64,000 nt of DNA from the NCBI GenBank assembly GCA_946415315.1, contig CAMKRZ010000009.1, positions 1 through 64,000 of the forward strand, read 5' to 3'. The stretch is from an uncultured Lachnoclostridium sp. GTDB lineage: Bacteria > Bacillota > Clostridia > Lachnospirales > Lachnospiraceae. A program made the translations under genes and the position numbers. The notes below the pieces were generated by a model. It was not told where the DNA came from, did no database searches, and saw nothing but the letters and a program-made list of their open reading frames with translations. Numbering within the stretch: the stretch's first letter is position 1; each line of letters begins with the position of its first letter. This document shows positions 1 through 64,000 of the stretch, piece after piece.

Positions 1-599
1 CCACTGACTACGATGTTGTAGCCCGCGAGAACCAGGATCCGCATGAAATCCGCGGCTTCCGGCGTGATGGAACCGAGCCGGATCAGGTGATCCATCGTGA
101 TCCGGTCCTTTGGAAATTTCCGGATCGTCACCGTCGGACCGTTCAGGGAAACCGGCGGGAGAACCACGTTGACGCGACTTCCGTCTGCCAGGCGTGCATC
201 CACGATGGGATTTGCCTCGTTGACCACACGGTTCACACCGGCCGCGATCTTCTGGATCACGTCGTCCAGTTTCTTTTCACTGGAAAACCTTGCTGTACTC
301 CGGTACAGCTCTCCGTCCTTCTCAATGAAAATGTCCCTGGCGCCGTTCACCATGATCTCCGTGATATCGGGATCATCCATCAGGTCCTGCAAAACATCCA
401 GTCCCCGGAGCGCGTTAAATACGTCCCTCTTGGCCGTTACTCTCTCGGCCGCCGACATCACGCGAGTCTGCGCAATCTCCCGGATCCGCTGTTCGATCAG
501 CTCCCGAAGATCCTCATCGCTCAGTTCCTTCGACCCGTCGATCCGTTCCAGAACAGCTTCCGTCAGCGCCAGCCGCAGTTCCTCCCTTCGATCTCTCAT
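1..599 (-). CDS. tadA: Tad/Flp pilus assembly ATPase TadA (CpaF family), 5' part only
   Basis: This is the first ~199 residues of a CpaF/TadA secretion ATPase, read leftwards and cut by the window edge. The helical N-terminal segment is followed by the family's N-domain (MVNGARDIFIEKDGELYRS, ADGSRVNVVLPP, TVTIRKF). The last visible residues are NIVVSG, so the Walker A loop should start just outside the window. The ATG at 599 has a GGGAGGAG ribosome site and lies 24 bases after tadZ, so the two are cotranscribed. The role, known for the family, is powering assembly of Flp-type pili at the inner face of the membrane. The rest of the pilus operon should lie to the left. Confidence 0.9.
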   Translation of the reverse strand, partial: MRDRREELRLALTEAVLERIDGSKELSDEDLRELIEQRIREIAQTRVMSAAERVTAKRDVFNALRGLDVLQDLMDDPDITEIMVNGARDIFIEKDGELYRSTARFSSEKKLDDVIQKIAAGVNRVVNEANPIVDARLADGSRVNVVLPPVSLNGPTVTIRKFPKDRITMDHLIRLGSITPEAADFMRILVLAGYNIVVS

Positions 600-623
600 T
601 TCTCTCCTCCCGTGGAATCCTCC

Positions 624-1523
624 TTACCCAGCCGCAGCTTCCGCGGGGCGCAACCTCTCGGCCAGTCCCTCCTCCCGAAGCATGCGCTCCAGAGTTGCGT
701 ACCGTTCGCCGGAACGACTCCCGACGACAAACAACTCCTCGCAGTTTTCGGCCAGTACCGGTTGCGGGGAAGCTCCGAAATCCACAACCAGCGTACTGTA
801 TCCGGCGGATTCCAGCCCAAGCAGAAACGCTGTCGCATCCTCCTCCGTGAACTGCCCGTAATCCGAAAAGCAAGCGTACCCGCTGATTGCTTTGACGTTG
901 CCGGCCGCACGCAGGCAAAACCGCTCATGGCGATACCACTCACTGCCGTACTCTTTCAACAGATACAGCAGCTCGGAGACATCGCTCTCCCCCGGTTTCC
1001 AGTCGCGTACGCCGTCCGGCCAGGGATTGACACACAACAGCAATGTCTTGCCCTGTACCGCGCTCCGTCTCGCAATCTGCAATGCGCAGGCCGAGCTTCC
1101 GGAACCGTCCAGCGTGATCACGCCGGTACAGCGGCATTCCTTCGGCGGTTCATTTTCGCGGACCACCTTCGGAGCGCTTCCGAAGATCTCCCCCAATCGT
1201 TCCAGAAGTCTGTCCACGGGCTGGTACAGAAACACGTACCCGGGATCCTCCCCGCGCTCTTTCTCCGTCGTCAGCAACCATACCGGTATCTTCCGTCCGT
1301 TCATCTCGGCGAGCAGTTTCTCGCGGTTTCCCTGCGCATCTCCCCCGCATGTCTCCTCATACAAAAGCAATGCTTTGACGCGGACATGCTCCTCCCATGC
1401 GGCAAACTCCGTCTCCGACGCAAAGCCGGCTGCGACATACCCTTCCGGCAAACTCTTTTGCATTGCCAGCGTCAGTCGCTCCAAATATCTTCCGTCCGGA
1501 TACACGATCGCAATTGTCTTCAT
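624..1523 (-). CDS. tadZ: TadZ/CpaE-like pilus localisation ATPase-like protein
   Basis: A 299-residue protein with an N-terminal receiver-like half (MKTIAIVYPDGRYLERL) and a C-terminal MinD/ParA-like half (GVITLDGSGSSACALQIA, then LLLCVNPW). TadZ/CpaE proteins place Tad pilus machinery in the cell. The P-loop region reads DGSGSSACA, lacking the usual GKT/S, so nucleotide binding may be degenerate, as in several TadZ proteins. I chose the ATG at 1523 because GAGGAGG lies 8 bases upstream; a GTG at 1544 would place that site inside the gene. It directly precedes tadA, which supports the call although the sequence itself is divergent. Confidence 0.78.
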   Translation of the reverse strand: MKTIAIVYPDGRYLERLTLAMQKSLPEGYVAAGFASETEFAAWEEHVRVKALLLYEETCGGDAQGNREKLLAEMNGRKIPVWLLTTEKERGEDPGYVFLYQPVDRLLERLGEIFGSAPKVVRENEPPKECRCTGVITLDGSGSSACALQIARRSAVQGKTLLLCVNPWPDGVRDWKPGESDVSELLYLLKEYGSEWYRHERFCLRAAGNVKAISGYACFSDYGQFTEEDATAFLLGLESAGYSTLVVDFGASPQPVLAENCEELFVVGSRSGERYATLERMLREEGLAERLRPAEAAAG

Positions 1524-1687
1524 CGATACAGCCTCCTCAGTCACCGGTAGATCTCACCGGGTTGTCCGTTTCCCGTCTGCCGACCTCGTTTCGTGGCGCC
1601 ATCATAAGCCCTCCGTGCCGCCGCGTCAACATGCATATCACGTTACGCGATCATTCCGTCAGTTTGACGAAGGCCCTTCATTTTTCG

Positions 1688-1774
1688 GTGCAAAATGCCA
1701 TGATAAAAGTGCACAATGAAAATTCCGACACGCGAAAAAGTGCACAAAATCAAGGAGTGGAATTGTACACAATG
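1688..1774. repeat. Cluster of four GTGCACAATG-like motifs
   Basis: The ~380-base gap between tadZ and the divergent stefin gene contains four related words: GTGCAAAATG near 1689, GTGCACAATG near 1709, GTGCACAAAAT near 1740 and GTACACAATG near 1765. Two are part of a 12-base exact repeat (AAAAGTGCACAA at 1705 and 1736) set 31 bases apart, about three helical turns. Placement between divergent operons suggests operator sites; the regulator is unknown. The rest of the gap holds only the promoter listed next. Confidence 0.5.
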
Positions 1775-1825
1775 ACGATTTTCCTCAAAACCGCGCAAAA
1801 CAGGTAATATCCGGGGTGTCTACGC

Positions 1826-1853
1826 TTGAATAATGCATTAAATGTTATATAAT
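1826..1853 (+). promoter_or_regulatory. Predicted sigma-A promoter of the stefin-like gene
   Basis: TTGAAT and TATAAT separated by 16 bases, about 80 bases upstream of the start codon at 1934. Confidence 0.7.
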
Positions 1854-1933
1854 GAACATATATAGTTCATCGAATGCGATATTTCGCACGCTGAAGGAAT
1901 ATGACGTACAATAATCGAAAGGAGTTTTTCAGC

Positions 1934-2743
1934 ATGAAGAAAACAAGCAAGAAAGTGTTCGTACTGATGATCATGCTCATCAGCCTGTTCGCACTCTCTT
2001 CCGTTGCTCTGGCTGACGAAGAGGATCCGCTTTCCGGTGGATGGACAGAGGCAGAAGACAAAACCATTACAGCTGAGAGAAAAGAACTTTTTGAGAAAGC
2101 AATCCTCGGACTGACCGGAGCAACCTATGAGCCTGTTTCCTATGAAGCTTCGCAGGTCGTAGCAGGCACAAACCACAAGTTTACAGCCAACCGCACTATG
2201 GTTGTTCCTAATGCAGAACCTGTGCTCGTGGAGATCATCATCTACGAAGATCTCTCGGGAAACGTGTCCGTTTCCTCGATCAACGAAATCAACAACAAGG
2301 ATGATGACGGAAAACTCAGCGGCGGCTGGGAAGAAGCGAAAGATCCCACTGTCACGGAAGAACTGAAGGGTATTTTCGAGCTTGCGTTTACGGGAATGAC
2401 CGGCGCGACCTATGAGCCTGTTTCCTTTGATGCATCGCAGGTTGTAGCAGGTAAGAACTACCTGTTCACCGCTTATCGCACATACGTGACTCCCGGTGCT
2501 GAAAAACAGCTCGTAAAAGTAACTATCTATGTAGATACGAATGGAACCGCAACAGTAACGGATATCGTTGAGGTTGAGCCCGCCAAGGACGATCCGGCAG
2601 AGGAAAATCCCAAGAAGGACGAGCCGAAGGAAAACACGCCTCCCACGGGTGATTCCGCAAACATTGTTGTTTTAGCCATTCTTGCTCTGGCCTGTGCAGC
2701 GGTTTTTGCTCTGATCGCTTCCCGTCGCAGACAGCGCCTGTAA
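1934..2743 (+). CDS. Cell-surface protein with two stefin/cystatin-like domains
   Basis: A 269-residue precursor with a signal peptide (residues 1-27, ending SSVALA), two tandem ~90-residue repeats and a C-terminal anchor: PPTGD (236-240), a hydrophobic helix and RRRQR, the layout of a sortase substrate. Each repeat starts SGGWxEA and carries QVVAG (74-78 and 169-173), the first-loop signature of cystatins; the first reads QVVAGTN as in animal stefins, and the upstream GG followed by acidic residues also fits the inhibitor's N-terminal trunk. Cystatins block papain-like cysteine proteases, so a surface protease inhibitor is inferred. The ATG at 1934 follows AAAGGAG; an upstream in-frame start lacks a site. 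PPTGD departs from LPXTG, so the sortase class is uncertain. Confidence 0.85.
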   Translation: MKKTSKKVFVLMIMLISLFALSSVALADEEDPLSGGWTEAEDKTITAERKELFEKAILGLTGATYEPVSYEASQVVAGTNHKFTANRTMVVPNAEPVLVEIIIYEDLSGNVSVSSINEINNKDDDGKLSGGWEEAKDPTVTEELKGIFELAFTGMTGATYEPVSFDASQVVAGKNYLFTAYRTYVTPGAEKQLVKVTIYVDTNGTATVTDIVEVEPAKDDPAEENPKKDEPKENTPPTGDSANIVVLAILALACAAVFALIASRRRQRL

Positions 2744-2802
2744 GATAATCGTTTTCCGATGTCACATGACATCGCGACGTCAAGCAAAATCTTCATACAG
2801 AC

Positions 2803-2836
2803 GAAAAAAGCAGCCCTCGCAATGAGAGCTGCTTTT
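2803..2836. terminator. Bidirectional terminator between stefin gene and groEL
   Basis: Inverted repeat AAAAGCAGCCCTC / GAGAGCTGCTTTT with A- and T-runs on its two sides, between convergent genes. Confidence 0.8.
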
Positions 2837-2861
2837 GTGTTACTGTCTTTCTGTTTTCGGA

Positions 2862-4478
<1,617 letters not shown>

Positions 4479-4531
4479 TCATACTTCCTTTCCTGCCGCT
4501 ATATCGCGGAAAATAAGTCCGGCCTGCGCCG

Positions 4532-4819
4532 TCAGTCAACTACCAGTGCAATGATATCGCTCTGCTTCACGACGATGTACTCGTCCTCGCCGAGTTTGAC
4601 ATTCGTTCCGGCATATTTCGAGTAGATGACCTGGTCACCTTCCTTCACCTGCATGGTCACTTCCTTGCCGTCGACAATTCCGCCCGGTCCAACCGCCACA
4701 ACGATGGCCTCCTGCGGCTTCTCCTGCGATGCCGTGGTCAGGATGATTCCGGATTTCGTAGTCTCCTCCGCGGCCTTCTGCTTCAATACAACCCGATCAC
4801 TCAACGGTACCAGTTTCAT
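4532..4819 (-). CDS. groS: Co-chaperonin GroES
   Basis: A 95-residue co-chaperonin beginning MKLVPLSDRVVLKQ, with a mobile loop around TKSGIILTTASQEKP and the ending YIVVKQSDIIALV. It caps the GroEL ring. It is the first gene of the groESL operon. Confidence 0.99.
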   Translation of the reverse strand: MKLVPLSDRVVLKQKAAEETTKSGIILTTASQEKPQEAIVVAVGPGGIVDGKEVTMQVKEGDQVIYSKYAGTNVKLGEDEYIVVKQSDIIALVVD

Positions 4820-4929
4820 GTAAAAGCCCTCTTTCTTTCATAAAAATAGTCACAGCCCGTCGCGCCCGATTCCCGGCCCATGGTTCCCTGCCGGCCCGTC
4901 GCGGCACAACACCCTCTGACGACGCTACT

Positions 4930-4958
4930 GTTATAGCACAACTTGTTAGCACTGTCAA
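4930..4958 (-). promoter_or_regulatory. groESL promoter
   Basis: TTGACA and TATAAC at 17-base spacing on the minus strand. The -35 hexamer lies inside the CIRCE element, so HrcA binding would block polymerase. Confidence 0.85.
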
Positions 4959-4972
4959 GCGTTGAGTGCTAA
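4946..4972. promoter_or_regulatory. CIRCE operator (HrcA binding site)
   Basis: TTAGCACTG-N9-GAGTGCTAA, one mismatch from the consensus TTAGCACTC-N9-GAGTGCTAA. This is the heat-shock operator of Firmicutes; hrcA itself is not in the window. Confidence 0.95.
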
Positions 4973-5003
4973 TTTCTTGTGAATACACGGAAAATTCACC
5001 TTC

Positions 5004-7553
5004 TCATCGCTCCGGAATTTCCTGCCACGAGCCGTAGCCGACAGGGAAGCTCCAGCTGTTCCCGCTGCTTCGCTCCGTGACTTCCATCCATACGACCCTG
5101 CGCGCCATTGCTTTTGAAATTACGGTGCCGTCCTGCGATTTCACGGCATCCACGTATTCGCGGACATTTCTAAGGCGGATCACCAGGTGTTCCGTCTCAT
5201 AGGAAGTCCACTCTTCAAACGGTCTGTACTCCTTCGCGGAACCGTTGCCCGAGGCGCTCTGCAGAGACGCAGCCGAAAGCGTGTCGACACACTGATCGTC
5301 CGCATAAACAAGCCCTCCCTTGACCTGCAACGGCGACCGCTTCTCCCCGCTTTCGCGTTTCGTCAGGGTAAACCTGCGGAACAAAGCTTTTCCGTCGTTC
5401 GTAAGATCCACGGAAAGGGAGGCTTCCTCCTCCGTCCCGTCATAGCAGACAAAGCTGTAACCGTCCGCATTTTTCGCACCCTGATCCGAGATGATCCTGA
5501 CCGGGTCGGACTCCGCGCCGGAACGCTTCTCGATCGCTGCAGCGATCAATGTCCCGTTCCGTTCAACTCGCTCGCTTACGGATGTGAAAATGACAATATC
5601 CTCCGGGCGCAAACCGGCTTCTCCGCCGGCAGCGATCCGGAACTCGTACTCCAGCGTGATGTCCGTCGGTTTCGATCCGTTCAGGAGATCACAGGTCGCA
5701 AAGGCTTGGTCCGCAGTCGGTTCCGTTGCATCGCTGCTGCCATCCTGCGCGTCGCCCTGTGCATCGCTGTCCTGTGCGCTTCCGTCCGGTGTTTCCCCTG
5801 CGTCGCCCTGCGCATCTCCGTCCTGCGTATCGCCGTCCGCATTGCTGTCGTCCGCTTCCTTCCAGTCGCGGTCCGCAAGCGTCGGATCGGCCTTCAGACG
5901 TACGACAAGCCGGCCGTCATCGGTCTTCAAAAACTGTGCGATCTCCGTCTCATCCGGCAGGCGCACCGAATAGAACATTTTGTAAACTGTGTACGGTGTC
6001 GTTAAATCTTCTGCTTCCGTATAGCGCGACACGTTGAGCACGGGCGCTTCCCCGTCCACGGCAGGACAGGTCGCCAGAAGCCACCGATATCCGGAAAATT
6101 CCGCATACACGTAGCATGTCACCCCGTCGCAGCGGCGGTACAACCGCATGTCGGAAGCTCCCGGAACCGTGACGGTGACATCTCCGGAATACGCGAAAAT
6201 CTGTTTTTCGAAATCGATCTCAGTCTCGGTCTTGACGGTACCGACCTTTACGGGATCCACTCCGTCTCCCGCAGCGGGCGAGCCGCAGAACAGCTCCCAC
6301 CCGGACGTATCCGCCTGGGAGGAGATTTTCGCGGCAGACGTCTCCGCAGCAGGCTCCGCGCCTGCGGCCGTAAGCCAGTCGCCGTAAGCAAGCGGCACAT
6401 CCACGGTCGTGTTGCTGAGTTTATCCGCGAAACGAAGGCAGAGGTATTTGCGGTATTTCGGCCGTGTGAGTTGCGCATCTTCCCCGCGCTCACCCGCGTA
6501 GATATCGTCCATCCGCACGAGCGACGTGGTGAATCCGGCCGCAGTCCCTGTTTTGAGTGTCTCGGGGTTCTGCTCGGTCAGCACGGTCCCGTTGTAGCCA
6601 AATGCGTATGCTGCCGTCAATCCCGTGAAAAGATCCGTCGTTCCGTCCCGGCGGACATGGCCGCTCGCATCCGCCGCGAACAGCGGTGTCTCCGCAAATG
6701 ATGAATTTTCCACTGTGACGTTCCCTTGCAGATCCGACAGAGTCTGAAGGCGGGCAACCTGTGTGCCGTTCCGTGAGCAGGCCGTCAGATATCGGTATCC
6801 GTCCTTTCCGAGCCCCGTGCGTATCCATTGCAGCTGCCGCGTCTCACCGTCCCGTGTGATATCCACGGTGATCGTATAGGTTCCGGACGGCAGCTCGCGG
6901 TTCACGGTGTCCTGCAGCAGCCGTGCCACGGACGAAACCCTGTCTTTCGCGCCCCACTCATTTTCCGTAAACCGATAGATAAAACACTCGGAAATCTGTT
7001 CGATCATCGTGTCCGACGCCTTGCGGTTAATGGACAGATTGAACTGAAGCGTGCCATCCTCACTGATATCAAAAAGCAGGTATCCGCTGTCTTCGTTCAT
7101 CTGCGGAAATTCCATGCTCAGACTGACTCCTCTGTCCGACGCGGTCTCATCCCCCGCACCGTTGTACCGGATCTTCGTGCGAAGCGGGGTATCCCCGTCC
7201 GCCCATGCGGACAGCTGCATCGCCCCATCGGGGGACTGCAGATAGATCTTCTGAACGCCGTTGTCATCCTCCTGCCACACGCGCATCCAGATATCCTCTC
7301 CGTAGTACAGCTTCATGTCGCCGGTATATTCGTCAAACTCATCCTTCGGAAGCTCCAGCCGACCGATGACCTTTCCCTTCTCGCCCAGCCGGAATTCCGC
7401 GCCGTTCGCATCTTTCGCTATGTAAAATGACGTATCCTCCGGATCCTTCTTCCCGCATCCGCAGACAAGGAAAACCAGGCATGTCAGCAGCAGAACCGCC
7501 GACACAGCCCGGATGAAGAAAACTCCGTTCGGTTTCGTTTTGTACTCTCTCAT
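5004..7553 (-). CDS. Large secreted lipoprotein of unrecognised family
   Basis: An 849-residue protein with a lipoprotein signal (hydrophobic stretch then LVCGCGKK). The body is mostly beta-rich, with paired modules before and after a low-complexity D/Q/G/A linker (about residues 555-600, repeats of GDAQ and DGSAQD). The C-terminal module ends WSFPVGYGSWQEIPE. I do not recognise a catalytic motif. A surface or scaffold role is possible, but nothing fixes it. It starts 39 bases after the YjbR-alkyltransferase fusion gene and may share its transcript. GGAG 8 bases upstream supports the start. Confidence 0.75.
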   Translation of the reverse strand: MREYKTKPNGVFFIRAVSAVLLLTCLVFLVCGCGKKDPEDTSFYIAKDANGAEFRLGEKGKVIGRLELPKDEFDEYTGDMKLYYGEDIWMRVWQEDDNGVQKIYLQSPDGAMQLSAWADGDTPLRTKIRYNGAGDETASDRGVSLSMEFPQMNEDSGYLLFDISEDGTLQFNLSINRKASDTMIEQISECFIYRFTENEWGAKDRVSSVARLLQDTVNRELPSGTYTITVDITRDGETRQLQWIRTGLGKDGYRYLTACSRNGTQVARLQTLSDLQGNVTVENSSFAETPLFAADASGHVRRDGTTDLFTGLTAAYAFGYNGTVLTEQNPETLKTGTAAGFTTSLVRMDDIYAGERGEDAQLTRPKYRKYLCLRFADKLSNTTVDVPLAYGDWLTAAGAEPAAETSAAKISSQADTSGWELFCGSPAAGDGVDPVKVGTVKTETEIDFEKQIFAYSGDVTVTVPGASDMRLYRRCDGVTCYVYAEFSGYRWLLATCPAVDGEAPVLNVSRYTEAEDLTTPYTVYKMFYSVRLPDETEIAQFLKTDDGRLVVRLKADPTLADRDWKEADDSNADGDTQDGDAQGDAGETPDGSAQDSDAQGDAQDGSSDATEPTADQAFATCDLLNGSKPTDITLEYEFRIAAGGEAGLRPEDIVIFTSVSERVERNGTLIAAAIEKRSGAESDPVRIISDQGAKNADGYSFVCYDGTEEEASLSVDLTNDGKALFRRFTLTKRESGEKRSPLQVKGGLVYADDQCVDTLSAASLQSASGNGSAKEYRPFEEWTSYETEHLVIRLRNVREYVDAVKSQDGTVISKAMARRVVWMEVTERSSGNSWSFPVGYGSWQEIPER

Positions 7554-7592
7554 ACGTATGACTCCATGCCAGACTCTTTCGCTGCGCCTGCC

Positions 7593-8219
7593 TCACGGTT
7601 TCCACTGATACCGCGACAGATCGACGACTCCGTCTGTTACTTCTATTCCTTCTGCCATCAGAAGTTTTGCCTGCTGCCCGGCACCGCCGAATGCAAACTC
7701 ACCGGCAAGCTGTCCCTTCGAGTTGACAACCCGGTAGCACGGGATTCCCTCCGGATCCGGGTTCCTGTGAAGGGCATTTCCGACCGCCCTGGCCATTTTC
7801 CGATCGCCCGCAACCTCCGCGACCTGCGCGTAGGTTGCCACGCAACCGTACGGGATCTTCCGGACGGCCTCGTAGATCCGCTTGGAAGGATTGTCGGAGA
7901 TCAGGTCATAACTCTCCGCGATCATCATTTTCACATCCTTGTCCGGAATGCTTCCGTCGAGGATCACCGTGTTCCAGTGATCCTTGTTCTGATGGTATCC
8001 CGGAACCACCGACCGGTAGATCCTCCGCCAGAATAAAGCCTTCTCAGGGTCAACCTTGACATTCAGGCAGATGCATCCGTCCTTCTCATAGGTCCACAGA
8101 AACGCCTTTCGGTTTCCTTTGTATCGCACCAGCTGCCAGTTCGTATCGTGAAACGGCGCATCCTGGTACGTGTCCGCAAAGGAAAGACCGTATGCGATTG
8201 CTTCTTCCCGTGTTTTCAT
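7593..8219 (-). CDS. YjbR/MmcQ domain fused to O6-alkylguanine transferase-like domain
   Basis: A 208-residue fusion. Residues ~1-105 resemble the MmcQ/YjbR fold (WTYEKDGCICLNVKVDPEKA, HWNTVILDG). Residues ~112-208 match the DNA-binding domain of methylguanine methyltransferases and alkyltransferase-like proteins (IPYGCVATYAQVAEVAG, MARAVGNALHRNP, IPCYRVVN). The active-site Cys (C161) is kept, but the usual PCHRV reads PCYRV. ATL proteins have Trp at the Cys position, so this could still be a working methyltransferase; repair of O6-alkylguanine or lesion recognition is inferred. Confidence 0.88.
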   Translation of the reverse strand: MKTREEAIAYGLSFADTYQDAPFHDTNWQLVRYKGNRKAFLWTYEKDGCICLNVKVDPEKALFWRRIYRSVVPGYHQNKDHWNTVILDGSIPDKDVKMMIAESYDLISDNPSKRIYEAVRKIPYGCVATYAQVAEVAGDRKMARAVGNALHRNPDPEGIPCYRVVNSKGQLAGEFAFGGAGQQAKLLMAEGIEVTDGVVDLSRYQWKP

Positions 8220-8267
8220 ATCTTTCTCCGTTCCGCAATGTCACGATGCCATTATACGATATTTTAC

Positions 8268-8296
8268 TTGAAAACACACCTTTTCAATGCTACAAT
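8268..8296 (+). promoter_or_regulatory. Predicted promoter of the YegP-like gene
   Basis: TTGAAA and TACAAT at 17-base spacing, 64 bases before the start codon. Confidence 0.75.
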
Positions 8297-8359
8297 TACG
8301 GGTGAATATTCATACGAAGGGGGCGACGGCCTCTTTCGAATACAAAGGAGGTATTTCCC

Positions 8360-8728
8360 ATGGGCAAATTTGTTATCAAGACGACGAAGACCGGTGTCAA
8401 GTTCGACCTCAAGGCTACGAACGGCCAGGTTATTGTCACAAGTGAGGTTTACACAACGCTTGCAAACTGCAAGAAGGGTATCGCCAGCGTACAGAAGAAC
8501 GCTCCGATCGCCGCTATCGAGGATCAGACTGTCGAGGGTTACAAGGCAGAGAAGAATCCGAAGTTCGAGATCTACACCGACAAGTCCGGTGAGTTCCGCT
8601 TCCGCCTGAAGGCTACGAACGGTCAGATCATCGGTGTGAGTGAAGGCTACACCACGAAGCCCAACTGCGAGAAGGGCGTTGCCAGCGTACAGAAGAACGC
8701 CGCTGACGCAACGATCGAGGTTGAGTAA
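8360..8728 (+). CDS. YegP-like protein (two DUF1508 repeats)
   Basis: A 122-residue soluble protein made of two copies of the DUF1508/YegP motif: KFVIKTTKTGVKFDLKATNG ending NCKKGIASVQKNA, and KFEIYTDKSGEFRFRLKATN ending NCEKGVASVQKNA. YegP proteins are small beta-alpha dimers of unknown function. An AAAGGAGG site precedes the ATG. It is a single-gene unit with its own promoter and a strong terminator. Confidence 0.95.
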   Translation: MGKFVIKTTKTGVKFDLKATNGQVIVTSEVYTTLANCKKGIASVQKNAPIAAIEDQTVEGYKAEKNPKFEIYTDKSGEFRFRLKATNGQIIGVSEGYTTKPNCEKGVASVQKNAADATIEVE

Positions 8729-8804
8729 TCTCCGTTTCGGATGAACGCTGATTCATCCTCCCGGGGTCTGTCACAACAGACGCCCGAATGATAAGGGTTT
8801 TCCG

Positions 8805-8839
8805 CCGGCAGGCGCCATGTGGCGCTTGCCGGTTTTTTT
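8805..8839 (+). terminator. Intrinsic terminator after the YegP-like gene
   Basis: A 13-base stem (CCGGCAGGCGCCA / TGGCGCTTGCCGG, one G-T pair) with a 2-base loop region and a 7-T run. Confidence 0.9.
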
Positions 8840-8857
8840 GTTGGGATTCCCTGTCTC

Positions 8858-11572
8858 TCACTCTGTCATCATTTTCCCTTTGTGCTTCTTATCCCGCAGC
8901 CGCGGCACGATGATCAGAAGCGCCAGTCCGATAAGCCCGACAAGGCTGAGCACCATGCCGGCGATTCGCCCCGGTGCATGGTAAACCATCTCAAACGTAT
9001 GCTCCCCCGCTGCGATCTCACAGCCGAGGAAACCGTCATCCACTCGGAAAATGGGCGTTTCCTTCCCGTCGACGCGAACCGTCCATGCCTCATCGTACGG
9101 GATGCTCGTAACGAGCACACCCGCCGCGTCCGGAGCGATCCGCCCCGTGATCCGGTTGTTGCGCGGGTTCTCCAGTTCCGAAGCCATCGTCATATTGTTC
9201 CGTGCCGCCTTCACGTCGGAAAGCTTCACCCGCTGAATGCGGGGCGGCGAGATCACCACATCCTCGCCCTTGAAACGGAAGCGCAGCTCCCTGTTCGGTT
9301 CCGAGGAGGAGACCACGAATTTCATGTTGAAATTTTCGTTCGGGCGCGAATTGTTCCGCCCGGAAAGAATGCCGGTGATCCCGTTGACATCGATGATCGT
9401 GCGGTGAAAATGCCGCTCCGCGACCGTCGTTGTCACAACGTAAACGTACTCATCCAGAAAGTCCGGGATCGGCACTGTGTATTCCTGTTCCACGCTGTCC
9501 GACGCTACGCGGATGTTTCCGTTCGCGTCCTTCTCGCGGCCGAAATCAACGGTGATCCCTGTGTCCTCCAACGGAGAGCGATACACATCCGGACCGTCCT
9601 CCTCCGTAACCGCGTAGAAAAGAAGCGCTATCTCGCGGTCCGCCGGGGAGAGCGACCGGAACTCCCGAAGGCTCATTCGTTGTTTCGCCGCGAACACCGT
9701 CGTGTAGGCGTCGGGGTTGGTGTAAACGCGAACCTTCCCGTCGGCCGAACCATCGACCGGCGTGTATCCGGCAGGCGCATCCGTCTCCGTCACGACGTAG
9801 CGCACGCCCATCAGCGTCTGCAGGAAAATGTCGTTCTGCGGCGTGAAGGAGATATCGTTGACCGTCGGATTGGCCGCGCCGAGATCCCCGTACATCAGTT
9901 TCAGGTATGACATGTTGCTGAGGGAGGAGTACATGCCGGTTGACAGGTACCGCTTGCCGCGCAGCCGGTTGACACCGTATTTGACCTCGACGAAATCCGC
10001 GCTTCGGTACACGCCGTCATCCCGGGAAAGCACCTCCTCGATCACGCGCTCACGCTCCGCATCATAAAGTTTCTCCGCATATTCGCGGGTAACCGGCTTT
10101 TCCTGGTTATGCGAATACACCAGTGAGATCACCATCGCCAGCACAAACACGGGGATTGTCAGCGGCAGAAGATTTCTCTTCCGCACAGCTACATGGGTCA
10201 GCGCGATCGTGCCCGCTGCGTCCGCCGCAAACAAGGCAATCAGTTTATACTCGCCGCAGAACAGATAGCCGATCATGCCGAGGACAGCGCCCGCTGCCGC
10301 GATCACCGTAAAACGCCGAAGCGGGATTTTCCCGGTGCGGAGCTGCTGCAGCATCACTCCGACCAGATACGCGGCGATCGGAATGAACGGGATCAGAATT
10401 TTCTCCCTCGCGTAGAGAAAACCGTTGAGCAGATAACGAACCCACGGCAGCCACGCGCAGGCGAGCACGCCGATCGCAAGCACGGCCTCCGCGGAACCGC
10501 CTGACGATGCAGACACGCGATCTGCTACGGGCACACGGTCCGCTGCCGCAGAGATTTCCGTCACCGAAGGCGCACGATCCCCGGCTGCAGACTCATTTTC
10601 CGAAAGACCGGCCTGACGCTTCTTCCTCTTCGGTACAGCCATCACGCACAGCGCCAGGTAGGCGATCGCTGTCATTCCCATGGAATACCCGCTGTAGCAG
10701 ATCGCTCCGGCGAAATCCATGTCGCCGAGCAACATGTGCTCGATCTCCATTTTCGGCCTTGTGCCGGGCTCGCGGCCGGAGAAGATCACCATCAGCGAAG
10801 GAATGGTCAGGATCGATGCGATGACGACTCCCGTGAGCATGCACAGCGCAAAGCGCCATGCCGACTGCAGAAACTTCCGGAACGTAAACTCCTTCATGCA
10901 GGAAATACACCGGTAGATTCCGTACAGCGTCACGACGCAGACTCCGGGAACCGCATAGAAATAGCTTGTGAAAAACAGCAGAGCGACGCTCACCGCAAGA
11001 AGGCCCCGGCGGCGGCGCGCAAAGAACCGGTCGACACCGATCAGCGCAAGCAGCAGAAACGGCATGTAATCGACAAACATCACCTGCCGGTGCGAGTGAA
11101 ACAGAAGCGGCGTCGCAAACGAAAACAGAGCCGTCGCAGCGTAAACCGCGCCGTCGGAGCTGACTGCGGAACGACCGAACGCGATCGTGATATGACGGAT
11201 CCACAGGAAAAACAGCCACACCGAGGCGATCAGCATCACCACGGACGCAAACTGCAGATAGGTGACCATGGAAATCCCGGGGAACGGATAGCTCCCCAGA
11301 TAGACCGGGTTCAGAAACCCGTAGTATCCGAAATAGTAAGCATTCTGCCCGCCTCCGAGCTGGAACGCGAACTCCGGAAACAATTCTCCGGTTTCGTAAA
11401 ATGTCTGCCGGTAGTACTCCGGCAACACGCTGTGCTGACTCACCCAGTCGATGATGGAGCCGTACAGCTTCGTCGTGCCGGTCATCGCGTAGATCGCGAT
11501 GAGCAGCAGCACCGTGATGACTCCCAGCACCGCATAATCCCGCTTTCGCAGAGAACGAAAAGTTTCCCGCAT
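8858..11572 (-). CDS. YfhO-like multispanning membrane protein
   Basis: About 904 residues with a dozen or more predicted membrane helices in the first ~530 residues and a large extracytoplasmic C-terminal domain, ending with a helix and KHKGKMMTE. The first loop (GSIIDWVSQHSVLPEYYRQ, GGGQNAYYFGYYG, NPVYLGSYPF) and the C-terminal YDEAWTVRVDGKETP...GCEIAAGEHTFEMVYH match the YfhO family, GT-C-type proteins implicated in glycosylating lipoteichoic acid in Firmicutes. The donor and acceptor are unknown here. I chose the ATG at 11572, preceded by GGGAGA, over an upstream one at 11647. It is divergent from the PIG-L gene. Confidence 0.88.
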   Translation of the reverse strand: MRETFRSLRKRDYAVLGVITVLLLIAIYAMTGTTKLYGSIIDWVSQHSVLPEYYRQTFYETGELFPEFAFQLGGGQNAYYFGYYGFLNPVYLGSYPFPGISMVTYLQFASVVMLIASVWLFFLWIRHITIAFGRSAVSSDGAVYAATALFSFATPLLFHSHRQVMFVDYMPFLLLALIGVDRFFARRRRGLLAVSVALLFFTSYFYAVPGVCVVTLYGIYRCISCMKEFTFRKFLQSAWRFALCMLTGVVIASILTIPSLMVIFSGREPGTRPKMEIEHMLLGDMDFAGAICYSGYSMGMTAIAYLALCVMAVPKRKKRQAGLSENESAAGDRAPSVTEISAAADRVPVADRVSASSGGSAEAVLAIGVLACAWLPWVRYLLNGFLYAREKILIPFIPIAAYLVGVMLQQLRTGKIPLRRFTVIAAAGAVLGMIGYLFCGEYKLIALFAADAAGTIALTHVAVRKRNLLPLTIPVFVLAMVISLVYSHNQEKPVTREYAEKLYDAERERVIEEVLSRDDGVYRSADFVEVKYGVNRLRGKRYLSTGMYSSLSNMSYLKLMYGDLGAANPTVNDISFTPQNDIFLQTLMGVRYVVTETDAPAGYTPVDGSADGKVRVYTNPDAYTTVFAAKQRMSLREFRSLSPADREIALLFYAVTEEDGPDVYRSPLEDTGITVDFGREKDANGNIRVASDSVEQEYTVPIPDFLDEYVYVVTTTVAERHFHRTIIDVNGITGILSGRNNSRPNENFNMKFVVSSSEPNRELRFRFKGEDVVISPPRIQRVKLSDVKAARNNMTMASELENPRNNRITGRIAPDAAGVLVTSIPYDEAWTVRVDGKETPIFRVDDGFLGCEIAAGEHTFEMVYHAPGRIAGMVLSLVGLIGLALLIIVPRLRDKKHKGKMMTE

Positions 11573-11676
11573 GATAATTTCTCCCCATAACAGCCCGCGC
11601 AGCGCCCCACGAAAGCGACGCGGGTAAATTTTCACCGCACCGTACATGCGCGATACGGCAACGTAAAACCGCTATA

Positions 11677-11705
11677 ACTATACCGTAAAAACGTCGTTCC
11701 GACAA
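11677..11705 (-). promoter_or_regulatory. Predicted promoter of the YfhO-like gene
   Basis: TTGTCG and TATAGT at 17-base spacing on the minus strand. Confidence 0.55.
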
Positions 11706-11719
11706 GAGTAAAATTCTTG

Positions 11720-11748
11720 TTTCATTTGCCGGGAAAATGTGGTATGCT
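11720..11748 (+). promoter_or_regulatory. Predicted promoter of the PIG-L-like gene
   Basis: TTTCAT and TATGCT at 17-base spacing, the -10 preceded by TGTGG. The -35 is weak. Confidence 0.4.
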
Positions 11749-11779
11749 TTGTTCTCGAACAATCATGGGGGAATCTGCA

Positions 11780-12496
11780 ATGAACAAAAAAACAATGAAA
11801 AAATGGATCCTCACGGCGGTCCTTCTTGCGATCATCGCCACCGTGTTCGGTCCGCTTCTCTACTACAACCGCAAATACCTTTCCATCCCTCCGGTGACGA
11901 GGGAGCAACTCGACGACCTGCAGCTTGAGGGCGTCAACAACCTGATGATCGTCGCGCACCCGGACGATGAGTTTATCTGGGGCGGCGCACACCTTCTGAC
12001 AGACCGCTGGCTTGTCGTCGTGCTCACCAACGCGGGCAACGAAACACGGAAGCCGGAGTTCGAGGCCATGATGAAGGCGACCGGTGACACCGGACTGATC
12101 CTCGGTTACCCCGACAAAGTCGGCGGCTGCCGAAGCAACTGGGATTTCTGGTCGGACGCGATCCGGACGGACATCGAAACCATCCTGTCCTACAAGGAAT
12201 GGAATCAAGTCGTCACGCACAACATTGACGGCGAGTACGGCCACCAGCACCACAAATACACGCACAAACTTGTCGTGGAAGCCTACCGGGAGAAAAACAG
12301 CTCTCTTCCGCTCCTGTTCTTCGGAAAATACTACCGCAACGTCGACCTGCCCGACAACCTCCCGCGCATCGACGACGACCTGCTTGCGCGCAAGGCGGAT
12401 CTGGCATCCATCTACATGTCCCAGATCAGCACGGTCAACAAGTTCCGGCACATGTTCCCGCACGAGGACCTGATCCCCTACGATGGAACCGAATGA
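11780..12496 (+). CDS. PIG-L family deacetylase, membrane-anchored
   Basis: A 238-residue protein with an N-terminal membrane anchor (WILTAVLLAIIATVFGPLLYY) and a PIG-L domain. The zinc motif is MIVAHPDDEFIWGG and the second metal/catalytic region is THNIDGEYGHQHHKYTHKL. PIG-L enzymes remove N-acetyl groups from GlcNAc-type sugars on lipids, thiols or glycans; the substrate here is unknown. The anchor would place the catalytic domain outside the cell, which fits cell-envelope glycan work beside the YfhO-like gene. The ATG at 11780 follows GGGGGA. Confidence 0.92.
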   Translation: MNKKTMKKWILTAVLLAIIATVFGPLLYYNRKYLSIPPVTREQLDDLQLEGVNNLMIVAHPDDEFIWGGAHLLTDRWLVVVLTNAGNETRKPEFEAMMKATGDTGLILGYPDKVGGCRSNWDFWSDAIRTDIETILSYKEWNQVVTHNIDGEYGHQHHKYTHKLVVEAYREKNSSLPLLFFGKYYRNVDLPDNLPRIDDDLLARKADLASIYMSQISTVNKFRHMFPHEDLIPYDGTE

Positions 12497-12585
12497 TCTT
12501 CCCGTGAGGACCGGATCCATGTGACAGCGCTGAACAGCGTTGCAAGCGAGGCGCGTCCGCGCACGAAACCAGCCATTGTCAAAAC

Positions 12586-12622
12586 AAAAGCTCCCCGGCG
12601 GGAATTCCGTCAGGGAGCTTTT
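12586..12622. terminator. Bidirectional terminator
   Basis: AAAAGCTCCC / GGGAGCTTTT inverted repeat between the convergent PIG-L and SBP-TPR genes. Confidence 0.8.
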
Positions 12623-12658
12623 CTGTTTGTTTCAATGTAGGGAACTGTTTGAACGGGA

Positions 12659-15600
12659 TCACTTCACCCGCGCATTCATAAAATCTACTTTCTCCTGGAT
12701 TTTTTCATACATGGAATCCAGTAACTGCTCGGGAGCGATATCCCCGTCGAAATTATAGTAGATCGCGCGCTGGATCAGGCCGACACTGTTGTCGTAAAGA
12801 CCCGGAATGATATACCCAGGGTTCACGAACGGTCCAGTACGCCCGTTGAGCATGATGGAAATCGTTTCACTGACGGCCCTGGCATCCTTGAACCAAATTT
12901 CATACCCACTCTTCCAGTAGTTTTGATCCTCCCGGACCCCGGGGGCCTTATCCGTGAAAATATTATAGACAAACGCAATATCCGCAAGTGTTGATGCCGT
13001 AGCGTCACAGTAGGGGATCGCATATACATTTTCCCGCGCAACCGGCTGATAGTCTGAGTCCTTTGTCTTCTTCGGAAAACATACGAAACCCCATTCAAAG
13101 TCAAACACAGGTGCGCCGGTGTCGTATTCGCGGGAGATAAAATACTCCGCTCTGTACACATCATGAGCGATCATGACGCACTTTTGTTCCTTCCAGCGAT
13201 CCTCGTAAAAGTCCCAGGACTGCTCGTTTTCAAGAGCCGCCCTAGCATATCCTCTCGCATAGTAACTGTACGCCCAGCTCAGGTCATCGATAATTTCCGG
13301 GTTTCTGCAGTTGTTTACATACTTCCCGTCAGCGTTCTTCGTAACAATGGCATGACAGTTGTCGGAAGCCATCGCCATCTCCGCAAACACACTGTTCTGG
13401 ATCAGCAACGGATAGATGTCGGTCACGCCGTCGTTGTCCGTGTCACCGGCCTCAACGAGCATCGCGCAGAGCGAATCAAACGCATCCCATGTCCAGTCGC
13501 CGCTAGCCTGCAGATCGTACGGTCTTTCCCGCCATTCAGAACCCAGAAGTCTCTCCAGGAGATCCTGGTTGAAGTAGATTCCGGTCCTGGGCTCATATTC
13601 AGTAGCAAACCCGTAAATTGCGGTCCCGACCGTCATGCTGTCGACCACATATTTGTTCCACTTTTCATCCGAGAAATCAAACTCGTCAAGTTTCGAGACA
13701 TCCGCAAAAAGAGGGTGTTCCGAATCCATAAACGAACCGAGGAAGCGGTAGTCTAACACCATGATCTGTGCAAGCGGAGCATTGTTTGTGATGGAAAGGA
13801 TGGCGGTTTCCGCCTGATCTCCCCATCCGTAGACCGTTTTGCGCGTAACCGTATAATGATGCTTCTGCATCATCTCTTCCTGCCAGTCGGCCGTGATCTC
13901 CTGGTTCACGTTGTTGCGCGGGAACTCCCAATTGTCGCCGGACCACCAGTCCCCGATGATCACCTGTAATCCGTTCAGATCGCGGGGTGGCTCCTCTTGC
14001 TTCTGAAGATTCGCAAGACATGTCTGATACAGTCTCTCGCTGTCCTGATAATTCAGGCCTTCCAAAAGCGTCTTCGCCGATTCGTAGTCGCCATCGTCGA
14101 TCTTTTTGCATGCCAGTTCATATTTCAAAGCTGCCGCTTCGTCTCCCTGCCCAATCTTTTCAATGAGCTGATACGCCTCATCATAGTCGCCGTAATCCAT
14201 CAGATGTTTCACCTGCTCAATACGGCACTGCTCTTCCTCATCGTCATGTCCGGAAACCTTGTACAACCTGCAAGCCCGCTCATAGTCGCCGATAGAGCGC
14301 AACCGGCCGGCTCGCTCGTACTGATTCTGCCGGATCTCGTCCTCGTTTCCGACCTCGCGCAGCAGTGCATACGCTTCTTCGTAAACATCATCAGCCTCTG
14401 TGAGACCGGTATTTTCAAGTATTTCCCGCGCACGCTGGGTTTTATTTGCCGCGATCTCCTCCGGATGACCCGAATCCTCCAGATACTCGTATGCCAGATC
14501 ATAATCGTATCCGGACTTCAGCAATTCCTGAGCGCGCTTGTATTTGTAGTCCTTGATCTCCTCCTTCATCCCCAGCGAATTCATCAGCGCAAATGCCAAC
14601 TTGGTTTGATTCTGCTGCAACAGTTTTTCCGCAAGCTCCGCATTGAGATAGGATTCCAGATACTGCGCCACGCTCTTCACGGTTTCAACCGGGGCAACCG
14701 CCTCAGCCATACTCTGAATTCTCCGGTACAGAAGGACCAGTTCCTTCTCCGGCTTGGGATCCACATAAGCATATCCCTTGTCTGACACATCGGCGGGTTT
14801 ATCCATTGATATCGTTGTCCCCGGCGTACATACCGTGATCAGGGATTTCTGTCCTGCAACCGGAAAGCCTACATAACTGCTCTCATAGATCTCGCCGCTC
14901 AGCGATGTCGTGATATCAACTTCCCATGAGTTCAGAAAACTATACTCATATTTGCTGTTACGGTCTTTTCCAACGTATTCCTGCCAGTACTCCGTCAGCT
15001 CATCGTAGTTTTCCTTCCACTCCGCTATAGCGTTGCTGTCCGTAACATCCTCCACGGTTTCCCCGGTGATCAGAATATCGTAGCGCATCGCATTTTCGTC
15101 CACGGGAAATTCGACTGCAACCATCGCTTCATCTTCATCCGGGTCAAGCAGAACGTTGCTCTTCCATGCCTGAGGGATATACAGCGTTTCGCTCTCCACA
15201 TTATTACCCGAATCGTCAGTGCGAATGATAAGATCGTATTTCAGTGCGATCGGCTCTTCGCGGTTTGCATGGATGGCGAGTTTAGACACCTTGAAATCAT
15301 ACTCCGACCCGTCCGGTTCGATCCCCTTGGCGGTCAGTCCGATCTGCACGGCAATCTCCGGATACATTTCAAAGAAACTCTGTGCGGCTTCCAGTGTCTG
15401 CTTCTTACGCTCCGCAGTCAGCTCCTCGATCAACTCGGCGGGCTTCACTTTCAGAATGTTTCCGATCGTACGGTCGCTGTATTTTCCGGCGATCGCGGAT
15501 TGATCGAACACCACGACTCCGCCTTCGCAAAATACGATGACCGCTTCGACATCAGCATCCTTCTTCGGCTTGTCTTCCAACAGGTAGAATACAAGCGGGC

Positions 15601-15850
15601 TCTCCTTGCTCTTGTCCAGACACTCGCTGAACTTGTAGCTTCCCTTCAAGACGCTGTTCCCGATTTCCACTTCCTCAAGCGGGTTCTTCTCATCCGAAAC
15701 ATACGGTGTCGTCTGTTTGTCTCCCCCTTTGTCCCCGCGGTCCGTGTCGTCATCCTTCCCGGATGAAAGCACGATGACAAGAACAACGGCTACGATGGCC
15801 AGCACGGCAACCGACAACCCTGAAATCAGCCATATCTTCTTTTTTGACAT
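12659..15850 (-). CDS. Membrane-anchored fusion: TPR-like repeats plus extracellular solute-binding domain
   Basis: 1063 residues. An N-terminal helix (residues ~6-30) anchors the protein, with the rest outside. Residues ~50-360 form an unrecognised beta-rich domain. Residues ~385-615 are TPR-like alpha repeats (DYDLAYEYLEDSG, DYERACRLYKVSG, DYDEAYQLIEKIG, DYESAKTLLEGLN). Residues ~630-1063 resemble family-1 sugar-binding proteins of ABC importers (YGFATEYEPRTGIYFNQDLL, GDWTWDAFDSLCAML, DTDNDGVTDIYPL, VYAIPYCDATASTLADIAF). There is no lipobox and no permease or ATPase gene nearby, so transport is doubtful; ligand sensing or capture is an alternative. It begins 36 bases after the lipase gene and is probably cotranscribed. 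Confidence 0.85.
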   Translation of the reverse strand: MSKKKIWLISGLSVAVLAIVAVVLVIVLSSGKDDDTDRGDKGGDKQTTPYVSDEKNPLEEVEIGNSVLKGSYKFSECLDKSKESPLVFYLLEDKPKKDADVEAVIVFCEGGVVVFDQSAIAGKYSDRTIGNILKVKPAELIEELTAERKKQTLEAAQSFFEMYPEIAVQIGLTAKGIEPDGSEYDFKVSKLAIHANREEPIALKYDLIIRTDDSGNNVESETLYIPQAWKSNVLLDPDEDEAMVAVEFPVDENAMRYDILITGETVEDVTDSNAIAEWKENYDELTEYWQEYVGKDRNSKYEYSFLNSWEVDITTSLSGEIYESSYVGFPVAGQKSLITVCTPGTTISMDKPADVSDKGYAYVDPKPEKELVLLYRRIQSMAEAVAPVETVKSVAQYLESYLNAELAEKLLQQNQTKLAFALMNSLGMKEEIKDYKYKRAQELLKSGYDYDLAYEYLEDSGHPEEIAANKTQRAREILENTGLTEADDVYEEAYALLREVGNEDEIRQNQYERAGRLRSIGDYERACRLYKVSGHDDEEEQCRIEQVKHLMDYGDYDEAYQLIEKIGQGDEAAALKYELACKKIDDGDYESAKTLLEGLNYQDSERLYQTCLANLQKQEEPPRDLNGLQVIIGDWWSGDNWEFPRNNVNQEITADWQEEMMQKHHYTVTRKTVYGWGDQAETAILSITNNAPLAQIMVLDYRFLGSFMDSEHPLFADVSKLDEFDFSDEKWNKYVVDSMTVGTAIYGFATEYEPRTGIYFNQDLLERLLGSEWRERPYDLQASGDWTWDAFDSLCAMLVEAGDTDNDGVTDIYPLLIQNSVFAEMAMASDNCHAIVTKNADGKYVNNCRNPEIIDDLSWAYSYYARGYARAALENEQSWDFYEDRWKEQKCVMIAHDVYRAEYFISREYDTGAPVFDFEWGFVCFPKKTKDSDYQPVARENVYAIPYCDATASTLADIAFVYNIFTDKAPGVREDQNYWKSGYEIWFKDARAVSETISIMLNGRTGPFVNPGYIIPGLYDNSVGLIQRAIYYNFDGDIAPEQLLDSMYEKIQEKVDFMNARVK

Positions 15851-15886
15851 GTGTGTTACTCCTCCCCGTAATTGATTGGGTTTTTC

Positions 15887-17704
15887 CTACTCTGCGGTTG
15901 CCCGGATCGCATCCGCAACCCCGCTCAGTACCGCATCCTCCTCCAGCAGCCAGAGGTGTCTCCCGGAAAACTCCTCGACCGTCGCCTCCTCCGAGAGCCC
16001 TGCGGAACAATTGCTCCGCGAGACGACACCGTCACCGTCCGTAGTGTTCGAAAAATCCAGTTTGCCTCCGGAAACGCTCACAGACGTTGCCGTGTCATAC
16101 CCGATTCCCCCGAACAGTTTCGTCGGAACCATGTCGAACACGCTCACGCCGTCGATGAAGAGCCGCGAGGTCGCCCGGCCTGCCGCTTCCGCGAGGGATT
16201 TGTCGAACGAACTGCAAGATTTCGCGCACGCGGACAGGAAGGTGCTGTAACTGCTGCAGTTGCCGACTGTGCCCAGCTGCTCCACGGCATACACCGAAGG
16301 CAGCATCTCATACACGCTCGGCAGCGTGCAGATGATCTTCCGGATCGCGCTGTTCTCCATTGAGCCGAACGACCCAAGCCCCAGCACGTTTCCGAACAGA
16401 TCCTGCGCCCACGCCTGCGCGATGCCCGCAGTCCCGTTCACCGGAACGCCGACCATGCACAGAAGCGCCGTGTGCTCGCGCAGCGTCTCGCTCTCGGCGA
16501 GCGCCTGTCCGCAGACCAACCCTCCGAAGCTGTGCGTCACGAAAATGATGTTGTCGTAATTCTTCCCCTCGAGATACCTCGCCAGCTCGCTGCCCGTCGT
16601 CTCACTGGACCGCCGCCAGTCATATGCGTAAAATTCTATGGTGTAATCCTTCCCGAACGTTCTCGAGAGCATCTTGTACATATTCTTGTTCAGATCCAGC
16701 GCTCCGAAATGATTGTCAAACGCCGTAACGCCGTCCCCGGACCGCGGTGACGCCAGCGACTTGAACTTCGAGAGAGCCGACAGATTGATCCCGTCCGACA
16801 GGGCGTTGAGGAGCGATTCGCTCCAGATCTTGTCGCCGTCTTTATTTTTCAGTTCCGAACCCATAAAGCCCGGCACGATGATGATCGCGTTGTTGCTCAC
16901 ATGAAGCTTTGCCGTCAGCCACTGCCCCGTAAACCGGTGCCGCGCGGTGATCGTCGCCTCGCCCATGCCGTTCACGGTGATGTTGCCCGCCTGCGAGACT
17001 GCCAGCACCTCCGGATCATCGACGGAAAAATGAAAATCCTCCGCGCGGGAGAGCGGTCCCCACGAAAAATTGAACAGGTTGCAGAACGGCTCCTCCGACG
17101 ATCTCGTGATGGCTTTCTCAACGGTTTTCTCCTCCGGCTGAAGCTCCCTCACCTGTGCCTGCTCGTCAATGCCGTAGCAGGTGGTCTTCACCAGAAGCCA
17201 GAGCGACGAACTCTCCGAGGTAACGGGCTCCGTCTCCGACGCTGCCTTGAGCGCCGGCTCCACCCCGTAGGTCACCAGCCGCTGCCCGTTGGCAACGTTC
17301 ACGATCTGCGCTCCGCCCTGCTGCGGGATCACGCGCCAGAGACCGCGGTCCGGGATTCTGCCGGTGTCCTTCTCGGCAACCAGCTGCCCCGCATAACCGT
17401 AGGTCAGGTACGCATTGGTCGCGCAGTCCGGCCGGATGACATATCGGTTCGGCCCCTGTTCCTCGAACCGGAACCTGGTGCAGTCCCGCTTCTCACTGAG
17501 CCTGCCGTTCGACAGCCCGGGCAGAAACGTCCCCTCGCTGAAAGTCAGGTTCGCGCCGAGCTGCGCCCCGATGACATAGTAAGTGCCTTCCCCGTCGAAG
17601 AAGTAGTCCGAGTCGGACTCCGCCTTCGCGCCGTGTGCCGTGGCAAGCAGCGCGAGCATCACGCACACCGCCAGGGACAATACGGTACCGATCATTTTCC
17701 TCAT
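15887..17704 (-). CDS. Secreted LCAT-like lipase/esterase with Ig-like domain
   Basis: 605 residues with a signal peptide (~1-28). Residues ~35-180 contain a beta-rich, possibly trefoil-like region (YYVIGAQLGANLTFSEG). Residues ~225-270 look like a bacterial Ig-like (BIG2) domain (VDDPEVLAVSQAGNITVNG). From ~273 there is an alpha/beta hydrolase of the lecithin:cholesterol acyltransferase type: IIIVPGFMGSEL, YAYDWRRS, and nucleophile elbow THSFGG with Ser392. The late DGDGVVSRSN and GRHLWLLEE segments fit a catalytic His region. Phospholipid or ester hydrolysis at the cell surface is inferred. First gene of a two-gene operon with the SBP-TPR fusion. Confidence 0.88.
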   Translation of the reverse strand: MRKMIGTVLSLAVCVMLALLATAHGAKAESDSDYFFDGEGTYYVIGAQLGANLTFSEGTFLPGLSNGRLSEKRDCTRFRFEEQGPNRYVIRPDCATNAYLTYGYAGQLVAEKDTGRIPDRGLWRVIPQQGGAQIVNVANGQRLVTYGVEPALKAASETEPVTSESSSLWLLVKTTCYGIDEQAQVRELQPEEKTVEKAITRSSEEPFCNLFNFSWGPLSRAEDFHFSVDDPEVLAVSQAGNITVNGMGEATITARHRFTGQWLTAKLHVSNNAIIIVPGFMGSELKNKDGDKIWSESLLNALSDGINLSALSKFKSLASPRSGDGVTAFDNHFGALDLNKNMYKMLSRTFGKDYTIEFYAYDWRRSSETTGSELARYLEGKNYDNIIFVTHSFGGLVCGQALAESETLREHTALLCMVGVPVNGTAGIAQAWAQDLFGNVLGLGSFGSMENSAIRKIICTLPSVYEMLPSVYAVEQLGTVGNCSSYSTFLSACAKSCSSFDKSLAEAAGRATSRLFIDGVSVFDMVPTKLFGGIGYDTATSVSVSGGKLDFSNTTDGDGVVSRSNCSAGLSEEATVEEFSGRHLWLLEEDAVLSGVADAIRATAE

Positions 17705-17781
17705 AGGCCGAACCTCCTTCCTCCGTATTGGATCATGACTGTCTTTGACTCATCCTTAAGCGTCATTCTTCACTAACTATC

Positions 17782-17810
17782 AGTATATCATTTCTACCCT
17801 CCGCAAACAA
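17782..17810 (-). promoter_or_regulatory. Predicted promoter of the lipase operon
   Basis: TTGTTT and TATACT at 17-base spacing on the minus strand. Confidence 0.7.
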
Positions 17811-17854
17811 TAGCAAAAAGCCTGTCGTGACAGCCCCTCCGGGGAAATCCTTCA

Positions 17855-17883
17855 TTGACGAAAAGCCTTCCTTGATATAAAAT
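17855..17883 (+). promoter_or_regulatory. Predicted promoter of the AspRS gene
   Basis: TTGACG and TAAAAT at 17-base spacing, 82 bases before the start codon. Confidence 0.8.
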
Positions 17884-17901
17884 AGTTTGCAGATTATTTT
17901 G

Positions 17902-17939
17902 CGGAAAATGCAACCGCTCCGGCAATCCGTCATTTTCCG
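17902..17939 (+). promoter_or_regulatory. Inverted repeat in the AspRS leader
   Basis: CGGAAAATG and CATTTTCCG form a perfect 9-base stem with a 20-base loop, ending about 10 bases before the AAAGGAG ribosome site. No T-run follows, so it is not a terminator. It is also two copies of a word enriched throughout the window. Confidence 0.5.
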
Positions 17940-17965
17940 TAAGCGAAACATAAAGGAGTACCCAA

Positions 17966-19327
17966 ATGGAACGAACTTACATCCGCGACGTAGCTTCGAA
18001 GGCCGAGCAGGAAGTGCTCGTGCGCGGCTTCACGGAGAACTTCCGCGACGGCAAATCAATGGCATTTCTCGTTATGAAAGACATCACCGGCAAGGTGCAG
18101 ATCACGATTGAGAAGGAGCTGCATCCCGAGTGGGCGGACACGCTTGCGCAGATCACACAGGACACCGTTGTCTCCGTCACCGGCATTGTCAAGCTGAGCG
18201 AATTCGTCAAACTGAACGGCATCGAGATCATCCCGACCTCGATCACGATCGATTCCGTGGCAGCGCCGCTGCCGATCGCGCGCGATTACATCCCCGCGAC
18301 GAAGAAGAAAGCGGCGGTGGAGCGCTCCTCCATCGACCAGCGCATCGACTACCGCTGGATTGACCTCCGCACGGATGCGAACCAGCTGATGTTCAAGGCG
18401 CAGACGGCTCTCGTGCGCGCCCTTCGCGATTTCGCGCTCGACCGCGACTTCATCGAGGTTCACACCCCGAAGCTGATCGGCGCGGCTTCCGAGTCCGGTG
18501 CCGATGTGTTCCGGCTGGATTATTTTCCGAGTTATAACCTGCCCAATGCATACCTCGCACAGAGCCCGCAGTTCTACAAGCAGATGGCAATGGCGAGCGG
18601 TTTTGAGCGCTACTTCGAAGTCGGCCCCGTGTTCCGCGCCGAGAAATCGTTCACGAGCAAGCACGCGACCGAGTTCACCTGCTTCGATATCGAGTTCAGC
18701 TACATCAACTCGTTCGAGGATGTCATGACGTTCGAGGAGGAGCTCCTCGCGAACGCCCTCGCCAAGGTGAAGGCACAGTACGGCGACAAGATCAAAGAGA
18801 CGTTCTCCACGGACAGCTTCGATGCGGAGATCATCGTTCCGACGACGCCGTTCCCGCGTGTGAAGCTTGCCGACCTGTACGACGCCCTCGAGAAGGAGTA
18901 CGGCTACACCGTTCCCGAGGAGGAGAAAGGCGACCTCACAACCGAGGCTGAGCACCTCAGCTACGACTGGGTGAAGAAGCACTACAACCATGAATTCCTG
19001 TTCATCACCGACTACAGTGCCGAGAAGCGCGCGTTCTACCACATGCGTGATGACAACGGCGTTCCGCAGGGCTACGACCTGATCTGGCGCGGCGTCGAGA
19101 TCACGACCGGCGCGCAGCGCGAGCACCGCTACGAAGTTCTGAAGAAGCAGGCGGAGGAGAAGGGTCTCGGCAAGGACGTTGCGTTCTACCTCGAGTTCTT
19201 CAAGTACGGCTGCCCGCCGCACGGCGGCTTCGGCATCGGCGTCGACCGTCTCACGATGCTTCTGCTCGGTCTGCCGATCAAGGAGGCCATGTTCCTCTTC
19301 CGCGGACCGTCGAGACTGACACCGTAA
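17966..19327 (+). CDS. aspS: Archaeal-type aspartyl-tRNA synthetase
   Basis: 453 residues: an OB-fold anticodon-binding domain (1-~105) and a class II catalytic core. Motif 2 region FEVGPVFRAEKSFTSKHATE and motif 3 GFGIGVDRLTMLLLGLP are intact, and the protein ends FLFRGPSRLTP, as in archaeal/eukaryotic-type AspRS. It lacks the ~130-residue insertion of bacterial AspRS. In clostridia this type often charges both tRNA-Asp and tRNA-Asn with Asp, feeding GatCAB; gatCAB is not in the window, so discrimination is unresolved. AsnRS is the nearest alternative, but the archaeal AspRS-type ending argues against it. Confidence 0.88.
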   Translation: MERTYIRDVASKAEQEVLVRGFTENFRDGKSMAFLVMKDITGKVQITIEKELHPEWADTLAQITQDTVVSVTGIVKLSEFVKLNGIEIIPTSITIDSVAAPLPIARDYIPATKKKAAVERSSIDQRIDYRWIDLRTDANQLMFKAQTALVRALRDFALDRDFIEVHTPKLIGAASESGADVFRLDYFPSYNLPNAYLAQSPQFYKQMAMASGFERYFEVGPVFRAEKSFTSKHATEFTCFDIEFSYINSFEDVMTFEEELLANALAKVKAQYGDKIKETFSTDSFDAEIIVPTTPFPRVKLADLYDALEKEYGYTVPEEEKGDLTTEAEHLSYDWVKKHYNHEFLFITDYSAEKRAFYHMRDDNGVPQGYDLIWRGVEITTGAQREHRYEVLKKQAEEKGLGKDVAFYLEFFKYGCPPHGGFGIGVDRLTMLLLGLPIKEAMFLFRGPSRLTP

Positions 19328-19376
19328 CCGGCGCTTCGCACGGGAACGACATTTTCCGAACCTGCACGGCAAAAAA

Positions 19377-19416
19377 GAGGCCTGCCCCGGCACCGATCGC
19401 CTCGGCAGGCCTGTTT
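19377..19416 (+). terminator. Intrinsic terminator after the AspRS gene
   Basis: AGGCCTGCC / GGCAGGCCT stem with GTTTT following. Confidence 0.8.
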
Positions 19417-19477
19417 TGACGAAAGGTCTGACGACCGAACGGGAAGTTCATAGCAAAGGAAAGTATTGAGGTTTACC

Positions 19478-19699
19478 ATGAGTGATCTGTTCCGCAAGAA
19501 AAGCATCGACCGGGTTTCCTCCCCGGAGCAGCTCAACGATTACATCCGCGTGACAAAGCCATCCGTCTGGCTGGTTCTGATCGCGGTCGTCCTCCTGTTG
19601 ATCGGAATGCTCATCTGGAGCATTTTCGGATCGGTTACCGTCACGAATGCGGACGGAACAACCGAATCGGTTCATCCGATCTCGTTCATTGTCAACTGA
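19478..19699 (+). CDS. Small membrane protein resembling the anchor of NHLP-system HlyD proteins
   Basis: 73 residues: MSDLFRKKSIDRVSSPEQLN, then a single membrane helix (VWLVLIAVVLLLIGMLIWSIF) and a short tail. The opening through the helix resembles the N-terminus of the HlyD-like NHLP bacteriocin secretion proteins, which continue for several hundred residues; here the stop comes ~22 residues after the helix and no remainder follows before the next gene. It could be a minimal adaptor of the downstream exporters or a remnant. ATG at 19478 follows GAGG; no clear promoter is seen between it and the AspRS terminator. Confidence 0.7.
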   Translation: MSDLFRKKSIDRVSSPEQLNDYIRVTKPSVWLVLIAVVLLLIGMLIWSIFGSVTVTNADGTTESVHPISFIVN

Positions 19700-19777
19700 C
19701 ACGTCCGCCACGCCGGCTGAACACTGCCGGTATGCGACCGGTTTCCATGACGATCCCACCTCACAGGAGTGATTTCC

Positions 19778-21955
19778 ATGTCCGAACCCACGATCAAACA
19801 ACCGATACAGAAGGGCATAGCCAAAGTCCCCGTTGTGATGCAGCTGGAGGCGCTCGAATGCGGCGCCGCCTGCCTCAGCATGATCATGGCGTACTACGGC
19901 CGCTGGATCCCTCTGGAGCAGGTGCGTGCCGACTGCGGCGTCAGCCGGGACGGTTCCAACGCGAAGAACATCCTGTTGGCGGCACGGAGCTACGGCATAA
20001 CCGCCAAGGGCTACCGCTTTGAGCCGGAGTCGCTTCGCGAACACGGCCAATTCCCCTGCATCATCCATTGGGAATTTAACCATTTTGTCGTCTGCAACGG
20101 ATTCCGCGGCAACAAGGTCAGCATCAACGACCCCGCCCGCGGCAACTATACCGTTCCGATCGAGCGCTTCGACGAATCGTTCACCGGCATCTGCCTGATG
20201 TTCGAGCCGAGCGAGACGTTCAAACCGGGCGGCAAGCCGAAATCTGTACTGACATTTGCGCGCGAGCGACTGAAGGGAACGTCGGCCGCGATCATTTTCG
20301 TGGTGCTGACTACCGTGATCGCGTCGCTGACCGGCATCATCAGCGCCGGGCTGTCCCGCATTTTCCTCGATGTCCTGCTGCCGGGCAAGAACCCCGACTG
20401 GGTTGTCCCGTACTTCACGGGCATGGCCATCCTCGTCGCGATCCAGCTGACCGCCGCATGGATCCAGGCGGTTTATTCGCTGCGGATCAACGGGAAAATG
20501 GCCGCCGTCGGCAACGCGTCATACATGTGGAAAATCCTGCGCCTTCCGATGGAGTTCTTCTCCCAACGCCTTGCCGGCGACATCCAGCAGCGCAAGCAGA
20601 GCAACGCCTCCATCGCGACGCAGATCGTGAACACACTTGCGCCGTTAGCGCTGAGCGCCGTCATGGCCGTCTTCTATCTCTTCGTTATGATCCGCTATTC
20701 CCTGCTGCTCACTTTAGTAGGACTCGGATCCCTTCTGATCAACGTTCTCCTCTCCCGCTACATCAGCAAAAAGCGCATCAACATAACGCGCGTCTCCATG
20801 CGTGACCAGGGCAAGCTCGCGAGCGCGACCGTCGGTGCCGTGAACATGATCGAGACGATCAAGGCGAGCGGTGCGGAGAACGGCTATTTTGAAAAATGGG
20901 CCGGCTACCAGGCGTCCGTCAACACCCAGGAAAACCGGTATCTCAAACTCAACAGTTACCTCGGCATGCTCCCGGGCGCCGTCAGCGCCGTTTCGAACGT
21001 GCTGATCCTCTCGCTCGGCGTGTGGCTTACGATGCGCGGCGATTTCACGGTAGGCATGATCCTCGCCTTCCAGGGTTTTCTGACGTCCTTCATGACGCCC
21101 GCAGGAAAGCTGGTATCCGCAGGGCAGTCGATCCAGGAGATGCGAACCGACATGGAGCGCATCGAGGATGTGATGACGTACCCCGACGATCCGATTTTCC
21201 GAAATACCGACCTGGAGGCTGAGGAGTACGACAAGCTCTCCGGCGCTCTGACCATGAAAAATGTCACCTTCGGTTACTCGCGTCTCGCTCCGCCTCTCAT
21301 CGAGAATTTCAATCTGGAGCTGAAACGCGGCGCGCGCGTGGCGTTCATCGGTTCCTCGGGATGCGGAAAATCCACCCTGGCCAAGCTGATCTCCGGCCTC
21401 TACCAGCCGTGGAGCGGGGAGATCCTCTTCGACGGCAAGCCGATCACCGCGATCGACCGCAACGTGTTCACCGGATCCGTGGCGGTTGTCGATCAGGACA
21501 TCATCCTGTTTGAGGACACAATTGCCAACAACATCCGCATGTGGGACACTTCCATCGAGGACTTCGAGGTCATCCTCGCCGCGCGTGACGCGCAGCTGCA
21601 CGAGGACATCATGCAGCGCGAGGGCGGCTATCAGTACAAGCTCATCGAGGGCGGCAAGGACTTCTCCGGCGGACAGCGGCAGCGCCTTGAGATCGCCCGC
21701 GTGCTCGCGCAGGATCCTACCATGATCATCATGGACGAGGCGACCAGCGCGCTGGATGCGCAGACCGAATACGACGTCGTACAATCTATCCGCAACCGCG
21801 GCATTTCCTGCGTGGTAGTCGCGCACCGGCTCTCCACCATACGCGATTGCGATGAGATCATCGTTTTAGATCACGGCAAAGTGGTCGAGCGGGGCACTCA
21901 TGATCAGCTCATGGCACTGAACGGCGCTTACTGCAAACTTGTTATCGCGGAATAG
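19778..21955 (+). CDS. NHLP-type ABC exporter with C39 peptidase domain
   Basis: 725 residues in three parts. Residues ~15-140 are a C39 leader peptidase with likely catalytic Cys28 (LECGAAC), His102 (NHFVV) and Asp118 (NDPARG). Residues ~165-450 hold the six-helix ABC exporter membrane domain. Residues ~490-725 are the ATPase, with GSSGCGKS, FSGGQRQRLEIAR, MIIMDEATSALD and the H-loop VVAHRLS. Such exporters cut double-glycine leaders and export the mature peptide; the NHLP class handles Nif11 or nitrile-hydratase-like leader peptides. No precursor gene is visible nearby. AGGAG precedes ATG 19778. Followed after 14 bases by its partner. Confidence 0.93.
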   Translation: MSEPTIKQPIQKGIAKVPVVMQLEALECGAACLSMIMAYYGRWIPLEQVRADCGVSRDGSNAKNILLAARSYGITAKGYRFEPESLREHGQFPCIIHWEFNHFVVCNGFRGNKVSINDPARGNYTVPIERFDESFTGICLMFEPSETFKPGGKPKSVLTFARERLKGTSAAIIFVVLTTVIASLTGIISAGLSRIFLDVLLPGKNPDWVVPYFTGMAILVAIQLTAAWIQAVYSLRINGKMAAVGNASYMWKILRLPMEFFSQRLAGDIQQRKQSNASIATQIVNTLAPLALSAVMAVFYLFVMIRYSLLLTLVGLGSLLINVLLSRYISKKRINITRVSMRDQGKLASATVGAVNMIETIKASGAENGYFEKWAGYQASVNTQENRYLKLNSYLGMLPGAVSAVSNVLILSLGVWLTMRGDFTVGMILAFQGFLTSFMTPAGKLVSAGQSIQEMRTDMERIEDVMTYPDDPIFRNTDLEAEEYDKLSGALTMKNVTFGYSRLAPPLIENFNLELKRGARVAFIGSSGCGKSTLAKLISGLYQPWSGEILFDGKPITAIDRNVFTGSVAVVDQDIILFEDTIANNIRMWDTSIEDFEVILAARDAQLHEDIMQREGGYQYKLIEGGKDFSGGQRQRLEIARVLAQDPTMIIMDEATSALDAQTEYDVVQSIRNRGISCVVVAHRLSTIRDCDEIIVLDHGKVVERGTHDQLMALNGAYCKLVIAE

Positions 21956-21969
21956 GAAGGAGGGTCCCC

Positions 21970-24171
21970 ATGGGTTGGTTTGACGAACAGATCCGACAAC
22001 GCAGGGAAGCGGACAATGAAGCTTTCGCGGACTCCTTTCGGGAAATCGCAGGAGCCGTCACGGGAAACCGCATGACGGACAGCGAGGACAGCCGCAAGGT
22101 CACCACGGATGCCATCGATGAGATCCTGCACTTCTACCACGCAAAGCCGAAGGAACTTCCGGACTCAATGACGGATCTCAACGAAGTGCTCGAATACCTG
22201 ATGCGCCCCTACGGCATCATGCGCCGGACGGTCCGCCTCGAACCGGGCTGGTACAAAGACGCGGCAGGCGCCATGCTCGCGCACCGGAAGGACGACGGCA
22301 GCGCCGTTGCGCTGATTCCGTGCGGGCTGACTTCCTACCGGTTCTTCGACCGCAAGACCGGCAAGTACGTCACACTGAACAAAAAAACCGAATCGATGCT
22401 CGCGCCGATGGCAATCGCATTTTACAAACCGTTCCCTCTTCGGAAAATGACGGTCGGGGATCTGTGCCGCTACATCGTCGGACAGATCACGCCCTCGGAT
22501 ATCGTCATGATCGTGCTCGCTACGCTCGTCGTGACGCTGGTCGGCATGCTGACACCGAAACTCAATGCGCTCCTGTTCTCGGATGCACTCGACTCCGGAA
22601 GCACGCAGGCGCTCACCGCAATCGGCGTGTTCATGCTCTGCACGGCGCTCTCGATGCTGATCTTCTCCACGGTGAAGGATCTCGTTGTGCAGCGCTTCAA
22701 CACGAAGATGAGCCTCTCGGTCCGCGCGGCCTCGATCATGCGCGTGCTTTCGCTGCCGGCCGACTTCTTCAAGAAGTACAACGCCGGTGAACTCTCCTCG
22801 CGCATCGGTTACATCAACTCGCTCGCGAACCAGCTGACCAACATGGTGTTTGCCACCGGTATGACCAGTCTGTTTTCGCTGTTGTACATCACGCAGATCT
22901 TCGCATACGCGCCTTCGCTTGTCGTTCCCGCGCTGGCGATCGTTCTGCTGACGGTAGTGCTCTCCGTCGTCACGACACTCCTGCAGATGCGCGTCACCAG
23001 ACAGCAAATGCAGCTGGCAGCCAGCGAGAGCGGCATGAGCTTCGCGCTGATCTCCGGCATTCAGAAGATCCGTCTCTCCGGTGCCGAAAAGCGCGCATTC
23101 GCCCGCTGGGGCAGGCTCTATGCGCAGCAGGCGGAATTCACTTACAACCCGCCGCTGTTCCTGAAGGTGAGCGGTGTCTTCAGCATGGCGATCTCGCTGA
23201 TCGGAACGCTCGTGATCTACCTGCAGGCGGTCCGCAACAATGTCAGCATCCCGGAGTACTACGCGTTTAACGCAGCCTACGGCATGGTGAGCGGCGCGTT
23301 CCTCTCCCTCGCGGGGATTGCGGGGACCATCGCCAACATCAAACCGACGCTCGAGATGGCCCGTCCGATCCTGGAGACAGCGCCTGAGATCGACGAGGAC
23401 AAGACTGTGGTCACCCGGCTCTCCGGCGGCGTGGAACTCAACAACGTCACCTTCCGCTACCGCGAAGATATGCCCGCGGTGCTTGATGACCTGAGTTTAA
23501 AGATCCGCCCCGGCCAGTATGTGGCCATCGTGGGCAAGACCGGCTGCGGAAAATCAACCCTCATGCGGATCCTCTTAGGCTTTGAAACGCCGCAGAAAGG
23601 CGCCGTCTACTATGACGGTCGCGACATCAAATCACTCGACCCCAAATCGCTGCGCAGGCACATCGGGGCCGTAATGCAGGACGGTAAGCTCTTCACGGGT
23701 GACATTTTCTCCAACATCGTGATCTCCGCGCCGTGGCTGACCCTGAAGGATGCCTGGGAAGCCGCCGAGACCGCGGGAATCGCCGATGACATCCGCTCCA
23801 TGCCAATGGGCATGAACACCCTGATCTCGGAAGGTTCGGGCGGCGTGTCCGGCGGGCAGCGCCAGCGACTGATGATTGCCCGCGCGATCGCGCCGAAGCC
23901 GAGAATTCTGATGTTCGACGAGGCGACCAGCGCGCTCGACAACATCACGCAGAAGCAGGTGTCCGACGCGCTCGACCGCATGAAATGCACGCGCATCGTC
24001 ATCGCTCACCGTCTCTCCACCATCCGTCAGTGCGACCGTATCATCGTGCTCGACGGCGGGAAAATCACCGAGGACGGCACCTACGAGGAACTGATCGCAA
24101 GGAACGGCCATTTTGCCGAGCTCGTCGCCCGGCAGCGGCTGGATCACGGCGAAACAACAAAGGAAGCCTGA
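21970..24171 (+). CDS. NHLP-type ABC exporter, permease/ATPase partner without peptidase
   Basis: 733 residues. An N-terminal soluble region (~1-165) is followed by six membrane helices (from ~DIVMIVLATLVVTLVG) and an ATPase with GKTGCGKS, VSGGQRQRLMIAR, ILMFDEATSALD and IAHRLS. The N-terminal stretch AMLAHRKDDGSAVALIPCG lacks a C39 Cys/His pattern, matching the second ABC subunit of NHLP systems. It probably forms a heterodimer with the preceding exporter. Translationally close to it and, downstream, to the STAS gene. Confidence 0.93.
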   Translation: MGWFDEQIRQRREADNEAFADSFREIAGAVTGNRMTDSEDSRKVTTDAIDEILHFYHAKPKELPDSMTDLNEVLEYLMRPYGIMRRTVRLEPGWYKDAAGAMLAHRKDDGSAVALIPCGLTSYRFFDRKTGKYVTLNKKTESMLAPMAIAFYKPFPLRKMTVGDLCRYIVGQITPSDIVMIVLATLVVTLVGMLTPKLNALLFSDALDSGSTQALTAIGVFMLCTALSMLIFSTVKDLVVQRFNTKMSLSVRAASIMRVLSLPADFFKKYNAGELSSRIGYINSLANQLTNMVFATGMTSLFSLLYITQIFAYAPSLVVPALAIVLLTVVLSVVTTLLQMRVTRQQMQLAASESGMSFALISGIQKIRLSGAEKRAFARWGRLYAQQAEFTYNPPLFLKVSGVFSMAISLIGTLVIYLQAVRNNVSIPEYYAFNAAYGMVSGAFLSLAGIAGTIANIKPTLEMARPILETAPEIDEDKTVVTRLSGGVELNNVTFRYREDMPAVLDDLSLKIRPGQYVAIVGKTGCGKSTLMRILLGFETPQKGAVYYDGRDIKSLDPKSLRRHIGAVMQDGKLFTGDIFSNIVISAPWLTLKDAWEAAETAGIADDIRSMPMGMNTLISEGSGGVSGGQRQRLMIARAIAPKPRILMFDEATSALDNITQKQVSDALDRMKCTRIVIAHRLSTIRQCDRIIVLDGGKITEDGTYEELIARNGHFAELVARQRLDHGETTKEA

Positions 24172-24243
24172 TCCGCCGGCCATAGTTTTTGAACCACACA
24201 CAAACACAGCAATACACTGACACAGGAAAGGATGGTGCACACA

Positions 24244-24540
24244 ATGACAATCAGCACAACAAAAGACAATCAGGCCCTGACGGTCATTCTGGAAGGACGT
24301 CTGGACACCAACACCGCTCCGCTTCTCGAGGGCGAGCTCCGCACCTCCGTGAACGGGATCACCGACCTGACCATCGACATGGAGAACATCAATTACATCT
24401 CTTCCGCCGGACTCCGCGTGCTCCTGTCCGCCCAGAAAGTCATGAAGAAGCAGGGTTCCATGCGCCTTGTGAAGGTGCGTCCGGAAGTTATGGAGGTACT
24501 CGAAGTGACCGGATTTTCCGAGATCCTGACAATCGAATAA
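24244..24540 (+). CDS. STAS-domain anti-sigma factor antagonist
   Basis: 98 residues with the SpoIIAA/RsbV fold: GRLDTNTAPLLEGEL, DMENINYISSAGLRVLL. The Ser pair at the helix start (ISSAGLR) includes the usual phosphorylation site, whose state controls binding to the cognate kinase/anti-sigma. I chose ATG 24244 because STAS proteins usually start MTI; ATG 24232 is an alternative. It sits 72 bases after the ABC pair and 60 before the SpoIIE-type gene, suggesting one operon. Confidence 0.93.
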   Translation: MTISTTKDNQALTVILEGRLDTNTAPLLEGELRTSVNGITDLTIDMENINYISSAGLRVLLSAQKVMKKQGSMRLVKVRPEVMEVLEVTGFSEILTIE

Positions 24541-24600
24541 CCCTTACGATCCGCGTATAACCCTGTATTACAACATGTACCCGCAGCGGAGGAACCGACT

Positions 24601-26835
24601 ATGCAGAAGAAAACCATATCCGGCACCTTTCTTCGATGGCTTCTGATCATCGTGGCCGTGGCATTTGCCGTGTCCATGGTCTTTTCGTGGACCCTTCAGA
24701 CGAGCATGTCACAGCGAAGCGCGGCAAATCTGCTACGCCTCAACATCCAGGACGTGCGCCAGGATATCATCGATGCGTCCGACGCCAACCTTCTGGCTCT
24801 GACACACACGATTGCCACTGAGATTGAGGAAGGCGCGCCCGCAGATGACGCAGGTCTGGCAGAACTCATGGCACGGCACGACGTGTCGGAGATCAACCTG
24901 ATCAACTCCGAGGGCATCATCACCGCGACGACACATGCGGATTTTCTTGGCTATGACATGCGCTCCGGCGATCAGTCCGCCGAGTTCCTCGGTCTTCTGA
25001 ACGGAAGACGGACGGAGCATGTCCAGAGTTACCAGCCGACCACCTACGATCCCTCACTGCTTCGCAAATACGCGGCCGTTGCCCTGTCGCAGGGCGGATT
25101 TGTCCAGGTTGCCTACGATGCGGAACGGTTCCAGCGCGATATCGATCACGTGATCGTCGGCGCGACGCGCAACCGCCATGTCGGAGAGAACGGCAGTATC
25201 ATCATCGCAGATGTCAACTGGAACATCGTCAGCGACCGCAACAGCAACGAGGGCAAGAACCTCTACGTGACCGGAATCTGGATCGACCGGCCTACGATGC
25301 CGGAGATGACCGTGTTCCACTCTGACGTTTACGGAAGCGCCTGCTCCTGCATGTACGAGTTTACCGAGGGCTACTACATCGTGGCCGCTATGCCGGAAAA
25401 TGAGATTCTTCTCCAGCGCGACACCTCCGTGCGCCTCACGGCAATCCTCGAGGTCGCAGTGTTCCTCACTCTCTTCGCGGTCATTTTCCTGTTGGTGAGA
25501 AAACTCGTCGTCAACAATATCAACCGCGTCAACAACTCGCTCTCCAAGATCACGGACGGCAATCTGGAGGAGCGCGTCGAGGTGCGCTCCAACACGGAGT
25601 TCTCGTCGCTGTCCGACGACATCAACGCCACCGTGAGCACCCTGAAGCAGTATATCGCTGCGGCCGCTGCCCGGATTGACCAAGAGCTTGCTCTCGCCAA
25701 GAACATCCAGCAGTCCGCGCTGCCCTCCGTGTTCCCGCCGTATCCGGATCGCACGGACTTCAGCCTGTACGCAACGATGGACACCGCCAAGGAGGTGGGG
25801 GGCGACTTCTACGACTTCTACCTTCTCGATGACAACAAGCTCGCTTTCCTGGTCGCCGACGTATCCGGCAAGGGAATTCCCGCCGCGATGTTCATGATGA
25901 CCGGCAAGACCGTGCTCCGCGATTACTCCGAGCGAGGCGATGAGCCTGCCGACGTCGTCGCCAACGCCAACGACAAGCTCTGCGACGGCAACGATGCCGA
26001 GATGTTCATCACCGCCTGGATGGGCTTCCTGAACACCGACACCGGCTTTGTCCGCTTCGTGAACGCCGGACACAATCCGCCGGTGATCCTCCGCCGCGGA
26101 ACGGCTTCCTTCATCAAACAGAAAGCCAATCTGACGCTCGCCGCGATGGAAGGGATCCCTTACCGGGAGCAGACGCTCCAGCTGGAGCCGGGTGACCTGC
26201 TGTTCCTCTACACCGACGGTGTGACGGAAGCCACGAACGCGTCCGAGGAACTCTTCGGCAACGACCGCCTGATCAACGTTCTCAGCGCCGCGTACGGGAC
26301 CGGCGAGACGGCCTGCAGGGATGTCTGTGCGCGCGTCAAGGAGGCGCTCGACGAGTTTGTCGGTGAAGCGCCGCAGTTTGACGATATCACCATGCTCTGC
26401 CTGTATTACGCCGGGCCGGAGACCTCCGACACGCGGAAGAAGCTGACCATCGCCGCAGAGACCGAGAACCTGGACCAGGTGCTCGCCTTCATTGATGAGC
26501 AGCTCGAATCCGCCGAATGTCCGCCCAAGGTACAGATGCAGATTGACATCGCCGTCGAGGAGATATTCGTCAACATCGCTCATTACGCCTACGGCTCCGG
26601 GCACGGTGATTCCGACATTTTCATCGGTGTAGACAACAACACCGCCACCATCGAATTCCGCGATTCCGGCATCCCGTTCAACCCTCTGCAGAAGGCCGAT
26701 CCCGACATCACCCTCTCCGCGGAGGATCGCCAGATCGGGGGCCTTGGCATCTACATGGTCAAGAAGAGCATGGATGCCGTGGATTACCGCTACATCGACG
26801 GACAGAACATTCTGACGATACAGAAAAAATTCTGA
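24601..26835 (+). CDS. Membrane sensor-HAMP-SpoIIE phosphatase fused to RsbW-like kinase
   Basis: 744 residues. Two membrane helices (~12-33 and ~280-300) flank an extracellular Cache-like sensor; a HAMP linker (~300-355) leads to a PP2C/SpoIIE phosphatase (~375-610) with metal residues in GGDFYDF, VADVSGKGIPAAM, YTDGVTEA and FDDITM. The C-terminal ~130 residues are a serine-kinase-type HATPase (AVEEIFVNIAHYAYG, FRDSGIPFNPL, GGLGIYMVKKSMD). Phosphatase and kinase in one chain, with a STAS partner next door, make a partner-switching module. No sigma factor is nearby, so the output may be direct protein control. Confidence 0.93.
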   Translation: MQKKTISGTFLRWLLIIVAVAFAVSMVFSWTLQTSMSQRSAANLLRLNIQDVRQDIIDASDANLLALTHTIATEIEEGAPADDAGLAELMARHDVSEINLINSEGIITATTHADFLGYDMRSGDQSAEFLGLLNGRRTEHVQSYQPTTYDPSLLRKYAAVALSQGGFVQVAYDAERFQRDIDHVIVGATRNRHVGENGSIIIADVNWNIVSDRNSNEGKNLYVTGIWIDRPTMPEMTVFHSDVYGSACSCMYEFTEGYYIVAAMPENEILLQRDTSVRLTAILEVAVFLTLFAVIFLLVRKLVVNNINRVNNSLSKITDGNLEERVEVRSNTEFSSLSDDINATVSTLKQYIAAAAARIDQELALAKNIQQSALPSVFPPYPDRTDFSLYATMDTAKEVGGDFYDFYLLDDNKLAFLVADVSGKGIPAAMFMMTGKTVLRDYSERGDEPADVVANANDKLCDGNDAEMFITAWMGFLNTDTGFVRFVNAGHNPPVILRRGTASFIKQKANLTLAAMEGIPYREQTLQLEPGDLLFLYTDGVTEATNASEELFGNDRLINVLSAAYGTGETACRDVCARVKEALDEFVGEAPQFDDITMLCLYYAGPETSDTRKKLTIAAETENLDQVLAFIDEQLESAECPPKVQMQIDIAVEEIFVNIAHYAYGSGHGDSDIFIGVDNNTATIEFRDSGIPFNPLQKADPDITLSAEDRQIGGLGIYMVKKSMDAVDYRYIDGQNILTIQKKF

Positions 26836-26851
26836 TTCCGGAATACGACAC

Positions 26852-26886
26852 AAGCCGTCCGGCACAATGCCGGACGGCTTCTTAGT
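26852..26886. terminator. Terminator at the end of the exporter/partner-switch operon
   Basis: Perfect 13-base stem AAGCCGTCCGGCA / TGCCGGACGGCTT with a 3-base loop, between convergent genes. Confidence 0.85.
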
Positions 26887-26896
26887 TTCATAACAC

Positions 26897-28966
26897 TCAG
26901 TTCATGACATCCATTGCGGGCAACGGATACCCCTCATACATTTTCAGATGACGGAGGATTGCCAGCGGATCCGACATGGTGAGATGATCCCACTGATACG
27001 AGTCCATGTCCGTAAGAACGACTTCCGGAAGCTGCTCCTTCAACTCTTGCGGGTAACCCTCCGGATTCTCGATCGACAGCAACGTATACGTCGCCTCCCC
27101 TGGGACCCACGCAAAGCAGAACAGCTGCCAGACACTCGATTCTTCCTCCCTGCGCAATGTGATATGGCTGACATACGGGGCGATCAGTTTCGCCGCGCTC
27201 TTCGCCTCCTCCTCAGTCAGAGCAAGCGAGCCGGACAGATCGCGAAGTCCGCCGAAAAGTTCGTTCAGCAGTTCTTCGCAGGATACGTCAAACAGCTCTT
27301 CCGTCTGGATAATCCTGCCGTCCTTCATCCAGGTTTCCCACCATTCATACCATGAGTATTCATCAGGAATCATCATCCGCCAGTACAGCCGCACATACCC
27401 GTTAGGATAAACCGAAACTCCCGCGAGGACCATCCCGCAGGAATCTTCCCCTGCATCGAACTGCACATCCTTCAGGATCATCTCCGCGCTCTGTTTCGCA
27501 AGTTCCACAATGAAGTCATCCGTCAGCATCCTTCCGGTCTCGTCGACCGACGGATGTCCCGGATCGGACCTCCAGGAAGGCTCCTTCGTACCGCGGTACA
27601 CATGTAACGTAAGCTTGTCCTTACCGTTCGGGCAGATGCTCACTCCTCCTGCTATGTCGTTACCCCGGATCGGGGTATCCGTGTCGAACTCGCACGTCTC
27701 GATCTCGCCGATCGGGAACAGGGAGATCGTTTCACGCTCAAGGAACAGGTCGTCCGATGTGCCGGCGAGCGGAAAGGAAGGAAGTTTTGCATATCCGGAC
27801 CTGTTATAAACCGCGTACGGAAAATAAATCCCCGCCGACATATTTCCGTATTCACCCCAATAAGAAAGATAAAAACTCTCCTCCCCGGTAAGGCCGGTAA
27901 AAACAGATCCTCCGTCATATTCCCTCGACGCATCGTACATATCGCTGTCGCTGAACGGCACGCGTCTCTCCCCGGTCTCCTCGTAGTAATAGTGATAAAA
28001 CTCAAAATTGTACAGAGAATTCTGAAAGACCGCATCGTTCAGATACGCGAGATACTCCTCCCCTTCCGCAAAAAGATCGGAAATACTGAGTTCCTCCCCT
28101 GTCGCAAGGTTGAACGTCAATCCGTAGCTGTCATTGACGGAATAGTTGAACCGCACCGTCACGGTGCCGTCCGATTCATTCTCACTGACGCGCTCCCAGG
28201 CAAGCTGAAAATGGCCGTCTTTCTCCTCCCACTTCTTTTGCAGAGCCTCATACTGCTCAAACATTTCATCGTAGTCAGAAAATGTCGCCTCCTCGTACCA
28301 TGATCTGCTGCCAATGATCTCGAACGACAGGATTCCGTACTGATTGTACTGTACATAACAACCCACTGAAATCTCCGGTCTGCCCCGGTCCTTCAGAATC
28401 TGCAGCACTCCGGATGCCTCGGGGATATAGCTCGGGTCTGCGAGCGCCGTAACGACTTCATCAATCCTCGCGTTGATCTTCGTCTCAACCGCCTTATCTT
28501 TCAGCCCGGAAATGTGCTTTGACGAAATCGGTGCATACGGATTGCTGATCTCCACATCCTGAAACTCCAGCGGATTGTTCCGCACGATCCCATAGTCATA
28601 GTCCAGTTTTTCCAATCCGGCCATCGCCGGTGCCGTGCCGGTTGTTCCGGAGGCCGGCTTCGGCTTCAGCATCGCATGAAGCTCACGGTTGATCAACAAC
28701 ATCTCTGCAGAACCGATGGCGGGAAGCGGCGTCGGTGTCGGCGTCGCCGTGGGCGCTGTCGTCGGCGTCACCGTAGGCGTAACGGTAGGCGTCGCAGTCA
28801 CGGTCGGTGTTGCCGACTCCGCCGGTGTCACGGTCGGTGTCACAACTTCCGCGCCCTGCGTCGCCGCAACCGTAGGCTTTGAGCCGTCGCCCCCGCTGCC
28901 GGAGCATGCGCACAGTGTCAGGGCGCCGATGAGCAAAGTCAATAATACAACGATTTTACGATACAT
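26897..28966 (-). CDS. Lipoprotein with RsiV-like (DUF3298-like) domain, paralogue 1
   Basis: 689 residues. Lipobox LTLCACSG, then a Thr/Pro/Val-rich linker to about residue 100, then a large extracytoplasmic domain. The segment SYGLTFNLATGEELSISDLF...YLAYLNDAVFQN follows the pattern of DUF3298, the domain of RsiV and some peptidoglycan-related proteins. The C-terminal half contains a second domain ending MYEGYPLPAMDVMN. Two close paralogues lie at 30361-32436 and 32491-34575. It begins 69 bases after the PstS-like gene without a visible terminator, so probably shares its transcript. Function unknown. Confidence 0.8.
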   Translation of the reverse strand: MYRKIVVLLTLLIGALTLCACSGSGGDGSKPTVAATQGAEVVTPTVTPAESATPTVTATPTVTPTVTPTTAPTATPTPTPLPAIGSAEMLLINRELHAMLKPKPASGTTGTAPAMAGLEKLDYDYGIVRNNPLEFQDVEISNPYAPISSKHISGLKDKAVETKINARIDEVVTALADPSYIPEASGVLQILKDRGRPEISVGCYVQYNQYGILSFEIIGSRSWYEEATFSDYDEMFEQYEALQKKWEEKDGHFQLAWERVSENESDGTVTVRFNYSVNDSYGLTFNLATGEELSISDLFAEGEEYLAYLNDAVFQNSLYNFEFYHYYYEETGERRVPFSDSDMYDASREYDGGSVFTGLTGEESFYLSYWGEYGNMSAGIYFPYAVYNRSGYAKLPSFPLAGTSDDLFLERETISLFPIGEIETCEFDTDTPIRGNDIAGGVSICPNGKDKLTLHVYRGTKEPSWRSDPGHPSVDETGRMLTDDFIVELAKQSAEMILKDVQFDAGEDSCGMVLAGVSVYPNGYVRLYWRMMIPDEYSWYEWWETWMKDGRIIQTEELFDVSCEELLNELFGGLRDLSGSLALTEEEAKSAAKLIAPYVSHITLRREEESSVWQLFCFAWVPGEATYTLLSIENPEGYPQELKEQLPEVVLTDMDSYQWDHLTMSDPLAILRHLKMYEGYPLPAMDVMN

Positions 28967-29035
28967 CTATGTTTTCCCCATTTCCTTCGGTACACTCAGA
29001 AAACATAAGGCAAATCTGCGTCTTCATCACCCGAT

Positions 29036-30109
29036 TCAGTCCTGAATATCGTACGGTACATAGCCGTTCTCGCGCGCGATCCGCGCACCGTTCTCGCCCT
29101 GCACCCACGCGATGATGTCGCGAACGATGCTGTCCTGCGGAAGGTCTTTTCTCGTCACGATCTGCGAGAAGTTGAGGAACGGATACTGGCCCTTCGAGAT
29201 TGTCTCATCGCTCGGTACAACACCGTCGATGCCGAGAAGCTTGATCTGGTCGCTCGTGTGCATATTTGCAACATAGTAGTAGTACGAGAACGAGATCGCT
29301 CCCTTGCCGTTGTCGTAGTCGACCACGCGGTCGATCGCGCCCGCCATGTCATCCACGCGGAGTTCAAGGATCGGTTCCATCACCTGCTCCTTCGGAAGGA
29401 CGTAGCGGTACAGACCGGTCTGGCTTCCCGAACCCTCGTTTCTCTGGAACAGGACGATCGGCTCATCATCGCCGCCGACTTCCTTCCAGTTCTTGATCTT
29501 GCCGCTCACGATGTCCTTGAGCTGCTGCTGCGTCACGCTGTCCACCGGGTTGTCCTTGTTTACGAAGAAGACAAAACCGCCGCTCAAGATCGTGTGATAC
29601 TCAAACTCAACGCCTGCCTGCTTAGCCGTCTCAATCTGATCCTCCGACGGAAGCGCGCAGAAGATCATGTCCGATCTGCCCTCGGTAAGGTTCTTGTAAG
29701 CGCCGGGCGTGTTGTTGCACGGCAGGAACAGCTTTGCATCGTCCACGCTGATGCCGAGAAGCTCAGCGAAAACAGCGTCGTAGAACGGCTCCAGCGCAAG
29801 CGCACCGTCGACAACCGGAAGCGTGTCAACCGTGAGCGTCTTCCCGCTCGGAAGAACAGCGCCCTTCGGTGCCTCCGTAGGCGTTGCCACGGGAGCTTCC
29901 GTCGGCGTAGCGGTAGGTGCTTCCGTCGGAACGGTTGTTGCCGTAGGCTCCGCGGTCGGTGTCGACGTCGGGTCAGCTGCCTGCGTCGGCGTAACTTCCG
30001 TCGCCTTCGTCGGCGTCACATCATTGTTTGTCCCGTTCTTGCCGCATGCGCACAGCACACACAGGATCGCTACGATAAGACTTGCCAGAACCACACTCTT
30101 GATCTTCAT
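29036..30109 (-). CDS. PstS-like phosphate-binding lipoprotein
   Basis: 357 residues. Lipobox VLCACGKN and a Thr/Pro/Ala linker to ~85 are followed by a PBP-like domain of the PstS type: AKQAGVEFEYHTILSGGFVF, QLKDIVSGKIKNWKEVGG, FQRNEGSGSQTGLYRY. The RNEGSGSQ loop is the phosphate-contact loop of PstS. No pstC, pstA, pstB or phoU gene is nearby, so it may serve a transporter elsewhere or act as a phosphate sensor. Its promoter carries a direct repeat shared with the lipoprotein operon upstream. Confidence 0.9.
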   Translation of the reverse strand: MKIKSVVLASLIVAILCVLCACGKNGTNNDVTPTKATEVTPTQAADPTSTPTAEPTATTVPTEAPTATPTEAPVATPTEAPKGAVLPSGKTLTVDTLPVVDGALALEPFYDAVFAELLGISVDDAKLFLPCNNTPGAYKNLTEGRSDMIFCALPSEDQIETAKQAGVEFEYHTILSGGFVFFVNKDNPVDSVTQQQLKDIVSGKIKNWKEVGGDDEPIVLFQRNEGSGSQTGLYRYVLPKEQVMEPILELRVDDMAGAIDRVVDYDNGKGAISFSYYYYVANMHTSDQIKLLGIDGVVPSDETISKGQYPFLNFSQIVTRKDLPQDSIVRDIIAWVQGENGARIARENGYVPYDIQD

Positions 30110-30248
30110 GTTTCATTACCTCGTTTTCCAAAATTTTCGAAATTGTACCCCTCATCCGAAGATGTTTCCACACAACGTACGGATCCGCAGGTATCCGCTG
30201 TCCCCGCTTTGTTGTGTCCCCCGGCTGCATCCCCCTGCAACCTTGCCT

Positions 30249-30323
30249 ATTGTAACACACAAATAACACGCGTTGGTTACGGTTTTGTTACGTTTTCCAC
30301 CGTAATTCTTAAAGATTTGTTAC
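30249..30323 (-). promoter_or_regulatory. PstS-like operon promoter with GTTAC direct repeats
   Basis: A -10 TACAAT (30249-30254, minus strand) has no good -35. Instead GGTTAC starts exactly 20 bases away (30275), followed by a second GTTAC 11 bases further (30287) and one more at 30319. Repeats with 11-base period in place of a -35 suggest an activator of the PhoP/PhoB kind. Confidence 0.6.
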
Positions 30324-30360
30324 AGCGTGCCCGGATGATGCCGCAACTCATTTTCCGCTG

Positions 30361-32436
30361 TCACGGAAACGGATATCCCTCGTACATCCGCAAGTGCTTC
30401 CACACCAGGTAGCGATCCTCCGTGTACAGAGCTCTCCAGCCGCCCTCCAACGTACTCAGCAAAAGCTCCGGCATGACAGCCCTGAGTTCCTCCGGGATCT
30501 TCTCTCCGTATTCCTCCGGATCCGCAGATTGATACGGCCCTCCGCTGTGCACTTCCCCGTTTTCCGTCCATCGGAACAGAAAATCCTGCCAGCTCCAGTA
30601 GTCGATGTTCCTGGTCGGATCGACCATTCCTACAAAATACGGCATCAGAGCACTCGCAATCTCTTTCGCCTTCTGCTTACCGACAACAAGCGTCTGATCA
30701 TCGGATCGCAATCCGCCGAGCAGCTCCGCAAGCAGCTCTGCAAACGAGCAGTCAAACAACTCCTCCTGAGTGATCCCCTTACCGTCCTTGAACCAGACTT
30801 CTTCATAATTACAAGTGTAATAATACCCGTCTTCGACGTCTTCATTCAACACCTTATACTGAATGATCCACCTGAGATACACATACCCGTTTGGATAAAT
30901 CTCCGCGTCCATGAGATACAGCCTCGGTTCCTTCCCCGCATACGATATATCGCCGATCACAGACAGACTTTCTTGTGCCAGTTCCGGAATTTTCTCATTC
31001 GAAAAATACTCATCTATGATCGGACTGATATCCATGTCGTAGAGTGACCAACAGCGCAATTCGTCTTTGCCGCGATACACCTCTGCCCGGATCTCATCCC
31101 GGCCGCTTTGACTCACAGGGACGCTGCCGATCTTCACGGCATCGATAGGGCCGTACGTATCTTCCGCGCAGATCTGTACACTCCCCAGAGAACCTGCTCT
31201 GACATTTCCCTTCTCGAGATACAGATCTTCACCCCGGTCGCGATTGGCAATCATAAAAGGAGCCGAAATATATACATTTTCTCCGCGGTTGGTCACCAAC
31301 ATGATCTCTCCCGAGCTCATCAGGAACATCTCATCTCCGGTAAACGGTTCGCGAATAAGACCCCCGTCATATTCCTTATTGCTGTCATATTGATCTCCGC
31401 CGCGGCTCTCACGGATGGTTCCGCTCTGCTCGTATGTGTCGGCATCGAACCAGTACTCATACTTGGCCTCTTTCTCAATCTCCTCGTTCAGGAATGTCAG
31501 ATAGTCAAACCCTTCGGGGAACAGATCCGACAGCGTCAGTTCCTCCCCTGTTCGCAGGTCGAAATTCAGATCAATCCTCTCGGAGATTGTGTAGACGATC
31601 TGTGTTTTCAGCCGGCTTTCATCAATCCATTCGTAATCCCGATTCCCTACAGAAAAACTGCCATCGTCTCCCCAGCCGACCGTTTGTAAGAAATCGCTGA
31701 GTTCATCGTCATCGGCAAATATCCTGTCCTCATACCACGACCATGTCCCCGTCACATAGACAGAGAAAATACCGCTTTCGTTATTGCTGTCCCAACACGA
31801 GACAGCCGAAACCGGAAGCCCTCTCTCCTTCAGGATCGCCATGACACCGGTGACATTCGGAAGATACCCCGGATCCTTCATGGTCTCGACGACAGTCTTG
31901 ATCCGGTTGTTGATCTTCCGCTGAACCTCCTCATTCTTAAGCCCGGAAATGATCACGTACGTATATTGATCATCGTAATTCGCTTCCGTACCTGTCAGCA
32001 GATTGATGCGTGTCGCGGTTACCCCGTTTCTGCGGGAAACCCCGAACGTATAGTCGAGTATGTCCTGCTCCGTAAGCTCCGGCGCCGTACCGAGAGGGAT
32101 GGCCGTGAGCTTCGGCATGACCGCCTCATGAAGCTCCTTGCTCCTTGCCGCCATCTCCGCAAGTCCGGGAGTCGGCGTTGCCGTCGGTGTTGCCGTCGGT
32201 TCCGCGTTCACAGTCGGTGTGGCGGTCACGGTCGGTTCCGCCGGTGTGACCTTCGGCTCCTCTGTCGGCTCCGCGACCGGTGTCGCTGTCGGTGTTGCCA
32301 ACGGAACTTCCGCCGCCGTCAGCGTCGGCGCTGTCGTCGGAGTGACGGTCTCATTGTCCGGCTTCTTTCCGCATGCGCTGAGCACGCACATCGCCGCAAG
32401 CACGATCACGATCTGCAACCATTTTTCACGTCTCAT
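30361..32436 (-). CDS. Lipoprotein with RsiV-like (DUF3298-like) domain, paralogue 2
   Basis: 691 residues. Lipobox CVLSACGKK, a Thr/Pro/Val linker to ~105, then a DUF3298-like segment (RIDLNFDLRTGEELTLSDLF, YLTFLNEEIEKEAKYEYWF) and the shared C-terminal half ending RMYEGYPFP. ATG 32436 is preceded by AAGGGGG; an in-frame start at 32484 lies upstream of that site. It lies 54 bases after paralogue 3, so both come from the promoter near 34630. Function unknown. Confidence 0.8.
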   Translation of the reverse strand: MRREKWLQIVIVLAAMCVLSACGKKPDNETVTPTTAPTLTAAEVPLATPTATPVAEPTEEPKVTPAEPTVTATPTVNAEPTATPTATPTPGLAEMAARSKELHEAVMPKLTAIPLGTAPELTEQDILDYTFGVSRRNGVTATRINLLTGTEANYDDQYTYVIISGLKNEEVQRKINNRIKTVVETMKDPGYLPNVTGVMAILKERGLPVSAVSCWDSNNESGIFSVYVTGTWSWYEDRIFADDDELSDFLQTVGWGDDGSFSVGNRDYEWIDESRLKTQIVYTISERIDLNFDLRTGEELTLSDLFPEGFDYLTFLNEEIEKEAKYEYWFDADTYEQSGTIRESRGGDQYDSNKEYDGGLIREPFTGDEMFLMSSGEIMLVTNRGENVYISAPFMIANRDRGEDLYLEKGNVRAGSLGSVQICAEDTYGPIDAVKIGSVPVSQSGRDEIRAEVYRGKDELRCWSLYDMDISPIIDEYFSNEKIPELAQESLSVIGDISYAGKEPRLYLMDAEIYPNGYVYLRWIIQYKVLNEDVEDGYYYTCNYEEVWFKDGKGITQEELFDCSFAELLAELLGGLRSDDQTLVVGKQKAKEIASALMPYFVGMVDPTRNIDYWSWQDFLFRWTENGEVHSGGPYQSADPEEYGEKIPEELRAVMPELLLSTLEGGWRALYTEDRYLVWKHLRMYEGYPFP

Positions 32437-32490
32437 TATTATCCCCCTTGTCACTCTGCGAAACAGACCTGCTTCGCTCTTCATCCGGAT

Positions 32491-34575
32491 TTACGGAAAC
32501 GGGTAACCCTCATACATTTTCAGATGTTTGAGCAACACATACGGATCCCTGTGCACCGGATAATCCTCCGTTTCGCTCAGAGTTCTCCACAGTTTATACG
32601 GCAGCAGATCCTTCAGTTCCGCCGGAATCTTCTCATTATTCGGATCATTTTCATCATAATACCGGTGCGGACGTCCACTATGTACATAACCGCCTTCCCT
32701 CCAAAGGAAACAAAAATCCTCCCAGTCCCAGAAGTTCTGTCGTTCCGTAATGCTAACACCGTCAATCTCCACAAAATACGGCATCAGCGCTTTGGCAGCC
32801 GTCCTCGCTGCTTCCTCACTGATCTTTGTACCGTCATCATTCAGCTTCAAATCGGCGATCAGTTCGGTCAGAAGATCCTCATAGGAGACATCCAGCAGTT
32901 CCTCCTGGGAAATGATGGTTCCGTCCTTCATCCAGGATTCCTTCCCGTCATAATCGCGGTAATACTCTTTCCACTCCTCGTCCGGATACGGGAACTTCTC
33001 GTAATCCACGTACCATTCGATGCAGTAGTATCCGTTGGGATAGATGTCGGCGCTCTTGATGTACAGCGCGCAATCCGCCTCCGGATATGCCGCGCCCGTC
33101 CACATGGACATGCACTGCTTCGCATACTCCAGGATTTTCTCATCCGTAAAATTCTCTTTGACCGTCTGTTCGAAATTTCTGTCGTAATTCGCCACCCAGT
33201 ACGGGCAGTCGATCCCGCGGTACACGGTTACGGTAATCTTCTTGTCGGTACCGTTCGGACGAACGCGGAACTGTCCGATTGCTTCGGTATCCAGCGGACC
33301 GTCCATATCTAAGCTGCAGAGACGAATATACCCAAGCGCACCTTCGGCGTAAACTCCCCGTTGCTCCTGATAGATGTCCCCATTGCGGTCACGATCGGCG
33401 ACCACCGCCGGAAGGTCGATCATCTCCCATTCGCCTCGGCTGTTCCTCATTTCCACGTAATACGATCCCGCGCAGAACATTTCATCGCCGGTAATCTTCT
33501 CCTGCAGGCGACCTCCGTCATACTCCATCGATTCGTCATAGTCCCATCCGGTGCGGCTTTTCTGTATCCCGTTCCCGTTCCGGTACTCGTAGTCACTGAA
33601 CCAGAAGTCATATTTCGACGCCTTTTCCATCTCCTCATTCAGGTACGTAAGATAGTCAAAGCCTGCCGGAAAGAGGTCCGACAACGAAATTTCCTCACCG
33701 GTACTCAGGTCGAAATTGTACTCGATCGTTTCCCTGAGTCCGTAGTCGATGCGTATCTCAATCCGGGTTGAGGTTTCACTCAGGAATGTATAATCCATAT
33801 AGGAGATCGCTCCCTTGTCCCTGTTCTCATCGGCATTGAGATACTCGTGCATTTCATCGTAATCCGCGAATACCATATCCTCATGCCAGATCCATCGGCC
33901 TATCACACTTGCACCCAGTATTCCGTTTGAGCTGTGGGCGTAGCACTCCACTCCTGCTTCGGGAAGGCCTCTCTCCTTCACGACAAGCATGATACCGGGT
34001 GCATCCGGAAGGTATTCCGGATCGAGCATCGTCCTTGCCGCGGTTTCAATGCGCTCGTTAATCTTCGCAAGGACACCCTGATCCTTCAGCCCGGACACGC
34101 GTACCATCTGGCAGGTGTCACTATAGGTTGCTTCCCTTCCGGTCTTCATGTTGATGGATTTGATGTTCACTCCGCTCACTTTTCGGAAACCGTATTCGTA
34201 GTTTATTTTGTCCTGCTCCGTCATCTCCGGTCCCGTCCCCAGCGGATTGGCCGTCAGTTTCGGTGCGATCGCCTCATGAAGCTCCCGGCTTCTCGCCGCC
34301 ATCGCCGCGTAATCCGGCGCCTTTGTCAGCGTCGGTGTTGCCTCCTGCGTCGGTTCCGCGGTCACGATCGCTGTCGGTGTCACAGTCATCGTTGGTTCCG
34401 CAGTCGGTGTCGCTTCCGCACCCGGTGTTGCAGTCGGCTCGACGGCGGTCGGCGTAACACCCCCCGTCACGGTGGTGACCGGCGTCTCATTCGTATCGCC
34501 GGCATTGCGGGAACATGCCGCAACCATGACCACGCAGACAAGCGCGAGCACTCCTATGAATACCCTTCGTACCAT
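32491..34575 (-). CDS. Lipoprotein with RsiV-like (DUF3298-like) domain, paralogue 3
   Basis: 694 residues. Lipobox VMVAACSRN, a Thr/Pro/Val linker, then the same architecture as its neighbours: REATYSDTCQMVRVSGLKDQ, TIEYNFDLSTGEEISLSDLF, YLTYLNEEMEKASKYDFWF, and an ending KHLKMYEGYPFP. It is closest to paralogue 2. First gene of a two-gene operon; AAGGGGGAG precedes the ATG. Confidence 0.8.
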   Translation of the reverse strand: MVRRVFIGVLALVCVVMVAACSRNAGDTNETPVTTVTGGVTPTAVEPTATPGAEATPTAEPTMTVTPTAIVTAEPTQEATPTLTKAPDYAAMAARSRELHEAIAPKLTANPLGTGPEMTEQDKINYEYGFRKVSGVNIKSINMKTGREATYSDTCQMVRVSGLKDQGVLAKINERIETAARTMLDPEYLPDAPGIMLVVKERGLPEAGVECYAHSSNGILGASVIGRWIWHEDMVFADYDEMHEYLNADENRDKGAISYMDYTFLSETSTRIEIRIDYGLRETIEYNFDLSTGEEISLSDLFPAGFDYLTYLNEEMEKASKYDFWFSDYEYRNGNGIQKSRTGWDYDESMEYDGGRLQEKITGDEMFCAGSYYVEMRNSRGEWEMIDLPAVVADRDRNGDIYQEQRGVYAEGALGYIRLCSLDMDGPLDTEAIGQFRVRPNGTDKKITVTVYRGIDCPYWVANYDRNFEQTVKENFTDEKILEYAKQCMSMWTGAAYPEADCALYIKSADIYPNGYYCIEWYVDYEKFPYPDEEWKEYYRDYDGKESWMKDGTIISQEELLDVSYEDLLTELIADLKLNDDGTKISEEAARTAAKALMPYFVEIDGVSITERQNFWDWEDFCFLWREGGYVHSGRPHRYYDENDPNNEKIPAELKDLLPYKLWRTLSETEDYPVHRDPYVLLKHLKMYEGYPFP

Positions 34576-34628
34576 TTTACTCCCCCTTTCGTCGGTCTGC
34601 CCTCAGGCTCACTTCGGCTACCTTGCTC

Positions 34629-34724
34629 ATTGTATCATAAGACGGAAAATTATTGGTTACAAAGCTATTACATTTTCCGAATAAATCTTTACATTTGTGT
34701 TGCGTTCTGTTACGGCTTTGTTAC
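34629..34724 (-). promoter_or_regulatory. Lipoprotein operon promoter with GTTAC direct repeats
   Basis: A -10 TACAAT at 34629-34634 with GGTTAC again exactly 20 bases away (34655), then ATTAC after 11 bases (34667). A second GTTAC pair with 11-base period lies at 34709 and 34720. This matches the arrangement at 30249-30323. Confidence 0.6.
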
Positions 34725-34751
34725 GATGACGAACCCGCGCCCCCCGCGGAC

Positions 34752-34787
34752 AAAAACAGGGCCGAAGGATGTGCTTCTTCGGCCCTG
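34752..34787 (-). terminator. Intrinsic terminator after valS
   Basis: CAGGGCCGAAG / CTTCGGCCCTG stem with TTTTTG on the minus strand. Confidence 0.9.
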
Positions 34788-34813
34788 CGGGTTTGTTCGG
34801 TTTACTTTGAAAA

Positions 34814-37474
34814 TCACCGTGCTGTCAGGTGCGCAAGCTGCTCCTCAACCTGCTTCATCATCGCGGTGTATTTTTCGAGCTTTCCGCGCTCCTCGGCGAT
34901 CTTCGCCTCGGGTGCCTTGGATACGAAGCGCTCGTTGCTGAGCATGCCGTTGACACGGGCAAGCTCGCCCGTGAGGCGCTCCTTCTCCTTCGTGAGACGC
35001 TCAATCTCCTTCGCGATGTCCACGAGATCCGACAGCGGGATGTAGATCGTTGCACCTGCAACAACCACGGACACAGCGTCCGCGTCGATGCCGGTCTTAT
35101 CGCTCTGAACCGTTACCTCGCTCGCACTGCCAAGCGCTGCGAAGAAGTCCTTGCTGCCCTCGAAGATGCCGCGGATGTGCTCGTCTTCGGAGACAACGAA
35201 CACCTTCGCCTTGCGCGACGGCGGAACGTTCATGTCGTTGCGGAGCACACGCATCGCGGTAACGGCATTCTTGATCAGCTCAACCGCCTCTTCCTCCTTG
35301 TTCCAAACCATGTACGGAATGAATTCAGGCCACTCGGAGATCATGATGGAAGTATTGTCGTCGAGATGTCCCTGCGCATCGGCAAGGGTGCGGTAAATCT
35401 CCTCGGTGATGAACGGCATGAACGGATGCAGCAGCTTCATCGATGTCGTGAGAACCATGCACAGCGTAAACATTGCGGCCTGCTTTGTCTTCAGTTCCGA
35501 ACCGTAGAGACGCGGCTTCACCATCTCGATGTACCAGTCGCAGAATTCGGACCAGATGAAGTCGTAGATCTTGCCTGCCGCGATACCGAGCTCGAAGCTC
35601 TCGAGGTTCTCCGTCACGTCGGCAACCAGCTGGTTGCACTTCGAGAGGATCCATCGGTCCGCATCCGTGAGCGCGTTCATGTCGATCATTCCGTCCATGT
35701 CAACCTGCTCGAGGTTCATCATGATGAAGCGGCTCGCATTCCAGACCTTGTTCGCGAAGTTTCTGCTCGCCTCCACACGCTCCCAGTAGAAGCGCATGTC
35801 GTTTCCGGGCGCATTGCCGGTAACAAGCGTGAAACGAAGCGCGTCAGCGCCGTATTTGTCGATTACTTCAAGCGGATCGATACCGTTTCCGAGAGACTTG
35901 CTCATTTTACGACCCTGAGAGTCACGAACGAGTCCGTGGATGAGAACCGTCTTGAACGGAACCTCGCCCATCTGCTCGATTCCGGAGAACATCATTCTCA
36001 TAACCCAGAACGGGATGATATCGTAACCAGTAACGAGCGTGCTCGTCGGGTAGAAATACTCAAGCTCCTTGGTCTTCTCCGGCCAGCCGAGCGTCGAGAA
36101 CGGCCACAGTGCCGAGCTAAACCACGTATCAAGCGTGTCGGGATCCTGGCGCATCGGCTTGCCGCACTTCGGACAGATCGCCTGATCGTCCTTCGTTACC
36201 ACCGTCTCACCGCACGCATCACAATAGAACGCGGGGATCCGGTGACCCCACCACAGCTGGCGGCTGATGCACCAGTCGCGGATGTTCTCAAGCCAGTGGA
36301 AATACGTCTTCTCAAAATGCTCCGGAACGAACTGCGTCTTATCCTGCTTTACGGCGTCGATCGCAGGGCCTGCCAGAGGCTTCATCTTGACGAACCACTG
36401 CATCGAAACGCGGGGCTCGATCGTCGTGCCGCAGCGGTAGCAAGTGCCTACGTTGTGGCTGTGGTCCTCGATCGTCGTGAGCGCTCCGCATTCCTGCAGA
36501 TCCTTCACGATCGCCTTGCGGGCCTCGTAGCGGTCCATACCGGCGTACTTCGGATAATCCTCCGTGATCTTCGCATCCGGCGTCAACACATTGATTACCG
36601 CAAGGTTGTGGCGAAGACCTACCTCAAAGTCGTTCGGGTCATGCGCGGGCGTGATCTTCACGACGCCGGTACCGAACTCCATGTCAACATACTCATCCCC
36701 GATCACCGGGATCTCGCGGCCCACAAGAGGCAGCGTAACGGTCTTGCCGATCAGGTGCTTGTAGCGATCATCGTTCGGGTTCACGGCAACCGCGGTATCG
36801 CCGAGCATCGTCTCGGGACGCGTCGTCGCCATCTCGATGTAGCCGCTGCCGTCCGTGTAGGGATAGCGCAGATGCCAGAAATGACCTGCCTGATCCTCGT
36901 AGTTCACCTCCGCGTCGGAGATCGTCGTCAGGCAGTGCGGGCACCAGTTGATGATGCGGTTTCCGCGGTAAATGAGCCCCTTGTTGTAGAGGTTTACGAA
37001 CACTTCCTTAACGGCCTTGTTGCAGCCCTCGTCCATCGTGAAACGCTCGCGGTCCCAGTCGCAGGACGAGCCCATTTTCTTAAGCTGGGAAATGATGCGT
37101 CCGCCGTACTGGCGCTTCCACTCCCACGCTCTCTCGAGGAAGCCCTCACGTCCAAGGTCCTCCTTCGTGATGCCTTCCTTCGCCATCGCCTCAACGATCT
37201 TCGCCTCGGTCGCGATCGACGCGTGGTCGGTGCCGGGAAGCCACAGTGCCTCGTAACCCTGCATGCGCTTGAAGCGGATCAGGATGTCCTGCAGCGTGTT
37301 GTCCAGCGCGTGGCCCATGTGTAGCTGTCCGGTGATGTTCGGCGGCGGGATCACGATCGTATACGGCTTCTTCTCAGGCCGGACTTCCGCATGAAAATAC
37401 TTCTTGTCCTGCCACATCTGATACAGGCGGTCTTCAATCTCTTTCGGATTGTAGGTCTTAGCCAGTTCCTTCAT
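34814..37474 (-). CDS. valS: Valyl-tRNA synthetase
   Basis: 886 residues, the normal length. Class I signatures [17 protein letters not shown] (HIGH) and [15 protein letters not shown] (KMSKS) are present, with an editing domain between them ([16 protein letters not shown]), a CXXC zinc-like pair ([16 protein letters not shown]), an anticodon domain and the C-terminal coiled coil ([19 protein letters not shown]). Charges tRNA-Val and edits Thr-tRNA-Val. AGAAAGGAG precedes the ATG. Controlled by the T-box leader upstream. Confidence 0.99.
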
Positions 37475-37690
37475 GTGTTTCTCCTTTCTGTGTGGGTGCG
37501 CCGTGACGTGTCACATCGCGAAGCTCGCTTTGCTCCCTTCGCTCAGTGTACGTGCGTTCGGCACTCACTCCGCGGACTGCGTCCGCTCTCGTAGGCCTGC
37601 TCTGCGTTCATTCGGAGACCTACGGTTTCCATGAAGCGCATCGCATCCTACGTCGGCTATCGCCGAAGTGAGTGCTCTCACTTAGCGCTC
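37475..37690 (-). other. Structured spacer between T-box and valS
   Basis: About 200 bases separate the T-box terminator from valS. They are rich in nested inverted repeats: GCACTCACT (37561) with AGTGAGTGC (37667), GCGGAC-N3-GTCCGC (37572), and GTAGG (37591) with CCTAC near 37618. No ORF with a ribosome site is convincing. It may be an inserted palindromic element or an extra RNA structure in the leader. Confidence 0.5.
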
Positions 37691-37961
37691 AAAAAACGCC
37701 CCTCGCCGTATAAGGACGAGGGGCTGTTCGTGGTACCACCTTATTTCGCAGCTTGCGCTGCCTCTTTACGCCGCTCTATCAAGCGACTCATCGGTAACGG
37801 GACTACCCGGAGACCTCTACTCCCGCGCGGGTTTCAAAATCTCAGCTCCGAAGCTACTTCCGCATCTCCGTCTCCGAACCGGTCTTGCAGCCTTGAACCG
37901 GTCTCTCTGTCGGTCGGTGGAAACGTACTCCTCTTCTTCCATGCCTTTGTGTTATGAATAT
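37691..37961 (-). ncRNA. T-box leader of valS
   Basis: The minus strand carries the T-box sequence GGTGGTACCACG (37729-37740), followed by a terminator stem (GCCCCTCG / CGAGGGGC) and six U at 37691-37724. Upstream lie stem I-like inverted repeats. A GUA triplet at 37818-37820 is a plausible valine specifier. Uncharged tRNA-Val would pair with it and favour the antiterminator, allowing valS transcription. Confidence 0.93.
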
Positions 37962-37967
37962 GTGCAT

Positions 37968-37996
37968 ACTTTACCGCAGGCCGCGGGCTTTGTCAA
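37968..37996 (-). promoter_or_regulatory. valS promoter
   Basis: TTGACA and TAAAGT at 17-base spacing, just upstream of the T-box leader. Confidence 0.88.
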
Positions 37997-38023
37997 GCGA
38001 TTTCTTTCCCGGGATCCGGCATC

Positions 38024-39499
38024 TCAATAATATGTATACTCGTACTCCGTCTGTGACGATTTAAAACGGTCATCATCCCCGTAATCCACGGTATCCTTCA
38101 CAATATTACCATGATCATCGTATTCCGTGAGCCTTACTTTGCCCAAACTGTTTCGTTGAGTTCTTCTCAGCTTTCGTCCGTTCGAGTCAAATTCTGTCTC
38201 GAGATACCGTATTGTCTCTTCTCCCTGGTATTTTGTCTGACTGTACTCCTCCAGATCGTAGAATATTTCCGGCGTGCGATACGGGCTCTCGAAAAATGTT
38301 GTGCTGAAACAAGTCAGTGTACTCTTGTACACGCTGCCGCTGCGAACGTAAGACACGACCTTCTGACCATTCAAAAGATAACAGGTTTCATTCTTTAACT
38401 TCAGTTCTTCATTGTAACTATTATATTCCGACACACGCAGGATCTTCTGCCCCGGTAACGCGGAATCTTCCGCTTCCCAGTCGTAGACATACTTGTCGCA
38501 GTCTTCAGGATACTCGGCATTATATCGCAACTGGAGCACAACTCTTCCGGATGCGTCAAACTCTTTCTCCGCCACCCATCCATCTGAACTGCGCATGATG
38601 CTTTTTTCACATGTCCGACCGCTCCCATACAGGTATTCAACGGCATACTCCTCTGTCTCAACATTGTCATTCACGCTGAATCCCTTCTCGCGGATCAGAC
38701 GCCCGGATGCGTCATAGTACAGCTCACAGAGTTTGTTACGTGTCTGATAACTTCCCTCCTCATCATCCTCCTCGCCGATACTGTAAACGGTCACCTTCCG
38801 CTGCGCCGCATCGTATTCTGCCGAAACAACCGGCGGGTAGGTATTTTCCTGCCCGAGATCGCCATGATTCTCCTGCTTTTCGTACAGAAGATTTCCAAAT
38901 TCATCGTACTCCCGCTCATAGGACGATACGAGTGTTCCGTCCGCGAGAGTTGTCTGTTCAAGGATTGCATCTCCTCTCCCGTTGTATTGCAGTTCCTCCG
39001 TCTGCTCAAGGTTTCCCTTCTCGTCATACTGCCGCTTGAAACGAACCCGATCCGTCTCTCCGTCATACTCGTATTTCACCACAGTAACGTAATTCCTCGA
39101 CGGATCGCTTTCAAAAAGACCTGTCCACGTCTCGGACACCTCCCTCCCCAGACTGTCATAGGAAGTGAGTCTCTCTCGGGAAACACCGGTATAGCCCCAA
39201 TTTTTCGCCATCCACTGATAAGATCGGATTTCCCGTCCTTCCGCATCCAGATCAAACTCCTCCGAGGCAATCTTCGTCCGCTTGCCGTCCTCAACATCAT
39301 AGGTGTCGCGCACATAGCTCCCCGGATACTTCTTATTCGGATCAGGTTGCTCCTTCGTTTCCTGCTGCCCCGCGGGATCAGACTTTTCTTTTGATCTGTT
39401 AGAATTGTTCTTGATCACTGTCACAATCAATGCGATCAGTGCGATCACCGCGATTCCCAGCGAAATCCCGATGATGATCTTCGCTTTCTTTCTGTTCAT
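38024..39499 (-). CDS. Membrane-anchored YD-repeat protein
   Basis: 491 residues: an N-terminal helix (~7-28), a charged spacer, then many RHS/YD-like repeats (EFDLDAEGREI, YDSLGREVS, YDEKGNLEQ, YDEFGNLLYE, YDASGRLIRE, FDASGRVVLQ, YDDHGNIVKD). YD repeats build beta shells in RHS toxins and teneurins, but here there is no toxin domain and the chain is short, so a surface-exposed structural or binding role is inferred. Last gene after the HD and CmpB-like genes, 28 bases from the latter. Confidence 0.85.
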   Translation of the reverse strand: MNRKKAKIIIGISLGIAVIALIALIVTVIKNNSNRSKEKSDPAGQQETKEQPDPNKKYPGSYVRDTYDVEDGKRTKIASEEFDLDAEGREIRSYQWMAKNWGYTGVSRERLTSYDSLGREVSETWTGLFESDPSRNYVTVVKYEYDGETDRVRFKRQYDEKGNLEQTEELQYNGRGDAILEQTTLADGTLVSSYEREYDEFGNLLYEKQENHGDLGQENTYPPVVSAEYDAAQRKVTVYSIGEEDDEEGSYQTRNKLCELYYDASGRLIREKGFSVNDNVETEEYAVEYLYGSGRTCEKSIMRSSDGWVAEKEFDASGRVVLQLRYNAEYPEDCDKYVYDWEAEDSALPGQKILRVSEYNSYNEELKLKNETCYLLNGQKVVSYVRSGSVYKSTLTCFSTTFFESPYRTPEIFYDLEEYSQTKYQGEETIRYLETEFDSNGRKLRRTQRNSLGKVRLTEYDDHGNIVKDTVDYGDDDRFKSSQTEYEYTYY

Positions 39500-39527
39500 T
39501 TTGCTTTCTCCCCGTTTTTAGCCTCAT

Positions 39528-40553
39528 TTATTCGCTATCCGGCTCATTCCCTATGTCGGCATTGTCCGCTGTTTTCGATGCATTTTCCGCGGAATCCTGC
39601 GCCTCCAGAAAAGCCATGTAGTCGTCGGTCATCCGCGACATCCCGGCAATCTCGTCATTTTCCGAAGGTGCGCCCAATGTGATCACCTTGCCGTTATTCT
39701 CGTCCATATTTGACTCCTTCCCCGTTGCTCTGTCCGAAACCGTCTCATCGGAGGTCCCGGCTTCCTCCGCACGCGCGCCGCCCAGCAATCTCATGATCCG
39801 CTCCGTGATAGATACCAGGTCGGCTTTCTCATGGCTGCCCGGCATAACGCTTCGGATCGACTTGAGAATGCCGGGGTAATTGATGGAGCGCAGGGCAGGG
39901 AACGCATGGAGCAATCGCTTCTGACGTCCCGTGAGCAGCCCCAGGGCACTCTTGTAAAATGTTTCCACAACGACCGTATCGTACAGTTCCACCATGCGGT
40001 CCTTCGCCGCCAGGAGCATCTCCGCGATATTCCGGATCTTCTGCTCGAAATCGACCGCCTGCTTCACACTGATCACAAAATCCGCGACAAACATGACAAA
40101 CAGTGACCATGATACGATATGCAAAGCCGTCGGTGACAGCAGCGAGATCAGATGCTTTGTCGCCGGATTGACCCACTGTACCAGCACGACCGACAGTCCG
40201 CCGAACGCAAGCGCGCCCTCGACACAGATCCGGCCGTTCAAATGCCAGAACATGTCGTAGTAGTCCCACCAACGGGCGTGGAACATTTTCTCCATCGCGT
40301 AGGACGTCACGTACTCGACCATCGTGCACAGCACCGCACTCAGGAAGAACAGCGCTACCATGTTCGTGACATCCCCCAGGATCAGCAGATCGATCAGCGC
40401 GCCGGTTCCGTAGATCGGAATGTACGGACCGTACATGAATCCGCGGTTAACGATGCGGTGCTTATCGATCAGCTCGTAAATCACGCTCTCCCAGATCCAG
40501 CCCAGAAAACTGAACACGAAAAATGAGAGAAAGCCGGTCTCGATCAGTTCCAC
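39528..40553 (-). CDS. CmpB-like putative ABC-transporter permease family membrane protein
   Basis: About 341 residues. The first ~215 contain roughly five helices with the signature of the CmpB family (FSFLGWIWESVIYELIDK, NRGFMYGPYIPIYGTGA, WDYYDMFWHLNGRICVEGALAFG). The tail is cytoplasmic, acidic and low in complexity. Despite the family name, transport has not been established. I chose the GTG at 40553 because AAGGAG lies 9 bases upstream; it overlaps the end of the HD gene by 10 bases, indicating translational coupling. Confidence 0.85.
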   Translation of the reverse strand: MELIETGFLSFFVFSFLGWIWESVIYELIDKHRIVNRGFMYGPYIPIYGTGALIDLLILGDVTNMVALFFLSAVLCTMVEYVTSYAMEKMFHARWWDYYDMFWHLNGRICVEGALAFGGLSVVLVQWVNPATKHLISLLSPTALHIVSWSLFVMFVADFVISVKQAVDFEQKIRNIAEMLLAAKDRMVELYDTVVVETFYKSALGLLTGRQKRLLHAFPALRSINYPGILKSIRSVMPGSHEKADLVSITERIMRLLGGARAEEAGTSDETVSDRATGKESNMDENNGKVITLGAPSENDEIAGMSRMTDDYMAFLEAQDSAENASKTADNADIGNEPDSE

Positions 40554-41014
40554 GAATGCACACTCCTTCTCATCGCGGAGGCCAGTCCTTTCGCCGTCTC
40601 GTACGTCGCGCACACTTTGTCCACGAAGCACAGGATCCGACCCTCCGTCGTCCTCGGCACACGAAGGTTAAGCGGGAACATGTGACAGCCGATCATATCC
40701 TCCTCGATCTCATTGATCTCGAAGTCCCGCTTTGCATTGCGAAGCGCCCGTCCTGCATGGGTGAACCCGTGCAGGCGATGGCTGTCGTCATCCTCATGCC
40801 AGTCATACAGAAAATAATCGTGCAGCAGCGCGCCTCGCACGAGGCTGCGCATATCCACGCGCCCGGGCCATTTCTTCGCAAAAGCGACGCAGCGCTCCGT
40901 CACGAACAGCGAGTGGTCGAACACGCTCATATCGCCGTGCTGCACAAGAGTCTTCTCCTTCTGAAGCCCCTGCGAATCCAGAATGTCCCCGCCGTATCGA
41001 CGGATGATCTCCAT
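40544..41014 (-). CDS. HD-domain phosphohydrolase-like protein
   Basis: About 156 residues with HD-domain metal residues: VFDHSLFVTERC, then ALLHDYFLYDW (HD pair) and HRLHGFTHAGRA. HD proteins hydrolyse phosphate esters or nucleotides; the substrate is unknown. The start is uncertain: ATG 41014 has AAAGG 10 bases upstream, with in-frame alternatives at 41038 and 41044. Overlaps the CmpB-like gene. Confidence 0.85.
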   Translation of the reverse strand: MEIIRRYGGDILDSQGLQKEKTLVQHGDMSVFDHSLFVTERCVAFAKKWPGRVDMRSLVRGALLHDYFLYDWHEDDDSHRLHGFTHAGRALRNAKRDFEINEIEEDMIGCHMFPLNLRVPRTTEGRILCFVDKVCATYETAKGLASAMRRSVHSWN

Positions 41015-41046
41015 GTTAGTCAAACCTTTTTCCTCCATACGCATGC

Positions 41047-41138
41047 ATCGGCGGGTTATTTCCCGCCGATTTAAATCCTATCTTTGTCATTTTGCACTTA
41101 CGATCACGCGATCGCCGGCCGCTTCGGCTCTCCGAAGC
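41047..41138. other. Two perfect hairpins upstream of the HD gene
   Basis: ATCGGCGGG / CCCGCCGAT (41047-41070) and CGCTTCGG / CCGAAGCG (41119-41138). Neither has a T-run on the side facing the end of a gene, so these are leader or spacer structures rather than simple terminators. Confidence 0.5.
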
Positions 41139-41151
41139 GTCATGAAACACA

Positions 41152-41988
41152 TCATCTCTCACGATAGCTGTTCTTTAATTTGTTCACCGTCTCCCCGAAC
41201 AGCCACCAGAAGGCCTCCTCGCCCTCGTGCCCGCGCTCCTTGAGCTCCATCAGGTGGAGATAATTGACATAATCCGGCGAGTACTCGCGGTTCTCCTCCA
41301 CAAAATAGAACTGGTTCTCGATGCGCCGCACAACGTCCGTGTCGTCAGCGTAGACCTTCAGCTCGCGGTTGAACTCCTCCTCCATCCCGCCGAGCTTCAG
41401 GGCGTAGAGATACTGACACAGGCTCTCTCGGTTGCCGCTCTTCTGATACGCGATCTGAAAATTCTTCGCCGCGCTCCGGAACTGTCCGTTCTGCGCCATC
41501 AGCACTGCAATATTGTGGAATGCAGCGCCCTGCTCCTCGTCCGTCAGCTGCGAAAAATCACGGTCGTCCAGGATCGTCTGATACTCCAACAGCGCCTCAT
41601 GGCTCTTGCCGTACCGCAGGATTGCCGCGGCATGGCGCTTCTTGCGCTCGATGGGCAACAACTCAAAATAGCGGTCGATGCGCTCGATCAACCGGTTGAT
41701 CTCGTCCTGACTGTAGTAGTCGGTGCTGCAGAAGATCGAAACGACCATGTCCTTGATTCCCGATTTGCGCTCCTGCAGAGTGGCAAGAAAATCCGCGCGC
41801 TCAGGCATATTCAGTTCCATGCGGATCCACGGCACAAGCTGGCTCTCAGAGATGTCCTCCTCCATCGTCTCCACATTGTGGTAGAGATAGTAGCACAACT
41901 CCTCCATCGTGTACACGCAGACTCCCGTCGACTGAAACAGAAACGGAATTTTCGCCTTGTCCCCGATACAGTAAATCAAGCGTCCCAT
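41152..41988 (-). CDS. TPR-containing protein of the Hsp70-like cluster
   Basis: 278 residues. The N-terminal ~100 residues (MGRLIYCIGDKAKIPFLFQS, YTMEELCYYLYHNV) are unrecognised; residues ~125-270 form TPR-like helices (HEALLEYQTILDDRDF, AAFHNIAVLMAQNGQFRSAAKNFQIAYQKSG). It lies 12 bases after the DUF5716-like Hsp70-fold gene and is surely cotranscribed, so it is a candidate partner or co-chaperone of that protein. No membrane segment. Confidence 0.8.
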   Translation of the reverse strand: MGRLIYCIGDKAKIPFLFQSTGVCVYTMEELCYYLYHNVETMEEDISESQLVPWIRMELNMPERADFLATLQERKSGIKDMVVSIFCSTDYYSQDEINRLIERIDRYFELLPIERKKRHAAAILRYGKSHEALLEYQTILDDRDFSQLTDEEQGAAFHNIAVLMAQNGQFRSAAKNFQIAYQKSGNRESLCQYLYALKLGGMEEEFNRELKVYADDTDVVRRIENQFYFVEENREYSPDYVNYLHLMELKERGHEGEEAFWWLFGETVNKLKNSYRER

Positions 41989-42000
41989 ACATCCTCCAGG

Positions 42001-43257
42001 TTACAGGGAAATAATCTTCTCCCACACGCGGTGGCTGCACGGGAAGAACTGTCCGAACCCGAGGTCCGATACCGTGCAAACCGCCGTATCGCGGTCGAGG
42101 AACGTCACCTTCACCGCCACGCGGGTGGTTTTATTTTCCCGACGATGAAGGTTCTTCAGGTTCATGATCGAATACTTCGATTCCTTCCGAACCGCGTTAT
42201 ATACCGTAAAATAAATCTCGTCCGTGTCATCCAGAATACCGACCGTCGTCGCTTTCGCCTCACGCCAAGGCTCTCCCGCGTAAATCAGCGGATAGTCCGC
42301 CACGCGGTTGTCCTTGAACATGCGGATGGAGATCGTCGAGCGAACCATATCCTCCGTTAAGAAGAGATAGTCCGCAAACTGTTCGTCGTCCTTGTGCTGC
42401 CCGTAGTACGCCGCACCCTTCGCATAGAGGTTGCTGCCCTTGAACACGTGGCGTCCCGCGGTCATGGATTTCAGAATCTCGTCCGGCCAGGTGCCCTCAA
42501 AGCCCTTGCCGGTCACGTAGATGGTCGATATGATCTGCCGCTGGATGACCTTATCGCGCACGAGGCGGAAGCTGTACTGAAGCCTTGCCTCCTGCATATT
42601 CTCAAGCATCGTCGTGTCCATCAGATCGCTCAGGTCCGCGGTCACCGTCGTGATGGCCATCGGCGGTCCCTTGCGGCTGTTGTTGGACATCTGGTAATAG
42701 AACAGGCCGTTCTCATTGTAGTCAAACAGGCCGACATCATTGATCCAGTAGTCGCGCCGCTGGCATACGGAGTAGTACATGAAGCTCATGACGTACGGCT
42801 GGAACTCCGCCTTGTCGCGCCCGATCCCCGTCTCCTCGATCGCCTGCTGGACCGCCTCCACCACACGCGGGTGGAGCGAGCGCATCGTCACGACGACCTT
42901 GGCGATCTCGTCGGACACATATTTCTGCCGGACTGCCGAAAGCGTCTTACGCACAAAACGTGTCAGCAGCTCGGACGCCGTATACTCAATCTCGAAAATG
43001 ACCTCGCTCTCGTCGCGGATCACCTTGTTGACCAGATCGTCGACGAACCGTCCCGCGCCGCGGTTGTTAAACCTCTCGGCCTCCTCACCGAACAGCCAGT
43101 CCTTGGAGTCATTTCGCACGCAAAGAACGGTGGGAATCACCGTATTCCCACTGCTCGTAATGCTGATGCTTTCAGGCTCTTCCAAGGCCCGTCCGACTGC
43201 AATCTGCGTCATCTCGACGCCGAGATCGTAGCCGATGATAATCGCTCTTGGGTTCAT
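42001..43257 (-). CDS. Hsp70/actin-fold protein (DUF5716-like)
   Basis: 418 residues starting AIIIGYDLGVEMTQIAVG, the phosphate-1 loop pattern of the Hsp70/actin ATPase fold, followed by VIPTVLCVRND and LFGEEAERF, which recall DnaK's IPSxV and VGxxA segments. The substrate-binding domain of DnaK is absent; the C-terminal ~120 residues are beta-rich (TTRVAVKVTFLDRDTAVCTV). I associate it with the DUF5716 family from memory. An ATP-dependent switch working with the neighbouring TPR and DUF5717-like proteins is inferred. CGGAGG precedes the ATG. Confidence 0.8.
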   Translation of the reverse strand: MNPRAIIIGYDLGVEMTQIAVGRALEEPESISITSSGNTVIPTVLCVRNDSKDWLFGEEAERFNNRGAGRFVDDLVNKVIRDESEVIFEIEYTASELLTRFVRKTLSAVRQKYVSDEIAKVVVTMRSLHPRVVEAVQQAIEETGIGRDKAEFQPYVMSFMYYSVCQRRDYWINDVGLFDYNENGLFYYQMSNNSRKGPPMAITTVTADLSDLMDTTMLENMQEARLQYSFRLVRDKVIQRQIISTIYVTGKGFEGTWPDEILKSMTAGRHVFKGSNLYAKGAAYYGQHKDDEQFADYLFLTEDMVRSTISIRMFKDNRVADYPLIYAGEPWREAKATTVGILDDTDEIYFTVYNAVRKESKYSIMNLKNLHRRENKTTRVAVKVTFLDRDTAVCTVSDLGFGQFFPCSHRVWEKIISL

Positions 43258-43300
43258 AGTTCCTCCGTACGACAGGTCATTTTACGAAATTTAAAATCAT

Positions 43301-43412
43301 GAACGCCACCGGCGTTCTTGCCGCGGCGTGTGCGGTGCGAAGCACCTTCCTTTGCACACGCCTGCGATCCTGCCGGAGGCTTTCTCATGTCCGGGGTATT
43401 CCCGGACATGAG
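43301..43412. repeat. Cluster of palindromes between the Hsp70-like and YccA-like genes
   Basis: Three nested or adjacent inverted repeats fill the 157-base gap: GAACGCC / GGCGTTC (43301-43317), GGCGTGTGC / GCACACGCC (43325-43362, with GGTGC / GCACC inside), and a perfect 12-base stem CTCATGTCCGGG / CCCGGACATGAG (43384-43412). No T-run on the minus strand follows. It may be an extragenic palindromic element. Confidence 0.65.
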
Positions 43413-43414
43413 AA

Positions 43415-44206
43415 TCAATTGCGCTCTTTCGAAATGATGCGGATCAGGCGGATCAACAGATTGATGAGATCAACGTAAATCATATACGCTGCCCGGATCG
43501 CACTGGTCTTCGTCTTCGGGTAATTCTGCGCCACGGCCCAGTCGAATCCGATGTAGCCGAGGAAAATGCCCACGAAGATAAAGTCAAAGATTCCCGTGGC
43601 AAGATTCAGGCACCACATGACAAGCTCACCGACAAGCCCGATCAGAAGGCATGCGAACAGCATGCGGCCGATCGAGAGGAAGAATTTCGGGTAGACCTGT
43701 GCAAGTCCGATCATCAGCATCATGCAGACACCCATGACGCAGAACGCGTAGCGGACCGTATCGATTCCGCTGTACTGCAAAAACGGCGTGATAAAGATTC
43801 CCATGGGCACCACGATCAGGTTGTAGCCGATGAACCCGACAACCGGATTTTCGGTCTTGCGGCAGATGATCATGCCGACGATGACACCGACGAAATAGAT
43901 CAACAGATACGCAGCGGGGTGTCCCAACGCCAGGTTGATGATGGAATCCCCGAACGCGAAGCACAGGATCGCATTCACCGCAAATCCGTAAAAAAGCATC
44001 ACTGCGATGATGGTATTGAATTTCTCTGTTGAGATTTCATCCGTTCCCGTTGCCGCGATATTCGAGAAACTCGCATGCATCGCTCCCGATGTCGCCGCGA
44101 GGATATCCGCAGTGCGCTGATTCTGCTTCTTCTGCTCCGCCGCAGCCTGCTCCTCCGCAGGTCCGATATGACCGCCGTAATAGTAATTGTTGTCCTGTTC
44201 TGCCAT
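43415..44206 (-). CDS. Bax inhibitor-1/YccA family membrane protein
   Basis: 263 residues: a Gln/Ala-rich cytoplasmic head (~60 residues) and about seven helices. The order IIAVMLFYGFAVNAILCF, LIYFVGVIVGMIICRKTENP, FLGYIGFDWAVAQNYP and AAYMIYVDLINLLIRLIRII matches UPF0005/YccA-type proteins. Family members are pH-sensitive membrane proteins linked to FtsH or calcium leak. Here it sits inside the DUF5717-Hsp70-like operon; AAGGGGG precedes the ATG. Confidence 0.92.
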   Translation of the reverse strand: MAEQDNNYYYGGHIGPAEEQAAAEQKKQNQRTADILAATSGAMHASFSNIAATGTDEISTEKFNTIIAVMLFYGFAVNAILCFAFGDSIINLALGHPAAYLLIYFVGVIVGMIICRKTENPVVGFIGYNLIVVPMGIFITPFLQYSGIDTVRYAFCVMGVCMMLMIGLAQVYPKFFLSIGRMLFACLLIGLVGELVMWCLNLATGIFDFIFVGIFLGYIGFDWAVAQNYPKTKTSAIRAAYMIYVDLINLLIRLIRIISKERN

Positions 44207-44224
44207 TTGAAATTCCCCCTTTCG

Positions 44225-47200
44225 TTATTCCGAAGCCCCCTCGTCCGCTATATGGAACAGCTGCGAGATGGCAAATTCATTCTTGATATACCTATTCAAC
44301 AAACTCATGGCCTTGTCGGCGTCGTGCGCCTGTTCGGCCGCAATGATCTCGTTGATCTGGGCGAACCGGCTGCCGACGTTGCCGATCTTCTTCTCGCCGC
44401 CCACGAGCGTGGCCTTCTCCGTGATCACCGTGTCTTCCTCGTTGTCCGCCTCGTCGCTGATCACGTAGTCGACCGTCTCGCCGTCGAAGAGGATCAGATC
44501 CTTGACGAAGATTCCGTAGCAGATGTCGCGCATCGGAAACTCCCTGCGGATCCGTTTGCCTGAGACGCGGTACGAGTAATCGAGTGTCACCTGATGCTTC
44601 GGGTTCGTGCGATACTCGATGAGGAACTTATCCTCAAGACTCTCCGGCAGCGTAAAATACTTTCCGAAATTCAAAAACTCCGGCAGCACCTTGCCTTTGG
44701 CCTCCATACGGATCAGCCAGTACTCCGCAAAATCCTGCTCCTCCTTCTCAAGCGTCTCCTGCTCCGCATACTGACGCAGCAGCGCGAGCACGCAGACGTC
44801 GTTGTCCTCGCGGTAGACGGTCCTGCGGATGATGCTGATCGTCGTCTCTCCCATCGGGATATCGGCGGTCAGATATTTGTATGCCATGTACGTCACATAC
44901 GCCCGGATCAGATTGCGGTCGCTGCCCGGCCGGTCGTAGGATTTGATCAGCGCGTCGCCGTACGGAAGATACGACTCCGTAAAGAGGATCTGCGCGATCA
45001 GGCGCTCCTCCAGCGCTTCCGCCCGAAGTCCCGCCGCATCGGCCTCCTCCCACACGTGATAGAGAACCTGCGTCTTCGCCTGAAGATTGCGGACAAGATA
45101 GTCCATTGTCCGCTCGCCGCGCCGTCCCTGCGTGAAGAGGTAATAGAACAGGTCGTTCAGGATCGGCTTCGGCGTCTCGGTCTCCTCCCTGGGAAGAGAT
45201 GCGCAGAAGCGCTCCAGCAACTTGATGTCGACATCCTCGCAACCGTAGCGGTCGAGAAGTTCGAGCACCTGCTTCGTCTGATCCCGGAGGATCAGAAGAC
45301 CGATCATCCTACCGCGCTGTTTCGACGGTATCGCCGCGTAATTCAGCCGCCCGAGAAGCTCCTCAAGCGCCTCGTCACGGAAATTGTCATAGTAGTACAG
45401 CACGAGCGTCCGGAGGATCTCCTCGCGGAATTCATCGCGGAGTTCCAGCACCCTGCAGGCCTTCTTGCGCAGCACGACGGAATTCGCGTCAAACTTTCCT
45501 TCCGCCTGCGCCTTCGCGACCATATGCAGCAGGATGCGCGTGTTGTCCGGATACGCCTCGTACGCCTCCCCGTACAGGCTCTCACAGTGCATGAGCCGGG
45601 TCATTTTGTACGGTATGCCGCTCACGTAACGGTCATGGTTCGCGTCCATGAACGCGATGACAGCGCCGTCCGTGTAGATATCCACCTGCGCGTGTCCGTT
45701 GGCAAGCGCCACCACGGTTTCCTCCGCGAGCTCCGGATGCGCGATACACACATAGTGAATGTTCGGTGCCGCGCACTCGATCTCCGCGCGGAACGCAAGC
45801 CGATCGAGCTTCGCCATCACCTTGTCCCGATAATCCGCGGACGTCAGGCAGTCCTCGTAGAGGATCGCGAGAAACTCATCGTTGCGCTGTTCCTTCAGCC
45901 GATCCATCGTGTACTCACGGATCTTCGGAAGAAAACTCTCGTAGATGTCCGGCTTGCTCTCGCGGTGACGCACGATGTTGGCGTACAGGAACGAGAGTTT
46001 GCGGTCATTTAACTTACTGCTGTACGTAAAATAAGCAAACACGTTGTCATCGAGCGCCTCGTCGACATCCGACTTGCACGTGTAAATGTAGTACTCATAG
46101 AGCTCCGCAACGCGGACCTCCGCCTCCACGCCGCGCGCGAACCACACGGCATAGCGGCTGTCGCGGCATTTGCCGCGGATCAGCATCGCGCAGATGGCCG
46201 AGAGCGCCTCGCGCAGCTGGTAACGCTCATAGATTCCCTGCAGCACCGTGAGATAAAGCGGCCGGTATTCCTTCACCGTCTCCGCGAGCGTCGCAAACTG
46301 TACTGCGGCTTCCTTCTTCAGGTACTGATGCCGCACGGCAAACGCAACCGTCTGCAGCTCGAATTCCCCGATCTCCCGCAACAGGTGCGGCTCCTCATTG
46401 AGCATCTCCGCCGCTCCCAGATACAGAAGAGGCGAGGGATTGCCGTTGTCGTATATTCCGCGCAGCTCGTCCAGACAGAGCTTGCGGTTGCGGCTGTAAC
46501 GGTCGTCCAGCTTCATCAGCAGAAGCGCCGGAACGACGCGGTGCGATGCGTCATTGCAGATGCCGTACAGCTGCTCAAGAGCCGAAACGCGGTTGGCTGC
46601 GGAACGCTCCGCACGGAGATAGACGTACGCTGCCTTCGCATCCTGCGAAGCGTTCGCGATCTCCTCCGGCGTGATCTCCCGAAGTTTCGCATTGGCAGGG
46701 CTCTCCTTGCCGCTCAACCGGTCAAGGTGGATCCGGTACAGTTTCGCCTCCGTAGAAAGTTCCCCGGTCTCATCCCGCAAATGGGAGAGAAGACTCTCCG
46801 CCTCGGACACGTATCGTCCGACCGGGATCCGGTTCATCCGGAACGAGAGCGCGTTGTCCAGAAGTTCGGCGCAGATCCGCTCGCGCGTATGACGCCGCAG
46901 CTGCTCCGCCGAGCGGTCGTGCGTCTTGCGGCAGGAAACCGGGATCCGGATGGTCCGGCACTGCGCCTCCACCGTGAGTTCCGCGTAGTTGTTTCCGTAC
47001 GCCATCTTCTCCGGGATCACGACAAAACGGATATCGTAGGAACCGCCGACAAACTGCTCCGGCGTGACCTCACTGTGCTCCACCAGCAGAAACTCCGCGG
47101 ACGATGACACCTGCACGTTCACGTAGCCGGGGTGGTCCATCCGCAGTGTCACTTTGTCGGAAAATGCGGCGTCACGGATGTCATTGTATTCGATCGAATT

Positions 47201-47791
47201 GCGCGACGCGGAGACGGAGACCGGCATTTTCCGGCCCGTTGCCACGAGGAATTCCTCCATCGCCCGCTCGTCGGACGCGCTCTTCTTCAAAAAATCATAC
47301 AGGTACAGACTCTTCGGTTCATGGAACTGCAGAAAGGAGCGGAAGCCTGCGTCGCAGAACACCTTCAGCGCTTCCCTGCGACGGGTCACCGCCATCTGCG
47401 CGAACTGCTCCGGCGTCTCGATCTTCTCGGCGCCGAACGGCATCGTCGGTGCGACCACGTCGATGTGGTACGGCAGCTCGATCTCTCCGCAGTCGGTGAT
47501 AAACGTGAGCGCACCGTCGACGGAGGTCAGATTCTCCAGCGATTCGGCGTGGATCACATACTCGATGTTGTTGGACACGCCGACAAACTGGTTTGTGACC
47601 GGCTCCACCATGCGGTTGTCCGAGCACACCAGACCCTTCATCGACTTCTCCGCATCATTGCTGATGCTGACACGCCCGCTCAGCCTCCGACCGATCTCCA
47701 CGGAAGCGACGATGCGATCCTTGCTCAGACTGATCCGCGGCAATTCGTATTCAATTCTGCCCCGGGCAATCCCGGCGATCTTATCTTTCAC
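44225..47791 (-). CDS. Very large helical-repeat protein (DUF5717-like)
   Basis: About 1188 residues. The N-terminal ~270 residues are beta-rich with repeated Ig-like stretches (RLSGRVSISNDAEKSMKG, NVQVSSSAEFLLVEHSEVTP). The rest is alpha-helical, with degenerate TPR-like repeats (LCLDELRGIYDNGNPSPLLYLG, LYLTVLQGIYERYQLREALS). No signal or membrane segment. I associate it with DUF5717 from memory. GTG 47791 follows AAGGAGGAAGC; an upstream in-frame ATG (47890) has no such site. First gene of the run with YccA-like, Hsp70-like and TPR genes; likely a cytoplasmic scaffold. Confidence 0.78.
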   Translation of the reverse strand: MKDKIAGIARGRIEYELPRISLSKDRIVASVEIGRRLSGRVSISNDAEKSMKGLVCSDNRMVEPVTNQFVGVSNNIEYVIHAESLENLTSVDGALTFITDCGEIELPYHIDVVAPTMPFGAEKIETPEQFAQMAVTRRREALKVFCDAGFRSFLQFHEPKSLYLYDFLKKSASDERAMEEFLVATGRKMPVSVSASRNSIEYNDIRDAAFSDKVTLRMDHPGYVNVQVSSSAEFLLVEHSEVTPEQFVGGSYDIRFVVIPEKMAYGNNYAELTVEAQCRTIRIPVSCRKTHDRSAEQLRRHTRERICAELLDNALSFRMNRIPVGRYVSEAESLLSHLRDETGELSTEAKLYRIHLDRLSGKESPANAKLREITPEEIANASQDAKAAYVYLRAERSAANRVSALEQLYGICNDASHRVVPALLLMKLDDRYSRNRKLCLDELRGIYDNGNPSPLLYLGAAEMLNEEPHLLREIGEFELQTVAFAVRHQYLKKEAAVQFATLAETVKEYRPLYLTVLQGIYERYQLREALSAICAMLIRGKCRDSRYAVWFARGVEAEVRVAELYEYYIYTCKSDVDEALDDNVFAYFTYSSKLNDRKLSFLYANIVRHRESKPDIYESFLPKIREYTMDRLKEQRNDEFLAILYEDCLTSADYRDKVMAKLDRLAFRAEIECAAPNIHYVCIAHPELAEETVVALANGHAQVDIYTDGAVIAFMDANHDRYVSGIPYKMTRLMHCESLYGEAYEAYPDNTRILLHMVAKAQAEGKFDANSVVLRKKACRVLELRDEFREEILRTLVLYYYDNFRDEALEELLGRLNYAAIPSKQRGRMIGLLILRDQTKQVLELLDRYGCEDVDIKLLERFCASLPREETETPKPILNDLFYYLFTQGRRGERTMDYLVRNLQAKTQVLYHVWEEADAAGLRAEALEERLIAQILFTESYLPYGDALIKSYDRPGSDRNLIRAYVTYMAYKYLTADIPMGETTISIIRRTVYREDNDVCVLALLRQYAEQETLEKEEQDFAEYWLIRMEAKGKVLPEFLNFGKYFTLPESLEDKFLIEYRTNPKHQVTLDYSYRVSGKRIRREFPMRDICYGIFVKDLILFDGETVDYVISDEADNEEDTVITEKATLVGGEKKIGNVGSRFAQINEIIAAEQAHDADKAMSLLNRYIKNEFAISQLFHIADEGASE

Positions 47792-47903
47792 GCTTCCTCC
47801 TTCTCCGGCCCCAGGCGCTGTCGCCTGGCGCGATTGTAAACCCTTTCCGAAACCGGCACTTCCGCCCCGTGCCGACTTGTTGCGATGCACCCGATCCGTA
47901 TTA

Positions 47904-48560
47904 CTACGGAGTGATCACATCGAACTCCCCGTCTTCCCGTTCCTTCAGGATCTCGCTTCCGTCGACGGCAACGTAAAATACTGCGACAAGCCTGTCCTTG
48001 TCCTTCTGCAGCACGTTGACGCCCACGTACTCCTTATCCCTGCCCGGGAAATTGCTCGTATAATCATCGATCTCCGTCCTGTACTCGGAGAGATCCTTGT
48101 CCAGTTTCAGCTTCGATCTTGAAACGCCCCGCAACACTGACGACGCATGATCCTCCAGCGACTGTGTCGGCACCGGAGTCGGCGTGTCCGTCGGATTATT
48201 CGGATCCACGGGCTCCTTCTCCGTGCTGTTCCCGCCCGGGTTGGCTGTCCCCGTCGGCGTGGTTGTCGGTGTCTTGTTCTTGCTTCTCTCGTCGAGTTTC
48301 TCAAGTCCCCAGGAGGTAACTCCGAACACGAGCGCGATTCCCAATACGAACAGCAGGGATTTCAGTATGATCATTCCGCTGCTGTTGCCGCCGCGCGATC
48401 CGCCGCTGCGGCTTCTTCGCGTTGTATTGCCCGAACCGCTTCGCTTCGCGCCGCCCGAGCTGCCCCTCGTCGCGCCGCCGGAACCGCTTCGTGTCGTGCC
48501 GGTCCGGCTTCCGGAAGCTCTGCCGCCCCTGGTTGATTTTCCTGTATCTTTCTGTGCCAT
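47904..48560 (-). CDS. Single-pass membrane protein with basic Ser/Gly/Arg-rich head
   Basis: 218 residues. Residues 1-~65 are low complexity, rich in R, S, G and T (GSRTGTTRSGSGGATRG); one helix (IILKSLLFVLGIALVFGVTSW) follows, then a Thr/Pro linker and a ~70-residue outside domain (YTSNFPGRDKEYVGVNVLQK, LVAVFYVAVDGSEIL). The basic head could touch nucleic acid or acidic lipids. Family not recognised. ATG 48560 follows AAAGGAA. Confidence 0.75.
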   Translation of the reverse strand: MAQKDTGKSTRGGRASGSRTGTTRSGSGGATRGSSGGAKRSGSGNTTRRSRSGGSRGGNSSGMIILKSLLFVLGIALVFGVTSWGLEKLDERSKNKTPTTTPTGTANPGGNSTEKEPVDPNNPTDTPTPVPTQSLEDHASSVLRGVSRSKLKLDKDLSEYRTEIDDYTSNFPGRDKEYVGVNVLQKDKDRLVAVFYVAVDGSEILKEREDGEFDVITP

Positions 48561-48763
48561 GATCAATTCCTTTTGTAATGCCCTCTTCCCGAGGTGCCTT
48601 TCCACTGCATTCCCCACCTGCAGCCGTGCGCAGTATTGCGGCAGCCGGCTGTGCCTGCATCCGATGCGTTCCGCGGCATATTCCGGCGTGCAATATGACC
48701 GGATATCCGATGTCCTGTCGGCCTCTTCCGCCGGCGCATTTTCGCATCTTGCTATACAGAGTC

Positions 48764-48792
48764 ATTGTACCACAACGATCGGGGTTTGTCAC
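48764..48792 (-). promoter_or_regulatory. Predicted promoter of the 47904-48560 gene
   Basis: GTGACA and TACAAT at 17-base spacing, immediately after the rplT terminator. The rest of the 315-base gap shows nothing further. Confidence 0.65.
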
Positions 48793-48793
48793 G

Positions 48794-48833
48794 AAAAAAC
48801 AGCGCACTCATTTTCCGAGGAAAACGAGTGCGC
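48794..48833 (-). terminator. Terminator of the infC-rpmI-rplT operon
   Basis: GCGCACTC / GAGTGCGC stem extended by TTTTC / GAAAA, followed by TTTTTT on the minus strand. Confidence 0.9.
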
Positions 48834-48875
48834 CGCGCCGTAAAATTCTTGCGAATGCAACCTCTTCGATTGTGA

Positions 48876-49232
48876 TTACGCGAGCTTAGCCTTAGCAGTC
48901 TCGCACAGAGAGGTGAAGCCCTCTGCATCGTTGATCGCCATCTCCGAAAGCATCTTGCGGTTGATGGTGATGTCGGCAAGTTTAAGACCATACATGAACT
49001 TGCTGTAGGACAGACCGTTCATCTTGCAGCCTGCGCTGATACGCGCGATCCAGAGCTGACGCATCTGTCTCTTTCTCTCCTTACGGCCTGCAAATGCGGA
49101 CGCAAGCGCGCGCATTACAGCCTGCTTCGCGATACGGTACTGCTTGGATCTTGCTCCTCTGTAACCCTTCGCGAGCTTCAATACTCTGTTGTGTTTCTTC
49201 TTGGCGTTTAAGCCGCCCTTAATTCTAGCCAT
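48876..49232 (-). CDS. rplT: Ribosomal protein L20
   Basis: 118 residues beginning MARIKGGLNAKKKHNRVLKL, with GYRGARSKQYRIAKQAVMRA and RKRQMRQLWIARI, all standard. Early 50S assembly protein and, in Firmicutes, repressor of its own operon through the leader. Last gene of the operon. Confidence 0.99.
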   Translation of the reverse strand: MARIKGGLNAKKKHNRVLKLAKGYRGARSKQYRIAKQAVMRALASAFAGRKERKRQMRQLWIARISAGCKMNGLSYSKFMYGLKLADITINRKMLSEMAINDAEGFTSLCETAKAKLA

Positions 49233-49259
49233 GGTATTTGTCCTCCTTCGACAGGTTCC

Positions 49260-49457
49260 TTACAGATAAGGCAAGATTTTCTTCATGTTTCCTTCGTTCG
49301 TGCGATCCATGATCGTCGACTTGCGAAGGGTTCTCTTCAGCTTCGTCGTCTTCTTGGTCAGGATGTGCTGCTTCCCGGCCTTCATTCTCTTGAGTTTGCC
49401 TGTTCCTGTCTTGGTAAAACGTTTTGCAGCAGCTCTGCTGGTCTTCATCTTAGGCAT
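49260..49457 (-). CDS. rpmI: Ribosomal protein L35
   Basis: 65 residues: [20 protein letters not shown], ending MKKILPYL. The start is internal to a longer open frame; the ATG at 49457 is preceded by CAGGAGGAA. Confidence 0.98.
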
Positions 49458-49551
49458 GGTATTTGTTCCTCCTGGTAAGTATTTTTTTGCAACGCTTCGG
49501 CGCCCGCGTGCCGGACAATGCCGCATTCCTGCGAACGCACGGGCGGAATGG

Positions 49552-50064
49552 TTACTTGGATTTCTTCTCCGACAAGATCACGGTAAGGTTGCGTCCCTCA
49601 AGCTTCGGGGGCTTGTCGATCGACGAGCAGTCTGCGAGTTTCTCGCAAAATGCCATCACGATATCGAAGCCTGCCTGCTGGTGCGCCATCTCACGTCCGC
49701 GGAAACGAAGGGCTACCTTGACCTTGTTCCCCTTGACAAGGAACTTGCGCGCCATCTCCGCTTTCGTGTTCATGTCGTTCTCTGCGATCGTCGCGGAAAG
49801 CTGAACCTCTTTGATCTCCGTGGTCTTCTGCTTTCTGCGATTCTCTTTTGCTTTCCGCATCGCTTCGTAGCGGAACTTGCTGTAGTCCACCGTCTTGCAG
49901 ACCGGCGGGTTGGCGGTCGGAGCGATCAGAACCAGGTCGAGATTCGCGTCGTGCGCGATCTTCAGGGCCTCCGCAAGCGGCATGATTCCGAGAGTCTCAC
50001 CATTTTCGCCAAGTGCGCGAACTTCCTTCGCGCGGATTTGCTCATTGATCAAATAGTCGCTGAT
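49552..50064 (-). CDS. infC: Translation initiation factor IF-3, probable AUC start
   Basis: About 170 residues: [19 protein letters not shown], a linker [20 protein letters not shown], and a C-terminal domain [15 protein letters not shown]. It binds the 30S subunit and rejects wrong start codons. No ATG, GTG or TTG sits at a proper distance from the strong AGGAGG site; the codon 9 bases after it is ATC (50064-50062), giving ISDYLINEQ. Non-AUG starts (AUU) are known for infC and let IF-3 limit its own synthesis. The upstream in-frame ATG at 50127 lies before the ribosome site. Confidence 0.95.
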
Positions 50065-50286
50065 AGCTCTACACCTCCTGTTACGGTAAATGTGCTCTTT
50101 AGCGCAGCCTCGCGAGCCAACGCGCAAAAAAGAGCGGATAACCTAATATCCGCTCAAAGAAAACAACGCAAAATCAACTTGCGACTTCATTCTTATGTTG
50201 ACCTCTTCGCGCAATTGCTTGAGGCGAGAGCGGATACTCTGCTTCGTGTGTCCCGGGCAACGCAAACACGCCTTCCCGCGGACAGC
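50065..50286 (-). promoter_or_regulatory. infC leader (L20-leader type) with attenuator
   Basis: A ~220-base leader between the promoter and infC. It ends in a strong terminator hairpin, GAGCGGATA / TATCCGCTC with six U (50126-50155), 60 bases before the infC start. The upstream part repeats GAGCGGATACTC-like segments near 50225, a possible antiterminator partner. In Firmicutes L20 binds such leaders to stop the operon. Confidence 0.85.
50126..50155 (-). terminator. Attenuator hairpin in the infC leader
   Basis: Perfect 9-base stem with a 6-base loop and TTTTTT on the minus strand, inside the leader. Confidence 0.88.
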
Positions 50287-50292
50287 AACGCA

Positions 50293-50321
50293 ATAATACC
50301 ATGCTGATTCCCGCTTGTCAA
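50293..50321 (-). promoter_or_regulatory. infC-rpmI-rplT promoter
   Basis: TTGACA and TATTAT at 17-base spacing on the minus strand. Confidence 0.88.
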
Positions 50322-50359
50322 GCGGTTTTTTCTGATTTTTCCGACTACTCCGGGAACTC

Positions 50360-51880
50360 TCAGCCCGGAGAACTCTCGTATGCCGGCACGTATGCCGTGA
50401 ACGAGTCCGGGAAGCAGTCCCGAAGCGTCATTTGTCGGCAGCACTCCTCCGGTTTCCGGTACTCTTTCAGCATAGTTCTCCACCCGGGGTACTGTTCACG
50501 GTACATTCTGTACCGATAATCCTCCGCATAATCCCACAGTTCTCCCGGAATATGACACCGGACTTCCTCCTCCCCTTCGATCAGCCGGCAGGGATTGTAC
50601 AGGATGCGCATATTTTTCGCATACTCCTCAAGGAATTCGTAGACATCCTTGCGCGGAAGCTTGTTGTGCTTTGCGTAGACCTGCGTGATCTCCCAGTCCT
50701 CGACTTCCATCGTGACAAAAGGAACCTTCGGCTTCTCTTTCTTTCTCACGAACAGGATCGTCGTGTTGCTGCTTGCGTGAGCGTCCGTGTATTCCATCAC
50801 GCAGTTTCCCTGCGCAAGCGCTTCCTTACAGACATCCATGACGGAGCCCGGCATGATCACCTCGTATTTCTCACCGCTGTATTCGTACCAGCCAAGCCTT
50901 TTTCGGAGCTCAAACCGCGAATTCGCATAGCTGTTTTCCGCGGTTTCACGCTCCCTGACTCTATTCAGTTTCTCCACGACATCGCAGACATCGTCCGGCC
51001 TGGGGAGCTTCATTTTCCGGATCTCCGGAATCTCATCCCGCAGCAGCAGAAATTCCCCGTACGCATTGAGATAGAACCCACTCTGCTCCCCCGCGAGTCT
51101 GCGGTACAACGACCGGCTGAAACTGTGCCCCGCAAACTTCCCGCCGTTTTTGCAAAGTTCCGCCAGGTAGCACCACTGCCCGCCGGACGGGATCTCCCGA
51201 TCAAAGTACCCGCTGTACTCCTGATAGGTTTTCCGGCAAAGCGCGAGGCTTTCCGCATCCACGAAAAAGCCGAACAGCTCCGGACGATTCAGGATCTTGA
51301 GCAGCCGAAGCGGGACATTGTCGCCGACGATCATTTCCGGGCTCGTTCCGATCAGGTTGTAGGTAGGGATCTCATCCAGGTGTTCCGCGATGATATTCAG
51401 CCCCGCCTTGTACATGATCTCCCTGGCGCCGCACCGGTGGCTCGCGTAATAGGCGTGCTTCAAAGCCTCATCGAGGCGGTCGCTCTCATACGGAAGATAG
51501 TTCCACTCCGGGAAGAGCCGACCGATCTCCTCGTTCAGTCTGTCCATTTGCCGCTCGCTGATGCCAAAGCAACTGCCCTCAAGATGGTCCCGCAGACTCT
51601 CCTCCGCCGCCTCAGGGAGGCAGTATCCCTCACAGATGACGTATCGCCTGTAACTGTCCGGATAAAACATCGGGTCCCACACATATACTTCCAGGTACCC
51701 CTCCCCGCATTCCGCCCCGTGAACAAACGGAAAAACATACGTCTTCGCGGGGTCCCTGCAAAATTCATCCGCCATGCCGAGGAACTCCTCCTGCGACACC
51801 GGCGGGTATTTCGTAAAATCACGGCAATCGACCTCGGGGCACGGGAAGATCGCCCGTTCAAGATCTCTGTTAAGTAGCAT
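50360..51880 (-). CDS. PcfJ-like domain protein
   Basis: About 506 residues. The C-terminal third matches the PcfJ pattern: YEVIMPGSVMDVCKEALAQG, NCVMEYTDAHASSNTTILFV, then VTMEVEDWEITQVYAKHNK. The N-terminal two thirds are helical and unrecognised. PcfJ is named from a conjugative plasmid, yet here there are no mobility genes nearby. ATG 51880 is 8 bases after AAAGG; an ATG at 51886 is too close to the site. The gap to the next gene (51881-52080) holds one GC-rich hairpin (CTGCCC / GGGCAG near 51928) and no clear promoter. Confidence 0.75.
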   Translation of the reverse strand: MLLNRDLERAIFPCPEVDCRDFTKYPPVSQEEFLGMADEFCRDPAKTYVFPFVHGAECGEGYLEVYVWDPMFYPDSYRRYVICEGYCLPEAAEESLRDHLEGSCFGISERQMDRLNEEIGRLFPEWNYLPYESDRLDEALKHAYYASHRCGAREIMYKAGLNIIAEHLDEIPTYNLIGTSPEMIVGDNVPLRLLKILNRPELFGFFVDAESLALCRKTYQEYSGYFDREIPSGGQWCYLAELCKNGGKFAGHSFSRSLYRRLAGEQSGFYLNAYGEFLLLRDEIPEIRKMKLPRPDDVCDVVEKLNRVRERETAENSYANSRFELRKRLGWYEYSGEKYEVIMPGSVMDVCKEALAQGNCVMEYTDAHASSNTTILFVRKKEKPKVPFVTMEVEDWEITQVYAKHNKLPRKDVYEFLEEYAKNMRILYNPCRLIEGEEEVRCHIPGELWDYAEDYRYRMYREQYPGWRTMLKEYRKPEECCRQMTLRDCFPDSFTAYVPAYESSPG

Positions 51881-52080
51881 GATCATTGCCTTTCTGTCAC
51901 AAAAATACAGGGATGCGAACAAATCCCTGCCCCTGCGGGGGCAGAAGGATGTGCGCATCCCCGAAATATCAATTCTCGAGTATGCACAAGAACACTTCGT
52001 TGTGCGGAAAATGCCGGGGCCAAATAGTTCCCGTCACCGCGACACAGGGAAGGTGTTCTCGTGGTTTGTCACGACCGGGA

Positions 52081-52422
52081 TTATCCGAGTCTCGGCTCGA
52101 TCAGCGGCTTCTCCCAGTCAATCGTACCTTCCAGCTGTTTCGCGAGTTCAGTCACGCGATCCTGCAGCTCCTCCAGGAAAATGGCTTCCTTCTTCTTGGA
52201 GCGGCGCCCCTTCGCGTCATACACGATCTCGCTCACGCACGCATCGTAGCTGACAGCGAAATCATCCTCCGTATCATGCGGGAAGAAATTCACGCTGTAC
52301 TCATAGGTTATCCTGCCTGCATCGGAAGTCCCCGTCAGCCTCACCGCCGCAGCATGGCGCTCGCGGCCGTTAGCGACGCAGGATGCCTCATAATAGCACA
52401 AGAACACATCGATTACCTTCAT
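52081..52422 (-). CDS. Small hypothetical protein
   Basis: 113 residues starting MKVIDVFLCYYEASCVANGR. A beta-strand-rich front half (GRITYEYSVNFFPHDTEDDF) and a helical, charged back half (KGRRSKKKEAIFLEELQDR). No recognised domain, signal or membrane segment. GACAGGAGG precedes the ATG, a strong site supporting a real gene. Lies between the PcfJ-like gene and proC. Confidence 0.65.
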   Translation of the reverse strand: MKVIDVFLCYYEASCVANGRERHAAAVRLTGTSDAGRITYEYSVNFFPHDTEDDFAVSYDACVSEIVYDAKGRRSKKKEAIFLEELQDRVTELAKQLEGTIDWEKPLIEPRLG

Positions 52423-52552
52423 AGCTGCCTCCTGTCGAAGCGACGGAAAACGCGCAACCGGTTTCCTCGCTCATTCACACACTAATTCTCTGCTTCCGAA
52501 CGGAATGTCATTTCCGTGCCGGAGCTTCTCAATATTTCCGACCGGCTTTCCG

Positions 52553-53362
52553 TCAGCCGTTCTTCCTCTTGTTCACGATCGCGTCGATGCACTCGATGCA
52601 CGCAGACCGGAAGCCCGCCTTCTCGAGCGCTGCGACACCGCAGATCGTAGTTCCGTTCGGCGAGCACACCGCATCCTTGAGCACGCCGGGATGCTCCCCC
52701 GTCACCTGCTGCAGCTTCGCGCTGCCGAGCACAGTCTGCGAGATCAGCTTGTACGCCGTCGCGCGGGGAAGACCATATTTGACGCCTGCATCCGCAAATG
52801 CCTCCATGAACAGGTCAACGAACGCCGGACCGCATCCGCTGATGTATCCGCCGATCCCCATCAGTTCCGTGGGAAGCGAAATAACCACGCCCAGGCCCTC
52901 GAAGAGACTCTTCATCTCCGCGAGCTCCGTCGCCTTGAGCGAATTCTTCTCCTCGAAGAGAAACACGCCCTCACCGACCATCGCCGGCGTGTTCGGCATC
53001 ACGCACTGGATCCGGACGGAATCGTCGATGCCGACGATACCGGCCAGTTGCTTCTCAAACGTCTCGCACGTCCAGCCTGCCGCGATGGACCAGAGAGCCT
53101 TGCCAAACAGATTGTTCCCGATCTCCGTGAGAACGCTTGCAATCTGGTACGGCTTGCATGCGATCACGATTGCGTCAGCCTCCGCGACCACCGCCTTCGC
53201 ACTCGCCATCGGAACAAATCCGATTCGCGCCGCGTTCTTCGCAAGTTTCTCCTGGTTCGGGGCATACGCATACATGTCGCTGCCCGCGACAAGCCCTTTC
53301 TTTACCCAGCCTTCCGCGATGGCCTGCGCCATATTACCCATTCCGATAAAACCGATTTTCAT
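52553..53362 (-). CDS. proC: Pyrroline-5-carboxylate reductase
   Basis: 269 residues, standard length. NAD(P)-binding MKIGFIGMGNMAQAIAEGWV, then IVIACKPYQIASVL, VMPNTPAMVGEGV and the C-terminal signature GSAKLQQVTGEHPGVLKDAV. Catalyses the last step of proline synthesis. Single gene with no proA/proB beside it. Confidence 0.97.
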   Translation of the reverse strand: MKIGFIGMGNMAQAIAEGWVKKGLVAGSDMYAYAPNQEKLAKNAARIGFVPMASAKAVVAEADAIVIACKPYQIASVLTEIGNNLFGKALWSIAAGWTCETFEKQLAGIVGIDDSVRIQCVMPNTPAMVGEGVFLFEEKNSLKATELAEMKSLFEGLGVVISLPTELMGIGGYISGCGPAFVDLFMEAFADAGVKYGLPRATAYKLISQTVLGSAKLQQVTGEHPGVLKDAVCSPNGTTICGVAALEKAGFRSACIECIDAIVNKRKNG

Positions 53363-53431
53363 AGTAATTCACCTTCGTTGTTTTATTTTCCGGAAAATGC
53401 TCCCCCGCTGCCGTGAGCCCACCTCCGTATC

Positions 53432-56281
53432 TTACTTGAACACATCCTTATACATCGCAAAGGTGCGGTCATCCGCGCTGACAAAGATTACCTTGATGCC
53501 GTACTCGGGATGTCTGCGCATCCAGCCCTGCACCGTCCGGCTCGCGACACGCGTTGCCTCGCGGAGAGGATATCCGTAGTAGCCCGTCGAGATCGGCGGG
53601 AACGCGATGGAGTGGATATCGTACTTCATCGCCAGGTTCAGGCAGTTCTCGTAGCACATGGTCAGGTAGACCGGATCCGTCTCGTCGCCGGAATAGCGCG
53701 GGCCGACCGTATGAATGACAAACTGTGCCTTCAGGCGATATCCGCCGGAAATCTTCGCGCGTCCCACATCGCAGCCCTTGAGTGCCGCGCACTCGCGCAA
53801 CAGCTCGGGACCTGCCGCCTTCATGATGGAATTGTCGATCCCGTTTCCGCCCATCAGCGTCGTGTTGGTCGCATTGACTACACAATCGCAATCAACAGTG
53901 GCGATATTGCCGTGCTTGATGACGATCTCGCTTCGGATCTCGTCGCGATACGTAAGCGGTCTCTGCTGGACAGGCTCCGCACGAGGAATAAACTGCGTCT
54001 TCGGTGCCGGAGGCTCCGGAAAATCCTCTTCCTCTTCCTCGTCAGCATCCTCGTCTTCTTCGTCCTCGTCCTCGTCTTCCTCTTCGTCCTCGTCCTCATC
54101 GTCAGACTCTTCGAACTCTTCGTCCTCATCCTCCGATTCGTCTTCGTCGGACTCGTCATATTCATCGTCGGGCTCGGTTTCTTCCTGCTCGGTTTCCGCG
54201 TCCTCCGCATTTTCCGTTGTTTCGGAAAATTCTCCGTTCGACGAAGCTTCTGCCGTCTCCTCGGCTGCTGTCTGTGCAGCCTCCTCGGTCTCAGCCGCTT
54301 CATCGACAGCCTCCTTGGCAGGCTCTTCCGGCACCACAGGTTTCACAAACTCCGTGTACCACGGTTTCTTCTCCGGCTCGGCCTTCTGCTCAGGCTGCTC
54401 CGTCTCCGCGGACTCCTTCGCCGGTTCTGTTTCCTCGACCGGTGTGGTCTCCTCTGCCGTGGCAACTTCCTTCACCGGCTCGGCCTCTACTGCCGGCGCG
54501 GTCTCCTCTGCCGTGGCAACTTCCTCCACCGGTTCGGCTTTCGCAACCGTCGCAATCTCCTCTGCCGTGGCAACTTCCTTCACCGCCTCGGTTTCCGCAA
54601 CCGATGCGGTCTCCGTAACGGTCTCTTCCGCCGGTTCGCTTTCTGCTGCCGGCGTGAACTCCGTTGCCGCCGCGGGCTCTTCCGCCGCTGTTTCCTCTAC
54701 GGTTTCCGCTTCCTCCGCCGCTTTTCCGTCGGCAGCTTCCACCGTGTACTCGAGCGTCTCCGGTTCCACCTTCGCCGGTTCTGCAACCGTGTACGAAGGT
54801 TCCTCCTCTTCCGTCTCGAGCTCGACCACAACCTCATCCGGCATGGTGCCGGTCACAATCTCATACGGCACGCTCTCGACCACGATTTCCTCGGGAGCCT
54901 GCTCTTCCACGGTCTCGTCCGCGCTCTTCGGCTCGGGCTTCCCGGACGATGCTTCCCCGTCGGACTCCTGCGTCTCGTCCTCCATGTCGCGGATCACGCT
55001 CCACATGTCGCCCGCGCGCATTCCCTCGGAAAAACCTGCCCCGAACAGCGTCGTGGCTTCCTCGCCTTCCTCCGGCACATACTCCTGCACGTCGCCGGAC
55101 GGACTGCTGCTTGAAACGACAACATACGTATCCGGGGAAGACGTCCGTCCCGGATCCTGCGTGCCGACAAGCCGATTGCGGTTGTCCCTGCGCGCAACAT
55201 CCACGATGATGTGCGTTTCCTCGTACTGTTCCTGCGCAGCAGTTCCCTCGGAAGCAGCTTCGCCCGGAAGTTCCGTATCGGCCGCGGGGATCGTCTCGCT
55301 CGAGGCGTCCGCCGCGCTCTCAACCTGCGCGAGCAGCGAGGCCGGATTGCGAAGGCCGCCGCGGTAGCGCATGAGATCGAAAATATCCTGTTTCATCTCG
55401 AAGAAGCCCGCGATGGGCAGCCCGGCGCTCTGTCCGCTCCGGAACATCCACTCGAGTTCCTCAAAGGTGTAGTTTGCCACGCTGAGATCTTCGTACGAGC
55501 GACTGCGGCGAAGGTTGAAGAAAACCTCCTCCATCCATGTCGCAGTGATCTCGGAGAGGTACGGAAGCATGCACGCTTCGTAAATGGGCATGTTCCAGAC
55601 GGTGGATTCCGACGAATCTTCATTTTCCGAAGATGTCTCGTTCACGGCTTCGCTTGTGCCGGCGGCTTCCTCAAGCTCGCGGCGGATGCGCTCCGCCTTG
55701 TCGGAATCATTGCGCCGCGAAACGCGGATCGGCTGCGGCGCGCGGAGATCGACGGCATCGACATACTGCGTCACCGAAGCACCCGCGACCGAGCACCAGG
55801 AGCGCAGATCCTCGCGCACACGCATGAGCGTGCGTCCGAGCTGATTGCGACCCTTCCACTCTTTCGGTTCGCCGCTTCGCGCATCCTCGATGTCCAGACC
55901 GATGCCCCAGACGAGATCTCTCGGCGCGCACTCCGCAAGCAGCGTGCTTCCCGTGCCGAGCAGGTTGTACAGAAGCTCCGGGTTCTGCTGGAATTTGGCG
56001 CGGATGCCGCGGCGCATGATCTGCACGCGGATTGTCTTCCACAACACGTCGTTGTAGTGCGCTACGCTGCGGCCGAGCTTCTTGATCTCCGGAAGGTCCG
56101 TCGATGCCATGATCTTGTCCGCAATTTCCAGGTCCCCAAAGGTCAGTGCCTTCTGGAACATCATGTACTGTTCCACCGAATGATACGTGCGCCCCGCGTA
56201 CGTAAAATCCGAAATATACCAGTTGCTGAGATACCCGTACTCCCCGTCCGGATCGTAAAACCGGATGACCCTTTTTTCCAT
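53432..56281 (-). CDS. NADAR domain - long acidic linker - macrodomain fusion
   Basis: About 949 residues. Residues 1-~150 are a NADAR/YbiA-like domain: GYLSNWYISDFTYAGRTYHS, VEQYMMFQKALTFGDLEIA, GTGSTLLAECA, WGIGLDIEDARS, GRNQLGRTLM. Residues ~230-310 form an unrecognised helical segment. Residues ~330-760 are low complexity, first E/V/A/T repeats (VATAEET) then an almost pure D/E run. Residues ~775-949 are a macrodomain: GNIATVDCDCVVNATNTTLM, GGNGIDNSIMKAAG, FPPISTGYYGYP. NADAR enzymes remove ADP-ribose from guanine bases and macrodomains bind or hydrolyse ADP-ribose links, so ADP-ribosylation reversal is inferred. ATG 56281 follows AAGGAGG. Confidence 0.92.
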   Translation of the reverse strand: MEKRVIRFYDPDGEYGYLSNWYISDFTYAGRTYHSVEQYMMFQKALTFGDLEIADKIMASTDLPEIKKLGRSVAHYNDVLWKTIRVQIMRRGIRAKFQQNPELLYNLLGTGSTLLAECAPRDLVWGIGLDIEDARSGEPKEWKGRNQLGRTLMRVREDLRSWCSVAGASVTQYVDAVDLRAPQPIRVSRRNDSDKAERIRRELEEAAGTSEAVNETSSENEDSSESTVWNMPIYEACMLPYLSEITATWMEEVFFNLRRSRSYEDLSVANYTFEELEWMFRSGQSAGLPIAGFFEMKQDIFDLMRYRGGLRNPASLLAQVESAADASSETIPAADTELPGEAASEGTAAQEQYEETHIIVDVARRDNRNRLVGTQDPGRTSSPDTYVVVSSSSPSGDVQEYVPEEGEEATTLFGAGFSEGMRAGDMWSVIRDMEDETQESDGEASSGKPEPKSADETVEEQAPEEIVVESVPYEIVTGTMPDEVVVELETEEEEPSYTVAEPAKVEPETLEYTVEAADGKAAEEAETVEETAAEEPAAATEFTPAAESEPAEETVTETASVAETEAVKEVATAEEIATVAKAEPVEEVATAEETAPAVEAEPVKEVATAEETTPVEETEPAKESAETEQPEQKAEPEKKPWYTEFVKPVVPEEPAKEAVDEAAETEEAAQTAAEETAEASSNGEFSETTENAEDAETEQEETEPDDEYDESDEDESEDEDEEFEESDDEDEDEEEDEDEDEEDEDADEEEEEDFPEPPAPKTQFIPRAEPVQQRPLTYRDEIRSEIVIKHGNIATVDCDCVVNATNTTLMGGNGIDNSIMKAAGPELLRECAALKGCDVGRAKISGGYRLKAQFVIHTVGPRYSGDETDPVYLTMCYENCLNLAMKYDIHSIAFPPISTGYYGYPLREATRVASRTVQGWMRRHPEYGIKVIFVSADDRTFAMYKDVFK

Positions 56282-56382
56282 ACTCTCCTCCTTATCGTTG
56301 TCGAAACTGCGCTGTTTCGCAACGCCTCCGTGCACACAGCGCTACCTGCAACCCCAATGCGGCGCCGATGTGCCTTTCTGTC

Positions 56383-56411
56383 ATTGTACCGCACGACGGG
56401 GTACTTCGCAA
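56383..56411 (-). promoter_or_regulatory. Predicted promoter of the NADAR-macro gene
   Basis: TTGCGA and TACAAT at 17-base spacing on the minus strand, ~100 bases before the start. Confidence 0.75.
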
Positions 56412-56413
56412 GT

Positions 56414-56443
56414 AAAAAAACGGCATCACCTGCGTGACGCCGT
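56414..56443 (-). terminator. Terminator of the membrane protein gene at 56485
   Basis: ACGGCGTCAC / GTGATGCCGT stem with a run of seven T on the minus strand. It isolates the NADAR-macro gene as its own transcript. Confidence 0.9.
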
Positions 56444-56484
56444 TGAACTGTCGTGTTATATTACGTTCCGATCCGGTATTTCCC

Positions 56485-57204
56485 TCAGGCGACCTTCTCC
56501 GAACACGCAAGTATCGCCTTTTCCGCCTTGTCGTAATACACGCTCTTGAAGATCGCTTCCAGAAATCCGAGCGTCAGTACGATCGATATCCACGGGAAGA
56601 AGATCGCAAAGAGCAGAGCCGCAATCTGAATCCCGACGGCAATATACCCGCTTTTCGCGGAAAATTTAGTCCCGTTTTCCGTGCACAGCGCACGGATGTG
56701 CCGGTCAAGAACGATCACGGCAAAGAGCCGGAAAACGCTCGCAAACCAAAAGAGCTGCACAAGGACAATCCAGATCTGTGAATCTGCATACGTAGCCACA
56801 CACACAGCGAACGTGATCAGTCTGGCTGCAAGATCCGCCATCATAAAATAACTCATCCTGCGAAAAACATCCGCGCTTTTCGCTGCAGTCCTCAACACTG
56901 CATATTCCGCAAAGCAGAACAAAAATGCCAGAATCCCGGCTGCACCGATCACAAACAGGAATACAAATGCCCTCGCAGCACCTACAAGCATAACTGCGAT
57001 AATCTCCTCGCCTTCCACTTCGATCGACCAGTTGAGCATTCCGTCCCAGACACTGCATTTGCTGAAATCCGCAGTGAAATAATTATCGACTACGTTAATC
57101 CAGAGAAAAATCATAAAAATGCCCCACACTAAAACCTGGATCTTCTTCGTCTTCTTCAAACTGCCGAGTGTTTTGCAATAAACCTCATGCTCTTCCAAAC
57201 TCAT
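56485..57204 (-). CDS. Integral membrane protein of unknown family
   Basis: 239 residues with about five to six helices (IQVLVWGIFMIFLWINVV, IIAVMLVGAARAFVFLFVIG, LITFAVCVATYA, IWIVLVQLFWFASVFRLFAV, IQIAALLFAIFFPWISIVLT). Cytoplasmic ends are charged. No recognised motif. It follows the acyl-ACP thioesterase gene by 21 bases and is cotranscribed with it; GGGGAGGGGG precedes the ATG. Confidence 0.75.
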   Translation of the reverse strand: MSLEEHEVYCKTLGSLKKTKKIQVLVWGIFMIFLWINVVDNYFTADFSKCSVWDGMLNWSIEVEGEEIIAVMLVGAARAFVFLFVIGAAGILAFLFCFAEYAVLRTAAKSADVFRRMSYFMMADLAARLITFAVCVATYADSQIWIVLVQLFWFASVFRLFAVIVLDRHIRALCTENGTKFSAKSGYIAVGIQIAALLFAIFFPWISIVLTLGFLEAIFKSVYYDKAEKAILACSEKVA

Positions 57205-57225
57205 CTTTACCCCCTCCCCGAAACG

Positions 57226-57930
57226 TCATGACAATTCCACCACGCAGGCCGGTTCATCGGTGTTGAGCGATATCACGGTCCGCGCTTCATCCACACACAC
57301 CTGTGGCGTGATCGTATCGCCCGGGCGCGCCTGCTTCTTGTACTCCACGCGAAGTTCCGTAATCTCCGCGTCCCTCGGAGCATAGCTCATCGCCAGATGT
57401 ACGAACTGCCCGTTGTTCACATGCCCGTTGTTGTCAAGCATGTATTCCTGTACCGGAACGGGATCATGTGCTGTTCCGCCCTCCGGCACCGCGATCTTGC
57501 GCCCCTTTGCTTCAAACAGCGGCCCGTCGCCGAGCTCGTAGCGTGCCAGGATATCCTCCGGGATCTTCGTCATGCGCATATTGGCCATGTCCATCAACGC
57601 CCACTTCGCATCCGCCTCCGCCAGCACTTCGCCTTCCGGTGTCTTCATGTAAACGGCACGGTTTCCGAGCATTCCGCGGAACTGATACGGATACGTTCCC
57701 ACGATGATGCGCTCCTCCAGCTCGGGGAGCCTTCGGATCCTCACATCCCACGAGATCAGGAACCACGCGAGCGAACGCGCCTTGAGCACCTTCGTCCCGA
57801 CGCCGAGCGACTCGCTCTGTTCGATCGCGGCATCCTGAAAATAATCGATCAGCGCGGGGATCGAGAGCTTCAGCTCTCCGTCCACCCTGCTGTACCGAAT
57901 TGTATCGCAGTACTCAAAAACAGCCCCCAT
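57226..57930 (-). CDS. Acyl-ACP thioesterase
   Basis: 234 residues with two hot-dog folds. IRYSRVDGELKLSIPALIDY, then QDAAIEQSESLG, AWFLISWDVRIRRLPELEE, and the catalytic-side DNNGHVNNGQFVHLA (Asn/His) match FatA-type bacterial thioesterases. Releases fatty acids from acyl carrier protein. First of a two-gene unit, next to an acyl-CoA ligase gene with its own terminator between. Confidence 0.93.
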   Translation of the reverse strand: MGAVFEYCDTIRYSRVDGELKLSIPALIDYFQDAAIEQSESLGVGTKVLKARSLAWFLISWDVRIRRLPELEERIIVGTYPYQFRGMLGNRAVYMKTPEGEVLAEADAKWALMDMANMRMTKIPEDILARYELGDGPLFEAKGRKIAVPEGGTAHDPVPVQEYMLDNNGHVNNGQFVHLAMSYAPRDAEITELRVEYKKQARPGDTITPQVCVDEARTVISLNTDEPACVVELS

Positions 57931-57971
57931 TTTTCCGACTCCCTTCGCTCGGCGGTGCCGCGCTCATTTTC

Positions 57972-58003
57972 GAAAAATGCTCCCGGCTCATCACCGGGAG
58001 CAT
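57972..58003 (-). terminator. Terminator after the acyl-CoA ligase gene
   Basis: ATGCTCCCGG / CCGGGAGCAT stem with TTTTT on the minus strand. Confidence 0.88.
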
Positions 58004-58077
58004 CCATTCTGTGTCTCATACGATCTCGCCGGACAGTCAAATGCCCGCAGGCTCATCCACGGACTGTTGCGGTCCTG

Positions 58078-59760
58078 TTATTTCCGCGCGTCCCCGACGC
58101 TCTTCAGTTCGTCCTCGTGGCGGATCTGCGCGCGCTTGATCTTGCCCCCTAACGTCTTCGGCAGCTCGTCGACAAACTCGACGATACGCGGGTACTTGTA
58201 CGGAGCGGTCATCTTCTTCACGTGGTTCTGAAGCTCCTTGATGAGCTCGTCGGACGGCGTGTAGCCCTTCGCGAGCACGACGGTCGCCTTGACCACCTGG
58301 CCGCGGATCGGGTCCGGAGCCGCGGTGATCGCGCACTCTACGACTGCCGGATGCGCAACGAGCGCGCTCTCGACCTCGAACGGTCCGATGCGGTAACCGG
58401 AGCATTTGATAACGTCGTCGTGACGGCCGACGAAGCGGCAGTAACCGTTGTTGTCGCGCCATGCAACGTCCTTGAGGTTGTAATTGCCGCCGGCAAATGC
58501 CTCGTCCGTCTGCTCTTTGTTCTTATAGTATCCGATGAACAATCCGATCGGATGGTTGTCGATGACGTCGCAGATCGTGATCTCGCCCTCGGCGCCGACC
58601 TCAACCTCCTGCCCGTCCATCATCAGCTTGATATCGTAGATCGGCGAAGGCTTGCCCATCGCGCCCGGGATCGGCTCAAACCACGGAAAATCAGCGAACA
58701 GTACCGTGCCCTCGGTCTGCCCGAAGCCGGTGTGGATCTTGCCGCCCGTGAGCGCCAGCCAGCGGTCGTACACGTCCGCGTTCAAAGGCTCGCCCGCCGT
58801 CGCAAAATTCTGAATGCTCGAGAGGTCGTAGCTCGCCACATCCTCCTGGAGCATGAAACGATACATCGTCGGCGGCGCGCAGAACGTCGTCAGCTTGTAC
58901 TTCGCCATCATTTCCAGAAGCTTCGCAGGCTTGAACTTGATCATATCGTACGCGAAGATCGTCGCTCCGCAGATCCACTGGCCGTAGATCTTGCCCCAGC
59001 CGAACTTCGCCCAGCCGGAGTCGGAGACGCTCATGTGGAGCTTGCCCTCCTGCACCTGCTGCCAGTACTTCGCGGTCACAATGTGTCCGAGCGGATGGTG
59101 ATAATTGTGCGTTACCATCTTCGGCATACCCGTCGTCCCCGACGTAAAATAAATCTGCATGATGTCGGTGCCCTTCGTGCGGTCATCGCCCGTCGGGCGC
59201 TCCAGCACGTCGGAGCACTTCTCCATCTCCGCGTTGAAATCGATCCAACCCTCTCGCTGAACGTTGTCAACAACCGCAAGGTATTGTACGCCCGGCATCT
59301 CCGGCTTCGCCATCTCCATCTGGGACATGACATACTCGTCATCGACGCATACGAACATTTTCACATCGGCCGCGTTGGCGCGGTACACGATGTCCTTCTT
59401 CGTGAGCTGCAGCGTTCCCGGGATAATGATGATCCCGAGTTTGATCAGCGCCGTCGCGCAAACCCAGTACTCCCAGCGTCTGCGAAGGATCAGCATCACG
59501 ACATCGCCGCGCTTCAGTCCGAGAGATGTGAAGAAGTTTGCTGCCTTGTTCGACAGTCTGCTCATCTCCGCGAACGTGAACGACTTCTCAAGTCCCGTGT
59601 CGTCACACCACAAAAGCGCTCTGAGGTCGGGCTTTTCCTCGGCCCATCCATCCACGATGTCCCAGCCGAAGTTGAAGTACTCCGGCGCATTTACCTTGTA
59701 ATTCTTCTTGAAATCCTCGTACGAATCAAACTCGATGCGAGGAAGATACCGCTCTAACAT
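58078..59760 (-). CDS. AMP-forming acyl-CoA synthetase (medium-chain/acetyl-CoA ligase-like)
   Basis: 560 residues of the ANL superfamily. The AMP-binding P-loop is IYFTSGTTGMPKMV, the adenine motif includes GFGQTEGTVL, the hinge region is DVAWRDNNGYCRFVGRHDDV, and the C-terminal catalytic Lys lies in KTLGGKIKRAQIR. Overall layout (YFNFGWDIVDGWA at the start) resembles ACSM-type medium-chain ligases. It would activate a carboxylic acid with ATP and CoA. It lies 70 bases after the XRE-cupin regulator gene, a common pairing. Confidence 0.93.
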   Translation of the reverse strand: MLERYLPRIEFDSYEDFKKNYKVNAPEYFNFGWDIVDGWAEEKPDLRALLWCDDTGLEKSFTFAEMSRLSNKAANFFTSLGLKRGDVVMLILRRRWEYWVCATALIKLGIIIIPGTLQLTKKDIVYRANAADVKMFVCVDDEYVMSQMEMAKPEMPGVQYLAVVDNVQREGWIDFNAEMEKCSDVLERPTGDDRTKGTDIMQIYFTSGTTGMPKMVTHNYHHPLGHIVTAKYWQQVQEGKLHMSVSDSGWAKFGWGKIYGQWICGATIFAYDMIKFKPAKLLEMMAKYKLTTFCAPPTMYRFMLQEDVASYDLSSIQNFATAGEPLNADVYDRWLALTGGKIHTGFGQTEGTVLFADFPWFEPIPGAMGKPSPIYDIKLMMDGQEVEVGAEGEITICDVIDNHPIGLFIGYYKNKEQTDEAFAGGNYNLKDVAWRDNNGYCRFVGRHDDVIKCSGYRIGPFEVESALVAHPAVVECAITAAPDPIRGQVVKATVVLAKGYTPSDELIKELQNHVKKMTAPYKYPRIVEFVDELPKTLGGKIKRAQIRHEDELKSVGDARK

Positions 59761-59830
59761 GCTTTCTGTCCTTGCCTTTGTATTCTTTCATCGTGCGGCG
59801 CACCGCTTCGCGCGTCTCAGCCGTTCGCGG

Positions 59831-60379
59831 TCACTCCGCGATCATCGTCAAAAACGTGCCCGGCTCCGAACCGTAGCAGCGCTGCCCGTGCGGGTACGTC
59901 GGGTTAAAGTATATGCTGTCGCCCTCGTGCAGAATGATCTCCTGATCGTCGAACACGACAACGATGCTGCCCTTGACAACAAAGTTGAACTCCTCGCCGT
60001 TGTGCGTCACAAGATCCGCCGGCTTGTCCGACGGATCGAGCGTCACGAGGAACGGCTGCATGATCTTCTTCGTAAAATGGTACGCAAGGTTCTGGAACGT
60101 GTATCCCGGATACCGGTCCGCCAGCTGTCCCTGCCCGGAGCGCACGACCTGGTACGTCCGCAGCTTGCCGCTGACGCCCGTCATGATCTCCGAAAAATCC
60201 ACGCCGAATTTACGCGAGATCGAGTAGATCACGCTGATCGGCACATCCGCCGCGCTCTCTTCATATCGTTTATACGTCTCCGGATCGATCCGCAGTTCAT
60301 TCGCCAGTTCCTCCTGCGTGTAACCGCAGACCTCGCGAAGTTCCCGGATTCTCGAAGCCAGTTCCTTCAGTTCATCCAT
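59831..60379 (-). CDS. XRE-type regulator with cupin domain
   Basis: 182 residues: a helix-turn-helix (~5-65, IRELREVCGYTQEELANELR) and a cupin barrel (~105-180, HNGEEFNFVVKGSIVVVFDD, EGDSIYFNPTYPHGQ). Such proteins sense a small ligand and control the next gene; here the likely target is the acyl-CoA ligase operon. GGAGGTGGC precedes ATG 60379; the open frame runs further upstream but has no site there. Confidence 0.93.
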   Translation of the reverse strand: MDELKELASRIRELREVCGYTQEELANELRIDPETYKRYEESAADVPISVIYSISRKFGVDFSEIMTGVSGKLRTYQVVRSGQGQLADRYPGYTFQNLAYHFTKKIMQPFLVTLDPSDKPADLVTHNGEEFNFVVKGSIVVVFDDQEIILHEGDSIYFNPTYPHGQRCYGSEPGTFLTMIAE

Positions 60380-60430
60380 ATGCCACCTCCAGTTCCGCCG
60401 AAAACAAGGCAGACAATGCGCAGTATGCAC

Positions 60431-60459
60431 ATTGTAGCCCTTCCCCCGCAAAATGTCAA
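60431..60459 (-). promoter_or_regulatory. Promoter of the XRE-cupin/ligase operon
   Basis: TTGACA and TACAAT at 17-base spacing on the minus strand. Confidence 0.85.
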
Positions 60460-60490
60460 CGCTTAGCGGGATATCATTTCCGAATAAGGA

Positions 60491-60520
60491 TTGCATTTTC
60501 CGACGCAATGTGCGTATAAT
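60491..60520 (+). promoter_or_regulatory. Promoter of the repeat lipoprotein gene
   Basis: TTGCAT and TATAAT at 18-base spacing. The -35 overlaps a copy of the CATTTTCCG word (60494-60502). It is back to back with the minus-strand promoter, 31 bases away. Confidence 0.75.
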
Positions 60521-60607
60521 ACACTTCGCAGGTTGTTCGGCAGGACGCCGATAAACACGCGCTGCGCGCATTGGATCGTCAATGCCGCTGTAAGGAGGAA
60601 TTACGGA

Positions 60608-62212
60608 ATGAAGCGAAAACTGAATATTATCCTTTTGTTTATTATGCTTGTTTTTGTGCTTGCCGCATGCGGCGATGAGAAGCCGGACGAGCGGGAGTCC
60701 CAGAAGAAGACCTCCCCGACTGTCACGCCCACGGAAGCTGTGGCAACACCAACCGCGGAGGCAACGCCTACCACCGAACCGACGCAGGAACCTACTCCTA
60801 CCGCCGAGCCTACGCAGGAACCTACTCCTACGGTCGAGCCGACTCAGGAGCCCACCCCTACCGTTGAGCCGACTCAGGAACCTACTCCTACCGTTGAGCC
60901 GACTCAGGAACCTACTCCTACCGTTGAGCCGACTCAGGAACCCACTCCTACCATTGAACCGACTCAGGAGCCTACGCCTACGGCTGAACTGACTCAGGAG
61001 CCCACTCCTACGGTTGAGCCGACGCCGGCAGCCACCGCAACACCGACTCCGACCGAGGCGCCGAAGCTTCCCGCTGTGGCCGCAACCGCCGGCCCCGCGT
61101 ATGTGATCGGTGAGACGACCTGGTACTACTATCTGATGGATGATTCCGATCCGAACCAGGGCATCCACCTGAACCTGGTTTACATCGCGGACCCCGGCTA
61201 CGAAGCACTTGCGCGCTCCGTACAGGGAATGACCAACTATACCACCACGGATGTGTACCTGTCTTACACGGCCAGCGCGAGCGGAACGTCGGGCAAGGAG
61301 GAAAGCGAGATCCTGCGACATTTTCTGAAGAGCGATCTGGAGATCGGCCGCGCGGACTCCCTGGTGTTCAGCACCGCAACACGGTTCAACGGTTACACGA
61401 CCTCTACGGGAACCCTCGAATACGTCTACACGTACAACTACGACACCAAGACCGGCGAAATGCTTTCGCTGGATCAGATGGTGACGGATCTCGATGCTCT
61501 GTACAATGCCATCACGGAGGTTGCGGACAAAGAGTTCCGGGAGCAGGGAGTTATCAAAGACGACTCCTGGAAAGAGATTTTCCGAAAGAGATTTTTCGCC
61601 GGAACAGTCAAATGGCTGGCGGTGGATGAAGGCCTGGATTTTATGCTGGATTCATTCAATTATACTTCCGTCACCCCCGGTCTGCTGACCCTGCATATCC
61701 GCGTCGTCGATTATCCCGACCTCTTCAAGCCCGAGTGGGTCGGCGCCTACGACGGTTCCCTCAAGCGGACGTTCGACTTCTCCTCCTTCGGAACAAAGAC
61801 CTACAAGGCCATTGTCCCCGATCTGGTCAAAGGTATCCGGACTCTGACCTGGGACGAGATTGCCGATATGTTGACGAAAGCCGGCGTTACCTACGAAGGA
61901 ATGAATGCGAAGGAGGCGGCAAAATACGAGCAGGACGCGGAGCTGATATTCTTCGATCCTGACGACGGAAAATCCTACCGCCTGGCGTTCTGGCCTTTTG
62001 ACAAGGATCCCGTCGACCGGCTGGAGGGCATCTACTTCCGATTCGGTGTAAACGTCTACATTGACAATGCATACGGTACCCGGACCGAACCTCGCTATAT
62101 CATGGTCGATCCCTGGCTCCAGGATGACTTTGAACAGGTGTTCGCCGTGAGCTTCGCAAGCGAAGAGGAGCTGCGCGCTGCCGTGTACGGCGCGATCGAT
62201 AACTACCGTTAA
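60608..62212 (+). CDS. Lipoprotein with decapeptide repeats and RsiV-like domain
   Basis: 534 residues: lipobox FVLAACGDE, a linker with eight PTQEPTPT-type decapeptides (~56-135), then an extracytoplasmic domain. YTYNYDTKTGEMLSLDQMV and LYNAITEVADKEFREQG resemble the DUF3298-like segment of the three lipoproteins at 27-34.6 kb, so it is a distant relative. The repeat linker would hold the domain away from the membrane through the cell wall. AGGAGG precedes ATG 60608. The next gene starts 14 bases after its stop. Confidence 0.82.
   Translation: MKRKLNIILLFIMLVFVLAACGDEKPDERESQKKTSPTVTPTEAVATPTAEATPTTEPTQEPTPTAEPTQEPTPTVEPTQEPTPTVEPTQEPTPTVEPTQEPTPTVEPTQEPTPTIEPTQEPTPTAELTQEPTPTVEPTPAATATPTPTEAPKLPAVAATAGPAYVIGETTWYYYLMDDSDPNQGIHLNLVYIADPGYEALARSVQGMTNYTTTDVYLSYTASASGTSGKEESEILRHFLKSDLEIGRADSLVFSTATRFNGYTTSTGTLEYVYTYNYDTKTGEMLSLDQMVTDLDALYNAITEVADKEFREQGVIKDDSWKEIFRKRFFAGTVKWLAVDEGLDFMLDSFNYTSVTPGLLTLHIRVVDYPDLFKPEWVGAYDGSLKRTFDFSSFGTKTYKAIVPDLVKGIRTLTWDEIADMLTKAGVTYEGMNAKEAAKYEQDAELIFFDPDDGKSYRLAFWPFDKDPVDRLEGIYFRFGVNVYIDNAYGTRTEPRYIMVDPWLQDDFEQVFAVSFASEEELRAAVYGAIDNYR
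60773..61012 (+). repeat. Eight tandem 30-base repeats in a lipoprotein linker
   Basis: Each unit encodes a decapeptide of the form xEPTQEPTPT. Units 3 to 6 are nearly identical in DNA and differ mainly at third positions, so the array may change length by slippage. Confidence 0.92.
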
Positions 62213-62226
62213 CAAGGAGGCCTGTC

Positions 62227-62568
62227 ATGCCGTTCTTTCGTGAACTACCCGCAAAACTGATCCTGCAGCTGCATCTTCTGCTCGGTTTTCTCACCGGCTG
62301 GTTCTTCATCCAGGGATTCAAGCTGCTGTTCGGAATGTGTACTCTCGGCGGTGTCCCGCTGACCAGTCTGTTCTTCCGCGTCTGCGGTGTTCAGCTTGCA
62401 TTCCTGCAGTTCATCATCGTCTGGCTCGTCGACAAGCGGGTGTGGGAGCGTAAGCACGTACCTATGAAGAGGACGCCCGCCAACGCCCGCGAGATCGGTC
62501 TTTTGTTCGCCTCCATCGGGCTTTACGCGGTCGGAGCTGCCATCATCAACCTGATCCGGTTGCTGTAA
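62227..62568 (+). CDS. Small membrane protein
   Basis: 113 residues with three to four helices (LILQLHLLLGFLTGWFFIQG, VCGVQLAFLQFIIVWLVDK, IGLLFASIGLYAVGAAIINL). No family recognised. AAGGAGG precedes the ATG and the spacing implies cotranscription with the repeat lipoprotein. Confidence 0.75.
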   Translation: MPFFRELPAKLILQLHLLLGFLTGWFFIQGFKLLFGMCTLGGVPLTSLFFRVCGVQLAFLQFIIVWLVDKRVWERKHVPMKRTPANAREIGLLFASIGLYAVGAAIINLIRLL

Positions 62569-62612
62569 CCGTCGACCGTTTCTCCTCTCATTTTTCGAAG
62601 AATAAACATGAA

Positions 62613-62653
62613 AATGCCCGCCTCAGCCGAGACGGGCATTCGTTGTTTTTTTT
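62613..62653 (+). terminator. Terminator after the small membrane protein gene
   Basis: AATGCCCG / CGGGCATT stem, inner CTC / GAG pairs, and eight T at 62646-62653. Confidence 0.88.
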
Positions 62654-62688
62654 CTGTCAGCGATCTGCGCGGCGTCCGCCGCATTCCG

Positions 62689-64000
62689 TTACAGCAGTTC
62701 CAGAAGGTGCTTCTTCGCCTCGGTAAATTCTTCCTCGGTGATCAGCTCGTTCTCGTATGCCATCTTGAGCGCTTTCAACTTCTTGGTGAATTCATCCATC
62801 GACGTATCCACCGACGTTGCCGGCGCGGGCTTCTGCTGCTTCGGAGCGGTTCTCACAACGGAAGCTCTCGCTGCCGCTCTTCTCGCGCGCTCCTCAGGGC
62901 TCATCGCCATCGTCTGCTTCTGCAGGTACTCGGGAACGATCGGTCCGTCATTCACCGGCTCCGGCTCAGCGACTTCTTCCGGCTCTTCCTCTTCAGGCTC
63001 TGCCTCAACCTCATCCTGACCGAACTCCGGTTCCTCGTATTCAGGCTCATCTGCCTCTGTACTGTCGTACTCGGCTTCTTCCGTCAGCTCGTCCTCGTCG
63101 TCCGCTTCGCTGTCGTCATCCTCAAGGTTAGCCCACCGCTCTCGCGCCGCTTCCAGCGCATCGGCGAAATCTTCTTCCGTCTCTTCCGCTGCCTCCGATA
63201 CTTCCTCAAAGATCTCTTCCGCGGTTTCCTCGAACGTCTCTTCCGCTGCTTCGGTCTCTTCCGAACCGAACTCGTCTACAGCCGCTTCCGCGGATTCCAT
63301 CGCAGCCGCAAAGGAATCGGCAATCTCTTCCTCTGCTTCCGCAGCGACATTTTCCGTGGTCTCTTCCACTTCCGCCACAGCCTCGGCAAATGTATCCACC
63401 GCAGGCTCTGCTGCTTCCTCTGCGACCTCGGCAACCGTTTCTTTCACCGGAGCTGCCGCCTCCGTCATGTGACGTGTTCTGGCTGCTTCCATCGCCGCTA
63501 AGATCGCGGTATTCGCATCCGGAATCACGATCTGTTCGGACTCATCATCCTCCTCAGCGTCAGTCGCTTCGTTCGAACTTGCAAGGGCCTCTGCCATCGC
63601 TTCCGCAAAGGAACCGGGCTCCTCTTCCTCCTCGCCTGCAACCTGCTCTGCCGCGCTCTCCGCAACCGTATCCGCTGCTGTTGCAAACTCTGTCACAAAA
63701 GGCTCAAAAGCCTTCGGGATTTCCTGCGTCACCTTCTCCGCCTCAGCAGCCATCTCAGCCGCCTTCGCTTCCTCGGCCTTCGCCTTAGCCTCGGCCTCAG
63801 CCGCGCTCGCCTTCGCTGCATCCGCGAACGAATTGCCGTGCTTCAGTGCCCACAGGATCGCCTGGTTCGCATTGGAGATTTCCGGTGCGCGCTCATAGTC
63901 CGGAAGCTCATTCTCATCCTGCTCCGGCTCTTCCGCAACAGGCTCGGGTTTGATCTCCGCAACCGGTTTCTCGATGATCGGCTCTGCCTTCTCGGGCCGC
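62689..64000 (-). CDS. Acidic Glu/Ala-rich protein with C-terminal SHOCT domain, 5' end outside the window
   Basis: The last ~436 residues are visible; the frame stays open to the right edge. The chain is rich in E, A and V with degenerate repeats (DANTAILAAMEAA, NANQAILWALKHG; SFAEAMAEALAS, SFAAAMESAEAA, DFADALEAARER) and a D/E-rich stretch. The final ~40 residues (STSMDE-like start, KKLKALKMAYENELITEEEF, then AKKHLLELL) match the SHOCT domain, a short oligomerisation or targeting module. Its acidic linker style is similar to the NADAR-macro protein. Function unknown. Confidence 0.82.
   Translation of the reverse strand, partial: RPEKAEPIIEKPVAEIKPEPVAEEPEQDENELPDYERAPEISNANQAILWALKHGNSFADAAKASAAEAEAKAKAEEAKAAEMAAEAEKVTQEIPKAFEPFVTEFATAADTVAESAAEQVAGEEEEEPGSFAEAMAEALASSNEATDAEEDDESEQIVIPDANTAILAAMEAARTRHMTEAAAPVKETVAEVAEEAAEPAVDTFAEAVAEVEETTENVAAEAEEEIADSFAAAMESAEAAVDEFGSEETEAAEETFEETAEEIFEEVSEAAEETEEDFADALEAARERWANLEDDDSEADDEDELTEEAEYDSTEADEPEYEEPEFGQDEVEAEPEEEEPEEVAEPEPVNDGPIVPEYLQKQTMAMSPEERARRAAARASVVRTAPKQQKPAPATSVDTSMDEFTKKLKALKMAYENELITEEEFTEAKKHLLELL

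Follow-up and report, generated by a model that had tools for sequence, protein, structure and literature searches.

Two ADP-ribose-handling domains, an N-terminal NADAR domain and a C-terminal macrodomain, are joined in a single 949-residue protein encoded in the window (the whole 64,000-nucleotide stretch that was analysed). The fusion occupies one syntenic locus in 15 of the 22 genus genomes, behind an acyl-CoA synthetase gene, and its NADAR domain is followed by a conserved C-terminal extension, herein the CTE. Based on sequence comparison, we give an even chance that the protein is a resident bifunctional ADP-ribosyl eraser. The gene and its main parts are as follows.

53432..56281, minus strand: NADAR-CTE-linker-Macro fusion gene (open reading frame, ATG start, 949 aa)
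55802..56260, minus strand: NADAR domain, aa 8-160 (Pfam and residue alignment)
55334..55795, minus strand: CTE, aa 163-316, helical and conserved (alignment, profile search)
53954..55327, minus strand: low-complexity linker, aa 319-776 (composition: 156 D/E, 23 K/R)
53543..53878, minus strand: MacroD-like macrodomain, Pfam aa 802-913 (Pfam and residue alignment)

A Pfam search of the 949-residue protein returned NADAR (aa 8-160, E 1.1e-46) and Macro (aa 802-913, E 2.9e-38), with no further match at E values up to 1. Both scores exceed the family cut-offs (PF08719, 159.5 versus 35.1 bits; PF01661, 130.9 versus 22 bits), which confirms what had been read from the sequence, namely a complete NADAR domain and a complete macrodomain at the two ends of one chain. 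The NADAR domain also passes the NCBIfam riboflavin N-glycosidase model TIGR02464 (141.2 versus 73.7 bits), a score from which the substrate cannot be deduced, misses the cut-off of NF053876, the NCBIfam NADAR family anti-phage protein (46.8 versus 240 bits), and matches the PADLOC candidate profile PDC-M42C (E 8.9e-57). For the macrodomain, the best NCBIfam macro match is the O-acetyl-ADP-ribose deacetylase equivalog NF001664, below its cut-off (158.9 versus 200 bits); the remaining macro equivalogs listed were all under their cut-offs too. Among solved structures, the P. nicotianae NADAR bound to ADP-ribose (8bau) and human MACROD1 come closest, and for the macrodomain the best matches are MACROD1/2.

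Alignment to 8bau places E37, K44, and E117 of the fusion at E43, K50, and E125 of P. nicotianae NADAR, given as key residues in excerpts of PMC11543638. Together with W81, D122, and W125 they are invariant in 23 chosen NADARs (15 from the genus and 8 from the wider family). The catalytic position on the last strand, E117, is Glu rather than Asp or His, and the conserved Glu and Lys are also present. Excerpts of PMC5413906 describe N27, N30, D40, and Y134 as MacroD residues, H44 as a helper, and G37 as the ribose-anchoring glycine, with G37V lowering the catalytic efficiency of OiMacroD about fourfold. The fusion macrodomain keeps the first four (N803, N806, D816, and Y902) and has N813 at the G37 position and M820 at that of the helper His. 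The catalytic residues, which the sequence-only reading had left to be checked, are thus all three in place in the NADAR domain, and the window macrodomain retains its core Asn, Asn, Asp, and Tyr.

Among the 14 genus macrodomains, seven (the window's included) retain most MacroD residues and seven are degenerate. Subclade B (L060, L061, L062, L064, L067, L068, and L069) has T/S for N30, I for G35, K for G37, and Y/F for H44, with D40 retained; the best match of the L068 macrodomain is still MACROD2. In the seven sequences of subclade A, T replaces N30 in L066, and F replaces Y134 in L066 and L073; in the alignment, MACROD1 has F at this position as well. N30 is absent in 8 of the 14 (all 7 of subclade B and L066).

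The two domains had been described as separated by a linker of ∼450 residues. Low-complexity sequence does span aa 319-776, but this description overlooked the conserved module directly after NADAR (about aa 163-316). The CTE has no Pfam match and carries a variable insert at about aa 190-228; its invariant positions in 18 chosen sequences are W229, P240, P289, G292, F293, and E295-Q298, of which the GF[FY]EMKQ part doubled as the search pattern. dN/dS values are rough (10 pairs, Nei-Gojobori, some with dS >1); they range from 0.013 to 0.060 for the macrodomain in subclade A and from 0.064 to 0.097 in subclade B, from 0.018 to 0.038 for NADAR in subclade B, and from 0.013 to 0.053 for the CTE core. 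The opening stretch of the CTE (27 codons, aa 164-190) is noisy or less constrained (0.017-0.356 in nine pairs, undefined in the tenth). Judged by these ratios, purifying selection acts strongly on NADAR, on the core of the CTE, and on the macrodomain; the subclade B values suggest that its degenerate macrodomain is maintained as a protein yet evolves faster than the adjoining NADAR.

A search of related genomes for the same fusion, as the sequence-only reading had proposed, found NADAR in long frames in 15 of the 22 genus genomes, and in 10 of 13 when only those of good quality are counted. The macrodomain is in frame in 14 of these 15, window included, and the remaining locus (L065) runs off its contig. 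The 14 loci outside the window come from ruminant stomach (8), horse faeces (1), or a source not stated (5). In the window, the surroundings of the fusion gene are as follows.

58078..59760, minus strand: AMP-binding acyl-CoA synthetase, syntenic (Pfam)
57226..57930, minus strand: acyl-ACP thioesterase, syntenic (Pfam)
56485-57204: open reading frame between the thioesterase and the fusion gene, no Pfam match
56419..56444, minus strand: terminator-like hairpin with T run, upstream of the fusion gene (consensus scan only)
56383..56411, minus strand: promoter-like site, 9 of 12 matches, upstream of the fusion gene (consensus scan only)
52553..53362, minus strand: proC (pyrroline-5-carboxylate reductase), downstream of the fusion gene (Pfam and synteny)

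A co-directional acyl-CoA synthetase homologue lies upstream at all 15 genus loci (Pfam-tested in the window only). Gene order in subclade A is synthetase, thioesterase-like gene, fusion, and proC, with L065 cut before proC. At the seven subclade B loci, the gap between synthetase and fusion is 40-50 bp in six and about 80-130 bp in L060, and the thioesterase lies 3-60 bp downstream of the fusion. The thioesterase was called by Pfam in the window and L067 and elsewhere by clustering (10 of 15 locus sets) or position. Six of the seven fusion-less genus genomes have no synthetase orthologue either, their best matches reaching 43-51% identity; the seventh, G314, has it at 96% identity, and its contig ends inside the next gene, where the fusion cannot be judged. 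The window further contains a PcfJ-like gene near proC and the fusion (50360-51958; Pfam E 1.2e-17), of a type found on conjugative plasmids, and a gene (60491-62212) in which a 30-bp tandem repeat (60767-61023) encodes PTPTVEPTQE-like units.

A promoter of its own, as first supposed for the fusion gene, is possible from the hairpin and the 9-of-12 promoter-like site just upstream, but such sites are only mildly commoner here than by chance (promoters, 6 found versus 3.0 expected; terminators, 9 versus 6.6).

The acyl-CoA synthetase and acyl-ACP thioesterase neighbours would suit a metabolic role better than one in nucleic-acid repair. They bring in a possible, if somewhat unlikely, alternative: that the fusion is a metabolite-damage enzyme, with a YbiA-type riboflavin-intermediate N-glycosidase as its NADAR and a macrodomain that clears O-acetyl- or O-acyl-ADP-ribose, the whole forming part of an acyl/NAD metabolic unit. 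The TIGR02464 score is consistent with this, as are the rank of the deacetylase model as top NCBIfam macro match (though below its cut-off), the operon-like spacing at the seven subclade B loci, the shared absence of synthetase and fusion, and the presence of a sirtuin (SIR2) in all 22 genus genomes. SIR2 is equally common in the fusion-less genomes, however, and adjacency to the synthetase and thioesterase may be inherited without function; the six genomes that lack both genes may simply form a separate branch. The degenerate macrodomain of subclade B also speaks against a needed deacetylase.

DarT (PF14487) was matched in none of the 22 genus genomes and nowhere adjoining the fusion gene; as a control, the same search matched in 1 of 14 named genomes. 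KptA, which beside the sirtuin is a candidate cellular source of ADP-ribose substrates, is present in 5 of the 22, the window's genome among them, and all five carry the fusion. The initial statement that no transferase is visible holds for DarT across the genus but not for the window's genome as a whole, which has both KptA and a sirtuin outside the window. Two further macrodomain proteins are encoded in that genome (L075:7716-8975 and L074:1138-2256), one a NUDIX-Macro protein and one grouping with Macro-HTH proteins in the tree. Separately, 3 of the 22 genus genomes encode a divergent second NADAR protein (L055:6072-7577, L059:4793-6217, and L058:5469-6908). A TIR-like domain follows NADAR in L055 (E 0.0014) and L059 (E 0.00026), both Pfam matches being below cut-off; the L058 protein has an N-terminal NADAR and a length similar to the other two. 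A NADAR-TIR pairing, if true, would be notable.

Outside the genus, the CTE was traced by a profile scan of genome contigs (84,980 species), which gave 45 loci. Of these, 14 are the genus fusions, and the remaining 31 lie in Chloroflexota and Clostridia-type Bacillota. Complete non-genus frames measure about 250-410 aa for NADAR-CTE and 449-578 aa with a macrodomain; four loci (L091, L096, L100, and L109) have frames in pieces. The order is reversed, with the macrodomain N-terminal of NADAR-CTE, in six of the 31 (L092, L094, L103, L104, L111, and L116), and L102 has a separate Macro-HTH gene about 2.8 kb upstream of NADAR-CTE. A macro profile found no macrodomain at 24 of the 31, up to 6 kb on each side. 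Among 35 non-genus family NADAR loci (29 with flanks of 1.5 kb or less), two have a macrodomain: L052, the same record as L103, and L003, where a NADAR without CTE adjoins a MacroD gene. A tree was built from 22 macrodomains, 11 drawn from the 14 genus sequences and 11 from elsewhere; in it those of the genus form a single clade (100/99), the four BREX-associated macrodomains form another (98/93), and that of L103 clusters with a different macro type (99/96); long branches meet in this tree (program warning), so exact placement is unsure.

Contigs from viral collections also carry NADAR-CTE genes, one downstream of a Macro-HTH gene (L146:2223-5741) and one with two recombinase-like genes upstream, so named by sequence look only (L147:4406-5194). 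Other NADARs of the family are fused to NAD-type enzymes (L053:4698-6872 and 9775-10929; L013:1420-3012), their partners being an ADP-ribosylglycohydrolase plus nucleotidyltransferase, a nucleotidyltransferase alone, and NUDIX plus an NrtR winged helix.

Four of the six reverse fusions (L111, L104, L092, and L094, from three Chloroflexota genomes) are the last gene of a BREX operon, lying 2-66 bp behind brxL or brxA on the same strand. In L111 the fusion is preceded by BrxA, BrxB, BrxC, an AbiLi-like gene, further ORFs, PglX, PglZ, and BrxL, each BREX gene having been matched in PADLOC; L104 (PglZ, BrxL) and L092 (PglX, BrxL) agree with L111 for the genes tested, and the L094 fusion follows BrxC, PglXI, BrxHI, PglZ, and BrxA. 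The L111 genome holds a fifth Chloroflexota copy (L223), whose neighbour is of no recognised kind, and BrxL had no match in the genomes of L116 and L103, which carry the two remaining reverse fusions. At L127:7619-9500, an AbiLi-like gene (PADLOC) and one following gene lie between brxC and pglX within a BREX operon. At L120 (2-3201), a solo NADAR-CTE comes immediately after two genes, one for an HNH endonuclease and one for a DUF4268 protein, the latter matching the PADLOC candidate PDC-S11. For the commonest solo NADAR-CTE group, the single neighbour scanned encodes a carbohydrate-binding protein.

These relatives allow a wider proposal, which we consider rather unlikely: that NADAR-CTE and MacroD together make up a recurring cellular module for erasing two kinds of ADP-ribose bond, which, fused at the ends of BREX operons, would undo ADP-ribosylation of host or BREX components by phage transferases (or consume ADP-ribose signals), and whose inverted-order version the window's genus would have fixed as a resident chromosomal guardian. 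That the protein serves in immunity or against toxins, shielding the host's nucleic acid or proteins against ADP-ribosylating toxins of phages or competitors, or degrading or sensing ADP-ribose defence signals, is doubtful. The BREX operons closed by reverse-order relatives, the PDC-M42C match, the L120 neighbourhood, and the published role of NADARs as DarT1/YarT antitoxins (from excerpts) point toward it. Against it stand the missed anti-phage cut-off, the BrxL-less genomes of L116 and L103, the unrecognised neighbour of L223, and the carbohydrate-binding neighbour of the commonest solo group. Within the window's genus, moreover, the locus is conserved with metabolic neighbours, and BrxL, like DarT, was matched in 0 of 22 genomes; the BREX link is thus not transferable to the window gene, and the idea of a stand-alone defence protein, put forward in the sequence-only reading, loses its footing there.

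The linker has two further features.

54438..54614, minus strand: 54-bp tandem repeat, 3.3 copies, within the linker (repeat search)
54023..54133, minus strand: near-pure D/E tract, aa 717-753 (composition)

The net charge of the window linker is -133, and its longest unbroken D/E run is 19 residues. Across 14 sequences (L065, cut at its contig end, was left out), linkers between the CTE and the macrodomain vary from 138 to 461 residues in length and from -135 to +5 in net charge. Strongly negative linkers occur in five (the window, L072, L070, L063, and L071), and L065 has an acidic tract too; those of L066 and L073 are of mixed charge and those of subclade B Ala-rich. A second acidic low-complexity protein is encoded in the window (62689-63999), with a weak C-terminal SHOCT match below cut-off. 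Linker acidity looks like a lineage habit rather than a conserved function, and the earlier suggestion of nucleic-acid mimicry fares poorly with this range of charge and a D/E tract confined to one subclade. It is very improbable that the acidic linker is the working part, with the domains as anchors: the charge and D/E run of the window linker would suit such a mimic, but linker charge and length vary, subclade B has Ala-rich linkers, and a similar acidic stretch occurs in another window protein.

We return to the proposed bifunctional eraser. Its sequence shows an intact YbiA-type NADAR with the CTE, connected to a MacroD-like macrodomain through a flexible linker that evolves fast. Excerpts of published work report that NADARs remove ADP-ribose from guanine in DNA and RNA, and that the macrodomain enzymes tested left the guanine-ADP-ribose bond untouched but are able to act at phosphate ends; for OiMacroD, both O-acetyl-ADP-ribose and mono-ADP-ribose on proteins are substrates for cleavage (excerpts of PMC5413906). 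Because the two chemistries differ, both heads in one protein could clear two bond classes at one place. The NADAR domain would hydrolyse N-glycosidic ADP-ribose links, either guanine-ADP-ribose in DNA/RNA or small N-glycosides, and the macrodomain would hydrolyse or hold ester- or phosphate-linked ADP-ribose; its candidate substrates are O-acetyl-ADP-ribose from the genome's sirtuin, protein mono-ADP-ribose, and RNA/DNA phosphate ends. The length and flexibility of the linker would matter, not its charge. In the subclade with the degenerate macrodomain, that head may be a binding or docking module and NADAR the working enzyme. The eraser would be resident in the window's genus and recruited to defence elsewhere.

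With both domains in a single chain and the catalytic residues of NADAR retained, the original eraser proposal gains partial support. The altered macrodomain positions weigh against it (M820 for the helper His and Asn at the G37 position in the window; N30 missing in 8 of 14 and G35 in subclade B), as do the lack of a linked cognate transferase, with DarT at 0 of 22, the 24 outside NADAR-CTE loci without a macrodomain, the less constrained or noisy first CTE stretch, and the weaker activity of E. coli YbiA than of DarT1-linked NADAR (published, from excerpts). The pairing of the two domains probably has a real job, since it is kept in many close relatives and recurs in reverse in distant bacteria, sometimes beside defence genes.

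Tandem NADAR and Macro domains are already known from viral proteins; in excerpts of PMC9503650, each domain is suggested to act on a bond or ADP-ribose derivative of its own. The fusions described here likewise have both domains in one chain but, going by that description, differ in being bacterial, in carrying the CTE, in occurring in both orders, in persisting through much of a genus, and in their association with BREX operons in some Chloroflexota. The protein shares its fold, catalytic Glu/Lys/Glu, and ADP-ribose pocket with YbiA-type NADARs (E. coli YbiA, 2b3w; P. nicotianae, 8bau), to which it adds the CTE, linker, and macrodomain. MacroD-type enzymes (MACROD1/2, YmdB, and OiMacroD) are its best sequence match and share the core Asn, Asn, Asp, and Tyr of the window protein, which nevertheless lacks the helper His and has an altered glycine loop; half of the genus sequences (7 of 14) are degenerate. 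With the DarT1-NADAR and YarT-YbiA toxin-antitoxin pairs it has the NADAR domain in common, guanine-ADP-ribose hydrolase activity being demonstrated in those pairs (from excerpts), but no transferase partner was seen adjoining the fusion gene. The macro-containing ThsA of Thoeris places a macrodomain in an ADP-ribose-type signalling system (excerpts of PMC11204291), a likeness drawn from its description. An open-access literature search found no report of the bacterial NADAR-Macro fusion, the CTE, or the BREX link; part of these findings may be known already, because DefensePredictor reports structural diversity among the NADAR proteins it identified (excerpts of PMC13092281).

That NADAR and a macrodomain occur joined in either order suggests that cells encounter substrates, or toxins, for which both chemistries are needed at one place, and the conserved CTE after NADAR would offer a new handle on NADAR specificity.
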